Positions 1 to 64,000 of a DNA stretch of 64,000 bases are shown piece by piece. Source of the stretch: Kaistia soli DSM 19436 (GTDB taxonomy: Bacteria; Pseudomonadota; Alphaproteobacteria; Rhizobiales; Kaistiaceae); the NCBI RefSeq assembly GCF_900129325.1, contig NZ_FQUP01000002.1, positions 264,668 to 328,667 on the forward strand, in the 5' to 3' direction. The position numbers were made by a program, and so were the translations under genes. The notes below the pieces were generated by a model, which was not told the DNA's origin, did no database searches, and worked only from the letters and a program-made list of their open reading frames with translations. Position 1 is the first letter of the stretch; the number at the start of each line of letters is the position of its first letter.

Positions 1-845
1 CCGGCGGTGAGACCGCTGACCAGATAGCGATTGAGGAAGATCACGATGAGGATCGGCACGATCATGGCGATCGTCCCGGCGGCATTGATCAGTCCGTAAT
101 CGACGAAATTCTTGGTGGAGAATTCCGGGATCAGCACGGTGAGCGGCTTGGTCTTGGTCGGCGAGAAGATCAGCGGCACCATATATTGGCCCCAGGCGCC
201 GAGGAACGTGATGATCGATGCCGCGACGAGGCCGGGCGCCGCGAGCGGCATGACGATCCGGAACAGGATCGTCATCCGGCCGGCGCCGTCGATCCGCGCC
301 GCCTCCTCGATCGAAAGCGGCAGTTGCTGGAAGACGCTGCGCATCAGCCAGAGCGCCAGCGGCAGGAAAGCCGAGAGATAGATCAGCGTCACGCCGAGAT
401 AGGTGTCGAGCAGCTTCAGGCTCACCATCAGCCGGTAGAGCGGGATCAAGACCGTGTAACCGGGGATGGCGATGGTGGCGATGACGATGAAGAAGATCGT
501 CTGCCGACCCGGAAATTCGAGCCGGGCGAAGGCATAGCCGCCGAGGCTGGCGAGAAAGATCGAGACGATCGTCGCCGCCAGCGCGGTGATGACCGAGTTG
601 ACCAGCGCGTTGCGGAACTGCGCCGCGACGGTCACGTCGTTGGAGGCAACCGTGCCGAAGCCGGCAAGCCGCTGATAGTGGTTGAGCGTCAGGTGCTCGG
701 GAAAGAAATGGATCGGCTGCGACATCAAGTCGGGCGTCGGCGTGAAGCTGGTGGCGATCGCCCAGTAGATAGGACCGATCGACCACAGGATCAGCAGCAG
801 CAGGCCGATGCCGGTCAGGATGCGCTGGGAAAGGCGGAGCTCCAT
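1..845 (-). CDS. Carbohydrate ABC transporter permease, MalG type (3' end cut by window)
   Basis: Inner-membrane subunit of a sugar importer. Translation from the ATG at 845-843 gives 281 residues before the window edge; the family is usually 275-300 residues, so only a few residues are missing. Several hydrophobic segments are visible (for example residues 11-33, 83-103, 115-135, 205-222, 254-272). The cytoplasmic EAA loop that docks on the ATPase is at residues 180-189 (EEAARIDGAG). Its start overlaps the stop of the upstream MalF-type permease by one base (TGATG), so the two are translationally coupled. The substrate cannot be read from the permease; the amino-sugar-type kinase in the operon points to a hexose or amino sugar. 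Confidence 0.9.
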   Translation of the reverse strand, partial: MELRLSQRILTGIGLLLLILWSIGPIYWAIATSFTPTPDLMSQPIHFFPEHLTLNHYQRLAGFGTVASNDVTVAAQFRNALVNSVITALAATIVSIFLASLGGYAFARLEFPGRQTIFFIVIATIAIPGYTVLIPLYRLMVSLKLLDTYLGVTLIYLSAFLPLALWLMRSVFQQLPLSIEEAARIDGAGRMTILFRIVMPLAAPGLVAASIITFLGAWGQYMVPLIFSPTKTKPLTVLIPEFSTKNFVDYGLINAAGTIAMIVPILIVIFLNRYLVSGLTA

Positions 846-1771
846 CAGTCGAGCCTCGTGACGCGCTGCACGCGCAGGACATAGACCAGCGAGACGGTGA
901 GCGAGGCGATCATGACGAGAACGCTGAGGGCCATGCCGTAGGAGAAGTGGAGGTTCTGGAACGCCTCGAGATAGACCTGCACGAGGATCGGCCGCGTGCC
1001 GCGCGCGGAGCCGGTGAGGATCCAGGCCTCGTCGAAGAAATTGAACGCCGCGACGGTCGACTGCGTCATGGCGACGGCAATGCCGCCGCGGATCAGCGGC
1101 AGCGTGATGTAGAAGAACATGCGACGCCGCGTGGCGCCGTCGATGCGGCCCGCCTCATAGAGATCGGAGGGGATGCTCTGCAGTGCCGCCAGCACGATGA
1201 CGGCGGTGAGCGGCAGCATCCGCCAGACATGCACCAGCGACACCGCGAACAGCGCGATCGTGCGGTCGTTGAACCAGACGAATTTCTCGAAGTCGAGCCC
1301 GGCCGCAACCAGGAGGCCGTTGAGCAGGCCGAAGGCGGGATTGTAGATCCAGCCCCAGACCACCGCATTGACGACCCCCGGCAGCGCCCAGGGGAGGATG
1401 ACGATCGCCAGCACATAACGGCGCCAGCGACCGGCCTGATTGATGAGGAGCGCCGCCGCGATGCCGCCCGCCGTCTCCAGCACGACGCAGATCACGACAT
1501 AGACGACCGTATTGCGCCAGGATTCGTTGACGACCGGGTCTACGAGGAGATCGCGATAGTGCTGCAGCCCGATGAAGGGCTGCCCCGCCATCATCGGATT
1601 GACCCGGTGCAGGCTGTCCCACAGCGTCGAGGCCACGGGAAACAGCACCAGCGACAGCATGGCGATGACGATCGGGGCCGCGAGCATCAGGCCGAGCCGG
1701 GCATCGGCGGAACCGTCGATGCCCTTGTCGCCCTTGCGCCTGGCCGGAACGGCGGCGGCGGCCAGACTCAC
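845..1771 (-). CDS. Carbohydrate ABC transporter permease, MalF type
   Basis: A 308-residue membrane protein pairing with the following MalG-type permease. After a charged cytoplasmic N-terminus (RRKGDKGIDG) there are about six hydrophobic helices. The EAA loop is at about residues 205-214 (YEAGRIDGAT), followed by a conserved LPL. The start overlaps the end of the solute-binding-protein gene by four bases (ATGA). Position and overlap place it in one operon with the binding protein, the kinase and the DeoR-type regulator. It lacks a large periplasmic P2 loop of the E. coli MalF kind, as is usual in family CUT1 outside enterics. Confidence 0.92.
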   Translation of the reverse strand: MSLAAAAVPARRKGDKGIDGSADARLGLMLAAPIVIAMLSLVLFPVASTLWDSLHRVNPMMAGQPFIGLQHYRDLLVDPVVNESWRNTVVYVVICVVLETAGGIAAALLINQAGRWRRYVLAIVILPWALPGVVNAVVWGWIYNPAFGLLNGLLVAAGLDFEKFVWFNDRTIALFAVSLVHVWRMLPLTAVIVLAALQSIPSDLYEAGRIDGATRRRMFFYITLPLIRGGIAVAMTQSTVAAFNFFDEAWILTGSARGTRPILVQVYLEAFQNLHFSYGMALSVLVMIASLTVSLVYVLRVQRVTRLD

Positions 1772-3024
1772 TGCTGCTGCGCCTTGACGGTTTCGTCGGC
1801 GATCGACTGGACAGCCTGCGCGACCGTGACTTCACCCTTGACGGCCTGGTTGATCGCGTTGGACACCGCGCTGGAGAACTGCGGATACCAGGTCGGCGTG
1901 CCCTGCGGGAACAACGCTCCGACGGTCGGCGCCTGCTCCACGAGGACGGCACCGCTGAGCAGCTTGCCGTCGTTGTTCAATTGCTCGAGTGCCGATGTCC
2001 GCGTCGGCAGGACACCGACGCCATAGTTCTTGATCTGGTAGTCCTTGCTGGTCATCCACTTGATGAAGGCAAGCGCCGCCTCCTTGTGCTCGGACGCGGC
2101 GGGAATGCCGAGTGCCTCCAGCAGGCCGTAGCTGCGCGTATTTCCGCTTTCGGTGGCCACCAGAATGGCCTCGATCTGGCCGGCGACCTTCGACTTCGCC
2201 GGGTCCGCGAACTGCGCGATACGACCGGGCTCGCCGCTGATCATGATGCTGGTCTGACCCTGGGCGAACATCGATTCGTTGATCTGGCTATCCTTTAGTC
2301 CGGTTGAAGCCGGATCGACCAGGCCGTCCTTCAGCGCCATGATCTCGAACTCCAGCGCCTTGTAGCCCGCCGAATCCGGCGTGGTGAAAAGCGGCTTGAA
2401 GTCCTTGTCGAAGAGTTCGCCACCAAAGGCCTTGGTCAGCAGATACCAGGAGGTCGAGGTGCCTTCCGACGTTGAAAGGGGCAATCCGATCGGATAGGTC
2501 GCGATGCCCTTGTCCTTGATTGTCTTGGCGGCCGCGACGAGCGCGTCGAGGGTCTTCGGCGTATCGGTGATGCCCGCGTCGGTGAAATGCTTGCGGTTGA
2601 TGAGCATCACCCGGAAGTCGTTGCTGTAGGGAACGCCGAGCAGCTTGCCGTCGACCGTGAAGATCGATGAGCCGGCGATGTCCTTGACCGTCTCGGCGTC
2701 GATCAGCGGGGTGAGGTCCTCATACCAGCCGGCGGCGGCGAACTGGCCGGTCCACGACCAGTCGAATTCGGTGACGTCGGCCGGCGGCGTGCCGGCGATC
2801 AGGCCGGTGATCAGCTTGGGGCGGATATCGTCCCAGGACAGCATCTGCAGATCGACCTTGATGCCGGTTTCCTTCTCGAAATCGGCAGCAAGCGATGGCG
2901 ACTGGCCGGAAGGCAGCAGCACGGTGATGCTCTGCCCGGCGAGCGGCTTGGCGTCGTCGGCAAACGCCGGCAGCGCCATGGTCAGCGCCGCGAGGGCGAC
3001 AGTGGTTCTCAGCAGCACGTTCAT
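1768..3024 (-). CDS. Sugar ABC transporter substrate-binding protein (family 1)
   Basis: Periplasmic solute-binding protein of 418 residues. A signal peptide is clear: MNVLLRTTVALAALTMALPAFA followed by acidic residues. The mature part has the family-1 pattern: an N-terminal strand ITVLLPSG, a SLAADFEKETGIKVDLQ segment, and a later GKLLGVPYSNDFRVMLINRK hinge region. The gene overlaps the kinase upstream and the first permease downstream by four bases each. The ligand is unknown; the kinase suggests a hexosamine or related hexose. Confidence 0.92.
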   Translation of the reverse strand: MNVLLRTTVALAALTMALPAFADDAKPLAGQSITVLLPSGQSPSLAADFEKETGIKVDLQMLSWDDIRPKLITGLIAGTPPADVTEFDWSWTGQFAAAGWYEDLTPLIDAETVKDIAGSSIFTVDGKLLGVPYSNDFRVMLINRKHFTDAGITDTPKTLDALVAAAKTIKDKGIATYPIGLPLSTSEGTSTSWYLLTKAFGGELFDKDFKPLFTTPDSAGYKALEFEIMALKDGLVDPASTGLKDSQINESMFAQGQTSIMISGEPGRIAQFADPAKSKVAGQIEAILVATESGNTRSYGLLEALGIPAASEHKEAALAFIKWMTSKDYQIKNYGVGVLPTRTSALEQLNNDGKLLSGAVLVEQAPTVGALFPQGTPTWYPQFSSAVSNAINQAVKGEVTVAQAVQSIADETVKAQQQ

Positions 3025-4028
3025 CGGTCATCTTCCCCTTCTGGTAAGGTATCGCTTCGGCCATTCCTCGCGTGGACGGCATTGTTTTCGATCGAAACGG
3101 CGAGCCGTCCGATCCATGCTTCGTCCACGGGCCAGTCGAGGTCTTGGGCAGCACGCAGCAGCGCGCCACCAATGGGAGGAAGGCGCGGCGGTTCGGGCCG
3201 GGACCCGACCAATGCGGCCGTGCGCGCGCTGAGAATGCGGCTCGAAAAAGTGCCGCCGGCCGTGCTCCAGGGCAGGGCAGCGTCGTCGATACGCTGCCGC
3301 GCCGCGCGCACATGGGCCGCAAGATGCGCCGCCGCGGCGTCGAGGATACCGCCTGCGGCCGGATCACCCGCCTCGGCACGCGCATCGACAAAGCGGGATA
3401 GCGCAGCGATCTCCGAGCGCGCATGCTCGACCGAGGCGCGCCACGCGATCAGCGCGTCCTGAGGCGCTATGCGATCGAGTTGGAGATGATCGAGAAACGC
3501 GCGGAGAAAGTCGGGCGCTTCGACGCGTCCATCGATCGCCTGGCTGGCCAGCGCGATTGCCGCCGCACCGATCCAATGGGCGCTGCCCTCGTCACCGATC
3601 GCCTCGCCAAATCCGCCGACCCGCAGCATGCGGCCCTCGGCATCGCTCGCCCATGCCATCGATCCGGTGCCGGAAAGAACGAGCACGCCCGGTCCGCCGG
3701 CAAAAGCGCCGATATGCGCGGCCTCGACATCGTTCACGACGCGCTGGTGCACAGCACCGAAAAACGCGCGGACCTCCGCTTCCTGGGCCTTGCTGAGCGC
3801 TGCGATCTCGCCATAGGCCGGCAATCCTGCGACGACGGCTCCGATCGAGGGTCGCAGCGCTGCAAAAGGCGACAGCAGCGCTGACAGCGCATCGCGCCAG
3901 CCGGGCTTGTCCATCGGGTTGATGCCGGGGCCGGCATCGAAGGCTACGACCTCGCCCTCGCGATCGCCGACCGCGACCAGCGTCTTGCTGCCGCCGCCGT
4001 CGATACCGAGGACGAGAGACGCGCTCAT
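3021..4028 (-). CDS. BadF/BadG/BcrA/BcrD-family sugar kinase, N-acetylglucosamine kinase-like
   Basis: A 335-residue member of the ASKHA kinase fold. The phosphate-1 motif LGIDGGGSKT is at residues 7-16 and the second glycine loop VLSGTGSMAWA at about 115-125. A third characteristic stretch, GFGEAIGDEGSAHWIG, is typical of GlcNAc/glucosamine kinases of this group. It sits between a DeoR-type regulator and a sugar-binding protein, overlapping both by four bases, so it most likely phosphorylates the imported sugar in the cytoplasm. Exact sugar specificity is inferred from family and context only. Confidence 0.85.
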   Translation of the reverse strand: MSASLVLGIDGGGSKTLVAVGDREGEVVAFDAGPGINPMDKPGWRDALSALLSPFAALRPSIGAVVAGLPAYGEIAALSKAQEAEVRAFFGAVHQRVVNDVEAAHIGAFAGGPGVLVLSGTGSMAWASDAEGRMLRVGGFGEAIGDEGSAHWIGAAAIALASQAIDGRVEAPDFLRAFLDHLQLDRIAPQDALIAWRASVEHARSEIAALSRFVDARAEAGDPAAGGILDAAAAHLAAHVRAARQRIDDAALPWSTAGGTFSSRILSARTAALVGSRPEPPRLPPIGGALLRAAQDLDWPVDEAWIGRLAVSIENNAVHARNGRSDTLPEGEDDR

Positions 4029-4861
4029 GCCGCCTCTCCCTCGGGCTCGATCGCTGGATCGCCCGGGACGTCGCCGGATGAATCGATGATGAGCGGCCGG
4101 ACACCGAGTTCAGCCAGCCGCCGGCGCCAGGGCGGCGTCAGCGCGGAGTCGGTGACGACCGTATCCGCCCCGGACAGCGGGGCGACCTTGTAGGTCGACA
4201 TCGTGCCGAATTTCGACGCGTCCGCGACGACGAAGCGTTCGGCCGAGCGGCTCAGCATGCGCGCATTGAGGCTCGCCTCCGCCGCATCGATCGAATAGAT
4301 CGCCCCATCCTCGCCGATCGCACTGGCGCCGAGGAAAAGCTGGTCGAACCACAGCCCGTCCAGCATGGCCTCGGCCTGCGGGCCGACCAGCGAGGCATTC
4401 TCGCTTCTCAGCTGGCCGCCCAGAACCACGACCTGCAGCTTCGGCACGTCGAGCAGTTCCTGCGCCACCGCGAGACCATTGGTAAAGACGCGCTGCGGGA
4501 TCGGGTTGACCCGCATCAGCTTGGCAAGCTGCAGCACCGTCGTCCCGGCATCGAGGAACACGCTGCCATGCGGCTTCAGCGCGGCGTAGCACGCGCCGGC
4601 GAGCGCGCGCTTGGCGGCGAGGTTCTGGTTCGCGCGCTCCTGAAAGGCCACCTCGACGCTGGAGCCTTCGGCGATGCGGGCGCCGCCATGAACCCGGTCG
4701 ATCGCGCCTTCATCTTCAAGGATCTGCAGGTCGCGGCGGATGGTGGCGAGCGAGGCGCCAACCGCCTCGGCAATGGCCTGGATCGTCGAAGGACCATTGG
4801 CATAAAGGTGGCTTCGGATGGCATCGAGCCGCCCCACCTTCATGCTGCCGCCCTGCGCCAT
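4025..4861 (-). CDS. DeoR/GlpR-family transcriptional regulator
   Basis: First gene of the sugar operon. An N-terminal winged helix (IQAIAEAVGASLATIRRDLQILEDEGAI) is followed by the DeoR C-terminal sensor domain with the conserved FLDAGTT and TNG motifs, where a phosphorylated sugar normally binds. I chose the ATG at 4861 because GGAG lies six bases upstream; an in-frame ATG at 4885 has no visible ribosome site and one at 4843 (AGGG upstream) is also possible. The end overlaps the kinase gene by four bases. Family knowledge suggests repression relieved by the kinase product. Confidence 0.88.
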   Translation of the reverse strand: MAQGGSMKVGRLDAIRSHLYANGPSTIQAIAEAVGASLATIRRDLQILEDEGAIDRVHGGARIAEGSSVEVAFQERANQNLAAKRALAGACYAALKPHGSVFLDAGTTVLQLAKLMRVNPIPQRVFTNGLAVAQELLDVPKLQVVVLGGQLRSENASLVGPQAEAMLDGLWFDQLFLGASAIGEDGAIYSIDAAEASLNARMLSRSAERFVVADASKFGTMSTYKVAPLSGADTVVTDSALTPPWRRRLAELGVRPLIIDSSGDVPGDPAIEPEGEAA

Positions 4862-4961
4862 GGCCGCTCCAGCCCTCTGAGCCATCGAAGAAACAAGCGA
4901 ATACGATCAATCAATCCATAGGATATGATCGCCGTCAATCATGTTTCTGAGCGATTTTGAT

Positions 4962-6473
4962 CTATTCGCTCACGACGGGCAGCGGCTGGCCGGCCGGGCG
5001 TTCGATGCGGTAGACGATATAGTCGGCGATCGCGACGCCGCGGAACTGCCGCGTGACCGTGCCGAGCGTCTCGACCGGCCCGAAGACGGATTTAAGCCAG
5101 GCGTCCATCGGATCACGCGTCACGACGAGCCCCGTGCCGGTCGTGTGATCGACCGGCCGGTCGAGGAAGGCGTAGCGCTCAGGCTCGTTCAGTTGCATCA
5201 CCGGCACGTCCGGCAGCAGGCGGGCAAGTTCCGCATTGAGCTGGTAATCGAGCGTCAGGATATAGGTTGCGCCGCTGGCCCGGCGGATCGTGTCGATATC
5301 GCTCGCCAGTCCGCCCCAGCCGCGCGTGAGCCGCAGGATGGGATCGCGCGTGCCGAGCGCCGTGGTCGGCACCACGGTTGCGTAGAGAGCGGCAAACGCG
5401 ACGAAGCCGAGCGCGACCGGCACCGTCGCCCGCCTGAGCCGCGCCATCAAGCTGCGTCCCTCGGCAGGGATCACGGTCAGTGCCGCTGCGGCGGCCACAG
5501 CGAAGGCTGGATAGAGAAAGCCGGTCCAGTTGCCTTCGACCCGGCTGCGCAGCGCATGAAAGATGAAATAGGCCGTCGGCACGAGAACAAGCGCCAAGAT
5601 GAGGCGCCAGCCCATCGGCGAGCGCCAGGCAGGGCGGCAGCGCGGCGACAGACCGATCACCCCGAATAGGAAGATCAGCGGCGTCGCGAGCCCGAGCTGC
5701 GCACCAAAGAATTCGGCCAGGAACTGTGGCTCGAATTGCCAGTTCTCGGTCGTGCGCCCGCCCTGCTTGGCGACGGTCTCCCAGCCATGCGTCGCGTTCC
5801 AGATGAGGTTGGGCGCGAAGACCAGGATCGCGACCGCAAGCGCTGCCCATGGCCACGGCCCGAGCAGTCGTCGCCGCCACTGCGGCAAGAGCAATACCGC
5901 GACACCGAAGCCGGCAGCGAGAAATGCGGCCGAATATTTGGACAGGAGCGCCAAACCGGTCGCGGCGCCGACCGCGAGCCACCACACCGGCCGATCATGA
6001 TCGACGAGCCAGGCGGCACAATAGAGCGTGGCGGCCGAGAACAGGATCAGCGGCGCATCGGGCGTCGCGACCGCAAGTCCGAAAAAGCCGAGCAGCGTCA
6101 GGTTGAAGAGCAGCGCCGCGATCGGTCCGGCGCGACGGTCGGCGAGCAACAGGCCGGCGGCGCGCCACACGAAGAAGCTCGCCGGAATGGCCGAGAGCAC
6201 CGGCAGGAGACGCACGCCGAAAGCGGTGTCGCCGGCGATCATGGTGCCGCCGCGGATAAACCACGCGATCATCGGCGGATGATCGAGATAGCCCGCCGCA
6301 AGCCGTGTCGACCACAGCGCGTAATAGGCTTCGTCCGGCACCAGCGGCACCAGCGCGGCGATGGCGAGCCGCGCCAGGATCGTCGCGGCGATAAGGGAAA
6401 GAGCGAGCGGCCACCGCTCGATCCGCGGCAGGGCAATCGGCGTCGCCACGCTTTGGCCGACGGGATCGCTCAT
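4962..6473 (-). CDS. Glycosyltransferase family 39 membrane protein (ArnT/PMT-like)
   Basis: A 503-residue polytopic membrane protein. The first periplasmic loop carries the acidic motif LVPDEAYY, the catalytic Asp-Glu region of GT39 enzymes, followed by GYLDHPPMIAW. About ten hydrophobic segments follow and a soluble C-terminal domain of about 110 residues lies at the end. Such enzymes move a sugar from a polyprenyl-phosphate carrier onto lipid A, a polysaccharide or protein outside the membrane. Relatives are usually encoded with a GT2 enzyme that makes the lipid-linked donor; here only a remnant of a GT2-like start precedes it, with its stop overlapping this start (ATGA). Confidence 0.87.
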   Translation of the reverse strand: MSDPVGQSVATPIALPRIERWPLALSLIAATILARLAIAALVPLVPDEAYYALWSTRLAAGYLDHPPMIAWFIRGGTMIAGDTAFGVRLLPVLSAIPASFFVWRAAGLLLADRRAGPIAALLFNLTLLGFFGLAVATPDAPLILFSAATLYCAAWLVDHDRPVWWLAVGAATGLALLSKYSAAFLAAGFGVAVLLLPQWRRRLLGPWPWAALAVAILVFAPNLIWNATHGWETVAKQGGRTTENWQFEPQFLAEFFGAQLGLATPLIFLFGVIGLSPRCRPAWRSPMGWRLILALVLVPTAYFIFHALRSRVEGNWTGFLYPAFAVAAAAALTVIPAEGRSLMARLRRATVPVALGFVAFAALYATVVPTTALGTRDPILRLTRGWGGLASDIDTIRRASGATYILTLDYQLNAELARLLPDVPVMQLNEPERYAFLDRPVDHTTGTGLVVTRDPMDAWLKSVFGPVETLGTVTRQFRGVAIADYIVYRIERPAGQPLPVVSE

Positions 6474-6595
6474 GGCCGGCTGTTCCGCGCCCAGAGCGCC
6501 GATCGCGCCGCGAGCCTGCCGCGCTCGTTGAAGGTCGGCACGACGGCCGTTAGCTGGAAAAGGCCCTGTTCAACCGCGACCGGTGGCTTTGCCAT
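6470..6595 (-). pseudogene. Remnant of a GT2 (dolichyl-phosphate mannosyltransferase-like) gene
   Basis: From an ATG at 6595 a 41-residue frame runs to a TGA that overlaps the GT39 start. Residues 14-25 (QLTAVVPTFNER) match the first strand and motif of GT2 glycosyltransferases (hxVVVPTxNERxN). A normal enzyme would continue for more than 200 residues, but here the frame goes straight into LAARSALWARNSRP and stops, as if an internal piece had been deleted and N- and C-termini joined. I infer a collapsed gene; a real short peptide or a shifted homologue elsewhere cannot be excluded. The stretch 6596-6779 upstream shows no gene. Confidence 0.5.
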
Positions 6596-6782
6596 CGAAA
6601 AACTCCACGCCGGCGCAGGCGGATCGCGCGCGGCAGGAGAGCCGCGACTGCGCCTCCCCTGCGCGGGTTCCCGATACAGGGAGCATCGGCGCAAGTCCAG
6701 CCGGCGCGACCAAAACGCCCGACCCGTTGACGCGGGGCGGATGGTCCCCCTAGCTGAGAGCCAGCCTTCCAACGGAGACATG

Positions 6783-7109
6783 ATGATGGCCGACCTGCAT
6801 GTGCTCGAAAATCTCGATCCTGCGACCGTGGCGGAGGGCGTCGCCGACGGGCGATTCCTGCTCGTCGACGTGCGCGAGCCATCCGAATACGACACCGAGC
6901 ATATCGAGGGCGCGCTGCTCTTTCCGCTGTCGACGTTCGATCCTGCATCGCTGCCCGATCCGGAAGGGCGGGCGATCGTGTTTCAATGCGCTGCAGGCGG
7001 ACGCTCGGCGCGCGCGGCTGAAGCCGCGATGGCTGCGGGGATCCCGGGGCGTCATCTTGCCGGCGGTCTCGCCGCATGGAAGCGCGCCGGCCTGCCGACC
7101 ACGCGCTGA
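6783..7109 (+). CDS. Single-domain rhodanese-like protein
   Basis: A 108-residue cytoplasmic protein made of one rhodanese domain. It has the DVREPSEYDTEHIEGA motif at about residues 29-44 and the active-site loop CAAGGRS with catalytic Cys69, then HLAGGLAAWKRAGLP at the end. Three consecutive ATG codons occur at 6780-6788; GGAG at 6774-6777 favours 6783 or 6786. Likely a sulfurtransferase or persulfide carrier. It is monocistronic, ending two bases before the convergent FadR-type gene. Specific sulfur acceptor unknown. Confidence 0.88.
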   Translation: MMADLHVLENLDPATVAEGVADGRFLLVDVREPSEYDTEHIEGALLFPLSTFDPASLPDPEGRAIVFQCAAGGRSARAAEAAMAAGIPGRHLAGGLAAWKRAGLPTTR

Positions 7110-7111
7110 AC

Positions 7112-7840
7112 TCAGGCCGCGTCGACGGTCAGCGGCAGCAGGCGCTCGCGCGAAGCGGCCAGGAGGCGCTCCATCGCCTTGGCCGCTTCCGCCGGACGGC
7201 GGCCGACAATCGCGAGGCAAACGGCCTCATGCAGCGCGACGTCCTCGCTCGGCCGCGTCGTATGGCGCTGCAGCATCTCCGACGACACGCGCAGCGCCGA
7301 CTTCACCGCACTGCCGATGGTCACGAACAGGCCGTTGTGGGAGGCGTTGATGATCGCAAGATGGAATTCGAGCGCGGCCTCGGAGGTCGTCTTGACCGGC
7401 AATCCCTCGAGCTGCGCCGCCGCCAGTTCGCGGAAGTGATGTTCGATCTGGGCGAGGTCGTCGTCGGTCCCGTCGCGAGCGGCGAGGAAGGACGCGCGCG
7501 GCTCAAAGCAGAACCGCATCTCGAAGATATCCTCGACGATCTTGCCGTCGAACTGCGTCTGCAGCCGCCAGGCCAGCACATCGCGGTCGAGCAGGTTCCA
7601 TTCGGCGAATGGCAGCACCCTCGTGCCGACCTTCGGCGAAACTTCGACCAGCCGCTTGCCGGCAAGGCTCTTCACCGCCTCGCGCACGGTGGTGCGGCTG
7701 ACACCGTAATATTCGCAGAGCTCGCTCTCGATCGGGAGCGCCGCGCCCGGCAGAAATTCGCCCGACACGATGCGGCTGCCGATATGATTGGCAACCTGCG
7801 CACTCATGGTTCCGACCGATAGAAGCTCGCGCTCCAGCAT
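7112..7840 (-). CDS. FadR-subfamily GntR transcriptional regulator
   Basis: About 242 residues from the ATG at 7840, which has GGGAG seven bases upstream; a longer frame reaches 7954 but would use a poorer start and overlap the putative operator. The N-terminal winged helix (ELCEYYGVSRTTVREAVKSLAGKRLVEV) is followed by an all-helical FCD ligand domain with the metal-binding type pattern (FHLAIINASHN, LHEAV). It is divergent from the arabinofuranosidase ABC operon and is probably its repressor, sensing arabinose or a derived acid. That role is inferred from position. Confidence 0.88.
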   Translation of the reverse strand: MLERELLSVGTMSAQVANHIGSRIVSGEFLPGAALPIESELCEYYGVSRTTVREAVKSLAGKRLVEVSPKVGTRVLPFAEWNLLDRDVLAWRLQTQFDGKIVEDIFEMRFCFEPRASFLAARDGTDDDLAQIEHHFRELAAAQLEGLPVKTTSEAALEFHLAIINASHNGLFVTIGSAVKSALRVSSEMLQRHTTRPSEDVALHEAVCLAIVGRRPAEAAKAMERLLAASRERLLPLTVDAA

Positions 7841-7941
7841 CCCGCGCTCTCCCGACACCGTTTCTTCCCCTACGCGGTTTTTCTTGGGTCGGCCACTCCA
7901 AACCGCAGCGCTCGGCCGGGCCCGACGCAGCAACGATCCGG

Positions 7942-7971
7942 TTGACAAAGCCACTGATCATCAAGATGATC
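7942..7971 (+). promoter_or_regulatory. Candidate promoter with overlapping palindromic operator
   Basis: A perfect -35 word TTGACA (7942-7947) is followed after 17 bases by GATGAT (7965-7970), a 4/6 match to TATAAT. The inverted repeat GATCATC-AA-GATGATC (7956-7971) covers the spacer and the -10 word. This is the arrangement expected for repression of the rightward sugar operon by the divergent FadR-type protein. A second -10-like word, TATGAT, lies at 7978. Sequence-only evidence. Confidence 0.4.
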
Positions 7972-8102
7972 GTCGCATATGATAATACCATTGGAGAGGA
8001 AATGGGGAGGGGTGGAGAGGAAAATCATCCTCCCGCGCGGCTAGGCCGAACCCAAAGCTGATTCCCGATTGATGGTGGCGCCCCGGGCGCCGAATATCTT
8101 GC

Positions 8103-8221
8103 AGGACCCATCCGCACGAAGCGTGCGGCTTGGTCCTCGAAGACGGCGGTGCCCATGCCCTATGGCTGCGGTCCGCCGAACAAAGCACATCGCCGGAGGG
8201 CGGGTCTTGTTGGAAGACCCG
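8103..8221 (+). promoter_or_regulatory. Structured 5' leader of the sugar operon (nested hairpins)
   Basis: The roughly 280 bases between the candidate promoter and the binding-protein start hold no gene but strong hairpins. One is nested: AGGACC (8103-8108) pairs with GGTCCT (8132-8137) around CCGCACG (8112-8118)/CGTGCGG (8122-8128) with a three-base loop. A second has an eight-base-pair stem, CGGGTCTT (8201-8208)/AAGACCCG (8214-8221), loop of five. Neither is followed by a T-run, so they are not simple terminators. They could affect mRNA stability or ribosome access; function unknown. Confidence 0.4.
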
Positions 8222-8252
8222 AAAGGCGATCGAGGATGGAGGAGACGTGAAG

Positions 8253-9530
8253 ATGCGTGGATTGATGACGAAGGCGCTGGCGACGGCCGCGCTTCTGGCG
8301 CTGACCGTTGGCGCTCAGGCCAAGGAAACGGTTGTCTGGTGGGACTTCCTGTCCGGCGGCGACGGCGTTCGCATGAAGTCGCTGCTCGACCAGTTCAACA
8401 AGGAAAACCCGGATATCGATATCCAGGCGACGACCCTCGAATGGGGCGTGCCGTTCTACACCAAGGTCCAGACCTCGGCCGCCATCGGCCAGGGTCCTGA
8501 TGTCATGACCTATCACCTGTCGCGCCTGCCGCTCGGCGCCTCGACCGGGACGCTCCGCGAGATCACCCCTGACGAGCTGAAGGCTGCCGGCCTCTCGGCC
8601 GACAACTATGGCCCCGCCAACTGGAAGGCGGCGCAGGTCGATGGCAAGCAATACGCCATCCCCTTCGATATCCATTCCGTCATTCTCTATTACAACAAGG
8701 ACCTGCTGAAGAAGGCCGGTCTGCTCGGTGACGACGGGCTGCCGAAGGGTCTCGACGGCGCGGCCAATTTCGAGGCGGCGCTCGCCAAACTGACCACCGG
8801 CCCCGATCAGGTCGGCATGTCGATCCCGACGGCTGACAACGGCACCACCTGGCGCGTGTTCTACACGCTCCTTGGCCAGCAGGGCGGCGAGTTCATCACC
8901 GGTGACAAGGTGCTCGACGGCGACAACGCCGACAAGGCCACCAAGGCCCTCGCCGAAATGGCGAAGTGGACCAAGGAAGGCTGGGTCCCGAAGCAGACCG
9001 AATATCCGGCCTCGATCGCGATGTTCACCTCGGGCAAGGCCGCGATGCACATCAACGGCGTCTGGGAAGTCCCGACGATGGCTGACCTTGCCAAGAGCGG
9101 CAAGCTCGGCTTCGAATGGGGTGCCGTCCAGATCCCGGTGATCTTCGACCAGCCCGCGACCTGGGCCGACTCGCACTCCTTCGCGATCCCCGATCGCAAG
9201 GGCAACGAGCTCAGCCCCGAGAAGCTGAAGGCCGTGCTGACCGTCATCAAGTGGATGAACGAGCACAGCCTGTTCTGGGCGACCGCCGGCCATATCCCGG
9301 CCTATCTGCCGGTCACCAACAGCGAAGACTTCAAGAAGATGGAGCCGAACGCGACCTACTCGTCGCTGGCGAAGACCGCCGTGTTCGATCCGTCCTCGAA
9401 GATCGCCGGCGTCGCCTCGCCGATCTATGACGCGGCTTCGAACTACTTCATGCCCGCCTTCAATGGCGACGGCGAGCCCGCCGATGCGGTCAGCGCCGCC
9501 AAGGACGAGCTCCAGGGCCTGCTGCAGTAA
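8253..9530 (+). CDS. Sugar ABC transporter substrate-binding protein (family 1)
   Basis: A 425-residue periplasmic protein. The start ATG at 8253 is placed eight bases after GGAGGAG (8238-8244); a GTG at 8247 is too close to it. A signal peptide MRGLMTKALATAALLALTVGAQA precedes KETVVWWDFLSGGDG, the first strand of family-1 binding proteins. Later motifs such as GPDVMTYHL and GKQYAIPFDIHSVILYYNK fit the family. It is followed by two permeases and a GH51 enzyme, so the ligand is probably arabinose-containing oligosaccharide; that is inference. Confidence 0.93.
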   Translation: MRGLMTKALATAALLALTVGAQAKETVVWWDFLSGGDGVRMKSLLDQFNKENPDIDIQATTLEWGVPFYTKVQTSAAIGQGPDVMTYHLSRLPLGASTGTLREITPDELKAAGLSADNYGPANWKAAQVDGKQYAIPFDIHSVILYYNKDLLKKAGLLGDDGLPKGLDGAANFEAALAKLTTGPDQVGMSIPTADNGTTWRVFYTLLGQQGGEFITGDKVLDGDNADKATKALAEMAKWTKEGWVPKQTEYPASIAMFTSGKAAMHINGVWEVPTMADLAKSGKLGFEWGAVQIPVIFDQPATWADSHSFAIPDRKGNELSPEKLKAVLTVIKWMNEHSLFWATAGHIPAYLPVTNSEDFKKMEPNATYSSLAKTAVFDPSSKIAGVASPIYDAASNYFMPAFNGDGEPADAVSAAKDELQGLLQ

Positions 9531-9545
9531 AGCAGCGTTTCGACC

Positions 9546-9588
9546 ATCCGGCCGCTCCCTGCCCGCACGGGCCGGCGAGCGGCCGGAT
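9546..9588 (+). promoter_or_regulatory. Intercistronic stem-loop after the binding-protein gene
   Basis: A perfect 11-base-pair stem, ATCCGGCCGCT (9546-9556) with AGCGGCCGGAT (9578-9588), encloses a smaller hairpin GCCCG-CA-CGGGC (9561-9572). It lies in the 84-base gap between the binding-protein and permease genes. Such structures often protect the upstream message and give excess binding protein over membrane subunits. Only a short TTT follows, so it should act as a stabiliser or partial terminator. Confidence 0.6.
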
Positions 9589-9614
9589 TTCGCTTGCTGG
9601 CGAGGATCGAAAGC

Positions 9615-10493
9615 ATGAAATTCGGACGTCGCGAGATCATAGCGGCCTATGTTCTGGTCGCCCCCTTCGTCATTTCCTACCTGGTGTTGTTCATCTATCC
9701 GACCATCAAGATGGTCGAGCTGAGCTTCACGAATGCCCCGCTGATCGGCGCCGGGGACTGGGTCGGACTCGCCAACTACGTCAAGCTGTCCAAGGACAAC
9801 CTGTTCATCCAGGCCGCGCTCCATACCGGCTATTTTGTCCTTCTGACGGTCATTCCGACGACCCTGATCGGCCTCGCCATCGCGATGATGGTTTCGCGGC
9901 TGAATGGCTGGCTTCAGAGCCTCGTCCTGGCCGCCTTCTTCCTGCCCTACATCCTTCCCGTCACCGTGGTCTACCTGATCTGGACGTGGATGCTCGACCT
10001 GCAATTCGGCATCGCCCAATATGCAATCGAACTGTTCCATGGTTCGCGCGTCGCCGTCTTCCGCGACCGCTACTGGGCCATGCCGACGGTGGCCTTCGTG
10101 ACCATCTGGTGGACGAACGGCTTCAACGTGCTCCTGTTCATCGCTGGTCTCAGGAACATCTCGCAGGACATCTATGACGCTGCCGCGCTCGATGGCGCCA
10201 GCCGCTGGCAGATGTTCCGCAACATAACCTGGCCGCTGGTCTGGCCTGTTACCGCGCTGGTCCTGACGATCCAGCTGATCCTGCAACTGAAGATCTTCGA
10301 TCAGATCTACCTCTTCACGCAGGGCGGACCTTTCAATTCGACCTATGTGATGGTGCAGTTCATCTACAAGAACGCCTTCCAGCTCAATCGCGGCGGCTAT
10401 GCGGCGACGGTTGCCGTCGCGCTCTTTGCCGTCATCGTCGTGGTCTCGGTGCTGCAGTACCAGGTGTTGCGCGTTCGCGGAGGCAAGTCATGA
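9615..10493 (+). CDS. Sugar ABC transporter permease, MalF type
   Basis: A 292-residue inner-membrane protein starting MKFGRREIIAAY; the ATG at 9615 is preferred over an upstream in-frame codon at 9594 because GAGG precedes it by nine bases. Six hydrophobic helices and the EAA loop YDAAALDGASRWQMF near residue 190 identify a CUT1 permease. It overlaps the next permease by four bases (ATGA at 10490-10493). It should form the channel heterodimer of the importer. Confidence 0.92.
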   Translation: MKFGRREIIAAYVLVAPFVISYLVLFIYPTIKMVELSFTNAPLIGAGDWVGLANYVKLSKDNLFIQAALHTGYFVLLTVIPTTLIGLAIAMMVSRLNGWLQSLVLAAFFLPYILPVTVVYLIWTWMLDLQFGIAQYAIELFHGSRVAVFRDRYWAMPTVAFVTIWWTNGFNVLLFIAGLRNISQDIYDAAALDGASRWQMFRNITWPLVWPVTALVLTIQLILQLKIFDQIYLFTQGGPFNSTYVMVQFIYKNAFQLNRGGYAATVAVALFAVIVVVSVLQYQVLRVRGGKS

Positions 10494-11317
10494 AGCGGCT
10501 GAATATCTCGGCGGCGATCCTGACCATCGTCACGGTCGCCTGCGCGCTGCTTTGGGCCTTCCCGCTCTACTGGGCCGTCATCACCACCCTCAAGAACGAG
10601 TACGAGGTCGTAGAGCCCGGCGTTGGTCTCTGGCCGAAGGTGTGGACACTTGGCGGTTACCTCTATGTCATCACCAACACGCAGATCGGCCGCTGGTATC
10701 TCAACTCCTTCGTCACCTCAGGGGCGGTGACGATCCTCGTGCTGATGATCAGCTCGGCGTGCGGCTATGCTCTGTCGCAGCTGCGTTTTCCGGGACGGAC
10801 GGTCCTCTGGCTGATCATCCTGGCCAGCTTCATGGTGCCGATCCAGACGCTGATCGTCACGCACTTCATCCTGATGAACGATTTCGGATTTATCAATCGC
10901 TGGGCCGGCGTCGTCCTGCCCCAGCTGATCGTTCCCGTGGCAATCATCATCTACAAGCAGTTCTTCGATCAGATTCCGCGCGAGTATCGCGAGGCGGCCC
11001 TGATCGATGGTGCCAGCGAATACCAGCTCTTCTTCCGGGTGTTCCTGCCGATGAACTGGGGCATCACGACGGCGCTGGCCATCATCACCTTCATCGGCGC
11101 CTGGAACAACTTCCTGTGGCCGTTCCTGGTCGTCACCGAACAGAACATGATGAATGTCACCGTCGGCATCACGCAGGTGAAGGATGCCTTCGGCGTCCAG
11201 TATGCACGCAATCTTTCCGGCGCGGTGCTCGCCGCCCTGCCGGTCGCCCTCGCCTATCTCCTGTTCCAACGCCGCGTGACCGAAGCGATCATGCTGTCAG
11301 CCGGCATCAAGGGTTAG
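10490..11317 (+). CDS. Sugar ABC transporter permease, MalG type
   Basis: A 275-residue membrane protein, translationally coupled to the preceding permease by an ATGA overlap. The EAA loop is YREAALIDGASEYQLFFRVF near residue 165, and the C-terminus GIKG is typical of MalG-type subunits. No ATP-binding subunit gene follows; the next gene is the GH51 arabinofuranosidase. The importer must therefore borrow an ATPase encoded elsewhere, as happens with MsiK/UgpC-like shared ATPases. Confidence 0.92.
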   Translation: MKRLNISAAILTIVTVACALLWAFPLYWAVITTLKNEYEVVEPGVGLWPKVWTLGGYLYVITNTQIGRWYLNSFVTSGAVTILVLMISSACGYALSQLRFPGRTVLWLIILASFMVPIQTLIVTHFILMNDFGFINRWAGVVLPQLIVPVAIIIYKQFFDQIPREYREAALIDGASEYQLFFRVFLPMNWGITTALAIITFIGAWNNFLWPFLVVTEQNMMNVTVGITQVKDAFGVQYARNLSGAVLAALPVALAYLLFQRRVTEAIMLSAGIKG

Positions 11318-11329
11318 GTCCGCCAAACG

Positions 11330-11349
11330 CCGGCGCCCGAGGGCGCCGG
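11330..11349 (+). promoter_or_regulatory. Intercistronic GC hairpin before the GH51 gene
   Basis: CCGGCGCCC (11330-11338) pairs with GGGCGCCGG (11341-11349), nine base pairs if the tight loop is allowed or eight with a four-base loop. It lies between the last permease and the arabinofuranosidase. No T-run directly follows (TCTCCCCCC), so partial termination or mRNA processing is more likely than full stop of transcription. Confidence 0.5.
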
Positions 11350-11381
11350 TCTCCCCCCATTTGGCCCAGAAGGTCATCTCC

Positions 11382-12905
11382 ATGCTGAAAGCCCGCCTCG
11401 TCGTCGACCGTGACTTCGTCCTCTCCGATCTCGACCGCCGCGTCTTCGGCGCCTTCGTCGAACATATGGGCCGCTGCGTCTATGGCGGCATCTACGAGCC
11501 CGGCCATGCCACGGCGGATGAGCAGGGCTTTCGCGGCGACGTGCTGGAACTGACACGCGAGCTGGGCGCGACGATCATCCGCTATCCTGGCGGCAATTTC
11601 CTCTCCGGCTACAATTGGGAGGACGGCGTCGGCCCGAGCGACAAGCGTCCCGTCCGCCGCGATCTCGCCTGGTTCTCGACCGAAACGAACCAGTTCGGCA
11701 CCAACGAGTTCATGGACTGGTCGAAGAAGGCCGGCATTGAGCCGATGTTTGGCGTCAATCTCGGCACCAAGGGCCCCGACGAGGCCCGGCAGTTCCTCGA
11801 ATACTGCAATCATGTCGGTGGCTCGACGCTGTCGAATCTCCGCCGCGAGCATGGCTACGAGAAGCCGCACGACATCAAGTTCTGGTGCCTCGGCAACGAG
11901 ATGGATGGTCCCTGGCAGATCTGCCACAAGACCGCCGAGGAATATGGCCGTGTCGCGCTTGAGACGGCGAAGGTGATGCGCTGGGTCGACCCGACCATCC
12001 AGCTCGCCGCCTGCGGCTCATCCCACCGCAACATGCCAACCTACGGCTCGTGGGAATATGGGGTGCTCGACCACTGCTATGACGAGGTCGATTTCATCTC
12101 GCTGCACACCTATTTCAACAACAATGCCGATTCGACGGCCGAATATTTCGGCGTCATCGAGCTGCTCGACAGCTTCATCAAGGAAGTCGCGGCGATCTGC
12201 GATGCGGTTGGCGCCAAGCGTCGTTCGCACAAGAAGATCATGCTGTCGCTGGACGAATGGAACGTCTGGTACAAGACCCACAAGATCGAGCATATGCGCA
12301 AGCCCGGCTGGCCCGAGGCACCGCCGCTGATCGAAGAGGTCTACAATGCCGAGGACGCCCTCATCGTCGGCGGCGCCCTGATCGCGATGCTGAACAATGC
12401 CGATCGCGTCAAGACGGCGTGCCTTGCCCAGCTCGTCAATGTCATCGGCCCGATCATGACCGAGACCGGTGGCGACGCCTGGCGGCAGACGATCTTCCAC
12501 CCGTTCGCGCTCGCCTCGAAATTCGGCCATGGCCGCGTGCTGCGCACCGTCGCGGAGTCGCCGAGCTACACCGCCAAGGCGTTCCCGGAAATCCCGTATC
12601 TCTATGCGACCGTCGTCGACAATCCGCTTGACGGATCGACGACGATCTTCGCCCTCAACCGCAGCCTGTCCGACTCCATGGAACTCGATGTCGAGCTGCG
12701 CGGCCTCGGCAAGGAGCGGACGCTGGTTGGCGCCACCGAGATCCATCACGCCAATCTGAAGGCCGTGAACACCAAGGACGCGCCGAACACCGTGTCGCCC
12801 AAGGTGAATGCCGACGTCGCGGTTGACGGCGAGAAGCTGCGCATCAAGCTGAAGCCGGCCTCGTTCAACGTCATCACGACGCGCGCGGCGCAGCCGGCGA
12901 ACTGA
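11382..12905 (+). CDS. GH51 alpha-L-arabinofuranosidase
   Basis: A 507-residue cytoplasmic glycoside hydrolase with no signal peptide. The acid/base glutamate is E173 in GNEMDGPWQ and the nucleophile is E292 in LDEWNVWY; these numbers and the total length fit characterised GH51 enzymes. The conserved RYPGGNFLSGYNWEDGVGP stretch lies at 67-85. A C-terminal beta domain completes the fold. It releases terminal L-arabinofuranose from arabino-oligosaccharides brought in by the preceding importer. The start ATG at 11382 is preferred to a TTG at 11361. Confidence 0.95.
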   Translation: MLKARLVVDRDFVLSDLDRRVFGAFVEHMGRCVYGGIYEPGHATADEQGFRGDVLELTRELGATIIRYPGGNFLSGYNWEDGVGPSDKRPVRRDLAWFSTETNQFGTNEFMDWSKKAGIEPMFGVNLGTKGPDEARQFLEYCNHVGGSTLSNLRREHGYEKPHDIKFWCLGNEMDGPWQICHKTAEEYGRVALETAKVMRWVDPTIQLAACGSSHRNMPTYGSWEYGVLDHCYDEVDFISLHTYFNNNADSTAEYFGVIELLDSFIKEVAAICDAVGAKRRSHKKIMLSLDEWNVWYKTHKIEHMRKPGWPEAPPLIEEVYNAEDALIVGGALIAMLNNADRVKTACLAQLVNVIGPIMTETGGDAWRQTIFHPFALASKFGHGRVLRTVAESPSYTAKAFPEIPYLYATVVDNPLDGSTTIFALNRSLSDSMELDVELRGLGKERTLVGATEIHHANLKAVNTKDAPNTVSPKVNADVAVDGEKLRIKLKPASFNVITTRAAQPAN

Positions 12906-12928
12906 GACAGCCGATACGTTCTCGATGC

Positions 12929-12959
12929 CGGGGCCGGCTATCGCCGGTCCCGTTTTCGT
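12929..12959 (+). terminator. Rho-independent terminator of the arabinofuranosidase operon
   Basis: GGGGCCGGC (12930-12938) pairs with GCCGGTCCC (12943-12951) around a TATC loop, with one G-T pair and a possible outer C-G pair, and is followed by GTTTTCGTTT. It lies 24 bases after the stop of the GH51 gene and before the convergent HxlR-type gene. Confidence 0.75.
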
Positions 12960-12973
12960 TTCTGCTGGACGGG

Positions 12974-13414
12974 TCAGTCGCGCGCTTCAAACGCGCAGCG
13001 TGCCGCCTCGATCGCGGCGCGATTCTGCTCGGCCCAGATCCAAACGCCGCAGAAGGCTTCGCCGAGGCTGAGGCCAAGGCTCGTCAGCTCGTACTCGACA
13101 TGCGGTGGGATGACTGGCAGCACGGTCCGCGTCACCAATCCATCCGCCTCCATCTGCCTGAGCGTCTTGGTGAGCATCTTCTGGCTGATGCCCCCGATCA
13201 GCTCGCCGATGCGCGTGAAGCGCTGGCGTCCATGTTCGGCCAGCACTTCGAGCGCCAGCATCGTCCATTTGTCGGCCACGCGCCCGATGACCTGCCGCAC
13301 CAATGCCTCGAGGGCGGGATCGAGCTGATCCGCGGCCGGCAGCGGACGGGGGTTAGGCCGCGGTAGATCCGTCGGCTGATGCGTTCCTCGAGACGGCGTG
13401 GCGACGCTGGACAT
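12974..13414 (-). CDS. HxlR-family transcriptional regulator
   Basis: A 146-residue regulator. The core VIGRVADKWTMLALEVLAEHGRQRFTRIGELIGGISQKMLTKTLRQMEADGLVTR is the HxlR winged helix (the W-T/xxL and ISxKML motifs). The start at 13414 has AAGGAGAG eight bases upstream; the frame extends to 13480 without a better site. It has an unusually long proline-rich N-terminal tail of about 45 residues before the domain. It is divergent from a short-chain dehydrogenase, which it probably controls, as is common for HxlR pairs responding to electrophiles or quinones. Confidence 0.88.
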   Translation of the reverse strand: MSSVATPSRGTHQPTDLPRPNPRPLPAADQLDPALEALVRQVIGRVADKWTMLALEVLAEHGRQRFTRIGELIGGISQKMLTKTLRQMEADGLVTRTVLPVIPPHVEYELTSLGLSLGEAFCGVWIWAEQNRAAIEAARCAFEARD

Positions 13415-13432
13415 GTCTACACTCTCCTTCTG

Positions 13433-13463
13433 GTAAGTATGGCTCTTTGGGGTGCCTACTTTC
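13433..13463. promoter_or_regulatory. Imperfect inverted repeat, possible HxlR operator
   Basis: GTAAGTA (13433-13439) and TACTTTC (13457-13463) form an inverted repeat with one mismatch, 17 bases apart, in the divergent gap between the HxlR-type gene and the SDR gene. HxlR/YodB-type regulators bind TACT/AGTA-like half-sites, so this is a reasonable operator candidate. No protein-binding data. Confidence 0.3.
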
Positions 13464-13511
13464 CATTCGTTCGTGTGCATCCTAGGTCATATCCGAACGA
13501 GGTGAAACATC

Positions 13512-14270
13512 ATGCAGACCAGCGGCAACACGATTCTCATCACAGGCGGCGGCTCGGGCATCGGCCAGGCCTTGGCCGTCGCATTCCAGGGGCTTGGCAA
13601 CCAGGTCATCATCGCCGGACGGCGGCAATCGGCGCTCGACGAGACGGTCGCCGCCGATCCCGGCATGGCCTCGGTGGTCTTCGATATCTCGGATCCCCTG
13701 TCGATCCGCGAGCTTGCCGGGGAGCTCGCATCCCGGCATCCCGGCCTGAATGTCGTCATCCACAATGCCGGCATCATGCGGCCGGAAGATCTTCTGGCGC
13801 AGCAGGAGGACTTGGCCGACGCCGAAGCGACGGTCGCCACCAATCTGCTCGGACCGATCCGCCTGACGGCAGCGTTGCTGCCGCAATTGCTCAGGCAGCC
13901 GAGGGCCGCGATCCTCACGGTCTCTTCGGGGCTCGCCTTCCTGCCGCTCGCGGCTACGCCAACCTACTGCGCGACTAAGGCCGCGATCCACTCCTACAGC
14001 CAGGCGCTGCGCCATCAGCTGCGCGAGACGTCGGTGCAGGTGCACGAACTCGTGCCGCCTTATGTGCAGACCGAACTGATGGGGCCCCGACAGGCGAGCG
14101 ACCCCAACGCGCTGCCCCTGAAGGACTTCATCGCCGAGACGATGCGCCTCCTGCAGGTCCAGCCGGACGCGACTGAAATCCTCGTCGAACGCGTCAAGCC
14201 GCTGCGCTATGCCGAACGCGACGGCCACTTCGATACCGTCTTCGGGAAGTTGAACGACGGCACGCACTGA
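13512..14270 (+). CDS. Short-chain dehydrogenase/reductase (DltE-like)
   Basis: A 252-residue classical SDR. The cofactor loop TGGGSGIG is at residues 11-18, HNAGIM at about 88-93 matches the NNAG motif, and the catalytic pair is in YCATK (Tyr about 155, Lys about 159) with an upstream Ser in VSSG. The sequence resembles the COG3967 group that includes DltE. It sits opposite an HxlR-family regulator, a pairing that suggests inducible detoxification. The substrate is unknown. Confidence 0.88.
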   Translation: MQTSGNTILITGGGSGIGQALAVAFQGLGNQVIIAGRRQSALDETVAADPGMASVVFDISDPLSIRELAGELASRHPGLNVVIHNAGIMRPEDLLAQQEDLADAEATVATNLLGPIRLTAALLPQLLRQPRAAILTVSSGLAFLPLAATPTYCATKAAIHSYSQALRHQLRETSVQVHELVPPYVQTELMGPRQASDPNALPLKDFIAETMRLLQVQPDATEILVERVKPLRYAERDGHFDTVFGKLNDGTH

Positions 14271-14333
14271 TCGGCGGTCCTGCCCGGTTCGCCGCATTGC
14301 AGGCGACCGGGCGAGGCCGTATGACTTTGCGCC

Positions 14334-15077
14334 ATGGCCCTTCTCGACCTCGCCAATCCTACCCGCTTCATGACGCTGGCCGACCGGGTCCTGCCCTGGC
14401 TGTGGAGCGCTGCGATCCTCGTGCTCGGGGTAGGGCTCTATCTCGGCCTCTTCGTCGCCCCGCCTGACTACCAGCAGGGCGAGACTGTGCGGATCATGTT
14501 CATCCATGTACCCGCCGCCTGGCTCTCGATGTTCGGTTATGGCCTGATGGCGGTCTCCGCGCTCGGAACGCTTGTCTGGCGCCATCCGCTCGCCGACGTT
14601 GCCGCCCGGGCGATCGCCCCGATCGGCGCCGCGTTCACGCTGATCGCCCTGATCACCGGATCGCTCTGGGGCAAGCCGATGTGGGGCACGTGGTGGGAAT
14701 GGGATGCGCGCCTCACTTCGGTGCTGGTCCTGTTCCTCATGTATCTCGGCCTCATCGCGCTCTGGAATGCGATCGAGGATCCAAACCGCGCCGGCCGCGT
14801 CGCCGCAGTGCTGATCCTGGTCGGTTCGGTCAACCTGCCGATCATCAAGTTCTCGGTCGAGTGGTGGAACACGCTGCATCAGGGCGCCAGCGTCTTTCGT
14901 ATGGGCGGCTCGACCATCGATGCGAGCCTGCTCTATCCGCTCCTGATCTCAGCGCTGGGCGCAACACTCCTCTTCCTCGCGCTGGTGATGATGGCGATGA
15001 AGAACGAGATTCTGCGCCGGCGTATCCGCGCGCTCCGCCTCGTCGCCGCCAGCGTTCCGGCCGGAGTTTCGGCGTGA
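14334..15077 (+). CDS. ccmC: Heme exporter protein C (cytochrome c maturation)
   Basis: A 247-residue integral membrane protein with six predicted helices. The tryptophan-rich heme-handling motif is WGTWWEWDARLTS (residues about 121-133), and conserved histidines flank it (HVPAAWLS near 59; WWNTLHQGAS near 182). CcmC loads heme on the chaperone CcmE in the periplasmic face of the membrane. ccmA and ccmB, which usually precede it, are not in the upstream sequence here; instead the HxlR/SDR pair precedes. The stop overlaps the ccmD start (GTGA). Confidence 0.95.
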   Translation: MALLDLANPTRFMTLADRVLPWLWSAAILVLGVGLYLGLFVAPPDYQQGETVRIMFIHVPAAWLSMFGYGLMAVSALGTLVWRHPLADVAARAIAPIGAAFTLIALITGSLWGKPMWGTWWEWDARLTSVLVLFLMYLGLIALWNAIEDPNRAGRVAAVLILVGSVNLPIIKFSVEWWNTLHQGASVFRMGGSTIDASLLYPLLISALGATLLFLALVMMAMKNEILRRRIRALRLVAASVPAGVSA

Positions 15078-15256
15078 GCGGTTTCGGCGAACATGCCGGC
15101 TATATCATCGGCGCGTACGGTCTCGCAGCCTTGATCGTGTTCGGCGTCGTCGCCTGGGTGCTCGTCGATGGCCGGGCCCAGCGCCGCCGCCTCAAGGAAC
15201 TCGAGGCGAGGGGCATCCGCCGCCGCTCGGCCGCAAGGCGGGGCGAGACACCATGA
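15074..15256 (+). CDS. ccmD: Heme exporter protein D
   Basis: A 60-residue protein starting at a GTG that overlaps the ccmC stop. It has HAGYIIGAYGLAALIVFGVVAWV, a single membrane helix preceded by the conserved H-A-x-Y/I pattern, then an arginine- and lysine-rich tail (RAQRRRLKELEARG). This is the normal size and design of CcmD, which helps release holo-CcmE from the CcmABC complex. It overlaps ccmG by four bases. Confidence 0.9.
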   Translation: MSGFGEHAGYIIGAYGLAALIVFGVVAWVLVDGRAQRRRLKELEARGIRRRSAARRGETP

Positions 15257-15849
15257 GCGAGGCGCCGCTCGATCAGCCGAAGCAGCGCCCCCGCTCGCTC
15301 GGCCGGACCATTGCCGTACTGGCGCCGCTGGCTCTCTTTGCCGGGCTCGCTGTGCTGTTCCTCGTCAGCCTCGAACGCGGCGGCGATCCAAGCCTCGTGC
15401 CTTCCGTGCTGATCGGCAAGCCGGCGCCCGCCACAGATCTGAAGCCGGTCGAGGGTCTTGCACTGCCGGGCCTCTCGACGGCTGATCTTTCCAGCGGCAA
15501 GCCGATGCTGGTCAATGTCTGGGCGTCCTGGTGCGCGCCCTGCCGGCAGGAGCACCCGGTGCTGGAACGGCTGGCGCAGGATCCGCGGCTGACGCTGGTC
15601 GGCATCAACTACAAGGACCAGCCGGACAATGCCCGCGCCTTTCTCGGCCAGCTCGGCAATCCTTTCGCCCGAATTGGCGCCGATCCCACCGGCCGCACCG
15701 CGATCGACTGGGGCGTCTATGGCGTGCCCGAAAGCTTCCTCGTCGACGGCAAGGGCGTGATCCGCTTCAAGTTCATCGGACCGCTCACCGACGAGGCCGT
15801 GGCATCGACCCTGATGCCCGAACTCGACAAGATCGCCAACGGCGGCTGA
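15253..15849 (+). CDS. ccmG: Thiol:disulfide interchange protein of cytochrome c maturation
   Basis: A 198-residue membrane-anchored thioredoxin-like protein (DsbE family). One N-terminal helix (TIAVLAPLALFAGLAVLFLVSL) anchors it with the domain in the periplasm. The active site WASWCAPCRQEHP holds the CxxC pair near residues 94-97, and the cis-proline region is VYGVPESFLVD. It reduces apocytochrome c cysteines before heme attachment. Part of the ccmCDG operon with ATGA coupling. Confidence 0.94.
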   Translation: MSEAPLDQPKQRPRSLGRTIAVLAPLALFAGLAVLFLVSLERGGDPSLVPSVLIGKPAPATDLKPVEGLALPGLSTADLSSGKPMLVNVWASWCAPCRQEHPVLERLAQDPRLTLVGINYKDQPDNARAFLGQLGNPFARIGADPTGRTAIDWGVYGVPESFLVDGKGVIRFKFIGPLTDEAVASTLMPELDKIANGG

Positions 15850-15853
15850 ACTG

Positions 15854-16480
15854 CTATTCGCGCTTCTCGTCCGGCACGGTGGTGCGCGTGATCAGCGGCA
15901 GCTGCGACAGCGTGAACAGGAAGGTGAGCGGCATGATGCCGAACACCTTGAACTTGACCCAGAGGTCTGTCGCCGCGACCGGATCCGCCATATAGGCCTG
16001 TGCGCCGCGCCAGATCACCTCGTTGAGGACGGCGAGCGCGAGGAAGAACAGGCCCCAGCGGAAGGTCAGCGTCCGCCAGCCTGCGTCGGTCAGGTGAAAC
16101 ACCGAATCGAACACATAACCGAGCAGGGACCGCCCGAAGGCGAGGCCGCCCAGCAGGATGACGCCAAAGAGCGCGTTGACGATCGTCGGCTTCATCTTGA
16201 TGAAGGTGTCGTCATGGAGCCAGAGCGTGAGCGAGCCGAACACCACCACGATGATGCCGGTCACGACAGGCATGATCGGCAGCCGCCGCGTCAGCGCATA
16301 GGAGACGCAGAGCGCGATGAGGGTGGCGACCATGAAGGCGGCGGTCGCCGTGTAGATGCCGCCGCGCGTATTGGCAAAGAAGAAGACACCGAGCGGACCG
16401 AGCTCCAGAACGAGCTTCAGGATCGGGTTGATATCCTTGTGCTTCGGATCGTTGGGCGCGCGTTCGAAAAGGCTCGGCAT
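15854..16480 (-). CDS. Septation protein A / inner membrane protein YciB family
   Basis: A 208-residue polytopic membrane protein. The frame extends to 16639 but family homology begins at [10 protein letters not shown] (ATG at 16480). Conserved features include [13 protein letters not shown] near the start, a [12 protein letters not shown] stretch and [18 protein letters not shown] followed by [16 protein letters not shown], all typical of IspZ/YciB. The family affects envelope integrity and septation, mechanism unclear. It is convergent with ccmG, four bases apart, and follows ftsY in the same direction. Confidence 0.9.
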
Positions 16481-16514
16481 GGGAAGATCCCGGCTGCGTG
16501 GTGATGGGGAACGA

Positions 16515-17603
16515 TCAGCCGGCGAGGCCGGCGATCGCCCTTGCGAAATCCGCCGCTTCGAACGGCTCCAGATCGTCGACGCCCTCGCCGACGCCGATGA
16601 AATGGATCGGCAGGCCGAACTTGGTGGCGATCGCGACAAGAATGCCGCCCCGCGCGGTGCCGTCGAGCTTGGTCATGACCAGCCCCGTGACACCTGCGAC
16701 GCGGCCGAAGATCTCGACCTGGCTCAGGGCATTCTGCCCGGTCGTCGCATCGAGCGTCATCAACACGGTGTGCGGCGCCGAGGCGTCGTGCTTCTTGATC
16801 ACGCGGATGATCTTTTCGAGCTCCGCCATCAGTTCGGCGCGGTTCTGCAGTCGGCCGGCGGTGTCGATGAGCAGCACATCGGTACCGGCCGCCTGCGCTT
16901 CCTTGAGCGCGTCATAGGCAAGCCCTGCTGCATCCGCGCCGATGGCACGCGCGACAACGGTCGCGCCGGTACGCTCGCCCCAGATCTTCAGTTGCTCGAC
17001 GGCGGCGGCGCGGAACGTATCGCCTGCCGCGAGCATCACCGATCGGCCCTCCGAGCGGAACTTCGCCGCCAGCTTGCCGATCGTCGTGGTCTTGCCGGTG
17101 CCGTTGACACCGACGACGAGGATGACATGCGGCTTGCGGGCAGGATCAATGACAAGCGGCCGGGCGACGGGCGCAAGGATCTTGCTGACTTCCTCGGCAA
17201 GGATCGCCTTGACCTCGTCGCCCCCGATCTCCTTGTCGAAACGTCCTTTTCCCAGCGCCGCGGTGATCGTCGCGGCTGCACTAAGGCCGAGATCGGCCTG
17301 GATCAGGACGTCCTCGAATTCCTCCAGCGTGGCGGCATCGAGCTTGCGCTTGGTGAAGACCGAGGCGATCCCCTCCGACAGCGCGCTGGACGAGCGCGCG
17401 AGACCCGCCTTCAGCCGCTGGAACCACGAGAGCTTCGGCGCCGGCGGCGCTTCGGGCACCGGTGGTGGCGCGGGAACGACAACGGGTTCCGGTACTGGCG
17501 CGGCGGGGCTTTCGAGAGCGACCTCGGGTTTTGCCTCCGGCTCCGGCGCGGCGTCGCCGAGGCCGAAGATGCGTTTGAAGAAGCCTTTTTTCTCCTCGGT
17601 CAT
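16515..17603 (-). CDS. ftsY: Signal recognition particle receptor FtsY
   Basis: A 362-residue GTPase. An acidic and proline/alanine-rich N-terminal stretch (residues about 15-55) precedes the four-helix N domain and the G domain with [10 protein letters not shown] (P-loop), [18 protein letters not shown]. The C-terminal [12 protein letters not shown] stretch is diagnostic. It docks SRP-ribosome complexes at the inner membrane. The start overlaps the end of mtaB by four bases, the usual alphaproteobacterial dapF-mtaB-ftsY order. Confidence 0.96.
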
Positions 17604-18853
17604 GCTGAGGCGGCCCTTTCGATCGGCGTGGCGAGGAGGCCGGACGCCGAGCGGCCGGTGATATGCGCGTCGACGACCCGACCCGGCGCGATGCCGGCAA
17701 TCGCGACCTCGGTGAAATGTTCGGTGCGGCCGCGGCCGCCGCGCTCGGTGAGGATGCTGCGCCGGGCGCCGATCTCACCCTCGAGAAAGGCGTCGACCCG
17801 CCGGCGCCCGATCGCCCGAAGCGCCGCCGCGCGCGCCTTGATCGTCTCGGCGCCGAGCTGCGGCATGCGCGCGGCGGGCGTGCCCGGCCTCGGCGAGAAC
17901 GGAAACACATGCAGATGGGTCAGGCCGCAATCGTCGACGAGCGCCGCCGTCTGCCCGAACATCGCCTCGGTCTCGGTCGGAAAGCCGGCGATCAGGTCGG
18001 CACCGAAAACCGCATCAGGCCGCAGCGCACGGACGCGGTCGCAGAAACGGATCGCGTCGTCCCGGCTATGCCGGCGCTTCATCCGCTTCAGGATCATGTC
18101 GTCTCCCGCCTGCAGCGAGAGGTGGAAATGCGGCATCAGGCGGGGCTCGCTGCCGATCGCCGCCATCAGCGCCTCGTCGACCTCGATGGTATCGAGGGAG
18201 GAGAGACGGAGGCGCGGCAGGTCCGGCACCAGCTTGAGGATCGCGGCCACGAGCCGCCCTAGCGTCGGTCTGCCCGGCAGGTCGGCGCCATAGGCGGTGA
18301 TGTCGACGCCGGTCAGCACGACCTCGGCATGGCCGCTCGCCACGAGATCGCGGATGCTTTCGACCACCGCACCCATCGGCACGGAACGCGAAGGCCCGCG
18401 GCCATAGGGAATGACGCAGAAGGTGCAGCGATGGTCGCAGCCGTTCTGGATCGCGACGAAGGCCCGCGTATGGCCCTCCATGTCGCGGGCCGCGTGGCCA
18501 TCGGTCGCCCGCTCGCTCATGACGTCGCCGACGCGAAGCCGCGGGCCGTCGCCGCGCCAATCGGCCGGGCGCAGCTTTTCGGCGTTGCCGAGAATCATGT
18601 CGACCTCGGGCATGGCCGCGAAGCCGGCCGGATCGATCTGTGCAGCACAGCCCGAAACGATGATCGGGACGCCGGGACGCTCCCGCCGCGCACGGCGGAT
18701 CTGTTGACGAGCCTGACGCACGGCTTCAGCGGTGACGGCGCAGGTGTTGACGAGCACGGCCCGATCCAGCCCGGCGGCGCGCGCATTGGCGCGCATCACC
18801 TCGGATTCGAGCGTGTTCAGCCGGCAGCCGAAAGAAAGGACGTCGAGGCTCAT
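17600..18853 (-). CDS. mtaB: tRNA t6A37 methylthiotransferase MtaB
   Basis: A 417-residue radical-SAM enzyme that adds a methylthio group to t6A37 of tRNA. The N-terminal domain holds three cysteines (C10, C38, C69) for the auxiliary cluster, and the radical-SAM triad is CDHRCTFC (C139, C143, C146). A short TRAM-like C-terminus follows. The start at 18853 (MSLDVLSFGCRLN) agrees with the family; a frame extension to 18877 lacks a matching sequence. Overlaps ftsY by four bases. Confidence 0.93.
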   Translation of the reverse strand: MSLDVLSFGCRLNTLESEVMRANARAAGLDRAVLVNTCAVTAEAVRQARQQIRRARRERPGVPIIVSGCAAQIDPAGFAAMPEVDMILGNAEKLRPADWRGDGPRLRVGDVMSERATDGHAARDMEGHTRAFVAIQNGCDHRCTFCVIPYGRGPSRSVPMGAVVESIRDLVASGHAEVVLTGVDITAYGADLPGRPTLGRLVAAILKLVPDLPRLRLSSLDTIEVDEALMAAIGSEPRLMPHFHLSLQAGDDMILKRMKRRHSRDDAIRFCDRVRALRPDAVFGADLIAGFPTETEAMFGQTAALVDDCGLTHLHVFPFSPRPGTPAARMPQLGAETIKARAAALRAIGRRRVDAFLEGEIGARRSILTERGGRGRTEHFTEVAIAGIAPGRVVDAHITGRSASGLLATPIERAASA

Positions 18854-18944
18854 GCGATCCCGGCAAGGCAAGGGCAAAGGGCGCTGGTCAAAGCCATGCT
18901 GCGCCTCGGCTCTCTATGCCGGAAGCGGCCGGCAAAGGCCACCC

Positions 18945-19829
18945 TCAAGCATCGGCCCCCACGGAGGCGTGTTCGAGCCGGAGCGCTCCGTCCTCGCCGA
19001 AGCCGAGCCTGCCCTCATGTTCGAACGCGGCGGCACCCGTCATCATCACGTGATCGTCGTCGCGCCAGAGGATCGACAGCGTCCCCCCTGGAAGCGTCAC
19101 AGCCACGGAGCGACCCGTACGGCCCGTCCGTGCCGCGGCTACGGCGACGGCACAGGCGGCCGAGCCGCAGGCGCGCGTGAGCCCGGCGCCGCGCTCCCAG
19201 ACGCGCACCTTGACGGAGGCGGGTCCCGTCACCTGCGCCAGCGAGATATTGGCCCGCTCCGGGAAGATCGGATGATTTTCGAGCATCGGCCCGATGCGGC
19301 CAAGATCAAAAGCGTCGACATCCTCGACCCAGAAGATCGCATGCGGATTGCCGACATTGACCACTGACGGCGAATGCAGGATCGGCGCGTCGATCGGGCC
19401 GATCTGCAACTCGATTGCGCGCGTATCGGCAAATGGTTCTGCAAGCGGTATCTCAGCCCAGCCGAAGCGCGGCCGGCCCATATCGACGGTGATGTGGTCA
19501 GCATCATCAGCCATGACCGGCAGCAGCCCGGCCGAAGTCTCGAGCAGGAAATCCCGCTGGCCGCTTTCGCGTGCGAGCACGAGGCCAACGCAGCGCGTGC
19601 CATTGCCACAGGCGCCGGACAGCGAGCCGTCGGTGTTGAAGATATGCATGAAGGCGTCAGTACCCGGCGTCTTCGGCGGCTCGATGGTCATCAGCTGCTC
19701 GAAGGCGGTTGCCGGATCGGCAGCGATACGACGCGCTCGATCGGCATCCAGCCGCCAAGGCGCGGCGCGGAGGTCGAGCACCGTGATCTCGTTGCCGATG
19801 CCATTCATCTTGGCGAAGGGCGCGTCCAT
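18945..19829 (-). CDS. dapF: Diaminopimelate epimerase
   Basis: A 294-residue enzyme that converts LL- to meso-diaminopimelate for lysine and peptidoglycan. The conserved [10 protein letters not shown] is at residues 5-14; one catalytic cysteine is C74 in ACGNGTRC and the second lies in [10 protein letters not shown] near residue 225. Length fits the family. It heads the dapF-mtaB-ftsY-ispZ series on the minus strand and is divergent from pncB. Confidence 0.95.
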
Positions 19830-19944
19830 GACCGCTCCAGAAACTCAGTCGAAACTCGCTTCTATATGGCGGAAAGTCGATCGAATTGCGAGACCGGCCG
19901 ACGGCGGCGCGGCGCACATGCTTGCGATGCGCGGCAGAGACTGA

Positions 19945-20068
19945 TTGACTGCGTGAAACGCTTCAAGATACCGCCATGCGGTTGCCGGACGGGGAGCCGG
20001 CGAAGGATGCGGTCCGCAATGGGCCGGGTAATCCGCAAAGCCGCCGGTGGGATGCCACCCTGCCGGCT
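19945..20068 (+). promoter_or_regulatory. pncB upstream region with weak promoter and hairpins
   Basis: The 272-base dapF-pncB gap holds TTGACT (19945-19950) and GATACC (19967-19972), a weak promoter pair. Then three short inverted repeats follow: GCCGG/CCGGC (19984-20001), TGCGG-T-CCGCA (20008-20018), and GGTGG-GATG-CCACC (20047-20060) framed by GCCGG/CCGGC (20044-20068). They could be chance in GC-rich DNA or a regulatory leader. No known riboswitch was recognised. Confidence 0.25.
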
Positions 20069-20101
20069 TGACGCCAGACCAGAACCGCCGATGGAACTCA
20101 C

Positions 20102-21418
20102 ATGACGCTCGACGTCGCGACACGCGTCTACAATCACGGCTTCCGCATCGATCCGATCGTGCGCACGCTGCTCGACACCGACTTCTACAAGTTCCTGATG
20201 CTGCAGCTGATCCGGGCCACCTCGCCCGATGTGCGCGCCACATTCGGCCTCATCAACCGGACGAAATCTGTCCGGCTTGCCGACGTCATCGATGAACGCG
20301 AATTGCGGGACCAGCTCGATCACGCCCGCACGCTGCGCTTCCAGAAGAACGAACTGATCTGGCTCGCCGGCAACACGTTCTATGGCGTCAAGCAGATCTT
20401 CAAGCCGGACTTTCTGGATTGGCTCGAGGACTTCCGCCTGCCCGAATATGATCTCCATCGCACCGCGGACGGCCAATACGAACTGCTGTTCGAGGGGCCC
20501 TGGTCCGAGACGACGCTTTGGGAAGTTCCGGCGCTCGCCATCGTCAGCGAGCTGCGCGCCCGCGCCGCCATGAAGGGCATGAGCCGCTTCGAGCTCGACG
20601 TGCTCTATGCCAAGGCAAAGGCCAAGCTCTGGGGCAAAATCGAGCGCCTGCGCGTGCTCGGACGCGAGGGACCGCTCAAGATCGCCGATTTCGGCACCCG
20701 GCGCCGTCACGGCTTCCTGTGGCAGAAATGGTGTGTCGAGGCGCTGCAGGAGGGGCTCGGCGACAATTTCGTCGGCACGTCCAACGTCAAGATGGCGATG
20801 GATGCCGGCCTCGAGGCGATCGGCACCAACGCGCATGAGCTGCCGATGGTCTATGCCGCGCTGGCCGAGAACGACGCCGCGCTGCATGACGCGCCCTACA
20901 AGGTGCTCAAGGACTGGGCCGAGATGTATGATGGCAATCTGCTGGTCATCCTACCGGACACCTATGGTACGACGGCTTTCCTGCGCGACGCTCCGGACTG
21001 GATCCTCGACTGGAAGGGTATTCGCCCGGATTCGAAGCCGCCGATCGAAGGCGCCGAGGAGGCGATCGCCTGGTGGGCGAGGCATGGCCGAGATCCGCGC
21101 GACAAACTGATCGTCCTGTCCGACGGCATGGATATCGACACGATCGAAGATGCGGCGCGCGCGCTTCGTGGACGGGTCAATCTCTCGATCGGTTGGGGCA
21201 CAAACGTCACCAACGACTTCCGCGATTGCGCGCCAGACGGCAAGGACGACCGGCTGCAGGCGATCTCGCTCGTCTGCAAGGTGGTGGAAGCCAATGGTCG
21301 CCCGGCGGTGAAGCTCTCCGACAATGCCAACAAGGCAACCGGTCCAGCTGCCGAGGTCGCCCGCTATCGCCGCGTCTTCGGCCATGACGCCGTGGCGAAG
21401 CAGCCGGTTCTGGTCTAG
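20102..21418 (+). CDS. pncB: Nicotinate phosphoribosyltransferase
   Basis: A 438-residue enzyme of NAD salvage that joins nicotinate and PRPP. It has [13 protein letters not shown] near residues 21-33, [13 protein letters not shown] at about residue 200, and [22 protein letters not shown], with the autophosphorylated histidine in the RRRHGF region by family knowledge. Length fits the long bacterial form. It is monocistronic, with the ABC-F leader starting about 110 bases downstream. Confidence 0.94.
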
Positions 21419-21532
21419 CCGCCGCCTCTGCCGGATGCCCGGCAAGCGATAGCGCGGAATTTCCGCTCGCCATGCGCGGTCCTTCCGCGTTATTCTTGTC
21501 CCGTCTTTCAGCCTCGAACAAGGGAGGGCCGT

Positions 21533-21601
21533 GTGATCGCCATCAGGCACCACCTGACTTACGGCCCCTTCTCCGCCCTGCAGATGCGTTTGCAGGGCTG
21601 A
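21533..21601 (+). CDS. Putative 22-residue leader peptide of the ABC-F gene
   Basis: A GTG at 21533 with AGGGAGG five bases upstream opens a 23-codon frame ending in TGA at 21599-21601. The peptide starts MIAIRHHLTYGPF and ends LQMRLQG. Its last third is encoded by an eight-base-pair hairpin, and the structural ABC-F gene begins 101 bases further on. Upstream frames with good ribosome sites before ABC-F resistance genes are known as attenuation peptides in other phyla. That this one is translated is inference. Confidence 0.45.
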   Translation: MIAIRHHLTYGPFSALQMRLQG

Positions 21602-21619
21602 TCAGGCAGCGGACTTACG
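21543..21619 (+). promoter_or_regulatory. Attenuator-like alternative stem-loops before the ABC-F gene
   Basis: CCTGA (21553-21557) can pair with TCAGG at 21543-21547 or with TCAGG at 21602-21606. Between them lies a perfect stem GCCCTGCA (21575-21582)/TGCAGGGC (21591-21598). The words ATCAGGCA and GACTTACG occur twice, 56-59 bases apart, giving an imperfect direct repeat. Mutually exclusive pairings overlapping a short leader frame are what translation or transcription attenuation needs. There is no clear terminator T-run, so control of translation is likelier. Confidence 0.4.
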
Positions 21620-21702
21620 CGTCCCTCTTCCCGGTCGGCTCATCCCCGAACACCGCGCTCGCACATTCCGTCACGCGCTGCGCTGGACGAGAGACGATCC
21701 CA

Positions 21703-23220
21703 ATGTCACTGATCACCGCCCGCTTACTCGGCATGGCGCTCGGCGCGCCGCTTTTCTCCAATCTCGACCTCGTCGTTCAGAAAGGTGACCGCATCGGTCT
21801 GGTCGCCGCGAATGGCCGGGGGAAGTCGACGCTCATGGGCTGCCTCGCCGGGCTCGTCGACCCGACGGAAGGCGCGATCCAGAACGCCCGCGGCGTCCGC
21901 ATCGCCTTGATGCAGCAGGATCTTGGTGCCGAGGACCTCGCGCATTCCGTCCGCGCCGCGCTGACCGATTCCCTTCCCGCCGAAACCCGCGACTGGGATG
22001 CGTGGCGCGTCGACGTCGCGCTCGATGCGCTCGACTTCCCGGCGGACCTGCGGGATCGCCCGCTGGCGACGCTGAGCGGCGGCTGGCAACGCATCGCGCT
22101 GCTGGCCCGGGCGGCGCTCGACGAACCGGATGTCCTGCTGCTCGACGAGCCGACCAATCATCTCGATTTGGAGCGCATCGGCATCGTCGAACGCTGGATC
22201 GCCGCGCTGCCGAAGGAAACTGCCGTCGTCGTCGCGAGCCATGACCGCGCTTTCCTCGACGCCGTCACGTGGCGGACACTCTTCCTCCGCACAACCGGCT
22301 CGGCTGATTTCGCGCTGCCCTATTCCCGCGCCCGCGACAGCCTCGACGTGGAGGACCAAGCGGCGGCGCGACGCCACGAGATGGATCTCCGCGAGGCGGC
22401 ACAGCTGCGTCGCCAGGCCGCAAAGCTGAACAATATCGGCGTCAATTCGGGCTCCGACCTGTTGACCGTGAAGACACGGCAGCTGAAGGCCCGGGCTGAA
22501 CGGATCGAGACCGCGGCGAAACCCGCCTTTCGTGAAGAGTCCGCCGGCCGCATCCGCCTCGCCGAGCGTGGCGCGACCGCGCGGACTTTGCTCGCCATCG
22601 ACACTCTCACAGTCACCACGCCGGACGGACGCAAGCTCTTCACGACCGGCAGGCTGTGGGTCCAGCCCGGCGACCGCGTGATGCTGCTCGGCGCGAATGG
22701 CAGCGGGAAGTCACAGCTGATGGACCGCCTCGCCCATGCCCTGCGCGGCGCGGATGTCAGTGGCATCAGAGCTGGCCCGTCGGTCATAACGGGCCATGTT
22801 GACCAGGCCCTCAGCCACATCGACGGCGGGGAGACGCTGCAATCCGCCATCGGCAGCCGTTTCCCGCTCGGCGAGCAGCGGATCCGCACGCTCTTGGCCG
22901 GAGCCGGCTTTGCGGTGGAGCGGCTGGCGCGGCCCGTCGCGACGCTGTCGGGCGGTCAGCGGGCGAGGCTCGCCATGCTCATCCTCCGCCTGCAGCAACC
23001 GAACTTCTATCTGCTCGACGAACCGACCAACCATCTCGATATCGAAGGGCAGGAGGCGCTCGAAGGCGAACTGACCGGCGGCGAGGCGGCCGCCATCATC
23101 GTCTCGCATGACCGCCGCTTCGTCGAGACGGTCGGCAACCGCTTCTGGCGCATCCAGCGCGGCCGCCTCATCGAGGAGGACGGGCCGGCCGAATTCTTCG
23201 CAGAAGCGATGCGCGGCTAG
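21703..23220 (+). CDS. ABC-F family ATPase, possible ribosome-protection protein
   Basis: A 505-residue protein with two ATPase domains and no membrane segment. Domain 1 has AANGRGKST (36-44), LSGGW and LLLDEPTNHLDLE; domain 2 has GANGSGKS, LSGGQRARLAML and LLDEPTNHLDIE. A linker of about 80 charged residues between the domains (around residues 210-300) could reach the ribosomal P-site tRNA. The first signature (LSGGW) replaces the usual Gln. A housekeeping role (Uup/EttA-like) is possible, but the single-gene setting with a leader frame favours antibiotic-linked ribosome rescue. Confidence 0.85.
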   Translation: MSLITARLLGMALGAPLFSNLDLVVQKGDRIGLVAANGRGKSTLMGCLAGLVDPTEGAIQNARGVRIALMQQDLGAEDLAHSVRAALTDSLPAETRDWDAWRVDVALDALDFPADLRDRPLATLSGGWQRIALLARAALDEPDVLLLDEPTNHLDLERIGIVERWIAALPKETAVVVASHDRAFLDAVTWRTLFLRTTGSADFALPYSRARDSLDVEDQAAARRHEMDLREAAQLRRQAAKLNNIGVNSGSDLLTVKTRQLKARAERIETAAKPAFREESAGRIRLAERGATARTLLAIDTLTVTTPDGRKLFTTGRLWVQPGDRVMLLGANGSGKSQLMDRLAHALRGADVSGIRAGPSVITGHVDQALSHIDGGETLQSAIGSRFPLGEQRIRTLLAGAGFAVERLARPVATLSGGQRARLAMLILRLQQPNFYLLDEPTNHLDIEGQEALEGELTGGEAAAIIVSHDRRFVETVGNRFWRIQRGRLIEEDGPAEFFAEAMRG

Positions 23221-23238
23221 ACCGGACGGCTGTCGAGG

Positions 23239-24498
23239 CTAAACCGTCGCGGCGAGATGCGGGCTCGTAAAGCCGAGCCGCGCCAACCCGCGGCGGACCA
23301 TCGGGTCCGCCATCACGAGGTGCCACAAGAGACCGCTGCGATGGTTCTCGATCATCGCGATGATCGGACCCTGGTCGATGGCGAGATGCGTCTTCGCATA
23401 CCAGCCGACCGTCTCGTTGAAGGCGTCGACAAAGCCATAGTCACGCCAGATGCGATCACCGAGATCCTCATAGAAGTGCCTGAGTGCCGGCATCACGAGA
23501 TCGGGCGCATAGGGAAGGCTCGAAATCGCGGCGGTGGGCGCGATGACGCCGAGATCGTTGTCCGGGGCATGGGCCGAATAGCCCTCATGGCTGTCGCTCG
23601 CCGTCAGTCCCCAGCAATCCGGTCCATAACCGACGAAATTCTTCGGATTCCGGACGCAATAGGCCTGGTTGATCCTGATATGCGCAACGTTCTGCGCGAA
23701 ATAATCGGCATAGGGATCCTTGAGCCCGCGCGGATCGAGGCCGAGGAAAGAGTAATGGGCGAAGAACAGCGGCCCGCCGCCATCCGGCCCGAGCGGAAGC
23801 AGGATATCCTCGTGCCGACGTCCGTTGAGGAAGGTCCGGCTCTGGGTGAAACCGTTATGATAGACCGCCGGATCGATGGCATTGCGCTCGGCGCCGGCCG
23901 CGAGCACGAGCGCGATCAAGCACTCGTTCCAGCCAAGGATCTCGTGGTTGAGGCCGAAGCCATGATTAGGGCTCCAGTGCCAGTAATAGGCCTCGCGGCC
24001 ATCGCGCGTGAACCAGTCCCATTCGACCGCACTGATTAGCCCGTCGATGCGGCCGCGCAGCCAGGGCTCCTTGCCCGTATCGCGTGCAAAATACTGCCGC
24101 GCCGCAATCAGTCCCTGAAACAGCAGCGCCGTCTCGACGATGTCAGCGCCGTCGTCCTTGCGGCCGAAGCGGATCGCTCGGCCCTCAGGCGTCACGAAAT
24201 GCGGCAGCGCCCCATGGAAGCTGTCGCAGCGCTCCAGGAAACGCAGCATCAGATGCAGCCGCTCGACGGCCGCCTCGCGCGTGATCCAGCCACGCTCGGC
24301 CGCGACGATGATCGCCATCGCGCCCATGCCCGAACCGCCTGTCACCAGCCAACCGTCATTGCCGCCGAAGCGATCGCGGGCCAGGCCGCTGCCCGGATCG
24401 GCGAAGTCCCAGAAATAGCGGAAAGTCTGGCGCTGGACCGTTTCCAGCAGCGCCTCGTCGGAGAGCCGGGGTTCCGCGGCCACGCGCAGGCTGGTCAT
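23239..24498 (-). CDS. GH144-type glucanase / COG5368 glycoamylase-domain protein
   Basis: A 419-residue protein of the family that holds endo-beta-1,2-glucanases (GH144). Typical sequences are QRQTFRYFWDFADPGSGLARDR near the start, GWLVTGGSGMGAMAIIVAAERGWI, YYWHWSPNHGFGLNHEILGWNECLIALVLA, FFAHYSFLGLDPRG, CWGLTASD and GVIAPTAAISSLPYAPD. No signal peptide is visible, unlike many secreted relatives, so it may act in the cytoplasm. It overlaps the upstream ABC-like gene by four bases (ATGA at 24495-24498), implying a joint role, perhaps in uptake and breakdown of beta-1,2-glucan. Confidence 0.83.
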   Translation of the reverse strand: MTSLRVAAEPRLSDEALLETVQRQTFRYFWDFADPGSGLARDRFGGNDGWLVTGGSGMGAMAIIVAAERGWITREAAVERLHLMLRFLERCDSFHGALPHFVTPEGRAIRFGRKDDGADIVETALLFQGLIAARQYFARDTGKEPWLRGRIDGLISAVEWDWFTRDGREAYYWHWSPNHGFGLNHEILGWNECLIALVLAAGAERNAIDPAVYHNGFTQSRTFLNGRRHEDILLPLGPDGGGPLFFAHYSFLGLDPRGLKDPYADYFAQNVAHIRINQAYCVRNPKNFVGYGPDCWGLTASDSHEGYSAHAPDNDLGVIAPTAAISSLPYAPDLVMPALRHFYEDLGDRIWRDYGFVDAFNETVGWYAKTHLAIDQGPIIAMIENHRSGLLWHLVMADPMVRRGLARLGFTSPHLAATV

Positions 24499-26282
24499 GC
24501 CGTCTCGCCTTCCTTTGCGCCGAGGTCCGGTTCAGGGTCAGGCTCGGCACCGACCAGATTGACCGTCCGGCCATAAAAATCCGTCGCGGATGGGCGTCCA
24601 GCCACCGTGACCAGCCCGGCCGCTTTCAATTCGCCGTTGATGATCGACAGAAACACTGCCCGCTGACGCTCGTCCAGCGTGTCGATGGACTGCTCCGTGA
24701 AGATCCAGTCGGGCTTCAGCAGCAGCAGCCTGGCGAAGGTGAGCCGCTCCTCATCATCGAAGGAAAGCTCACGCGCCCAGCGCGCGCGGCGATCCAGCGA
24801 GCCGACAAGACGCGGCAGTTCCACGCGTTTCAGCGCTTCGGTCAACGCTTCTTCGGTGAAGTCTGAGGGTGACGCCGGATAGGTGATAGCCGAGCGCAGC
24901 GTTCCGTCGGGAATATAGGGCCGCTCCGGCAGGAACATCGTCCTGGCGCCAGGCGGCAGCGCGATGCGTCCGGAGCCGAACGGCCAGAGGCCTGCCAGCG
25001 CCGAGAACAGCGCGCCGCGCCCCGCACCTGTCTGATCGACAATCTGCAGCCGCTCGCCGGGCACGATATCGACACTGTCCGGATCGAGCGCCGCGGCGCC
25101 GCCTGTCCAGGTGATGCGGACGTGATCGAGCACGACATGGTCGCCCGCGGCCTCATAGCTCAGATGCTCGCTGCTCTGGCCGCGCGCCTCGAGCGAAGTC
25201 AGCGCTTCGCGGAAGGTCATCACGCGCGAGAGTGTCGCCCGCCAGTCTGCGATCGCGCTGAAATTATCGACGAACCATCGCAGGGAGCCCTGCACCTGGT
25301 TGAAGGCGCCGACCACCATCATGAGCTGGCCGAAGGTCAGCTGGCCACCAAAATAGCCAGGCGCCGCAATGACGATTGGCGCGACGATGCCGACCCAGCC
25401 ATAGCCCGAGGTTACCCATGTCAGCCGTGCGATGGCATTGACCATCTGCCGCATGACGCCGAGCACGCGCTCGAGCTCTTCGCCGAGGCGCTTCTTCTCG
25501 TCGGCCTCGCCGGCATTCAGAACGATGCCGTTGGCGTTCTCGCTGACCTGCACCATGGCGAAGCGGAGATCGGCCTCGCGGGCATAACGCTCGACGCCGA
25601 TACCGATCAACGGGCGGCCGACCAGCCAGCTGAGCAGGGAGCCTGTGGCGGCAAAGATCAGCGCGCACCAAACCATGTAGCCGGGGATCGCAAGCGTTGT
25701 GCCGTCGAACGACAGGCGGATGCCACTCGACAGCACCCAGAGGACGCCGATGAACGAGACGAGAAGCAGCGAGGACTGGAACAGCCCGATGCCCAGGCCG
25801 GCGGACAGTTCCGCGAGATGGCGCGCATCCTCATGCACGCGCTGGTCGGGATTGACGCCGATCTCGCCGGAATTGCGCAGCATGACGAGCCGCCGAGGCG
25901 CCAGCCATTGCTCGATGAGATCGCGCGTCAGCCATTTGCGCGACTGCAGCTTGATCATCTGATCGAGCCAGGTCTGAGCGACGTTGAGCGCCAGCAAAAC
26001 GCCCGCGAGCCCGCCGAAAACCATCAGATAATAGAGAAACGAGCCGACATTCTTCTGTTCGATCGCATCGTAGAACGGCTTGTTCCACATATTCAGCGCG
26101 ACCTGCATGGCGTTGGTCGCAAGAATGACGGTGATGATGCCGACGGAAAGCAGCACGAAGGTGCTGCGGCCGGAGGAGCGCCACAGCGCGAGGATGAAAT
26201 CGGAAAACTGACGGGCGAGCTCTGCCGTATCGCTGAGGGGCCGGGCCGCAGGTTCCTGCTTTTCGTCGATCTTTTCCGTCAT
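24495..26282 (-). CDS. BacA/YddA-type ABC transporter with degenerate nucleotide-binding domain
   Basis: About 595 residues: an N-terminal membrane domain of the SbmA/BacA/ABCD type ([42 protein letters not shown]-like [20 protein letters not shown]), then a full-length ATPase-like domain. All nucleotide motifs are altered: Walker A is [10 protein letters not shown] (416-425; Lys to Arg, Ser/Thr to Gly), the Q-loop is LPERPY, the signature is LSFDDEE (506-512), Walker B/catalytic Glu is WIFTEQ (526-531), and the H-loop histidine is Gly (about 562). The frame is intact. It may work like the proton-driven SbmA/BacA. Start uncertain: ATG 26282 or ATG 26357 (GAGG five bases upstream). Confidence 0.85.
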
Positions 26283-26507
26283 CGCCTCATCAGCCCGACA
26301 CGGGGAGCGCAGAATAGCGAAGACCGTGGCAAAGTCGCGCCCCAATCGGCGGATCATCAGTGCCTCTTGCCCGGCGCGCCGCAAAGCTGCAACCGTGCAA
26401 TGCGCGAGGCGCGGTCATGCGAGCCTTCACTTTCGTGTGACGAGAGCGCCGTTCGGCCGTACGGCAACCGATCGGCGCGGCTTAAAAATGAGAAGGGGAG
26501 GATTGGG

Positions 26508-27995
<1,488 letters not shown>

Positions 27996-28040
27996 GTCTT
28001 GACGTTGGCGTTTCGTAAAGGGTTGCACGGCTACCAATAG

Positions 28041-28061
28041 ACTCCATAAGTTTGTTGGAGT
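28041..28061. promoter_or_regulatory. Inverted repeat upstream of the small hypothetical gene
   Basis: ACTCCA (28041-28046) and TGGAGT (28056-28061) form a perfect six-base inverted repeat with nine bases between, starting 45 bases after the glpK stop and ending 10 bases before the next start. It could be an operator or an mRNA hairpin near the ribosome site. No matching regulator is recognised. Confidence 0.25.
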
Positions 28062-28071
28062 ATCGGCGGCC

Positions 28072-28404
28072 ATGCAGCGCGAACGCGACTTTGGACCGGA
28101 CGTCTTCACCATGCGTCGACCGGCGATCGTCGATCGCGCCGCGGCCTTGTTCCGCCCGCGAGGCCGTATCCGGCCGCCCGCACTTTTGCCGCTGACCGAA
28201 GCTGAACGCAGCCATTACGTCGCCGCCGACTTCGCCTATGACCATGCGGGCGTAGAGTATTTTCGCGGCCTGAGCCGGCTGGAATCGCTCGACTACATCG
28301 ATCTGCAGCGCGTCGGCCTCGACAATGACGACGAGGCCTTCCTTCGGCTCATCCAGCTCGGTGATCGTCACGCTTCCGCCATGCGGGTAGCCGACGATCG
28401 CTGA
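28072..28404 (+). CDS. Hypothetical protein of 110 residues
   Basis: Not recognised. The frame from ATG 28072 to TGA 28402-28404 encodes a basic N-terminal half ([33 protein letters not shown]) and an acidic C-terminal half ([37 protein letters not shown]). No signal peptide or membrane helix. It fills the space between glpK and the large secreted protein and is followed by an eight-base-pair hairpin, which supports it as a real transcription unit. No strong ribosome site is visible. No function is proposed. Confidence 0.5.
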
Positions 28405-28410
28405 AAGGCC

Positions 28411-28430
28411 CGTCGGCGGGGGCGCCGACG
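28411..28430 (+). promoter_or_regulatory. GC hairpin between the hypothetical and secreted-protein genes
   Basis: CGTCGGCG (28411-28418) and CGCCGACG (28423-28430) form a perfect eight-base-pair stem with a GGGG loop, seven bases after the stop of the 110-residue frame and 26 bases before the next start. No T-run follows, so it is probably a stabilising or partial-termination element. Confidence 0.4.
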
Positions 28431-28456
28431 CGCTTAACGATGTTCGGGAGGAACAA

Positions 28457-30844
28457 TTGTCGCGCTATCGCTATGCTCTGGCTCTCGCGCTCGCCGCGAC
28501 GGCCCTTTCGCCGCTGCCGTCACTGTCCCTCATCGCGCCTGCCTTTGCGCAGGATGCAACACAGCCGGCCGCTGGCCATCAGCAAGCTCCATCCTGGCCG
28601 AAGACCTATCCCGTCGCCAGCGAGACGCTGCAGATCTATCAGCCGCTCATCGAAAACTGGAACGGTGATCAGGTTTCGGGCCGCGCGGCGATCGCACTTG
28701 GCCCCAAGGATGGCACGCCGGTTTACGGCACGGCGCGTTTCTCGGCACGCGTTGCCGTCGACAAGCCCTCGCGCCAGGCTCATCTCGGCCCGATCTCCAT
28801 TGACAGCGTCGATGTGCCAACCGACCGGTCGCAGGAGAGCCGGCTCAAGACAGCGCTGCAATCGCGCATCCCCGTCGGCGGCATGACCGTCGCGCTAGAT
28901 CAGCTGCAGACGAGCTATGCCGCGGCCCGCGAACTCTCCGCCGAGCTCAGCGAACCGGTCCAGAATGATCCGCCGAAGATTGTCTTCACGGCCACGCCAA
29001 CGCTGCTGGTGCTCGTCTCGGGCGATCCGGTGCTGAAGCCAGTGGACGACAGTTCGTCGTTCCGCCGCGTGATCAATTCGCACACCCTGATCCTCGTCGA
29101 CAGCGCCAATCACTATCACGTCGAGGCGGCCGGTTACTGGTACCAGTCCGACAGTCTGGACGGCACCTTCGTCGAGACGTCCGACGTCCCGACTGCGCTG
29201 GTCGATGCCGCCAAGCTCGCGAGCAAGGTCTCCGAACCCGACGCCATGCTGCCCGAGGACGGCAAGCGGCCGGCCAAGGCGCCGGCGCTGCTGATCTCGA
29301 CGGTTCCGACGGAACTGATCCAGACGACCGGCACCGCCGAGATGCAGCCCGTCGCCGGCACATCGCTGCTCACCATGTCGAATGCCGACCACGCCGTGTT
29401 CATGGAGCCGGCGACCAATAGCTATTTCGTCCTCATCTCGGGCCGCTGGTTCAAGGCGGCCGACCTCGCCGGCCCCTGGTCCTATGTGCCCGGAACTGGC
29501 CTGCCGGCCGACTTCGCCAAAATCTCGCCGAATGACCCGAAGGCCGGCGTGCTCGTCTCGGTCCCCGGAACCCCACAGGCCAAGGAAGCGACGATCGCCG
29601 CGACCATCCCGCAGACCGCAACGGTGAGCCGCCAGACGGCGCTGACGGTTGCCTATGACGGCGAGCCGCGGCTGGAGCCCATCACGGGCACTCAGCTTTC
29701 CTATGTGGTGAACACGGAAACCCCGGTGATCGCGATCGATGCCGATCGCTACTACGCCGTCTCGAACGGCGTGTGGTTTGTGGCCGCCAATCCGCGCGGC
29801 CCTTGGGCCGTCGCCGATGTGGTGCCGGACGCGATCTACACGATCCCGGTGTCATCACCGCTGCACTACGTCACCTACGTGCATGTCTACGCGTCGACCG
29901 CCGATCTCGTGACGGTCGGCTATACGCCCGGCTATTTCGGCGTCGCGATCAATGACGGCCTCGTCGTCTATGGCACCGGCTACAACTGCGCCGGCTATAT
30001 CGGCACGGTCTGGTATGGCTGCCCAGCCACCTATGGTTATGGCGCAAGCTTCGCGCTCGATACCGCCGCGGGCTTCGCTTTCGGCTTTGCGGCCGGCGAG
30101 GCCTGGGGCGCGGCATCCCCCTGGTGGGGACCCTATTGGGGCGGCGGCCCGTGGGGCGGTGAGTGGGACCACGTCAATATCAACCAGACCAACATCTATG
30201 GCCGCTGGGGCGGCGCGGCGACCTTCAATCACGCCTGGGGCTATAACCCGGCCACCGGCAATGAATGGGCTGCGCGCTCGTCCTACGGCCATACGGCAGG
30301 CGGAACGGATTTCGCGGCCCGCTCAGGCGCTGCATTCAACCCATGGACCGGCAATGGCGCTGCTGGCCGCCAGTCGGCGAGCTACAATGCGAATACCGGT
30401 ATCGGCCATGCCAGCGAAACCGGCATCACCGACGATGACGGCCATATCAGCGCCGACAGCCGCGGCGTCGCTGGCAATGCCAAGACGGGCAACGGCGTCG
30501 CCTGGAACAATGGCAATCTCTACACCGACCATGACGGCAACGTGCACCAGTACAGCGATGACGGCGGCTGGCAGCAGCACACCGCCAATGGCTGGCAGCC
30601 GGACCACGACCAGAGCACGCTGAACGACCTCAACAACCAGAGCGACTTCCGCGCATTCGGCGATACGCGCGTCAACGAATTCGCCGCGAATGGTGGCTTC
30701 GACGGCGGTGACCGGTTCGGGGGCGGGGACTTCGGCGGGGGCGACCGCTTCGGCGGGGGCGATTTTGGCGGTGATCGGTTCGGCGGAGGATTTGGCGGCG
30801 GGTTCGGCGGGGGTGGCCGGTTTGGGGGCGGCGGCCGCCGCTGA
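28457..30844 (+). CDS. Large secreted protein with three repeated modules and a Gly-rich tail
   Basis: A 795-residue protein starting at TTG 28457, five bases after GGGAGG. A signal peptide (to about residue 31, ...PAFAQD) is followed by three related modules at about 190-245, 294-350 and 404-457, each with a P(V/I)xGTxL start, a YY/YF stretch and a GxWFxAxxxxGPW-like core. Then comes YVTYVHVYASTADLVTVGYTPGYFG, a Trp/Gly/Tyr-rich zone (530-600), an Asn/His/Asp-rich zone (600-735) and a glycine-rich DRFGGG tail. Relatives exist widely as uncharacterised envelope proteins. No enzyme motif is recognised. I infer a cell-surface or periplasmic structural or binding role. Confidence 0.75.
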   Translation: MSRYRYALALALAATALSPLPSLSLIAPAFAQDATQPAAGHQQAPSWPKTYPVASETLQIYQPLIENWNGDQVSGRAAIALGPKDGTPVYGTARFSARVAVDKPSRQAHLGPISIDSVDVPTDRSQESRLKTALQSRIPVGGMTVALDQLQTSYAAARELSAELSEPVQNDPPKIVFTATPTLLVLVSGDPVLKPVDDSSSFRRVINSHTLILVDSANHYHVEAAGYWYQSDSLDGTFVETSDVPTALVDAAKLASKVSEPDAMLPEDGKRPAKAPALLISTVPTELIQTTGTAEMQPVAGTSLLTMSNADHAVFMEPATNSYFVLISGRWFKAADLAGPWSYVPGTGLPADFAKISPNDPKAGVLVSVPGTPQAKEATIAATIPQTATVSRQTALTVAYDGEPRLEPITGTQLSYVVNTETPVIAIDADRYYAVSNGVWFVAANPRGPWAVADVVPDAIYTIPVSSPLHYVTYVHVYASTADLVTVGYTPGYFGVAINDGLVVYGTGYNCAGYIGTVWYGCPATYGYGASFALDTAAGFAFGFAAGEAWGAASPWWGPYWGGGPWGGEWDHVNINQTNIYGRWGGAATFNHAWGYNPATGNEWAARSSYGHTAGGTDFAARSGAAFNPWTGNGAAGRQSASYNANTGIGHASETGITDDDGHISADSRGVAGNAKTGNGVAWNNGNLYTDHDGNVHQYSDDGGWQQHTANGWQPDHDQSTLNDLNNQSDFRAFGDTRVNEFAANGGFDGGDRFGGGDFGGGDRFGGGDFGGDRFGGGFGGGFGGGGRFGGGGRR
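30695..30841 (+). repeat. Degenerate tandem repeat encoding a glycine-rich tail
   Basis: The last 49 codons of the large secreted protein consist of short repeats built on GGDRFGGGDF and GGGFGG units, seen in DNA as recurring GGCGGxGACCGxTTCGG and GGCGGGG words. The tail ends RFGGGGRR. Copy number may vary by slippage between strains. Confidence 0.8.
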
Positions 30845-30865
30845 CATCACGCGATGAGCGACCTG

Positions 30866-30900
30866 AATGGGCCGGGCCATCGCCTGGCCCATTTCACTTT
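30866..30900 (+). terminator. Probable terminator of the secreted-protein gene
   Basis: AATGGGCC (30866-30873) pairs with GGCCCATT (30886-30893) around a 12-base loop and is followed by TCACTTT. It lies 21 bases after the stop and before the convergent cNMP-domain gene. The T tract is short, so efficiency may be moderate. Confidence 0.55.
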
Positions 30901-30945
30901 GGGAATCTTATTGGCGGCGCGCCGAGACCGGACCGGCTTGACCGA

Positions 30946-31428
30946 TCAGCTCGCGCGGGCTGGCGGGTAGGTGATGGCGTCGAGACGCGTCTTGACGCGG
31001 CCGACCTCCGAGACGGTGCCAGCCAGCTTATCGACCAGCTTGGTGTGCAGCCGCGCCGCGACATCGGGATATTCATTCAGCATTCGGCGCATCAGAACGC
31101 GGTCGATCTCGACGAGATCGCAATCGGTGGCGGCCCTTGCGGTGGCAGGACGCCGTGTCTCGACGAACAGCGCCGTCTCGCCCAGCAGGGCCCCTGGACC
31201 GTAGCGACCGAGCGGCAAAGGCTCGGGCCGATCCATGTCGACGAACTCGACCTCGCCATGCATGACGACAAAGCCCGACATGGCCGAAGCATCCTTGCGG
31301 AACAGCACGCGCCCTTGTGGAAGCTCGAGCCGGATGGCGCTGAAGGCGAGCAGGCGCAGATGATCGCTCGACAGATCCGAGAAGAGCGGAACGCGAATCA
31401 GCAGCGATATGTCTTCCGCGAGCGTCAT
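30946..31428 (-). CDS. Cyclic nucleotide-binding domain protein without DNA-binding domain
   Basis: About 160 residues from ATG 31428 (a GTG at 31437 is an alternative). The whole protein is one cNMP-binding fold: VPLFSDLSSDHLRLLAF, LPQGRVLFRKDA, GFVVMHGEVEFVD, YGPGALLGETALFVETRRPATARAATDCDLVEID. The phosphate-binding cassette GETALFVETRRPATA keeps the G-E and R-x-A pattern. No helix-turn-helix follows, so it is a single-domain sensor rather than a Crp regulator. It follows the response-regulator gene after 16 bases and is probably co-transcribed. Confidence 0.82.
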   Translation of the reverse strand: MTLAEDISLLIRVPLFSDLSSDHLRLLAFSAIRLELPQGRVLFRKDASAMSGFVVMHGEVEFVDMDRPEPLPLGRYGPGALLGETALFVETRRPATARAATDCDLVEIDRVLMRRMLNEYPDVAARLHTKLVDKLAGTVSEVGRVKTRLDAITYPPARAS

Positions 31429-31444
31429 CGCCCCCACACCAACA

Positions 31445-32128
31445 TCATGGCACCAGCTTGTAGCCGCCGGCTTCCGTAATCAGCAGTTCCGCGACCGACG
31501 GCTCGCGTTCGATCTTCTGACGAAGACGATAGATATGCGTCTCCAGCGTATGCGTGGTGACGCCCGAATTATAGCCCCAGACTTCGTGCAGCAGAATATC
31601 GCGCCCGACGACCTTTTCGCCGGCCCGATAAAGGAATTTGAGGATCGAGGTTTCCTTCTCGGTGAGACGGATCTTCTGGCCGCGCTCGTCGAGCAGCAGC
31701 TTGGCGCTCGGCCGGAAGGTGTAGCGGCCGATGGTGAAGGTCGCGTCCTCGCTCTGCTCGAACTGGCGGAGCTGCGCCCGCAGGCGCGCCAGCAATACGG
31801 CGAAGCGGAAGGGCTTCGTCACGTAATCATTGGCGCCTGATTCGAGGCCGAGAATCGTGTCCGATTCGGAGTCATGCCCGGTCAGCATGATGATCGGTGC
31901 TTTGAAGCCGCCCTTGCGGAGCATCTTCACCGCTTCGCGGCCGTCCATATCGGGCAGGCCGACATCCATGATCATGAGGTCGACGGGCTCGCCGCGGGCG
32001 CGCTGGATGCCTTTCCCGGCGGTTGGCTCCTCGAGCAGTTCGAACTCCTCGTAGAGCGACAATTGTTCGACGAGGCTCTCGCGAAGCAGATCATCGTCGT
32101 CAACAACGAGGATTCGTCGTACAGCCAT
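31445..32128 (-). CDS. OmpR/PhoB-type response regulator
   Basis: A 227-residue two-domain regulator. The receiver has the acidic patch DDDD (10-13), phospho-acceptor D55 in MIMDVGLPD, T83 and K105 in YVTKPF. The C-terminal winged helix (about 135-227) has LTEKETSILKFLYRAGEKVVGRDILLHEVWGY and LETHIYRLRQKIE. The start is set at MAVRRILVVDDD (ATG 32128); the frame runs further upstream over the L,D-transpeptidase without homology. No histidine kinase is adjacent. Divergent from an L,D-transpeptidase gene and followed by a cNMP-domain protein, so an envelope-related role is plausible. Confidence 0.9.
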   Translation of the reverse strand: MAVRRILVVDDDDLLRESLVEQLSLYEEFELLEEPTAGKGIQRARGEPVDLMIMDVGLPDMDGREAVKMLRKGGFKAPIIMLTGHDSESDTILGLESGANDYVTKPFRFAVLLARLRAQLRQFEQSEDATFTIGRYTFRPSAKLLLDERGQKIRLTEKETSILKFLYRAGEKVVGRDILLHEVWGYNSGVTTHTLETHIYRLRQKIEREPSVAELLITEAGGYKLVP

Positions 32129-32185
32129 CTCATGCAGCCTTTTCGGTTTGCAGGTTCCCCCACCCGCGGTTCTGACCTTGAAATC

Positions 32186-32800
32186 ATGTGGCAAAATCGG
32201 AACGGACAGAGTTTGACCGCAACCGTCACGCCGCGCAAGCAAGGCGCGCCAGGTCCGGGCCGGGGTGCCCTGGGGAAACGAAGCACCCGTCTCGAACTGA
32301 ATAGGCGCCCCGGGACCACGTCGCAAGGCATCCTGATCATGAGCGGGCGCACCATCCCCTGCGCCATCGGGCGTTCGGGGATCAGCCTACGGAAGCGCGA
32401 AGGCGACGGAGCGACGCCCGTGGCGCGAATGGCGTTCGTTGCCGTCCTCTGGCGGGCAGATCGTGTCGCCCCGCCGGCGACGCTGCTGCCCCGCCGCGCC
32501 ATTCGCCCGGAAGACGGATGGTGCGATGCCGCCTTCGATCCCAACTATAACCGGCTCATCCGCCGGCCCTATCGGAAAAGCCATGAAGCGATGAGCCGGG
32601 ACGATGCGCTTTATGACATCGTGGTCGTACTCGACTGGAACTGTACCCGCCGCCTCCAGGGTCGTGGCAGTGCGATTTTCCTGCATCTCGCCCGACCCGG
32701 CTACAAACCGACAGAAGGTTGCGTTGCGGTCAGCATCGCCGACATGCGCTGGCTCCTGGCCCAGGCCGGACGACGCGCTCATCTCCAAGTGCGAACTTAA
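32186..32800 (+). CDS. L,D-transpeptidase (YkuD) family protein
   Basis: About 204 residues. The catalytic block is HLARPGYKPTEGCVAVS, with His167 and Cys179, the H-x(11)-C arrangement of short YkuD proteins. Upstream, REGDGATPVARMAF and RPYRKSHEAMSRDDALYDIVVVLDWN match the group. There is no evident signal peptide or lipobox. The first in-frame ATG (32186) is chosen; homology starts only near residue 35, so the true start is uncertain. Family members form 3-3 peptidoglycan cross-links or attach proteins to the wall. Confidence 0.8.
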   Translation: MWQNRNGQSLTATVTPRKQGAPGPGRGALGKRSTRLELNRRPGTTSQGILIMSGRTIPCAIGRSGISLRKREGDGATPVARMAFVAVLWRADRVAPPATLLPRRAIRPEDGWCDAAFDPNYNRLIRRPYRKSHEAMSRDDALYDIVVVLDWNCTRRLQGRGSAIFLHLARPGYKPTEGCVAVSIADMRWLLAQAGRRAHLQVRT

Positions 32801-32899
32801 GGCGCGCCAAGGACCCGTTGTTTCCATTCATCGAAGCGCTAGGCTGCAAACCCCGTCAATTCCGCGCATCTTCGCGCGCGAGAGCAGCAGAGCCGATCG

Positions 32900-33478
32900 A
32901 TGAGCCTCAAAGTCTATCTCGCCGGGCCCGAGGTGTTCCTGGCCAATGCCCGCGAACAACTCGACCGCAAGATCGCGCTGACCCGCGCCGCTGGCCTGGT
33001 GCCACTCTCGCCGGGTGATCTCGCGATCCCGCCGCAGCCGACCAAACGCCAGCTCGGCCATGCCATCAGCGACATCGACGAGCGGCTGATGAACGACGCC
33101 GACGCCATCATCGCCAATCTGACGCCCTATCACGGCCTTAGCGCCGATACAGGCACCTGCTTCGAGCTCGGTTATATGTGCGCCCGCGGCAAGATCGCTT
33201 ACGGCTATACCAATGTCCTGGCCGACCTCCGCACGCGGGCGATCAGCTACTATGACGGCCAGATCCATGTCGACGCAGCCGGACGCCTGCGCGGCGCCGA
33301 TGGCCTGATGATCGAGGATGTCGACATGGCCGACAATCTTATGATGCAGGGCGGCATCGAACGGCGCGGCGGCCAGGTTATCGTCCATGACGCCGTGCCC
33401 GAGGCGCTCTACACGGACACGACGGCCTTCGAGATCTGCCTGCGTCTGCTTTCAGATCGCGCGGCCGCCAAGACGTGA
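32900..33478 (+). CDS. Nucleoside 2-deoxyribosyltransferase
   Basis: A 192-residue enzyme. The glycine motif YLAGPEVF is at residues 6-13, DIDERLMNDADAIIANLTPYHG at 58-79, and the nucleophile Glu89 lies in TGTCFELGYM. These are the three marks of the family that moves 2-deoxyribose between bases or cleaves modified nucleosides. It has no operon partner; the convergent YggS-type gene starts 12 bases after its end. Likely nucleotide salvage or clearing. Confidence 0.88.
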   Translation: MSLKVYLAGPEVFLANAREQLDRKIALTRAAGLVPLSPGDLAIPPQPTKRQLGHAISDIDERLMNDADAIIANLTPYHGLSADTGTCFELGYMCARGKIAYGYTNVLADLRTRAISYYDGQIHVDAAGRLRGADGLMIEDVDMADNLMMQGGIERRGGQVIVHDAVPEALYTDTTAFEICLRLLSDRAAAKT

Positions 33479-33490
33479 TCGCAGAGGGCT

Positions 33491-34159
33491 TCAGCTGCGC
33501 CCGCCGAAGATTGCCGAGCCGACGCGCACATGCGTTGCGCCGAAGGCGATAGCTGTCTCGAAATCGCCACTCATCCCCATCGAAAGCCCATCGACGCCAG
33601 CCTCGCGGGCCAGCTTGGCGAGGAGCGCGAAATGCGGCCCCGGCGCCTCATCGGCCGGGGGAATGCACATCAGCCCGGCGACTGCGAGGCCATGCTCGCT
33701 GCGACAGCGCTTGACGAAAGCAACCGCTTCGCGCGGTGGGATGCCGGCCTTCTGCGGCTCAAGCCCGGTATTGACCTGGACGAAGAGACGGGGCGCGCGG
33801 CCTTGCCGCATCATTTCAGCGGCAAGCGCGGCCGCGATCTTCTCGCGGTCGACCGTGTGGATCACGTCGAAGAGCGCCACTGCCTCGCGCGCCTTGTTGG
33901 ACTGCAAAGGCCCGATCAGATGCAGCTCGATATCCAGCGTCTCGGCGACGAGCGGGGGCCATTTGCCTTCCGCTTCCTGCACCCTGTTCTCGCCGAACAG
34001 CCGCTGGCCGCCCGCGAGCGCCGGCAGCATGTCGGCGGCCGGAAAGGTCTTCGAGACTGCAATAAGCTGGACCGAACCCGTTGCGCGCCCCGCCTCATTC
34101 TCAGCAGACGCGATGCGAGCGCGGATTGCGGCAAGGTTCTGTTCGACGGTCGCGTTCAT
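33491..34159 (-). CDS. YggS/PROSC family PLP-binding homeostasis protein
   Basis: A 222-residue alanine-racemase-like barrel. The PLP lysine is K37 in LIAVSKTFP; other marks are FGENRVQEAEGKWP, HLIGPLQSNKAREAV, QVNTGLEPQKAG and SMGMSGDFETAIAFGATHVRVGSAIFG. Family members buffer pyridoxal phosphate and affect amino-acid metabolism, with no enzyme activity shown. Divergent from leuS. Confidence 0.93.
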   Translation of the reverse strand: MNATVEQNLAAIRARIASAENEAGRATGSVQLIAVSKTFPAADMLPALAGGQRLFGENRVQEAEGKWPPLVAETLDIELHLIGPLQSNKAREAVALFDVIHTVDREKIAAALAAEMMRQGRAPRLFVQVNTGLEPQKAGIPPREAVAFVKRCRSEHGLAVAGLMCIPPADEAPGPHFALLAKLAREAGVDGLSMGMSGDFETAIAFGATHVRVGSAIFGGRS

Positions 34160-34276
34160 CGGGCCCCCAGGTTTGAAGCAGCGCCTAGCATGTCACAGCC
34201 AATGGCTCAACGCCGGACGGCCTTTAGCGGTTGACCGCCATGCGCCTTTCTGGTGAAGGTCGCAGCCTGCCCTTCG

Positions 34277-34299
34277 GCGCCCTATTTTGGCGCTTTTTC
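34277..34299 (+). terminator. Terminator-like hairpin just upstream of leuS
   Basis: GCGCC (34277-34281) pairs with GGCGC (34289-34293) around a seven-base loop and is followed directly by TTTTTCT. The element ends 24 bases before the leuS ATG. The preceding gene is divergent, so it cannot terminate that gene; it could be a leuS attenuator. The stem is short, so chance is possible. Confidence 0.4.
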
Positions 34300-34322
34300 T
34301 CGCATCACATCAAAAGACGACC

Positions 34323-36941
34323 ATGGCGACAGAACGTTACAACCCGCGCGAGGCCGAACCCCGCTGGCAGCGTGTTTGGGCCGAGCGCGGCATCTTCGAA
34401 GCGAAGAATGGCGACCCGCGCCCGAAATACTATGTGCTTGAGATGTTCCCCTATCCGTCGGGCCGCATCCATATCGGCCATGGCCGCAATTATGTGATGG
34501 GCGACGTCGTCGCGCGCTTCAAGCGGATGAAGGGCTTCAACGTCCTGCATCCGATGGGCTGGGACGCCTTCGGCCTGCCGGCCGAGAACGCCGCCATTGA
34601 GCGCAACAGCCATCCGAAGCTGTGGACCTACGAAAATATCGAGACGATGAAGGCGCAGCTCAAGCTGCTCGGCCTCTCGCTCGACTGGAGCCGTGAGATC
34701 GCGACCTGCGATCCCTCCTATTATTCCGAGCAGCAGCGCATCTTCGTTGATCTGCATGAGCGCGGCCTTGCCTATCGCAAGGAGAGCGAAGTCAACTGGG
34801 ATCCGGTCGACAACACCGTCCTTGCCAACGAGCAGGTCATCGACGGCCGCGGCTGGCGTTCCGGCGCATTGGTCGAGCGGCGCAAGCTCTCGCAATGGTT
34901 CTTCCGCATCACCGAATTCGCCGACGAGTTGCTCGCCGCGCTCGACGAGCTGGAGCGCTGGCCGGACAAGGTCCGCCTGATGCAGCGCAATTGGATCGGC
35001 CGTTCGGAGGGTCTGAGCCTTCGTTTCGCGCTCGATCCCGCGACCGCGCCGGCCGGCTCCGACGAAATCGAAGTCTATACCACGCGGCCCGACACGCTGT
35101 TCGGCGCCTCGTTCATCGCCATTGCTGCCAATCATCCGCTGGCCGAAAAGCTCGGCGCGGATCATGCGGCGCTCGCTTCCTTCATCCAGGAATGCCGCCG
35201 TGGCGGAACCTCGGCCGAGGCGATCGAGACGCAGGAGAAGCTCGGCTTCGATACCGGCCTCCGCGCCGAGCACCCCCTGGTGCCCGGCTGGACGCTGCCG
35301 GTCTATGTCGCCAACTTCATTCTGATGGACTACGGCACCGGCGCGATTTTCGGCTGCCCGGCGCATGATCAGCGCGACCTCGATTTTGCGCGGAAATATG
35401 GCCTGCCGGTGAAGGCTGTCGTCCTGCCGGAAGGCGAGGACCCCGACAGCTTTGCCGTCGCCGACATCGCCTATGACGGCGATGGCCATCTGTTCCATTC
35501 CGAGTTCCTCGACGGACTCTCCATTCCCGCCGCCAAGGAGGCGGTGACGCGCCGTCTTGAGGAGCAGACGCTCGGCAACCGCCAGCAAGGCAAGCGACAG
35601 GTCAATTTCCGCCTGCGCGACTGGGGCATCTCGCGCCAGCGCTATTGGGGCTGCCCGATCCCGATCATCCATTGCCCGTCCTGCGGCCCGGTTGCGGTGC
35701 CGAAGGCAGACCTGCCGGTCCTCCTGCCTGATGACGTCACCTTCGACAAGCCAGGCAACCCGCTTGATCGTCACCCGACCTGGAAACATGTGGCGTGTCC
35801 GCAGTGCGGCGGCGCGGCGACGCGCGAAACCGACACGATGGACACCTTCGTCGACTCGTCCTGGTATTTCGCCCGCTTCACCTCCGCGCCGGGCGAAGAG
35901 CCACTGACGCGCGAGGCGGCCGATTACTGGCTGCCCGTTGACCAGTATATTGGCGGCATCGAGCACGCGATCCTGCACCTGCTCTACGCGCGTTTCTTCA
36001 CGCGAGCGCTGCGCAGCGCTGGCCGCATCGGCATCGCCGAGCCCTTCGCCGGCCTGTTCACCCAGGGCATGATCGTCCACGAGACCTACAAGGATACGGC
36101 CGGCAAATGGCTGTTCCCCGAAGAGGTCGAGCGTCTGGCGGATGGTTCCGCGGTGCGCGTCGGAACCGGCGAGCCGGTTACGGTCGGTCCGCCGGAAAAG
36201 ATGTCGAAATCGAAGCGCAATGTCGTCCCGCCGGAAGTCGTGGCCGACACATATGGCGTCGATTGCGCGCGTTGGTTCATGCTTTCCGACACGCCGCCGG
36301 AGCGCGACAGCGAATGGACCGCTGCAGGCATCGAAGGTGCCTGGCGCTTCACGCAGCGCATCTGGCGCCTCATCAATGAAGCGACGGAACTCGCTGGCAA
36401 GGCACCAGGTCGCCCCGATGTTTTCGGCCCCGAATCGATCGCACTGCGCCGTGCATCACATCGTCTCATCGCCTCCGTCGAAGAGGATTTCGACCGTCTT
36501 CGCTTCAACGTGGCGGTGGCGCGCGTTCATGCCTTCGCCAACGTGTTTGGCGAGGCTATCGCTGCTGCCCGCGCATTGCCAGAAGTCCCGGCGGACCTGG
36601 CGTTCGCGCTTGATGAGGCTGCGTCCTACCTCATCGGATCGATCGGTCCGATGATTCCGCATCTTGCCGAGGAATCCTGGACGGTGCTCGGGCGCGATGG
36701 CATCGCAGCCGAGGCGCCATGGCCCGTTGTTGACCGCGCCTTGCTTGTCGAGGACGAGATGACCTTGCCGATCCAGATCAACGGCAAGAAGCGGGCGGAA
36801 CTCACCATCTCGGCAACTGCCAGCCAAGCTGATATCGAAAAGGCGGTGCTGGAGCTAGAGGGCGTCACGCGCGCGCTCGAGGGCCGCGCACCAAAGAAGA
36901 TCGTCGTTGTGCCGAAGAGGATCGTCAATGTCGTGGTCTGA
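34323..36941 (+). CDS. leuS: Leucyl-tRNA synthetase
   Basis: An 872-residue class I synthetase. The signature [15 protein letters not shown] has HIGH at residues 50-53, and PEKMSKSK has KMSKS at 626-630. The editing domain is inserted between them ([22 protein letters not shown] and the later [16 protein letters not shown]). ATG 34323 agrees with the family start [16 protein letters not shown]; an upstream in-frame codon at 34287 would cross the terminator-like hairpin. It overlaps lptE by 14 bases. Confidence 0.97.
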
Positions 36942-37530
36942 CCGGAAGGGCGCCTCGCGCCGGGCCTTTGGCTTCGCAGGCGTCGCCCTCATCGGAGCGC
37001 TCGCCGCCGGCTGCGTCGTCCGCCCCGTCTATATGGCAACGGCCGAAGGAGGGGCGCCGGCCGCCGATCTTTCGGCCATCTCCGTCGGCCAGGTCGGCGA
37101 CCGCGTTGCGCAGGAAGTGCGCAACAACCTCATTTTCGCGTTCACAGGCGGCAAGCCGGCACCGGCGCCGCGATATGATCTCTCGATCGCCGTCAGCAAT
37201 TCCGAAGCCCGCCTCGGCTTCGAGAAGGACGAGACGGCGCCGGCCTATCAGGTGACGGTGGCTGTGCGCTTCGAACTCAAGGACATCGCGAGCGGCCGGT
37301 CGATCATTCGCTCTACGTCGAGCGGCGTTGCGTCCTACGATCGCTCGAACCAGAACTTCGCGAATGTGCGCGCGCGCATCGACGCAGAAAATCGCGCGGC
37401 GCAGGCCGTGGCGGACCAGATGCAACTGCGGCTCGCAATTGCGCTCGCCAAGGAAGCGAGAATCACTGTGGCCGCGCCTCCGGTCGCGCCGAAAGTCGAT
37501 GCACCGGCGATCATTGGATCCGGCACCTGA
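36928..37530 (+). CDS. lptE: LPS-assembly lipoprotein LptE
   Basis: A 200-residue outer-membrane lipoprotein. The signal [17 protein letters not shown] carries a lipobox (LAAGC, Cys about 29). The body has VRPVY right after the cysteine, [20 protein letters not shown] and a beta-rich middle, which match alphaproteobacterial LptE in this exact place between leuS and holA. It plugs the LptD barrel in LPS transport. The start lies inside the leuS 3' end. Confidence 0.88.
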
Positions 37531-37620
37531 CGCCTGACGCGCCGCGGGTTGAGCAGGGATACGGGGCCGGGCGCCGTATCCGCGCGGCGCCCGGCACCCC
37601 ACGAAGGCGAACTCGCCTGC

Positions 37621-38670
37621 ATGAAGGTTACGGCTATGGTTCAGATCAAGCCGCAGGATGCCGAGCGCTTCCTGAAGAAGCCTAATCCAGATGTCCGCGT
37701 CGTCCTCATCTATGGCACCGATGTCGGGCTCGTCTCGGAGCGGGCGGCGGCCTTCGCCTCCACCATTGTCGGCGCCAGCGATGATCCCTTCGCGCTCATT
37801 CGGCTGGACTCGTCGGAAATTGCTGCCGATCCCGGCCGGCTCGCCGACGAGGCGGGGACGATCGGCCTTTTCGGCGGCGATCGCGCTATCCGTGTTCGTG
37901 TCGCCGGCAACCGCCCCATACAGACGGCAGTCGAAGCCGTGCTCGCCAATCCGCCGCGCGACGCCTGGGTCATCCTGGAGGCGGGGGATATCAAAAAGGG
38001 CACGGGGCTTCGCAAGCTCTGCGAGGGCGCGCGCGGCGCGGCTGCAATTGCCTGCTATGCCGACGGCGTCGCAATGCTGGACGGCCTGATCGACGCTGAA
38101 ATGGCCGCCGCTGGACTGTCCATCGACGACGACGCACGCGAACTGCTGCGAAGCCTGCTGGGCGCCGACCGCCTCGCCAGCCGCTCGGAAGTTCAGAAGC
38201 TGTCGCTCTACGCAACCGGGCTCGGTCGCGTTGACATCGAGGCCGTCAAGGCGATCGTCGGTGATGCCTCGGCGACGGCGGTCGACGAAGCCGTCGACGC
38301 GATGGCGGGCGGCGATGTCGCCGTGCTGGACCGCAGCCTGCGCAGGCTCGTCTCGTCCGGAACGCCGTCCTTCGTTGTCGCGGCAGCGGGGCTCCGCCAG
38401 CTTCAGCTACTGCATCGTATCTGCGCGGCCGTGGAAGAGGGGGCACCGGCCGAAAGCGCGATCGAGAGCGCAGCCGGCTATATCTTCCCGCAACGGAAGG
38501 CGAAGCTCGGCCAGCAAGTCCGCCTCTGGACCTCTGATCGCCTGTTCATGGTCGCCGAACGCGTAGAGCGGGCCATCTTCGAGAGCCGCATCAAACCGGC
38601 CCTCGGCGAGGCCATTGTCGAGAAGGCGCTGACCGGCGTCGCGCTCTCCGCCCGCGCCCGTCGGCGCTGA
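37621..38670 (+). CDS. holA: DNA polymerase III delta subunit
   Basis: About 349 residues from ATG 37621 (MKVTAMVQIKPQDAERFL). The clamp-loader delta features are the early VRVVLIYGTDVGLVSERAAAF, the segment WVILEAGDIKKGTGLRKLCEG, and the C-terminal helical domain. It opens the sliding clamp in the replisome. It is convergent with parB, with only one base between the stop codons. Confidence 0.92.
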   Translation: MKVTAMVQIKPQDAERFLKKPNPDVRVVLIYGTDVGLVSERAAAFASTIVGASDDPFALIRLDSSEIAADPGRLADEAGTIGLFGGDRAIRVRVAGNRPIQTAVEAVLANPPRDAWVILEAGDIKKGTGLRKLCEGARGAAAIACYADGVAMLDGLIDAEMAAAGLSIDDDARELLRSLLGADRLASRSEVQKLSLYATGLGRVDIEAVKAIVGDASATAVDEAVDAMAGGDVAVLDRSLRRLVSSGTPSFVVAAAGLRQLQLLHRICAAVEEGAPAESAIESAAGYIFPQRKAKLGQQVRLWTSDRLFMVAERVERAIFESRIKPALGEAIVEKALTGVALSARARRR

Positions 38671-38671
38671 G

Positions 38672-39538
38672 CTATTCGCGCTTCAGGAGACGACAGAGCT
38701 CGTCGAGCTGCTCCAGGCTCGTATAGCGAATGCTGAGCTGGCCCGCGCCGTTGCCTTTGTGATCGATATTGACGGCAAGGCCGAGACTGTCGCCGAGCAG
38801 CTTTTCCAGCGCCCGCGTATCGGCGTCCTTATCACGGCGGACACGTGGCTGGCCGGCCCTGTCGGACGACTTTGTCAGGGCCTCGGCCTCACGCACCGTC
38901 AGCCCGCCCTCGACGATCCGCGCCGCCACGGCGGCAGGATCATCAACGGTCACGAGCGCGCGCGCATGGCCGGCCGTCAGTTTCCCCTCGCGGACATAAG
39001 CCTGCACGGGCTCAGGCAGCTTCAGCAGCCGCAACGTGTTGGCGACATGCGGACGGCTCTTGCCAATGACATCGGCCAGCGCGGTCTGGCTATAGGAGAA
39101 CTCGTCGATCAGTTGCTGGTAGCCAAGCGCTTCCTCTAGCGCATTCAAGTCGGCGCGCTGGACATTCTCGATGATCGCGAGCTCCAGGGCCTCCTGATCA
39201 GAGACATTGTTGATGAGCACCGGCACGTCATGCAGACCAGCCCGCTGTGCCGCGCGCCACCGCCGCTCGCCGGCGATGATCTCATAGGCCTCGCCCGCCC
39301 CAACGATTGAACGCACCAGAATCGGCTGAACAATGCCCTTTTCGCGGATTGACGCGGTCAGGTCGGCCAGGTCGGCCTCCTCGAAGGCCTTGCGCGGATT
39401 ACGCGGATTAGGCCTCAAAAAAGCGACGGGCACACGGCGGGACAGCCGCGAGCGTTCATTGACGACCGATTCCGTATCGACGTCACCGATGAGGGCCGCC
39501 AATCCCCGGCCGAGACGCCGGCGCGATCCGTCTTCCAT
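38672..39538 (-). CDS. parB: Chromosome partitioning protein ParB
   Basis: A 288-residue CTPase and parS-binding protein. The N-terminal CTP-binding part has RPNPRNPRKAFEEADLADLTASIREKGIVQPILVRS and the box II motif GERRWRAAQRAG; the helix-turn-helix is QTALADVIGKSRPHVANTLRLLKLP. The C-terminal dimer domain ends LDELCRLLKRE. It follows parA after a 31-base gap. Two parS sites lie 1.5-3.5 kb upstream in the same cluster. Confidence 0.97.
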   Translation of the reverse strand: MEDGSRRRLGRGLAALIGDVDTESVVNERSRLSRRVPVAFLRPNPRNPRKAFEEADLADLTASIREKGIVQPILVRSIVGAGEAYEIIAGERRWRAAQRAGLHDVPVLINNVSDQEALELAIIENVQRADLNALEEALGYQQLIDEFSYSQTALADVIGKSRPHVANTLRLLKLPEPVQAYVREGKLTAGHARALVTVDDPAAVAARIVEGGLTVREAEALTKSSDRAGQPRVRRDKDADTRALEKLLGDSLGLAVNIDHKGNGAGQLSIRYTSLEQLDELCRLLKRE

Positions 39539-39569
39539 TGGCTCTTCTCCTCAGTTCGAACGATGCGTG

Positions 39570-40418
39570 TCAGGCGGCGCGCAGCCGTTTTTCGCGCTGG
39601 ATGATTTCCGACGCGAGGCGGAGATAGGCCTGACTGCCCATGCTCTTGAAATCATACAGCAGCACCGGCTTGCCATGCGACGGTGCCTCGGAGATGCGAA
39701 CATTGCGCGGGATCACGGTGTCATACACCGCATCGCCCATATGCGCTCGGACATCGGCCACGACCTGGCCCGCCAGATTGTTGCGGCTATCGAACATGGT
39801 CAGCACGATACCATGCACGGAAAGCTCCGGATTGAGCGCATGCTTGACCTGCTCGACCGTCTGTAGAAGCTGACTAAGCCCTTCCAGCGCGAAGAACTCG
39901 CATTGCAGGGGCACCAGAATCGAATGTGACGCCGACAGCGCATTGATGGTCAGCAGATTGAGCGACGGCGGACAATCAACGAGCACGTAGGAGTAGTTTC
40001 GGCCACGAATCGAATCCGGCCGCTGCACATGGCTGGCAATTGCCCGCCTGAGCCGGAAGGCGCGATCCGAGCGGCCGGCGATCTCAAGCTCGACACCAAG
40101 GAGATCCATGGTCGACGGCGCAACCGACAGCCGGGGGACGGCCGTCTCCATGGCCACCTCGGACAGGATCGACTCGCCGACCATCAGGTCATAGGTCGAG
40201 CGCAGCCTCTGCTTGCGATCGATCCCGAGACCTGTCGAGGCATTGCCCTGTGGATCGAGATCGACGATCAGCACCTCTTCGCCGATCGCCGCCAATGCCG
40301 TTCCGAGATTGATCGCAGTCGTGGTCTTGCCGACGCCACCCTTCTGGTTGGCCAGCGAAATGACGCGGGGCGCCGACGCCAACAAGGACGGCGGAGAGAA
40401 GGAATGAGGCTCGGTCAT
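39570..40418 (-). CDS. parA: Chromosome partitioning ATPase ParA
   Basis: A 282-residue deviant-Walker ATPase. The P-loop NQKGGVGKTTT lies near residues 24-34; DLDPQGNAS and VLVDCPPSLNLL are the Walker A' and B regions. The ATG at 40418 is chosen because GAGAGGG lies five bases upstream and this avoids overlap with rsmG; the frame continues to 40478. It moves ParB-parS complexes. Confidence 0.96.
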   Translation of the reverse strand: MTEPHSFSPPSLLASAPRVISLANQKGGVGKTTTAINLGTALAAIGEEVLIVDLDPQGNASTGLGIDRKQRLRSTYDLMVGESILSEVAMETAVPRLSVAPSTMDLLGVELEIAGRSDRAFRLRRAIASHVQRPDSIRGRNYSYVLVDCPPSLNLLTINALSASHSILVPLQCEFFALEGLSQLLQTVEQVKHALNPELSVHGIVLTMFDSRNNLAGQVVADVRAHMGDAVYDTVIPRNVRISEAPSHGKPVLLYDFKSMGSQAYLRLASEIIQREKRLRAA

Positions 40419-40440
40419 CGGGCCCTCTCGATGGCTGCGA

Positions 40441-41076
40441 TCAGGCCGAGCGGCGCTCGGCTTGCCTGATTTCGACAATCGAACTCTTCGCGTCGATCAA
40501 GCTCTTGTGTCTTACCAGATTCAACGCCCAAGATTGAGAGGCTTCCTTCAACTCGACGTCGAAATCCTCGCCTTTGTGCAAGGCCCCTTGAACGCCCAGC
40601 TTCGTGAGCGGCTCCGTGAGGTCAAGGAGGTCAGTGAGGCTGGCAAGGGCGCGCGCGCTGATAAACTCAACGGGTTCATTCCATTGTTTCAGAACCGATT
40701 CGATCCGTCCTTCGTGAACAACCGCGGCAGCGCCCGTCTCCCGTATGGCGGTTCGGAGAAACGCGCATTTGCGCTGGTTGGCTTCGACCAAGTGGACGCG
40801 TGCGCCTGGCTGATCAGCGAGAAGAATTGCAGTGATGATGCCGGGAAGCCCAGCACCGCTTCCGATATCGACCCATCGCAGCACGTTGGGGAAGAGGGCG
40901 ACGAGTTGCGCCGAGTCGGCGATATGTCTCTGCCACACTTCGCCAAGCGTATGCGGCGATACGAGGTTCTGGGCCGGCTGCCATTTACGGAGCAGCGCGA
41001 CATAGCGTTCCAGTCGCTCCGCTGTTTCACGTGAAACAGGGAGGACTCGTTTAACGGCGGCGATGCTGTCGCTCAT
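40441..41076 (-). CDS. rsmG: 16S rRNA (guanine527-N7)-methyltransferase RsmG
   Basis: A 211-residue SAM-dependent enzyme (GidB). Motifs: [34 protein letters not shown] (SAM loop), [11 protein letters not shown] and the ISARALASL segment. Its residues 13-18 (PVSRET) are encoded by a parS site. The start overlaps the mnmG stop by four bases. Loss in bacteria gives low-level streptomycin resistance. Confidence 0.96.
41023..41038. promoter_or_regulatory. parS: parS site 1 (ParB-binding), inside rsmG
   Basis: TGTTTCACGTGAAACA, a perfect 16-base palindrome identical to the standard parS consensus. It falls in the 5' coding part of rsmG, where it forces the peptide VSRET. It lies about 0.6 kb upstream of parA and about 8.5 kb from the proposed origin. 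Confidence 0.95.
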
Positions 41077-42938
41077 GCGGCTTCTCGTTCGGCGCGGCGG
41101 ATGGCCGTCAGCAGGATCGCTAGAGCTGCTGGCGTCATGCCTTCGATCCTGCCGGCCTGCCCGAGGGTGGTCGGACGGACCTGCCCAAGACGCTGCTTCA
41201 GTTCGTTCGAGAGCCCCGTAAGGGAAGAGAAGTCCAGCTGCGGATCAATCGCCACGGATTCATCCCGTGCCACGGCCGCGACATCCGCCTTCTGGCGGTC
41301 GAGGTAAACGGCATATTTCGCCTCCGATTCGATCTGGCTGAGAACCGCGGAGGAAAAGCGGCTGAGTTCCGGCCAGAGGCCAACAAGCCGCTCGGCATCG
41401 ATATCCGGATAGGCGAGCAGTTCAAACGCGCTGCGTCGAACACCGTCCGCATTGATAGACAGGCCGCGCCGATTGGCCTCTGTCGGCGTCAGCCTGATCG
41501 CCTGGAATGCATGACGCGCCGCATTGATCGCGTCCTGCTTCCGGCCGAAGGCGTTGCTGCGCTCCGATCCGACGATACCCAATGCCTGCCCGAGAGGGGT
41601 CAGACGCTGGTCGGCGTTGTCGGCGCGCAATGACAAGCGATACTCCGCGCGAGACGTAAACATGCGATAGGGCTCTGTCACCCCGCGCGTGACCAGGTCA
41701 TCGATCATGACACCAATATAGGATTCAGCGCGGCTGAAGATCATCCCATCCTGAACGCCGGCGCGGCGCGCGGCATTGACGCCCGCGACTAGCCCCTGGG
41801 CCGCCGCCTCCTCATAGCCCGTTGTTCCATTGATCTGACCGGCAAGGAACAAACCGGGGCAACGCTTGGCTTCCAGGGTCTGACGAAGCTCCCGGGGATC
41901 GACATGGTCATATTCTATCGCGTAGCCCGGCCGCATGATCGTCGCCCGCCCAAGGCCAGGGATCGAGGCAATGATGGCCGCCTGCACGTCCTCCGGCAGC
42001 GAGGTCGAAATGCCGTTCGGATAGACAGTCGGATCATCAAGACCTTCGGGCTCCAGGAAGATCTGATGGCCATCGCGATCGCCAAAGCGCACCACTTTAT
42101 CTTCGATGCTCGGGCAGTAGCGCGGACCGCGGCTTTCGATCTGGCCGGAATACATCGGCGACCGATCCAGATTGGCCCGGATCACGTCATGGGTCACCTG
42201 AGTCGTGCGGGTAATGAAGCAGTCCACCTGCGGATTGGTAATGGCCGAGGTCAGAGTCGAGAACGGCTCCGGCTCATCGTCTCCCGGCTGACGCTCCAGC
42301 CCGGACCAGTCGATGGTTCGGCCGTCGAGCCGTGGCGGTGTTCCCGTCTTCAGCCGCGCAAGCTGAAATCCAAGTCGCGCGAAAGCAGAAGACAGCCCGA
42401 GAGCCGGCTTTTCGCCGACCCGGCCAGCCGGCGTTGTCTGCGTTCCTATATGGATCAAGCCACGCAGAAATGTCCCCGTGCAGATAATGACGGCGCCGCA
42501 GGCAATGCGGCGTCCGTCCGCCAGGACGACGCCAGCGATGGACCCCTGATCCAGGATCAAATCGTCCGCTTCGCCTTCCATCACGCTCAGACCGGCGGTC
42601 TCACGAATCGCTGACTGCATCGCCTGGCGGTACAGCTTGCGATCTGCCTGCGCCCGCGGTCCCCTGACCGCCGGACCCTTTCGACGGTTGAGCAACCTGA
42701 ATTGTATGCCGGCGGCATCGGCAACGCGGCCCATCAGCCCGTCCAGCGCATCGACCTCTCGGACGAGATGTCCCTTCCCGAGCCCGCCGATGGCCGGGTT
42801 GCAGGACATGACGCCGATCGTTGCCTGCGAGTGTGTCAGAAGCACCGTCCGGGCGCCAGCACGCGCCGCCGCCGCAGCCGCTTCGGTCCCGGCATGGCCA
42901 CCGCCTACAACAACTACGTCAAATCGCATTTCAGTCAT
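41073..42938 (-). CDS. mnmG: tRNA uridine-34 carboxymethylaminomethyl modification enzyme MnmG
   Basis: A 621-residue FAD enzyme (GidA). The dinucleotide loop [12 protein letters not shown] is near the N-terminus; [33 protein letters not shown] and [17 protein letters not shown] are diagnostic. It forms a complex with MnmE to modify the wobble uridine of several tRNAs. It overlaps rsmG by four bases; the gap to mnmE carries a parS site. Confidence 0.97.
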
Positions 42939-43001
42939 CAGCTTCTCTCAATTCACCGACGCCATACCGGAAGCTGGCCGAGCCGTCAAAGCGGTGCACT
43001 G

Positions 43002-43017
43002 TTTCACGTGAAACAGG
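43002..43017. promoter_or_regulatory. parS: parS site 2 (ParB-binding), in the mnmE-mnmG gap
   Basis: A second perfect TGTTTCACGTGAAACA. It lies in the 93-base gap between the mnmE stop and the mnmG start, about 2 kb from parS site 1 and about 6.6 kb from the proposed origin. Confidence 0.95.
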
Positions 43018-43031
43018 GCGCGTGGGCGCGC

Positions 43032-44324
43032 TCATTTCCCGATACAGAACTCGCCGAAAATGACGCCAAGCATCTCCTCGACATCCGTTTGCCCGGTCAC
43101 GCGGGCCAGGCCATCGGCGGACTGTCGAAGCTGTTCCGCCACGAGTTCAGGCGCCATCGACGCCGATATGCCGATCAATCCGTCTCGCGCAGTCGCGACG
43201 CCGCTGCGCTGGCGCTCACGTATCAAAAGCGCCGAAGGACGTGGAACTGCAAGGCCGAGCGCTTTCCCGATCGCCTCTCGAAGTCCCGCCAACCCATCTC
43301 CGGTTCGCGCGGATACGCCGACGCCTGACGAGATGGTGCCGCCGAGATCCGTCTTGGTTCGAACAGGCAGGGCAGGTCGACCAGTCGGCGCAGACGGCAT
43401 CTCATGGTCACTATCATGGAGGAGAAGCACGAGATCGGCCCGTTCGCCGCGCTGCCGTGCCCGGTTGATCCCCTCCCGCTCGACACCACTTTTCGCCTCC
43501 CGAAGGCCGGCCGTGTCAACCAATGTTACGGCATGGCCATCGATCGTCAGCTGCACCTCGATCATGTCGCGGGTCGTTCCCGCCTCCTCGGACACGATGG
43601 CGGCGTCGCGCTGCGCGAGCGCGTTGAGCAGGCTCGATTTGCCGACGTTGGGCGCGCCCAAAAGCACGACTTCAAAACCGGATCTGACGCGCTCTCCCCA
43701 ATGGCTGTCCTCCAGAATCTCGCCCATTTCGTCGGCGAGCTTGGCGGCCTCGACAAGAGCGGCAGTTCGCACGGACGTTGGCACATCGTCCTCGTCGGAA
43801 AAATCGAGCTCAGCTTCGATCAGGGCCCGGGTGCGTAGCAGCCGCGTGCGCCAGGCTTCCAGGCGCCCCGACAAGCCCCCCTCCGCGACGGCCAGAGCCT
43901 GTCGCCGCTGCATCTCCGTTTCGGCTGCGATCAGATCAGCGAGGCCCTCGACTTCCGTCAGGTCCGCTTTGCCATTTTCGAAGGCCCGGCGCGTAAACTC
44001 CCCGGCCTGCGCGGCCCGAAATCCAGGTAGTGCTCCAAGGACCGACAGAATTGCCGATATGACCGCCCGGCCCCCATGGACCTGCAGCTCCGCCACATCC
44101 TCGCCGGTAAAGCTCGCAGGTGCGCTAAAGAACAGGATGATTCCCTGATCGATGACGCTACCATCCGCGGCATGCAGTCGGCGAAGCGCCGCACGCCTCG
44201 GTTCAGGGACGTGACCGATCAACGTTTCGAGTCCGAATCGAACTCGCGGTCCGCTGAGGCGGATCACCGCGACGCCGGTAGGCGCGGCGCCGCTCGAAAG
44301 GGCAAAGATCGTCTCGGCTGCCAT
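43032..44324 (-). CDS. mnmE: tRNA modification GTPase MnmE
   Basis: A 430-residue three-domain protein (TrmE). The N-terminal tetrahydrofolate-binding part begins TIFALSSGAAPTGVAVIRLSGP; the inserted G domain has GAPNVGKSSLLNAL, the K-loop EEAGTTRDMIE and DTAGLREAKSGVEREG. The last residues FCIGK carry the conserved C-terminal Cys-Ile-Gly-Lys. Partner of MnmG, encoded next to it on the same strand. Confidence 0.97.
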   Translation of the reverse strand: MAAETIFALSSGAAPTGVAVIRLSGPRVRFGLETLIGHVPEPRRAALRRLHAADGSVIDQGIILFFSAPASFTGEDVAELQVHGGRAVISAILSVLGALPGFRAAQAGEFTRRAFENGKADLTEVEGLADLIAAETEMQRRQALAVAEGGLSGRLEAWRTRLLRTRALIEAELDFSDEDDVPTSVRTAALVEAAKLADEMGEILEDSHWGERVRSGFEVVLLGAPNVGKSSLLNALAQRDAAIVSEEAGTTRDMIEVQLTIDGHAVTLVDTAGLREAKSGVEREGINRARQRGERADLVLLLHDSDHEMPSAPTGRPALPVRTKTDLGGTISSGVGVSARTGDGLAGLREAIGKALGLAVPRPSALLIRERQRSGVATARDGLIGISASMAPELVAEQLRQSADGLARVTGQTDVEEMLGVIFGEFCIGK

Positions 44325-44388
44325 CTGCGCTATGTTCCCTCAAACCGCCGTTCCATCAGGCGCAGACTGTCCGGAGGCCGCCGACGTC

Positions 44389-46434
44389 ATGACTGATAAC
44401 CAACTCCGCCATGAGACCAGCCCCTATCTGCTGCAGCATGCGGACAATCCCGTGCATTGGCGGGCTTGGGGCCAGGCGGCGCTCGACGAGGCCAAGGCCA
44501 CCGATCGACCCATCCTTCTGTCGATCGGCTATGCCGCCTGCCACTGGTGCCATGTCATGGCGCACGAGTCCTTCGAACATGCCGAGACAGCCGCGTTGAT
44601 GAACGCTCTCTTCGTCAACATCAAGGTCGATCGCGAGGAGAGGCCCGATATCGATCAGCTCTACATGGGCGCACTGCATGCCCTTGGTGATCAGGGGGGC
44701 TGGCCGCTGACGATGTTCCTGACGCCGGACGGAAAGCCGATCTGGGGTGGAACCTATTTTCCGCGGAAGCCCCGCTACGGCCGGCCCGGCTTCGCGGACG
44801 TGCTCCAGCAGATCGCGGGACTTTATCGAACGGATCGGGAGCAGATCCTTGAACAAGCCAACAAGATAACCGCCCATATCGCAGCAACGAAAGAGTCGAG
44901 AGGCCCCAGCCGGCTCGATGCGTCGCTATTGGACCAGGCAACAGACGCCATCCTGGGCATTATGGACCCTGTGGCCGGCGGAACGCGCGGGGCACCTAAA
45001 TTTCCCAATGCGCCGGTGCTGGGCTTCCTGGCTGGTCGCGCCGAGCAGACGGGTCGTACAGACCTTGCCGACGTCGTCAGAGCGACGCGGCTCGGTCTCT
45101 GCAACGGCGGTATCTATGATCATGTCGGAGGCGGCTTGGCGCGTTACAGCACCGACGCTCGCTGGCTGGTGCCGCATTTCGAAAAGATGCTCTATGACAA
45201 CGCGCTTCTGATCGAAGACCTAGCACTCGCATGGCCCGGGTCAGGGCGCGATGCTGATCTGTTTCGTAGCCGAATCGAAGAGACGGTCGGCTGGATGCAA
45301 CGCGAGTTCCAGCGCGCCAGCGGTGGCTTCGCTGCCGGCCTCGACGCCGATTCGGAAGGCCAGGAGGGTCGATTCTATGTCTGGCGTCCGGACGAGATTG
45401 TACGTTTGATCGGTGCCGAAGAGGCGGAATTTCTTGCGGCGCTCTATGACATCACCGCGGCGGGTAACTGGGAGGGCTCGACGATCCTCAACCGCCTGCG
45501 CCATCCGGAGCGTCTCGCGGCGCCGCAGGAAGCGAGAGCGCGACGGGCGCTCGACATGCTGCTGCACCAACGCGAAAAGCGCCCACGACCGTCGCTCGAC
45601 GACCAGCCGCTCACGGATTGGAACGCCCTTGCTATCGCCGGTCTCGCCACCGCCGGCTTCCGGCTCGAGCGCCCCGATTGGATCGATCTCGCGAAAACCA
45701 CCTACGCGGCGATCGTCTCGGGCGCGACGGAACACGACCGCTTACATCACGTCGCCTACCCGGGTGCCAGACGAGCGAAGGCGTTCTCGACGGACCTCGC
45801 AAATCTCGCCCGTGCCGCGATCGCGCTGCATCAGGCAACGGCCGACGAGGGCTGGGTGGCAGATGCGGAACGCTGGCTCGACGAACTGCACCGTCATCAT
45901 GGCGATGGCGATGGCGGCTTCTATCTGGCGCCAGACGACGGGGACGAGCTGATCGTGCGCCGGCGCGAGCGATTGGATGAGGCGACGCCGAACGCGCATG
46001 GCATCGCGGCAGAAGCCCATATCCGTCTCTGGGCCCTGACCGGACGTGATGACCACCGTGCGGCGGCCGACACAATCCTCGCCGCTTCGGCGGGGACGAT
46101 CCGCGGCAATGTCTTTGGAACGGCGAGCCTGCTCTCCGCTCTCGACCTTCGCCTCAACATCGCGTCGCTGGTCGTGATCGTTCCGGACGGCTCGTCAACG
46201 GCAAGCTTCGCCGAGACGCTGCGGGCCTGTGCAGGGAAACACCTGATGATGGATTGGCGCACGGAGGGGCGGCCATTACCGCAGAGTCATCCGGCCTTCG
46301 GAAAAGAAGCCGTCGGAGGAATGCCGACGGCCTATCTCTGCCGTGAGGGCAGCTGCTCGCTGCCCGTGACCGATGCCGAAGCGCTTGCCGCGCTGCTGAT
46401 GCGCGGCAAGGGCGACCGTCAGGTGTTCATCTGA
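44389..46434 (+). CDS. DUF255 thioredoxin-like / YyaL-family protein
   Basis: A 681-residue protein. The N-terminal thioredoxin-like part (about 1-165) has [31 protein letters not shown] (CxxC) and [22 protein letters not shown]. An alpha/alpha-barrel-like part follows ([35 protein letters not shown]), ending in SCSLPVTD. It has no signal peptide. The family (spermatogenesis-associated protein 20 in animals) has unclear function. Start at ATG 44389 matches the family; GGAGG lies somewhat far (11 bases). Its 3' end overlaps convergent rho by 16 bases. Confidence 0.9.
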
Positions 46435-47684
46435 TCGAAGAAGTCGGAATTGCCCTTGGTCTGGCGAAGCTTGTCGAGCAGGAACTCGATCGCGTCGACC
46501 GTGCCCATCGGCATGAGGATGCGGCGCAGCACATACATCTTCTTGAGGATGTCGGGCGGCACGAGCAGCTCTTCCTTGCGGGTGCCGGAGCGAGTGATGT
46601 CGATCGCCGGGAACACGCGCTTGTCGGCCACCTTGCGATCGAGAATGATCTCGGAATTGCCGGTGCCCTTGAACTCTTCGAAGATCACTTCGTCCATGCG
46701 GCTACCGGTGTCGATCAGCGCCGTGGCGATGATCGTCAGCGAGCCGCCTTCCTCGATATTGCGCGCCGCGCCGAAGAAGCGCTTCGGCCGCTGCAGCGCA
46801 TTGGCATCGACGCCACCGGTCAGCACCTTGCCGGATGACGGCACGACGGTGTTGTAGGCACGGCCGAGGCGCGTGATCGAATCAAGCAGGATGACGACGT
46901 CGCGGCCATGTTCGACCAGGCGCTTGGCCTTTTCGATGACCATTTCGGCCACCGCGACGTGGCGGGTCGCCGGCTCGTCGAAGGTCGAGGAGATCACCTC
47001 GCCTTTCACCGAGCGCTGCATGTCGGTGACTTCTTCCGGCCGCTCGTCGATCAGCAGGACGATCAGATAGCATTCTGGATGATTGACGGCGATCGACGAC
47101 GCTATGTTCTGCAGGAACACGGTCTTACCGGTACGCGGCGGCGCGGTCACGAGAGCGCGCTGGCCTTTGCCGAGCGGCGCCACGAGATCGATGATTCGCG
47201 GCGTCAGATCCTTGGAGGTCGGAACCTCCAGTTCCATCTTGAAGCGCTCGTTGGGATAGAGCGGCGTCAGATTGTCGAAATGGACCTTGTGGCGCGCCTT
47301 GTCCGGGTCCTCGAAATTGATCGTGCTGACCTTGAGCAGCGCGAAATAGCGTTCGCCGTCCTTCGGGCTGCGGATATAGCCCTCGACCGTATCTCCGGTG
47401 CGGAGCGAAAAGCGGCGGATCTGGGAGGGCGACACATAAATGTCGTCGGGACCGGCAAGATAATTGGCGTCCGGGGAGCGGAGGAAGCCGAAGCCGTCCT
47501 GCAACACTTCCACGACGCCCTGGCCGACGATCTCGACATCGTTGCCGGCGAGTTGCTTGAGGATCGCGAACATCAGCTCCTGCTTGCGCAGTGTGCTCGC
47601 ATTCTCGACCTCGAGTTCCTCGGCGAAGGCAAGAAGCTCCGTCGGGGATTTGGACTTGAGGTCCTGAAGTTTCATTTCACGCAT
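46419..47684 (-). CDS. rho: Transcription termination factor Rho
   Basis: A 421-residue RNA helicase. The N-terminal cold-shock-like RNA domain has [14 protein letters not shown], and the ATPase has Walker [16 protein letters not shown], the [14 protein letters not shown] motif, the Q-loop [11 protein letters not shown] and the R-loop [19 protein letters not shown]. There is no large insertion. The start [10 protein letters not shown] matches other alphaproteobacterial Rho; ATG 47675 is an alternative. The 214-base upstream region has no gene. Confidence 0.97.
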
Positions 47685-47898
47685 GAGTTTGGCGAATCTC
47701 GCTTGGATTCAGGAAAAAGCGTTCATCGAGGGGATTGCGCAGAACTTGAGCCGGGCGGAGCCGCGAAGGGCTGCCTGCATGGTGCGTCGTTCGGTCCTGG
47801 GCAAGACCAACCGCACCCGTCTGCTTCGACAAGATTGGCGCACCATAGTCGCTCGAACGCCGCTGGGCAAGCACCGCGCTGAAATGGCGCGGTTGGGT

Positions 47899-48327
47899 TC
47901 AGAACGGCTTGACCACAACGAGGATGACGATGGCGATCATCAGCACCGTCGGAACTTCGTTTGCCATCCGATAGCCGCGCTCGGAAACGGTATTCCGATC
48001 CTCGGCGAAGGCGCGCCGTTTGGCCGCAAGCCACATGTGGAAAGCGCTCATCACGATGACAAGAGCGAATTTCGCCATGAACCAGCCCTGACGTTCCCAG
48101 CCGCCCATCATCGCGATGGTGAGACCGGTGATCCACGTCACGATCATCGCCGGGTTCATGATGATGCGCAGCAGCTTCTGCTCCATCACCTTGAACGTCT
48201 CGGACTGAGGCGAGCCCTTGGGCGCAGCGGTGTGGTAGACGAAGAGACGCGGCAGATAGAAGATCCCCGCCATCCAGCTGATCACTGCGATGACATGTAG
48301 CGCCTTGATCCAGTCATAAGCCGCCAT
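47899..48327 (-). CDS. hemJ: Protoporphyrinogen oxidase HemJ
   Basis: A 142-residue membrane protein with four helices. The conserved heme-related His11 is in ALHVIAVISWMAGIFYLPRLFVYH, and LLRIIMNPAMIVTWITG and FMAKFALV contain further conserved residues. It oxidises protoporphyrinogen IX in bacteria that lack HemG/HemY. It lies 16 bases after hemE on the same strand, a shared heme operon. Confidence 0.94.
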   Translation of the reverse strand: MAAYDWIKALHVIAVISWMAGIFYLPRLFVYHTAAPKGSPQSETFKVMEQKLLRIIMNPAMIVTWITGLTIAMMGGWERQGWFMAKFALVIVMSAFHMWLAAKRRAFAEDRNTVSERGYRMANEVPTVLMIAIVILVVVKPF

Positions 48328-48343
48328 CGTTAAGCCTCCGCGT

Positions 48344-49363
48344 TCAGCCGCGAACGCGGCGGATCAGTTGCTCGACATGAGCGATCGGCGTCTCCGGCAC
48401 GATGCCGTGTCCGAGATTGAAGATGAACGGGCTGCCCTCCATCGCGGAGAGAATATCATCGATCGCGGCATCGAGCCCGGCGCCGCCTGCCAGCAGCAAC
48501 ATCGGATCGAGATTGCCCTGCAGCGCAGCGCGGCCGCGCAGCTCGGCCCGAACGGCATCCAGCGAGACCGTCCAGTCTACGCCCACGGCATCGACGCCCG
48601 TCTCGCCGACAAAATCGCCGATCGCGCGATCGGCGCCCTTGGGAAAGCCGATGATCCTGGCGCCCGGCACGCGCTCGCGGACGCCTTCGACGATGCGCGC
48701 GATGGGCTCGATCGTCCAGCGGCAAAAGCCCTCAGGCGAAAGGACGCCCGACCAGCTGTCGAAAATCTGCACGGCATCGGCGCCGGCTTCGAGCTGAGCT
48801 GCGAGATAATCGATCGAGGCGACGACCAGATGGTCGATCAGCTTTGCAAAGAGCTCCGGGTGTCGCGCCGCAAAGACACGCGTCGGCGCCTGATCCGTCG
48901 TGCCCCGGCCGGCGATCATATAGGTCGCGACCGTGAACGGAGCGCCGCAGAAGCCGATTAGAGCGGTCTCCCTGCCGAGCTGCCCCCGAGCCATTGAAAC
49001 CGTCTCCAGCACGGGCGTCAGACGTTCCGAAGCCCCTTCACTGGTCAGCGCTTCGATCCCGGCTGCATCGATCGGATCAAGCCGAGGTCCCTCGCCCTCG
49101 ACGAAACGAACGTCACGGCCAAGCGCCTTCGGAATGACCAGGATATCCGAGAAGAGAATTGCCGCATCGAAACCAAAGCGCTCGATCGGCTGCAGCGTCA
49201 CCGCGGTGGCCAGCTTCGGATTGAAACAGAGATCGAGGAAGCTGCCGGCCTCGGCGCGCAGCGCGCGGTATTCGGGCAAGTATCGGCCAGCCTGGCGCAT
49301 CAGCCAGATCGGCGGCGGTGTCACGGCCTCGCCGCCGAGGACCCGCAGCAGCTTCGAAGGCAT
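48344..49363 (-). CDS. hemE: Uroporphyrinogen decarboxylase
   Basis: A 339-residue enzyme of heme synthesis. The N-terminal [21 protein letters not shown] is the hallmark; [30 protein letters not shown] and [15 protein letters not shown] follow. The ATG at 49363 is preferred (AGGA five bases upstream, family-like start); an in-frame ATG exists at 49408. It borders the putative origin, as in Caulobacter and Rickettsia. Confidence 0.96.
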
Positions 49364-49591
49364 TTCGTCCTGTCGCGATCCGCTGTCCACCGGGACCCTC
49401 TTAATCAAAAGGAAGACTCTAGATTCTGGATTCTTCTTCTTCTTGGCGGGGGATTAGCGTCATTCAGCACCGTCCACAATCGCGCGGCTCTGCGGCATAC
49501 CATCCGAAGACGGCGAAGCAGGTTCTGGGGACATGTGGAGAAGCTTACCACGCCGTCAGCCTATCGGCTTGAATCGCCACAGGAGTTTCAT

Positions 49592-49613
49592 GATCGTTAA
49601 AATTGGAACGATC
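49592..49613. repeat. Inverted repeat inside the putative origin
   Basis: GATCGTT (49592-49598) and AACGATC (49607-49613) are perfect complements around the eight-base AT-rich spacer AAAATTGG. It may bind a protein or mark a region of helix opening. Confidence 0.6.
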
Positions 49614-49625
49614 TGCGCCGGGCTG

Positions 49626-49640
49626 TTAACGAAGTGTTAG
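49626..49640. promoter_or_regulatory. CtrA-like binding site in the putative origin
   Basis: TTAA-N7-TTAG at 49626-49640. The CtrA consensus is TTAA-N7-TTAA, so seven of eight fixed bases match with exact spacing. In Caulobacter, CtrA sites in the origin silence replication in swarmer cells. Confidence 0.5.
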
Positions 49641-49808
49641 GAATTGGGGCACTGCTGCCGCAATTCCCGATTCCAGCCTTAGCGGGATAATCCTGTCCCC
49701 AACCCCAGCCCCTGTTGATCGTTTTGAGCGCTTCGGGGACAGTCGGGCGATGGTGCGTCCGTGCCGGGCATTTGTCCGCGCATCGTCCACAGGCCTGGGG
49801 ACAATCGT

Positions 49809-50645
49809 GTGAAGAGCGAGCCGCGACATCTGCATCTCCATCTCGTGTCGGATGCGACCGGCGAAACGCTGATCACGGTCGCCCGGGCGGCATCCGCCCA
49901 ATATCCGAGCGTTTCCGTCATCGAGCATCTTCATGCCATGACGCGTTCGCCGAAACAGGTCGAGCGGATTCTGGCCGATATCGAGCGCGAACCCGGCATC
50001 GTCCTGTTCACGCTGGTCGACCGCAGCATCGCTGATCCGCTTGAAAGTGGCTGCCGACTGATTGCGGTGCCCTGTTTCTCGGTGCTCGATCCCGTGCTGC
50101 AGGTGTTCCAGTCCTATCTTGGCGCCTCGCGGGAAGGCCGGGCGGGCGCGCAGCATGCGCTGGATGGCGACTATTTCCGCCGGATCGAGGCGCTCACTTT
50201 CGCGATGATGCATGACGACGGCCAGCTGCCGGAAGAACTCGACCTTGCCGACATCGTCATCATCGGCGTCAGCCGAACATCAAAGACGCCGACGAGCATC
50301 TATCTCGCCAATCGCGGCGTGCGCACGGCGAATATCCCGATCGTTCCTGGTGTCGCTCTGCCGGCCGAACTGGAGCAGGTGACGAACCCGTTGATCGTCG
50401 GCCTGGTCGCGACGCCGGATCGGATCGTGCAGATGCGCGAGAATCGGGTCCTCGCCTTCTCCTCGCTCGGCAATGACGATCCCTATGTCGACCGTGCCGC
50501 CGTCGCGGCCGAAATCGCCTCGACGCGGCGCATCTGCGCCCGCAAGGGCTGGCCGGTGATCGATGTGACCCGAAGGTCGATCGAGGAAACGGCGACCGCG
50601 ATCCTCGCGCTGCGTCGCGGCGGCGAACATGGACGGCGGGAATGA
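49809..50645 (+). CDS. ppsR: Pyruvate, phosphate dikinase regulatory protein (DUF299)
   Basis: A 278-residue bifunctional kinase/phosphorylase of PPDK or PEP synthase. The start GTG 49809 gives [20 protein letters not shown], the family N-terminus; a longer frame from 49761 would run into the origin. The P-loop is [15 protein letters not shown], and a later [16 protein letters not shown] is typical. It opens a tightly coupled row ppsR-maf-aroE-coaE. Confidence 0.93.
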
Positions 50646-51253
50646 CGCGGATCGTCCTTGCCTCCACGAGCCATGCGCGACGTCTCCTGCTGACGAATGC
50701 CGGCGTCGCGTTTGAGAGTATCGCTGCGCCGGTCGACGAACGTGCGCTGGAAACGCCGCTGATCGCGGCCGGCGCCAGCCCGTCCGATATTGCGCTGGCG
50801 CTCGCCGAAGCGAAGGCCCATGCAGTGCTTGTGCTTCATCCTGACGCGCTGGTCATCGGGGGCGATCAGGTGCTGGATCTCGATGGCGAGCGGCTGGTGA
50901 AGCCAGGGAATCGCTCGGGAGCGGCGGCGCAGATCGCGTGTCTCGCCGGCCGCACGCATGTCCTTCGCACAGCCGTTGCGATCGCGCAGCGCGGCGAGAT
51001 CGTCTGGCGGCATGTAGAGAGCGCGACACTTACGATGCGACCGCTCACCGCGAGGGCGATCGAGCGCTATCTTGATGACGCCGGCGACGGCATTTTCGGT
51101 TCGGTCGGTGCCTATCATCTGGAAGAACGTGGAATTCGGCTGTTCTCGGCGATCGAAGGAGATTATTTCAGCATTCTCGGCCTGCCGTTGCTTCCCCTTC
51201 TTGAAGCACTGCGTGATGCAGGCGCCATCGACGGGGACGAAGCTCCAGCATGA
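50642..51253 (+). CDS. maf: Maf-family nucleoside triphosphate pyrophosphatase
   Basis: A 203-residue house-cleaning pyrophosphatase. It begins with [18 protein letters not shown], the S-x-S-x-R-R motif of Maf; [22 protein letters not shown] carries the conserved DQ, and [26 protein letters not shown] is the C-terminal signature. It overlaps both neighbours by four bases. Confidence 0.93.
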
Positions 51254-52098
51254 GCGCATCGAAGATCCCGACCGCTGCCGTTCTTGGCTGGCCGATCAAG
51301 CATTCGCGTTCGCCGCTCATCCACCGGCATTGGCTGACGCGCTATGGCATCGAGGGTGACTATGTCCGCCATGCGGTCGCGCCAGAGGAAATCGGCGAAT
51401 TCCTGTCCGGATTCGCCGGCGGCCCCTTTATAGGCGCCAATGTCACCGTGCCGCACAAGGAAGCGGCCTTCGCTGCGGTTGCGAAGGCGGATGCGGTCGC
51501 GACTGCACTCGGTGCCGTCAACACACTGTGGCTGGAGAAGGGTGATCTCATCGGCAGCAACACGGACGCGTTGGGCTTCCTCGCCAATCTCGATCAGTAT
51601 GTTCCGGATTTTGGCGCCGGCGGCGGCCCGGCGATTGTGCTCGGTGCCGGCGGCGCGGCGCGGGCTGTGATCCATGCCTTGAAGACGCGCGGTTTCGCGC
51701 CGGTTTATGTCGTCAATCGCAGCCTCGACCGTGCCGAGGCCATGGTGACGCGCTTTGGGCCGCCGGTCGTCGCTGCAACCTGGCAGGACGTGCCGGGCCT
51801 CCTCAAGGAGGCAACCCTCCTGGTCAACACGACATCGCTCGGGATGGAGGGGCAGCCGCCGCTCGAGATCGACCTTGAACCGGTACAGGACACGATGCTG
51901 GTGACCGATATCGTCTATGCGCCGCTCGAAACGCCGCTGCTGAAGGCGGCGCGGGTACGCGGGCTTGCCACGGTCGACGGGCTCGGCATGCTGCTCCATC
52001 AGGCCGCGCCCGGCTTCGAGCGGTGGTTCGGCGTGCGGCCGGAGGTGACGGATGAGCTCCGCCGCATCATCCTTTCGGATATGGGCGTCGCCGCGTGA
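51250..52098 (+). CDS. aroE: Shikimate dehydrogenase
   Basis: A 282-residue NADPH enzyme of aromatic amino-acid synthesis. AVLGWPIKHSRSPLIH is the shikimate-binding start; Lys70 in NVTVPHKE is catalytic; VLGAGGAARAVIHAL is the cofactor loop; VNTTSLGMEGQPPL and the DIVYAPLETPLL segment follow. Coupled by ATGA to maf and to coaE. Confidence 0.95.
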   Translation: MSASKIPTAAVLGWPIKHSRSPLIHRHWLTRYGIEGDYVRHAVAPEEIGEFLSGFAGGPFIGANVTVPHKEAAFAAVAKADAVATALGAVNTLWLEKGDLIGSNTDALGFLANLDQYVPDFGAGGGPAIVLGAGGAARAVIHALKTRGFAPVYVVNRSLDRAEAMVTRFGPPVVAATWQDVPGLLKEATLLVNTTSLGMEGQPPLEIDLEPVQDTMLVTDIVYAPLETPLLKAARVRGLATVDGLGMLLHQAAPGFERWFGVRPEVTDELRRIILSDMGVAA

Positions 52099-52715
52099 TC
52101 ACGCTCGGCCTCACCGGCTCGATCGGCATGGGCAAGTCGACGACCGCAGCGATGTTCGCGGCGCGTGGGGCTGCCGTCTACAACGCCGACACGGCTGTTC
52201 ACGCGCTCTACAGGCCTGGCGGCGCCGCGGTCGCGCCGGTGAGCGACCTGTTTCCGGACGCAGTGAAGGATGGCACGATCGACCGGGGCTTGCTCGGGGC
52301 TCTGGTCCAGAACGATCCGGCGCGGCTTGCGGCGCTCGAGGCGGTGGTGCATCCGCTGGTGCGGGCCGAGGAGCGCGCCTTCCGCGTGGCCGCGCATCAG
52401 GCTGGACGCCTTGTCGCGGTGCTAGACATCCCGCTGCTGCTGGAGACACAGGGCGAAAGCCGTGTCGATGCCGTCGTCGTCGTGTCGGCGCCGGAAGCCA
52501 TCCAGCGCGACCGTGTCCTCGCCCGGCCCGGCATGACAGAAGCGCGGTTCAAGGTGATCCTCGCCCGGCAGATGGCGGATGGGGAGAAACGCCGTCGCGC
52601 GCATTTCATCGTCCCGACCGGAAGCGGCCTTTCCCAGGCAGCCCGAACTGTCGACGACATCCTGCGGGCAGTCGCGCCTGTCGCAGCTGCGAGGGGAACG
52701 CCGCGCCTTGACTGA
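52095..52715 (+). CDS. coaE: Dephospho-CoA kinase
   Basis: A 206-residue P-loop kinase for the last step of coenzyme A synthesis. It begins at a GTG overlapping aroE and carries LGLTGSIGMGKSTTA (Lys15), VYNADTAVHALY, and VLDIPLLLET. Its 3' end overlaps the next frame by eight bases. Confidence 0.95.
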   Translation: MITLGLTGSIGMGKSTTAAMFAARGAAVYNADTAVHALYRPGGAAVAPVSDLFPDAVKDGTIDRGLLGALVQNDPARLAALEAVVHPLVRAEERAFRVAAHQAGRLVAVLDIPLLLETQGESRVDAVVVVSAPEAIQRDRVLARPGMTEARFKVILARQMADGEKRRRAHFIVPTGSGLSQAARTVDDILRAVAPVAAARGTPRLD

Positions 52716-53445
52716 CGATCTCCTTTACGCCGATCCGGAACTGGTCCGGTTCTATGACTGGGAGAATCCCTGGACGGAGAGCTTCTCGTTCTTCGCAGAT
52801 CTGGTCGAGGGCTCCGACCGCGTGCTCGACCTCGGCTGCGGCACGGGCCTCTTCGGGGCCGAACTGGCGCGTCGCGGCCATCGTGTGACGGGCTGTGATC
52901 CGGCCGGTGCGATGCTGGACGTGGCGCGCCGTCGTCCTGACGGGGAAAAGGTGCGCTGGATAGAGGCCGATGCGCGATCCCTCGCTCTGGACGAGCCCTT
53001 CGACATGATCGTGATGACTGGCCATGCCTACCAGACGCTGCTGGCTCCGGCCGATCGCGCGTCGTTGTTCGCCGTCATCGCGCGCCACCTCGCGCCCGGC
53101 GGACATTTCTTCTTCGACAGCCGCAATCCGGAGGCGCGCGCGTGGGAGCTATGGACGGCCGACGCAACCCGGGCAACGCTGCCGCATCCGGTTTTCGGAA
53201 TGGTCGAGCGCTGGAACGACGTCGTGTTCGATGCAGAATCGGGCGTCGTCACCTATGGCACACACTATCGTCTGGACGATGGCCGGCTCTTCGAGGCGCA
53301 GTCGAGGATCGCTTTTGCACGAAAGGACGAAATCGAGCGCGAGATTGCGGCTGCCGGCCTTCGCGTCGATCGCTGGATGGGCGACTATGAGGGCAGTCCA
53401 TTCACAGCCAAGAGCCGGGAGATCATTCCGTTCGGCTCGCTCTGA
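52708..53445 (+). CDS. Class I SAM-dependent methyltransferase
   Basis: About 245 residues. The SAM motif VLDLGCGTGLFGAELARRGHRVTGCDPAGAML is followed by an EADARSLAL motif and a post-motif HLAPGGHFFFDSRNP. The start is not certain: no ATG fits, and I take the TTG at 52708 (GAGGGG 11 bases upstream), which overlaps coaE by eight bases. The substrate is unknown. It separates coaE from dnaQ, which are usually adjacent in this order of bacteria. Confidence 0.8.
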   Translation: MTDDLLYADPELVRFYDWENPWTESFSFFADLVEGSDRVLDLGCGTGLFGAELARRGHRVTGCDPAGAMLDVARRRPDGEKVRWIEADARSLALDEPFDMIVMTGHAYQTLLAPADRASLFAVIARHLAPGGHFFFDSRNPEARAWELWTADATRATLPHPVFGMVERWNDVVFDAESGVVTYGTHYRLDDGRLFEAQSRIAFARKDEIEREIAAAGLRVDRWMGDYEGSPFTAKSREIIPFGSL

Positions 53446-53518
53446 AGCAGTGCTTTGGCTATGATCGGCAGCGGCCCCGGCGAGGAACGCAGCCGGCGGC
53501 GAGGATTGATGAGAACCG

Positions 53519-54235
53519 ATGCGCGAAATCGTCTTCGATACCGAAACCACCGGCCTCGACCCGTTGAAGGGAGACCGGCTTGTCGAAATCGGCTGTATCG
53601 AGCTCTATAACCACCTGCCGACCGGCCGCCATTTCCATGTCTATATCAATCCGGAACGCTCGATGCCGGACGAGGCGTTCCGTGTGCACGGCCTATCGAC
53701 TGAGTTTCTCGCGGACAAGCCGCTCTTCGCCGCCGTCGCAGGGGAATTCGCTGACTTTATCGGTGATGCCCCCCTGATCGCCCACAACGCGACCTTCGAC
53801 ATCGGCTTCATCAACGCGGAATTCGCTCGGCTCGGCATGCCGGCTGTTGCGTCGGCGCGGGTCGTCGACACGCTGATGCTGGCGCGCAAGAAGCACCCGA
53901 ACGGTCCGAACTCGCTGGATGCGCTCTGCGCGCGCTATGGGGTGGACACGTCGAAGCGCACGCTGCATGGCGGTCTTCTCGACGCGCAGCTGCTGGCCGA
54001 TGTCTATCTGGAACTGATCGGCGGTCGCCAGCCGGGCCTGATCCTCGTCACCGAGCAGGAGGTCGCAGCAGCGGCGACCGTTGCGGCGAGTGGCGGCGTG
54101 CGGCCGATCCTCGTGCGTCCAGCGCCTCTGCCCTCGCGCCTCACGGAGGCGGATCGCGCCGCGCATGCCGCGCTGGTCGGCAAGCTGAGCGGCGCGATCT
54201 GGTCGTCCTATCTTGAAGCGGAACGCCAGGCCTGA
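53519..54235 (+). CDS. dnaQ: DNA polymerase III epsilon subunit
   Basis: A 238-residue proofreading exonuclease. DEDDh residues are visible: D7 and E9 in FDTETTGLD, the Asp in HNATFDIGF near 97, and His/Asp in LHGGLLDAQLLADVY near 156. The C-terminal tail would bind the alpha subunit. Convergent with secB, three bases between stops. Confidence 0.95.
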   Translation: MREIVFDTETTGLDPLKGDRLVEIGCIELYNHLPTGRHFHVYINPERSMPDEAFRVHGLSTEFLADKPLFAAVAGEFADFIGDAPLIAHNATFDIGFINAEFARLGMPAVASARVVDTLMLARKKHPNGPNSLDALCARYGVDTSKRTLHGGLLDAQLLADVYLELIGGRQPGLILVTEQEVAAAATVAASGGVRPILVRPAPLPSRLTEADRAAHAALVGKLSGAIWSSYLEAERQA

Positions 54236-54238
54236 GCG

Positions 54239-54721
54239 TCAGCTCGGACGGCCGCTCGGCTGGTTCTGCGAGAATTCCATCAGGCGCTGGCGATAGAGCG
54301 CCGTGAAATCGACCGGGTCGATCAACAGTGGTGGGAAGCCGCCATTGCGCGTCATGTCGGCCAGGATCTGCCGCGCGAACGGGAACAGCAGTCGCGGGCA
54401 TTCGATCATCAAGAGAGGCGCGAGATTTTCCTTCGGCACATTGGCGATGCGGAAAATGCCGGCATAGAGCAGCTCCGCGACGAACAGCACCTGGTCGCCG
54501 TCGGTCGCCTTGCCCTCAAGCCGCAGCTCGACTTCGAAATCCTCGGCGTCGAGCGGATTGGCCGAAACATTGATGCCGATATTGATCGAAGGCGCCGTCC
54601 GGCGCGGACCAAGCGAGCGCGGCGCTTCCGGATTCTCGAACGACTGGTCCTTCACATATTGCGTCAGGACGGAAAGATTCGGCTGGCCCTGGTTCGGGTC
54701 GACCTCGGTGCTGTCTGCCAT
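54239..54721 (-). CDS. secB: Protein-export chaperone SecB
   Basis: A 160-residue tetrameric chaperone that hands unfolded preproteins to SecA. The family pattern is [23 protein letters not shown] and [23 protein letters not shown], then [52 protein letters not shown]. The start ATG 54721 has GAGGG about ten bases upstream; the frame runs much farther as a GC-rich shadow. The fxsA gene often found between secB and timA is absent. Confidence 0.95.
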
Positions 54722-54982
54722 GAACTGGCGCTCCCTCGACGTAAGATCGGCCGCTCCGGCCGCATCCTTCTGGCGTGGCTCGCTAACACTTCCGCCCCCG
54801 TGATACAAGCTTGCAAGGCCGGCCTTCCGCCGGCTGCCGCGGCGAGCCCTTGACAGCATCGACCCCGATCTGTCTTCAACGGGAAAGTGCACTTGGATCG
54901 ACGCTCCCAGATACCAGATAAAGGGGAGCATCGGCTTGCAGGGACCGGCCTCGCGGCCTGAGAGGATTGGGACGCCTTCGGC

Positions 54983-55729
54983 ATGAACGGCTTCGTCGAC
55001 ATTTACACGCTGATCTTCCTCGTGCTCGCGGTGGTGATCTTCTGGAAACTTCGGGGCGTGCTCGGACAGCGGACGGGCAGCGAACGCCCGCCTTTCGATC
55101 CGTTCACACGCAAGAGCGCCAATGACGCCAACGGCAAGCCGCTCGACGCGCGCCCCGTCGAGGTTCCCCGGGGCGACAAGGTGATCCCGATGCCGCGGCG
55201 CGACGGGGTCGATGCCCCTGCCGCTACCGTCGATGTTGTCGCGGATCGCATCTCGGCCTATGCGCCGGAGGGATCGCCACTGGCGACCGCGCTCGCCGCG
55301 ATCATGGCGGCGGATCGCAATTTCGACCCCAAGCAATTCCTCGATGGCGCCCGCACCGCCTATGAGATGATCGTCACGGCCTTTGCCGAAGGCGATCGCA
55401 AGGCGCTGAAGCCCCTGCTCGGCCGCGAGGTCTATGACGGCTTTGCCGGAGCCATCACCGAGCGCGAACAGCGTGGCGAGACGGTCGAGTTCAATTTCGT
55501 TGGCATCGACAAGGCCGAACTGGTCGACGCGGCGATGAAGGGTAAGTCGGCGCAGGTCACCGCACGCTTCGTCTCCAAGCTCGTCTCCGCGACGCGCAAT
55601 AAGGCCGGCGAGGTTGTGGACGGTGATCCGGTCGTGGTCGCCGATGTCACGGATATCTGGACCTTCGCGCGCGACACGTCGTCCCGCGATCCCAACTGGC
55701 TGCTCGTCGCCACCGAAACCGTCGAATAG
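54983..55729 (+). CDS. Tim44/TimA-family membrane-anchored adaptor protein
   Basis: A 248-residue protein with one N-terminal membrane helix ([23 protein letters not shown]), a Pro-rich linker, and a Tim44-like C-terminal domain (about 115-245; [28 protein letters not shown]). Its place between secB and mltA is conserved in Rhizobiales. Relatives bind a partner membrane protein; precise role unclear. The 261-base upstream gap contains a TTGACA word (54849) and a palindrome AAGTGCACTT (54885) but no clear -10. Confidence 0.88.
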
Positions 55730-55740
55730 CGGAGCCGCCC

Positions 55741-56832
55741 GTGACCTCGGGGGAAGTGGGTCCGCTCGTGCCGGTCGGCTTCGACACGCTTGCCGGCTGG
55801 AATGAGGACGACCATGCGAGCGCCTTTCGGGCGTTTCGTCTTTCGGCCGCCTATATTTCCGACAAGCCGCCAAAAACCCGGGCGCTCGGCGTCGACGGCG
55901 AGGCGCTTTCGGCTGTCGCGCGGCAGGCGCTGGCCCTGCCGGAAGCGCTCGATGCGGGTACCGCGCGCGTGTTCTTCGAAACGCATTTTCTGCCACATGA
56001 GGGTGCGGCGGGCGACGGGTTCTTCACCGGCTATTACGAGCCCGAGGCGGATGCCTCACGCGTCGCAGACGACCGCTTCCAGACGCCTCTTTTGTGTCCA
56101 CCGGTGGAACTCGTCGAGGTCGACGAGACGGCGCCACCCCCGGGCTTGCCGCCCGGCATGCGCTTTGCCCGAAAAGTCGCCACCGGCTTCGAGCCCTTCT
56201 TCGATCGCGGCGCGATCATGGCTGGCGCGCTCGACGGCCGTGGCCTGGAGATCGCCTATCTCGCCGATGCGGTCGAAGCCTACTTCGTCCACGTGCAGGG
56301 GGCGGCCCGGCTGCGGATGCGGGATGGCACCCTGCTGCGCGTCACCTATGCGGCGAAATCCGGCCATGACTATCGCTCGATTGGCCGCGAATTGCTCGAT
56401 CGCGGCGCGCTGCAGCGCGGCGGCGTAACCATGCAGTCGATCCGCGCCTGGCTCGCCGACCATCCGGACGAGGCGGCCGCCGTGATGGCGTCGAACCCGT
56501 CCTACATCTTCTTCCGCGAAGCGCCCGTGGAGGACGCGTCGCTCGGCCCGATCGCCGCCGCCAAGGTCCCGCTTTCGGCCGGCCGCAGTCTTGCGGTCGA
56601 CAGGACCTTGCATACCTTCCACGCGCCGATCTGGATCGAGACCAGCGTCCCGGAGCCGCATGGTCTGTCACCGTTCCGGCGGCTGCTCATCGCGCAGGAT
56701 ACCGGCTCGGCCATTCTCGGTCCGGGGCGCGGCGACATCTTTTTTGGCTCCGGCGATGCGGCCGGCGAGACGGCCGGGCGCATGCAGGCGAAGGGCCGCT
56801 TTGTGACCTTCCTCCCCCGGTCGCCGCAATGA
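55741..56832 (+). CDS. mltA: Membrane-bound lytic murein transglycosylase A
   Basis: A 363-residue MltA with GTG start. The body has [23 protein letters not shown] and the catalytic 3D domain [26 protein letters not shown] with the essential Asp in AQDTGSA. There is no lipobox or signal peptide in the first 40 residues, unlike E. coli MltA. Such a start is common in this group, and export remains to be explained. It overlaps the Smr gene by four bases. Confidence 0.92.
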
Positions 56833-57398
56833 GCCGCCGCCGCCGCGGCCTCTCGTCGGAAGAGCGGACGCTCTGGGCCACCGTCGCGCGAACCGCCGTG
56901 CCGCTTCGTGCGGATGAGGCGATCGCGCCGGAGCCCGCACTGTCGGAACCAGTGACTGAGGAGATGCTGGCGGCGTTGCCGGCACCGGACAAGGCAGTGG
57001 CGCCGGCCGCGCAGAAGCCGAAGACCCCGCCGCTCGCGGCGATCGAGCGGCGGACGCTCAATCGCGTCGCCCGCGGCATCCAGGGCATCGACGGCCGCAT
57101 CGACCTGCATGGCTTGACCCAGCACGACGCCCATCATCGCCTCCGCGCCTTCCTGGTCGGCGCGCAGGCGCGGGGCGCGAAGCTGGTTCTGGTCATTACG
57201 GGCAAGGGACGCGACGGAGACGTCACGCATGCGGCGCATTTCGGCGAGATGGAGCGCGGCGTGCTGCGCCGGCGTGTCCCGCAATGGCTCGCCGAGCCAG
57301 GGATCCGCGATATCGTCATCGGATTCGAGGAGGCCCATCGCAGCCACGGCGGCGGCGGCGCGCTCTATGTGCGCATCCGCCGACGCCGCGAGGGTTGA
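56829..57398 (+). CDS. Smr-domain protein
   Basis: A 189-residue protein. A flexible Pro/Ala-rich N-terminus (to about residue 75) precedes a Smr domain: GRIDLHGLTQHDAHHRLRAFL with DLHG, LVLVITGKGRDG with the GxG loop, and GALYVRIRR at the end. Smr domains bind or nick branched nucleic acid or cleave mRNA on stalled ribosomes. Coupled to mltA and followed by an XRE regulator. Confidence 0.92.
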   Translation: MSRRRRGLSSEERTLWATVARTAVPLRADEAIAPEPALSEPVTEEMLAALPAPDKAVAPAAQKPKTPPLAAIERRTLNRVARGIQGIDGRIDLHGLTQHDAHHRLRAFLVGAQARGAKLVLVITGKGRDGDVTHAAHFGEMERGVLRRRVPQWLAEPGIRDIVIGFEEAHRSHGGGGALYVRIRRRREG

Positions 57399-57401
57399 GC
57401 C

Positions 57402-57770
57402 ATGACGCCGTTCGGGCGACGGTTGCGTGAGATGCGCGCCGAGCGGGGCGTTTCGCTGAAGGACATGGCGGAGGCCATCGGCGTGTCGAGCGCCTATCTC
57501 TCGGCGCTCGAACATGGCCGACGCGGCCGGCCGACCTGGCTGATGATCCAGCGCATCATCGCCTATTTCAATGTGATCTGGGACGATGCAGAGGAATTGC
57601 AGCGCCTCGCGGCACGCTCGCATCCAAAGGTCACGATCGAGACGGCCGGCCTCGCTGCCGAGGCGACCGAACTCGCCAATCTTCTGGCTGACGAGATCGC
57701 CGATCTGTCGCCGGAAGCCCTCAGAACCCTAAAGGCCGTCATTCTCGCGGCGACACGGCGCAAGCCCTGA
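57402..57770 (+). CDS. XRE-family helix-turn-helix regulator
   Basis: A 122-residue regulator. The N-terminal helix-turn-helix is LREMRAERGVSLKDMAEAIGVSSAYLSALEHGRRGRPTW. The C-terminal half is helical and has no recognised ligand domain. It starts three bases after the Smr stop, so it belongs to the timA-mltA-smr operon. Target unknown. Confidence 0.9.
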   Translation: MTPFGRRLREMRAERGVSLKDMAEAIGVSSAYLSALEHGRRGRPTWLMIQRIIAYFNVIWDDAEELQRLAARSHPKVTIETAGLAAEATELANLLADEIADLSPEALRTLKAVILAATRRKP

Positions 57771-57775
57771 AGGCG

Positions 57776-58723
57776 TCAGAGCAGGGCGCGCAGCTGCTCG
57801 ATGCGGTCGTTGACCAGCCAGCCATAATAGTTCTCTTCCGGCCAAGCCTTCTTGTTGCGCTTGCGCGCGGCCGCGAGCGTCCGGGCGCGCACCTTGACGT
57901 CGCCGACATTATAGAGCGTCGCGGTGATGCCAGGATTGTCGGAGATGTCGACGCCCGCCGTGTCGCGATAGACATCGATCGACAGGCGGATGATCGCCGC
58001 CATGTAGTCGAGCGAGGAATCCGGATCCATGATGGCCTGGTAGACCGCCGGCGCCTGGTCGGCATCGAGTTCCGGCAATCTGCTCTTCTGGTGCACGATA
58101 TCGGTGACCATCAGCGCCGTCAGCGGATTGATCTGGCCGAGGCCGAAGGTCTGGCCGGCAAAAAGCGGCTGGAAGAACACCTTCGAGAAGCGGTCGCGCG
58201 GATAGGCGACGCCGTCGACCTTCTTGCCGCGGAAGCTGGCATTCCACACGCTCTCACGGCAGGTCCAAAGATCGTAATTACTCTTGAAGCTGTCGCAGGC
58301 CTTGAATTCCGGCCGGCTCAGAAAGGCGTCGATCGGTTCGCCCTGATAGCCGAAGACAAGTTCCTTGGTGCCGAGATAGGCCAGCGCCTTGACGTAATAG
58401 GCCTGGGCATTGTCGATCACGCCGACATTGTAGGTGTGCTCGCCGACGATGGCCCCGATCATGTGGATCGGGTCGATGCCATAGCGAGCGGCTGACTTCT
58501 TGATCGAACGGATGAGGCCGGGATCGCGCTTCAGCAGGTTATAGATGCGCTGATACTTGCCCTCGAAGCTTTCCTTGGTCTCGCCCGTGCGCTTGATCGA
58601 GCTCATGTCGATCGCTGGCTGCGTCTTCGAGCGATTGCCCGGCGGAACGTCGACCGCAGCATGCGCCGGCAGAACGAAGGCAAGGAGGAGGAGAGCCGAG
58701 AGGGCTCCGCTGAGGCGCGACAT
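57776..58723 (-). CDS. DUF1402 secreted protein
   Basis: A 315-residue exported protein with a signal peptide (LSALLLLAFVLPAHA). Conserved parts: YGIDPIHMIGAIVGEHTYNVGV (about 85-106), ACDSFKSNYDLWTCRESVWNASF with two cysteines, FGLGQINPLTALMVTDIVH and GITATLYNVGD. These three stretches resemble in order the catalytic-Glu helix, GLMQI-type and AYN-type motifs of lysozyme-like transglycosylases. It is next to hslU, as in other Hyphomicrobiales. Function not established. Confidence 0.85.
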   Translation of the reverse strand: MSRLSGALSALLLLAFVLPAHAAVDVPPGNRSKTQPAIDMSSIKRTGETKESFEGKYQRIYNLLKRDPGLIRSIKKSAARYGIDPIHMIGAIVGEHTYNVGVIDNAQAYYVKALAYLGTKELVFGYQGEPIDAFLSRPEFKACDSFKSNYDLWTCRESVWNASFRGKKVDGVAYPRDRFSKVFFQPLFAGQTFGLGQINPLTALMVTDIVHQKSRLPELDADQAPAVYQAIMDPDSSLDYMAAIIRLSIDVYRDTAGVDISDNPGITATLYNVGDVKVRARTLAAARKRNKKAWPEENYYGWLVNDRIEQLRALL

Positions 58724-58812
58724 CGAGACGATCCGCCGTTCGGGACCAGAAGCTGCGGGGCCGGAACCGCGGCTGGCTGGCCGGGCGGCAGGGGCGGCTT
58801 ATAGCATTCAAA

Positions 58813-58839
58813 CGGGCGCCGGCAACAGACCGGCGCCCG
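58813..58839 (-). terminator. Probable terminator of the hslV-hslU operon
   Basis: CGGGCGCCGG (58813-58822) and CCGGCGCCCG (58830-58839) form a perfect ten-base-pair stem with a seven-base loop. On the minus strand it is followed by a short TTT. It lies 20 bases after the hslU stop and before DUF1402 on the same strand. Confidence 0.6.
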
Positions 58840-58858
58840 CCACGATGCCGTGAGCGCG

Positions 58859-60163
58859 CTAGAGAATGTAGCGCGAGAGGTCGGTGTTGCGCGCGAGGTC
58901 GCCGATATGGGCCTCGATATAGGCCGCGTCGACCGTCACCGTCTCGCCGCTGCGGTCGGGCGCGGCGAACGAGATGTCGTCGAGAATGCGCTCCATCACC
59001 GTCTGCAGGCGCCGCGCACCGATATTCTCGATCGCCGAATTGATCTCGACGGCGATGCGGGCGATGGCGTCGATCGCATCATCCGTGATCGCGAGCGTCA
59101 GGCCCTCCGTCGCCATCAGCGCGATATACTGCTTGATGAGACTGGCCTCGGTTTCGGTCAGGATGCGGCGGAAATCCTCTTCCTTCAGCGCCGAGAGCTC
59201 GACGCGGATCGGCAGGCGGCCCTGAAGCTCCGGCAGAAGGTCCGAAGGTTTGGCGATATGGAAAGCGCCCGACGCGATGAACAGAATGTGATCGGTCTTG
59301 ACCGGCCCGTATTTGGTGGCGACCGTCGTTCCCTCGATCAGCGGCAGCAGATCCCGCTGCACGCCCTCGCGGGAAACGTCGCCGGCCCGGCCCTCGCGTG
59401 CACAAATCTTGTCGATCTCGTCGAGGAACACGATGCCGTCATTCTCGACGGTCGCAATGGCTTCGGCGGTGATCGCGTCGGTATCGAGCAGCTTGTCCGA
59501 TTCTTCGTCGATCAGCAGCTTGTAGGAATCCTTGACCGTGACACGTCGCGTCTTGGTCTTCCCGCCGCCGAACGCCTTGCCGAGCATGTCGCCGATATTC
59601 ATGACGCCGATCGACGCGCCCGGCATGCCCGGAACGTCGAATTGCGGCATGCCGCCCTGGTCGCGCAGCTCGATCTCGATCTCCTTGTCGTCGAGCTCGT
59701 TGGCACGAAGCTTCTTGCGGAAGCTCTCGCGCGTCGCCGGGCTCGAAGCATCGCCGACCAGAGCCGTCAGCACGCGTTCCTCGGCCGAGAGATGCGCCTT
59801 GGCCTCGACATCCTTGCGGCGCGTCTCGCGCGTCAGCGCGATGCCGATCTCGACGAGATCGCGCACGATCTGCTCGACGTCGCGGCCGACATAGCCGACC
59901 TCGGTGAACTTGGTCGCCTCGACCTTCAGGAAGGGCGCATTGGCGAGCTTCGCCAGGCGGCGGGAGATCTCGGTTTTGCCAACGCCGGTTGGCCCGATCA
60001 TCAGGATGTTCTTCGGCAGCACTTCCTCGCGCATCGGCCCGGTGAGCTGCTGCCTGCGCCAGCGGTTGCGAAGGGCGATGGCGACCGCGCGCTTCGCGTC
60101 CTGCTGGCCGATGATGTAGCGGTCGAGCTCGGAGACGATCTCGCGGGGGGAGAAATTGGTCAT
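58859..60163 (-). CDS. hslU: ATP-dependent protease ATPase subunit HslU
   Basis: A 434-residue AAA+ unfoldase. P-loop [17 protein letters not shown], the pore loop region [13 protein letters not shown], Walker [13 protein letters not shown] and the sensor region. The C-terminus SRYIL docks in HslV. The start overlaps the GNAT gene end by four bases. Confidence 0.97.
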
Positions 60164-60681
60164 GTCGGTCTCGTCTGGTTCCCGGAATCCCGCCCCATGA
60201 TGAGCGCGGGACCGTAAATCGTGGTGCGTTGGTCGAGCACGCGGAACCCGGCCTTGGCATAGGCCCGGACCGCCCTCTGATTGGCAGGGTCCGGATCGGT
60301 GATGATGCGCGGCACGCCTTCGGCAAAGCGCTGCAGTGCGAATGTTGCGATCAGTGCCGGCCCGTGACCGACGCCGATGAGGTTCGCCTCGCCGATGAAC
60401 TGGTCGATGCCGAGCGTGCCGTTCGGCTGGTCTTGATAGGGATGATCCGCCTCCGCATGCGGATCATAGGATTGGAGATATCCGGCCTCGCGGCCGTCGA
60501 TCAGGATCAGGTAGGAACGGACGGCTGGATCGCTCAGATGGGCTGCGATCTTTTCGGTCGCGAAATCTGCCTCGTCCCACCAGGCCGCCACATGCGGCGC
60601 TGACAGCCACGCCCGGATTCGGCCGAGGTCGCAATGCTCAAGCGGCCGGAATCCGTAGCGTTGGCTGGCGTCAGGCGGCAT
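60160..60681 (-). CDS. GNAT acetyltransferase, AAC(6')-like
   Basis: A 173-residue acetyltransferase. [26 protein letters not shown] at the start and [21 protein letters not shown] with the acetyl-CoA loop, then [20 protein letters not shown], resemble aminoglycoside 6'-N-acetyltransferases and siderophore-type acetyltransferases. It lies between hslV and hslU and overlaps both (11 and 4 bases). Substrate unknown; resistance is not implied. Confidence 0.85.
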
Positions 60682-61237
60682 CGAGCTGTTCGAGCGTCAC
60701 GCTGGTATTGGTGTAGACGCAGATATCGGCAGCGATGGCCATGGCCTTGCGGGCGATCTGTTCGGCACTCTGTTCTGTGTCCATCAGCGCGCGGGCGGCG
60801 GCGAGTGCATAATTGCCGCCGGAACCGATGCCCATGACACCGCCTTCCGGCTCCAGAACATCACCTGTGCCGGTCAGCACCAGGCTCGTTGTTTTGTCGG
60901 CAACGAGCATCATCGCCTCGAGGCGGCGCAGATAGCGGTCGGTGCGCCAGTCCTTGGCAAGCTCAACGCAAGCGCGCGTGAGCTGTCCGGGATATTGCTC
61001 GAGCTTTGCCTCGAGCCGCTCGAACAGCGTGAAGGCGTCGGCGGTCGAGCCGGCGAACCCGGCGATCACGCCGCCCTTGCCGAGCGGGCGTACCTTCTTG
61101 GCATTGTGCTTGATGACGGTCTGGCCGAGGGACACCTGCCCGTCGCCGGCGATGACCACCTTGCCGCCCTTGCGGACGGTGATGATCGTCGTGCCATGCC
61201 AGGCGGCATAGGGATTGTCGGAATCGTGATGAGACAT
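60671..61237 (-). CDS. hslV: ATP-dependent protease peptidase subunit HslV
   Basis: A 188-residue threonine peptidase. The propeptide is about 15 residues and cleaves before Thr16-Thr17 in [48 protein letters not shown] and [14 protein letters not shown] complete the fold. It heads the hslV-GNAT-hslU series and is divergent from hisB; the 216-base gap holds no recognised heat-shock promoter. Confidence 0.97.
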
Positions 61238-61453
61238 GAGAGGCTTTCGTGGCGGATCGCGTTGGTCCGCTTGGGCCCCGCGGCGATCCCTGTTGAATCG
61301 AGGCTCTTATGTAAGTCCGCCTTTTCAAGATGCAAAGGAGGGGCGCCGGCGTCGATAGACATCGATCGGCAAGCTGGTGGCATTCGCGCGCGACGCCTGC
61401 TAAAAGCGCGCCGATCCTCGTTTTCGCGGGGAAGTCAGAAGGAAGCCCTGCCG

Positions 61454-62047
61454 ATGCGCAGCGCCACGATCGAGCGCAAGACGAAGGAAACGGAGATCAG
61501 TGTCACCATCGATCTCGACGGCACCGGCCGTGGGGCGATCGCGACCGGGATCGGCTTCTTCGATCATATGCTCGACCAGCTCGCGCGCCATGGCCTGTTC
61601 GACCTCGATCTCGCGGCGAAGGGCGACCTGCATATCGACCAGCATCACACCGTCGAGGATGTCGGCATCGCGCTCGGACTCGCCTTCCGCAAGGCGCTCG
61701 GCGAGATGCGCGGCATCACGCGCTATGCCGATACGCATCTGGCGATGGACGAAGCGCTGACGCGCTGTGCCGTCGATGTGTCCGGTCGGCCCTATCTCGT
61801 CTGGAAGGCCGTCTTCACGCGGCCGAAGGTCGGTGATTTCGATACCGAGCTGTTCCGCGAGTTCTTCCAGGCTTTCGCGCAGAATGCGGCCATCACGCTG
61901 CACATTGAAAATCTCTACGGCGAGAATAACCACCACATTGCGGAAACCTGCTTCAAGGCCTTGGCGCGGACGCTGCGAGCCGCTGTCGCCATCGACCCGC
62001 GCCAGGACGGACGCGTCCCTTCCACCAAGGGCAAGCTGGGCGATTGA
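61454..62047 (+). CDS. hisB: Imidazoleglycerol-phosphate dehydratase
   Basis: A 197-residue monofunctional enzyme of histidine synthesis. Metal-binding motifs are [29 protein letters not shown] and the C-terminal [22 protein letters not shown] 61454 has GAAGGAAG upstream; an upstream frame is a shadow. It starts the hisB-DUF2628-hisH-hisA-hisF operon. Confidence 0.96.
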
Positions 62048-62054
62048 GGCGATC

Positions 62055-62540
62055 ATGAGAGATTACATCGTTCTCGCGCCGCCGCTTCCCTCGAAGGACG
62101 GTGCGCCCGAGGCGCTCCGCCTCGTCTTCGTGAAGGATGGCTTCTGCTGGCCGGCGCTGCTGATCACGCTGCCCTGGATGCTGTATCGCCGCCTGTTCGT
62201 CGAGGCAGCGCTCTATGTCCTGGCCGTCACCGGGCTCGGCTTTCTCGGCGAGCGGATCGGTGCGCCCGCGACGCTGCTCGCGGCAGCGCTCCCTTTGGCG
62301 CTCGGCATTCTTGGCAATGATCTGCGCCGTTTCGCGCTTCGCCGTCGCGGCTATGCCCCCCGCGGCGTCGCGAGCGGCGCCAATATCGATGAGGCGGAGA
62401 TCCGCTACTTCCTCGGCCTGCCTGAGGCGGCGGCCGCGCCGCTGCCGCCGCGCATTCCTCCGTCCGCGCCGGGCCCGATGAACAGTCAGGTCGGCGGATC
62501 GGTCATCGGCCTCTTCCCGCAGGCGGAGGGCGCGCGATGA
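62055..62540 (+). CDS. DUF2628 family membrane protein
   Basis: A 161-residue protein with a short soluble start, [22 protein letters not shown], two or three hydrophobic segments (about 35-95), and a Pro-rich tail. Proteins of this kind sit between hisB and hisH throughout Hyphomicrobiales. Starts seven bases after hisB and overlaps hisH by four. Function unknown; not expected to be needed for histidine chemistry. Confidence 0.82.
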
Positions 62541-63190
62541 CCATCGCCATCATCGATTATGGCGCCGGCAACCTGCATTCGGTCGGCAAGGCGCTGGAAC
62601 TCGCGGTGGCGCGCAAGGGCTCCGGCGGACCGGTCGTCGTCACCTCCGATCCGGCCGTGGTTGCTGCCGCTGATCACGTCGTGCTGCCCGGCGACGGCGC
62701 CTTTGCCGATTGCCGCGCCCAGCTCGACGCAGTCGACGGCATGATCGAGGCGATCATCGAGACTATCGACCGTCGCGGCCGGCCATTTCTCGGCATCTGC
62801 GTCGGCATGCAGCTTCTGGCGACGCGCGGCGTCGAATATGGCATCTCGCCCGGTCTCGATCGCATTCCGGGCGAGGTTCGTCCTGTTCACCCGGCCGATG
62901 CCGGGCTGAAGGTGCCGCATATGGGCTGGAATACGCTCGACGCGTCCAGGGATGCCCATCCCCTGCTCGCGGGCATCCCGACGGGGCCCGAGGGCTGGCA
63001 CGCCTATTTCCTGCATGGCTATCAGCTTTATCCGGATGATCCAGCCGACGTGATCGCGAGCGCCGACTATGGCGGACCGGTCACGGCGATCGTCGCGACC
63101 GGCACGATCGCCGGCACGCAGTTCCATCCCGAGAAGAGCCAGAAGCTCGGTCTCGCCCTTCTCGCCAACTTCCTGGACTGGCGCCCCTGA
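62537..63190 (+). CDS. hisH: Imidazole glycerol phosphate synthase glutaminase subunit
   Basis: A 217-residue class I amidotransferase. The nucleophile is Cys88 in [12 protein letters not shown]; the His-Glu pair is in [13 protein letters not shown] near the end. It supplies ammonia to HisF. Coupled to both neighbours (ATGA start; TGATG with hisA). Confidence 0.96.
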
Positions 63191-63930
63191 TGATCCTTTT
63201 TCCCGCCATCGACCTCAAGGACGGCGCCTGCGTCCGGCTGAAGCGCGGTGCCATGGATGAGGCGACTGTGTTCAACACCGATCCGGCCGCGCAGGCGAAG
63301 CAGTTCGAGGACCAGGGCTTCGAATATCTACATGTTGTCGATCTGAACGGCGCGTTTGCCGGCAAGGCGGTGAACGGCGCCGCCGTCGAGGCGATCCTCG
63401 GCTCGGTGAAGATGCCGGTCCAGCTGGGCGGCGGCATCCGCGATCGCGCCGGCGTCGAGACCTGGCTCGACAAGGGCATCGCCCGCGTCATCCTGGGCAC
63501 GATCGCCGTGCGCGATCCTGATCTCGTGCGCGAGGCCTGCCGCGCGCATCCCGGCCGGATCGCGGTCGGCATCGACGCACGCGCCGGCAAGGTCGCGGTC
63601 GAGGGCTGGGCGGAGACATCGGAACTCACCACGATCGAGCTTGCCCGCCGTTTCGAGGATGCCGGCGTCGCCGCGATCATCTTCACCGACATTGATCGCG
63701 ACGGCGTCCTCGAAGGGCTCAACATCACCTCGACGCTGGCCCTGGCCCGCGCCGTCGGCATCCCCGTCATCGCCTCGGGCGGCCTCGCTTCGATCGCCGA
63801 CATCCGCCGTTTGTTGGAGCCTGACTGCCGCATCCTCGAAGGCGCAATTTCCGGCCGCGCCCTCTATGACGGCCGACTCGATCCGGCCGAGGCGCTGAAG
63901 CTGATCCGCGACGCGCGGAGACTGAACTGA
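63190..63930 (+). CDS. hisA: Phosphoribosylformimino-5-aminoimidazole carboxamide ribotide isomerase
   Basis: A 246-residue barrel enzyme. Catalytic Asp8 is in [17 protein letters not shown]; the second Asp is in [15 protein letters not shown] near 129. [11 protein letters not shown] and the phosphate-site [15 protein letters not shown]-like segment follow. One-base overlap with hisF (TGATG). Confidence 0.97.
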
Positions 63931-64000
63931 TGCTCAAGACCCGCGTGATCCCCTGCCTCGACGTCAAGGACGGCCGCGTCGTCAAGGGCGTGCAGTTCAT
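63930..64000 (+). CDS. hisF: Imidazole glycerol phosphate synthase cyclase subunit (5' end only)
   Basis: Only the first 23 codons are in the window. They read [20 protein letters not shown]..., the standard N-terminus of HisF with catalytic Asp11. The ATG overlaps the hisA stop. Confidence 0.9.

Follow-up and report, generated by a model that had tools for sequence, protein, structure and literature searches.

The window analysed here, a 64,000-nt stretch of Kaistia soli DSM 19436 (NZ_FQUP01000002.1, positions 264,668 to 328,667), carried on its minus strand a gene for an ABC-derived transporter with a transmembrane domain (TMD) and a nucleotide-binding domain (NBD), and a gene for a GH144-type glucanase homologue downstream of it. 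The features were as follows:

24495..26282, minus strand: dead-NBD ExsE-like ABC-derived transporter, 595 aa, ATG start; orthologues in 13 other genomes of the host genus, one of them a fragment
25197..26165, minus strand: TMD, residues 40-362, type IV ABC exporter / SbmA_BacA fold (Pfam PF06472/PF05992)
25920..25922, minus strand: Asp121, acidic in 13/13 host-genus proteins
25818..25835, minus strand: His150-Glu151 and His155, start of TM3; Glu151 aligns with the SbmA gate residue E193
24543..25139, minus strand: full-length NBD fold, residues 382-580, catalytically dead
25014..25037, minus strand: Walker A position DQTGAGRG, Lys to Arg422 and Ser/Thr to Gly423 (alignment; poorly conserved in the host genus)
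24903..24932, minus strand: Q-loop position, 10 residues, Gln to Glu453 in PERPY
24747..24770, minus strand: signature position ELSFDDEE instead of xLSGGEQQ (alignment)
24690..24707, minus strand: Walker B position WIFTEQ, Asp to Glu530 and catalytic Glu to Gln531; Glu-Gln invariant in 13/13 host-genus proteins
24594..24611, minus strand: H-loop position VTVAGR, His to Gly562 (alignment)
23239..24498, minus strand: GH144-type beta-1,2-glucanase homologue, 419 aa (Pfam PF10091, 248 bits)

A glycerol kinase gene was located upstream in divergent orientation and no separate ATPase gene was found in the operon. A two-cassette ABC-F-like protein with intact motifs was located two genes away (21472-23220) and its function is apparently unrelated.

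The Pfam search for the transporter produced hits with ABC_membrane_2 (102 bits, 4.5e-29) and SbmA_BacA (94 bits, 1.5e-26) over residues 43-360, while ABC_tran scored only 19.1 bits against a cut-off of 25. Secondary structure, pLDDT and fold matches showed that an NBD fold is joined to a type IV exporter TMD, which keeps both ICL (coupling-helix) insertions in the alignment to SbmA. The AlphaFold2 model, built on a 20-row alignment, gave the NBD a complete alternating strand-helix order with pLDDT mostly 83-94. The best structural match was Rv1819c (6tqe, the closest solved full-length structure) followed by ABCD3 and ABCD1. The 595-aa ORF and the modelled fold thus bear out an earlier sequence-only reading in which the ATPase-like domain was full length and in frame. 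The motif positions were read from MAFFT alignments and showed that the residues expected of an ATPase were replaced at Walker A Lys, Q-loop Gln, LSGGQ Gly, Walker B Asp and Glu and H-loop His in all 13 full-length proteins of the host genus; each substitution that had been listed for these motifs was present in the translation and in the alignment.

The host-genus sample consisted of the window genome and 13 others, 12 with a full-length copy and one with a fragment. The full-length orthologues showed 68-93% identity to the window protein and 12/12 were dead at the same six positions; the fragment was dead in the same way at the Q-loop, signature and Walker B. Sister-species orthologues with intact motifs, the case that the sequence-only reading had set against itself, were not found among these 12 copies. 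The Nei-Gojobori estimates with bootstrap limits for five close pairs within the genus gave NBD dN/dS values of 0.084, 0.069, 0.166, 0.206 and 0.210 (bootstrap upper limits 0.128 to 0.325), and the conservation with dN/dS below 1 for which that reading had proposed to look was therefore present. The dead NBD is kept under purifying selection in the host genus, and values of 0.07-0.21 argue against a decaying pseudogene. A pseudogene, recent decay and a sequencing or assembly error were ruled out by the 12 other dead orthologues and the dN/dS far below 1, and chance by the same orthologues together with the selection on the NBD. The 13 genomes with a full-length dead copy all contained a separate gene for an intact BclA/YddA-like paralogue with 31-33% identity; the dN/dS of this paralogue, computed as a yardstick, varied too widely between pairs to lean on. 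The same reading gave intact motifs in these 13 paralogues and in the 27 class-level relatives whose NBD is complete, which ruled out an alignment artefact. Overall, the dead motifs were confirmed as real and as more than one odd gene.

The TMD was the most constrained part of the protein, with 198 of 323 columns invariant in the host genus and a dN/dS of 0.024-0.161 in the close pairs, tighter than that of the NBD. Within the NBD, the conserved stretches were FSALAGL (7/7), the Q-loop (8/10) and a 12-residue stretch (10/12), whereas only 2/11 P-loop positions were invariant; the H-loop and parts of the signature also varied. The low P-loop count against those of the Q-loop and the 12-residue stretch suggests that the nucleotide face was released while the docking and core faces were kept. 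The Walker A Lys position was Arg or His, with a positive charge in 13/13 proteins, which together with the kept fold would suit an NBD whose remodelled pocket binds ATP, polyphosphate or a different nucleotide. Such non-canonical use is quite unlikely, as the variation in the P-loop, the H-loop and parts of the signature is unlike that of a selected pocket and the Walker B Asp-Glu reads Glu-Gln.

The family tree was calculated from TMD columns alone, with the NBD columns unused, by a quick search with SH-aLRT as the sole support value. The window protein was placed with ExsE inside an ExsE-like clade of 67 rows (SH-aLRT 100), apart from BclA/YddA and SbmA/BacA. The degenerate members formed one nested group of 63 rows (SH-aLRT 96), and the intact members Bradyrhizobium-type L070, Pelagibius L131, L064 and L176 branched outside it. 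The designation BacA/YddA-type in the sequence-only reading was right as to the SbmA_BacA homology of the TMD and has to give way to the separate ExsE-like clade as to placement. Membership in BclA/YddA likewise failed since the motifs were not intact and the protein did not group with BclA. No relatives were found in viral contigs and a viral origin was rejected.

Taxonomic frequencies were taken from samples of genomes, 397 for the order. Strong matches at E<=1e-110 were found in 73 of the 397 genomes, host genus included, mostly with 42-54% identity outside the genus. Scans of named Hyphomicrobiales genomes, covering records other than the window genome's own and near ones, showed ExsE-like members in Mesorhizobium, Bosea, Microvirga, Methylocystis, Chelatococcus, Phyllobacterium and Ensifer. 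Two close relatives (L130 and L133, 48-49%) were located on contigs binned as Verrucomicrobiota, by horizontal transfer or mis-binning. Motif counts for 148 deduplicated members, mostly Hyphomicrobiales, showed that Walker A Lys was kept in 117, Q-loop Gln in 30, signature Gly in 13, Walker B Asp in 129, catalytic Glu in 96 and H-loop His in 13, with signature Gly and H-loop His together in only 10. All six residues were lost in the 13 host-genus proteins and in one Aestuariivirga tandem copy, whose nearest sampled kin, a Taklimakanibacter tandem copy, fell elsewhere in the tree. Outside the order, class-level relatives were intact in 27/27 cases where the NBD was complete; two other class-level loci held a TMD-only gene and a broken gene. 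A TMD-only relative in a 390-aa frame from another lineage of the class (L250, 38% identity) is possibly a further independent NBD loss.

Nearly all members of the ExsE-like clade retained an in-frame, full-length NBD, and the fold-core residues W433, G436, G438, P443, P524, W502, R518 and Y456 were at least 94% kept across 138 degenerate members. In one relative the NBD was split from the TMD and lay about 0.8 kb after the end of the first frame (L079:2933-5873), and in another it was in a different frame overlapping that of the TMD (L078:3074-5052). In another genome of the order, the relative L077:2953-4122 had 57% identity over 320 TMD residues and still carried both coupling-helix insertions; its gene ended right after the TMD and no NBD remnant was found in the sequence after it. 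This is apparently a recent natural NBD deletion. The stages of decay therefore ran from intact basal lineages through loss of the signature and H-loop (S. meliloti ExsE) and loss of all motifs (host genus) to deletion of the domain (L077). The NBD evolved faster than the TMD, with dN/dS about 1.3-3 times higher in the five pairs and an entropy of 1.95 vs 1.32 bits in the degenerate clade (1.51 vs 1.48 in intact relatives). Together with L077, these values would agree with ordinary relaxed decay of a redundant NBD toward deletion, with no retained function; against the dN/dS far below 1 in every tested pair and the in-frame, full-length domain of nearly the whole clade, this explanation is very unlikely.

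Among known systems, BclA, YddA and Rv1819c (the BacA of M. tuberculosis) had the same domain order as the window protein, with Rv1819c as the top match in both sequence and structure, but unlike it they have an intact ATPase; BclA transport is reported to require ATP hydrolysis (Smith et al. 2025, PMC12003926). SbmA/BacA (SLiPT) share the TMD homology (PF05992) and transport without ATP. Unlike the window protein, they have no NBD, have both coupling-helix insertions deleted and carry the full six-glutamate ladder, and they form a separate clade on a long branch. In the passages of a 2026 study consulted here (PMC13316013), the proton-driven SbmA family was proposed to come from a YddA-like ABC protein losing its NBD, and those passages name no intermediates with a retained dead domain. 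As SbmA/BacA lack the insertions and form a distant clade of their own, the ExsE-like series, judged from sequence comparison, parallels this proposed history and is independent of it. The intermediate state suggested by the sequence-only reading survives as a whole, conserved dead domain next to a domain-less lineage, parallel to SbmA/BacA and not ancestral to them; a direct ancestor of BacA was rejected since BacA fell outside the ExsE-like clade, on a long branch of its own. MsbA without its NBD (MsbA-MD) has been described as active in drug transport, yet it did not replace MsbA in growth (PMC8660845).

Pdr5, TM287/288 and TAP resemble the window protein in having changed Walker A, Walker B, signature and H-loop motifs, but they keep one canonical site whereas a homodimer of the window protein would have none. 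Pdr5 NBS1 is altered in all four motifs, and in the degenerate exporters under review one site stays canonical (PMC7756269). A dead half-transporter could in the same manner heterodimerise with another ABC protein, for example the intact BclA-like paralogue, as both proteins are present in every sampled host-genus genome except the fragmented one. Tandem ExsE-like pairs followed by GH144 were also found in two genomes of other families (Taklimakanibacter L134, 3787-7737; Aestuariivirga L171, 3952-7686), in which the upstream copy lacks at least five of the six motif residues; these unequally degraded pairs are possibly obligate heterodimers or subfunctionalised pairs and would lend such a pairing some support. 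However, Walker A, Walker B, H-loop and signature are all dead in the window protein, and with both halves damaged no complete composite ATP site would form in a homodimer or in any heterodimer. The paralogue is moreover unlinked (contig C4 vs C5) and only 32% identical, and no linked partner was seen. Heterodimerisation is accordingly an unlikely explanation here.

The identity of ExsE was traced through gene order. The S. medicae member was located beside queE-queD-queC and near exo genes, with the S. meliloti 1021 pSymB homologue at the matching place. We take the queC/D/E genes of this cluster to be exsB/exsC/exsD and hence the S. medicae and S. meliloti member to be ExsE; the pSymB record gives the homologue no gene name. 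S. meliloti ExsE was in the same clade as the window protein with 45% identity over the full length, and it too is dead at the signature (LGDDEQ) and has lost the Q-loop Gln and the H-loop His, both to Arg. Unlike the window protein, it still has Lys-Thr in Walker A and Asp-Glu in Walker B, and its gene is not paired with GH144. In the parts of Smith et al. 2025 used here (PMC12003926), ExsE and a "Bradyrhizobium homologous clade" make up clade A, and the ExsE of Phyllobacterium zundukense gave intermediate complementation of the gentamicin sensitivity phenotype of an S. meliloti delta-bacA mutant and little or no complementation for NCR247; these parts hold no discussion of the ExsE NBD motifs. 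All of the 20 sampled Phyllobacterium genomes, among which P. zundukense was not singled out, carried an ExsE with GIDRT at Walker A, LSDDEQ at the signature and Arg in both the Q-loop and the H-loop. If the P. zundukense protein is the sampled orthologue, as class and clade imply, it is probably active with a dead NBD as read from the indirect gentamicin assay, in a relative about 45% identical to the window protein. The complementation and the 20/20 dead domains together suggest that dead-NBD ExsE-like proteins probably still transport. Long-chain fatty acid transport is a literature annotation for ExsE-like clade A, and no assay was found for it.

The ATG of the GH144 gene overlaps the stop codon of the transporter gene (ATGA). 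The GH144 homologue matched the solved structures 4gl3 (E=8e-158) and the endo-beta-1,2-glucanase 5gzh (E=2e-134), and its Glu192 (WNECL) aligned with Glu211 (NECL), the general acid of CpSGL (PMC12102758). No signal peptide was evident by eye at its N-terminus or in the GH144 proteins inspected next to other family members. Among the 148 members, 51 had a GH144 neighbour and 97 had none in the fetched stretch, some stretches being short; in 46 of the deduplicated members the GH144 gene followed that of the transporter on the same strand, after a median gap of 50 bp. Many dead-NBD members, Sinorhizobium ExsE included, had no GH144 neighbour. The basal intact-NBD members L131 and L151 had GH144 upstream on the same strand. 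The translational coupling to a GH144 enzyme without a signal peptide suggests a beta-1,2-linked cargo; from the gene linkage, the cargo of the window transporter is probably a glycan, and it may differ between ExsE-like lineages given the 97 members without GH144. The link between ExsE-like proteins and GH144 may predate the death of the NBD. This coupled and widely conserved neighbour is the partner that the dead domain might bind in the sequence-only reading, which also named gating of transport as a possible role.

The coupled partner without a signal peptide would also be expected if the protein were no longer a transporter but a membrane scaffold, sensor or anchor whose NBD recruits or regulates GH144, and SUR1 is a precedent for a non-transporting ABC protein. 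We consider this improbable since the strong constraint on the TMD is expected where translocation is selected, many dead-NBD members have no GH144 neighbour to recruit and P. zundukense ExsE alters gentamicin sensitivity (PMC12003926).

The titratable residues of the TMD were compared with the glutamate ladder of SbmA. In the alignment, E193 and E276 (SbmA numbering) were kept, E378 was Asp346 and E203, E269 and E287 were absent; removing single ladder residues severely impairs SbmA (PMC13316013), and the absence of these three counts against a gradient-driven carrier. In the numbering of the window protein, D121, H150, H155 and E269 were common among dead-clade members, whereas intact relatives had them seldom or never. 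Outside the host genus, the Asp121 position was acidic in 88% of the dead-clade members, against 0% of the basal and 2% of the other relatives with an intact NBD. His150 lies beside and His155 one turn after the equivalent of E193, a residue for which a role in switching SbmA to its inward state has been proposed. The gain of D121, H150 and H155 and the death of the NBD coincide on one branch, a single independent pair that allows no statistical test, so that these residues are only suggestive of proton coupling.

Overall, we give a probability of about 0.5 to the reading of the window protein as an ExsE-like, gradient-driven homodimeric carrier with the dead NBD as a structural cap and an oligosaccharide cargo for the coupled GH144 enzyme. 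The protein would be a homodimeric, ABC-derived transporter of the inner membrane whose NBD would no longer bind or hydrolyse ATP in the usual way and would be kept as a folded cap docked on the coupling helices of the TMD. Transport would be driven by a gradient, most likely of protons as in SbmA/BacA, or by substrate pull through downstream hydrolysis, and the cargo would probably be a beta-1,2-linked glucan or oligosaccharide passed to the cytoplasmic GH144 beta-1,2-glucanase. More tentatively, the whole family may have passed from an ATP-driven ABC protein to a gradient carrier, with every stage represented and independently of SbmA/BacA, the dead ATPase being taken over as a cap that the carrier needs for its structure or regulation, and the host-genus carrier feeding a cytoplasmic beta-1,2-glucanase.

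The ExsE-like clade offers living intermediates for each step from a working motor to a dead one to none, with which it can be tested whether an ABC membrane domain changes its energy source before or after the death of its ATPase. Phyllobacterium ExsE in S. meliloti, partly working in a bacA mutant, is a member tractable in the laboratory. Finally, many genes annotated as "ABC transporter ATP-binding protein/permease" in rhizobia and their relatives are unlikely to encode ATPases.
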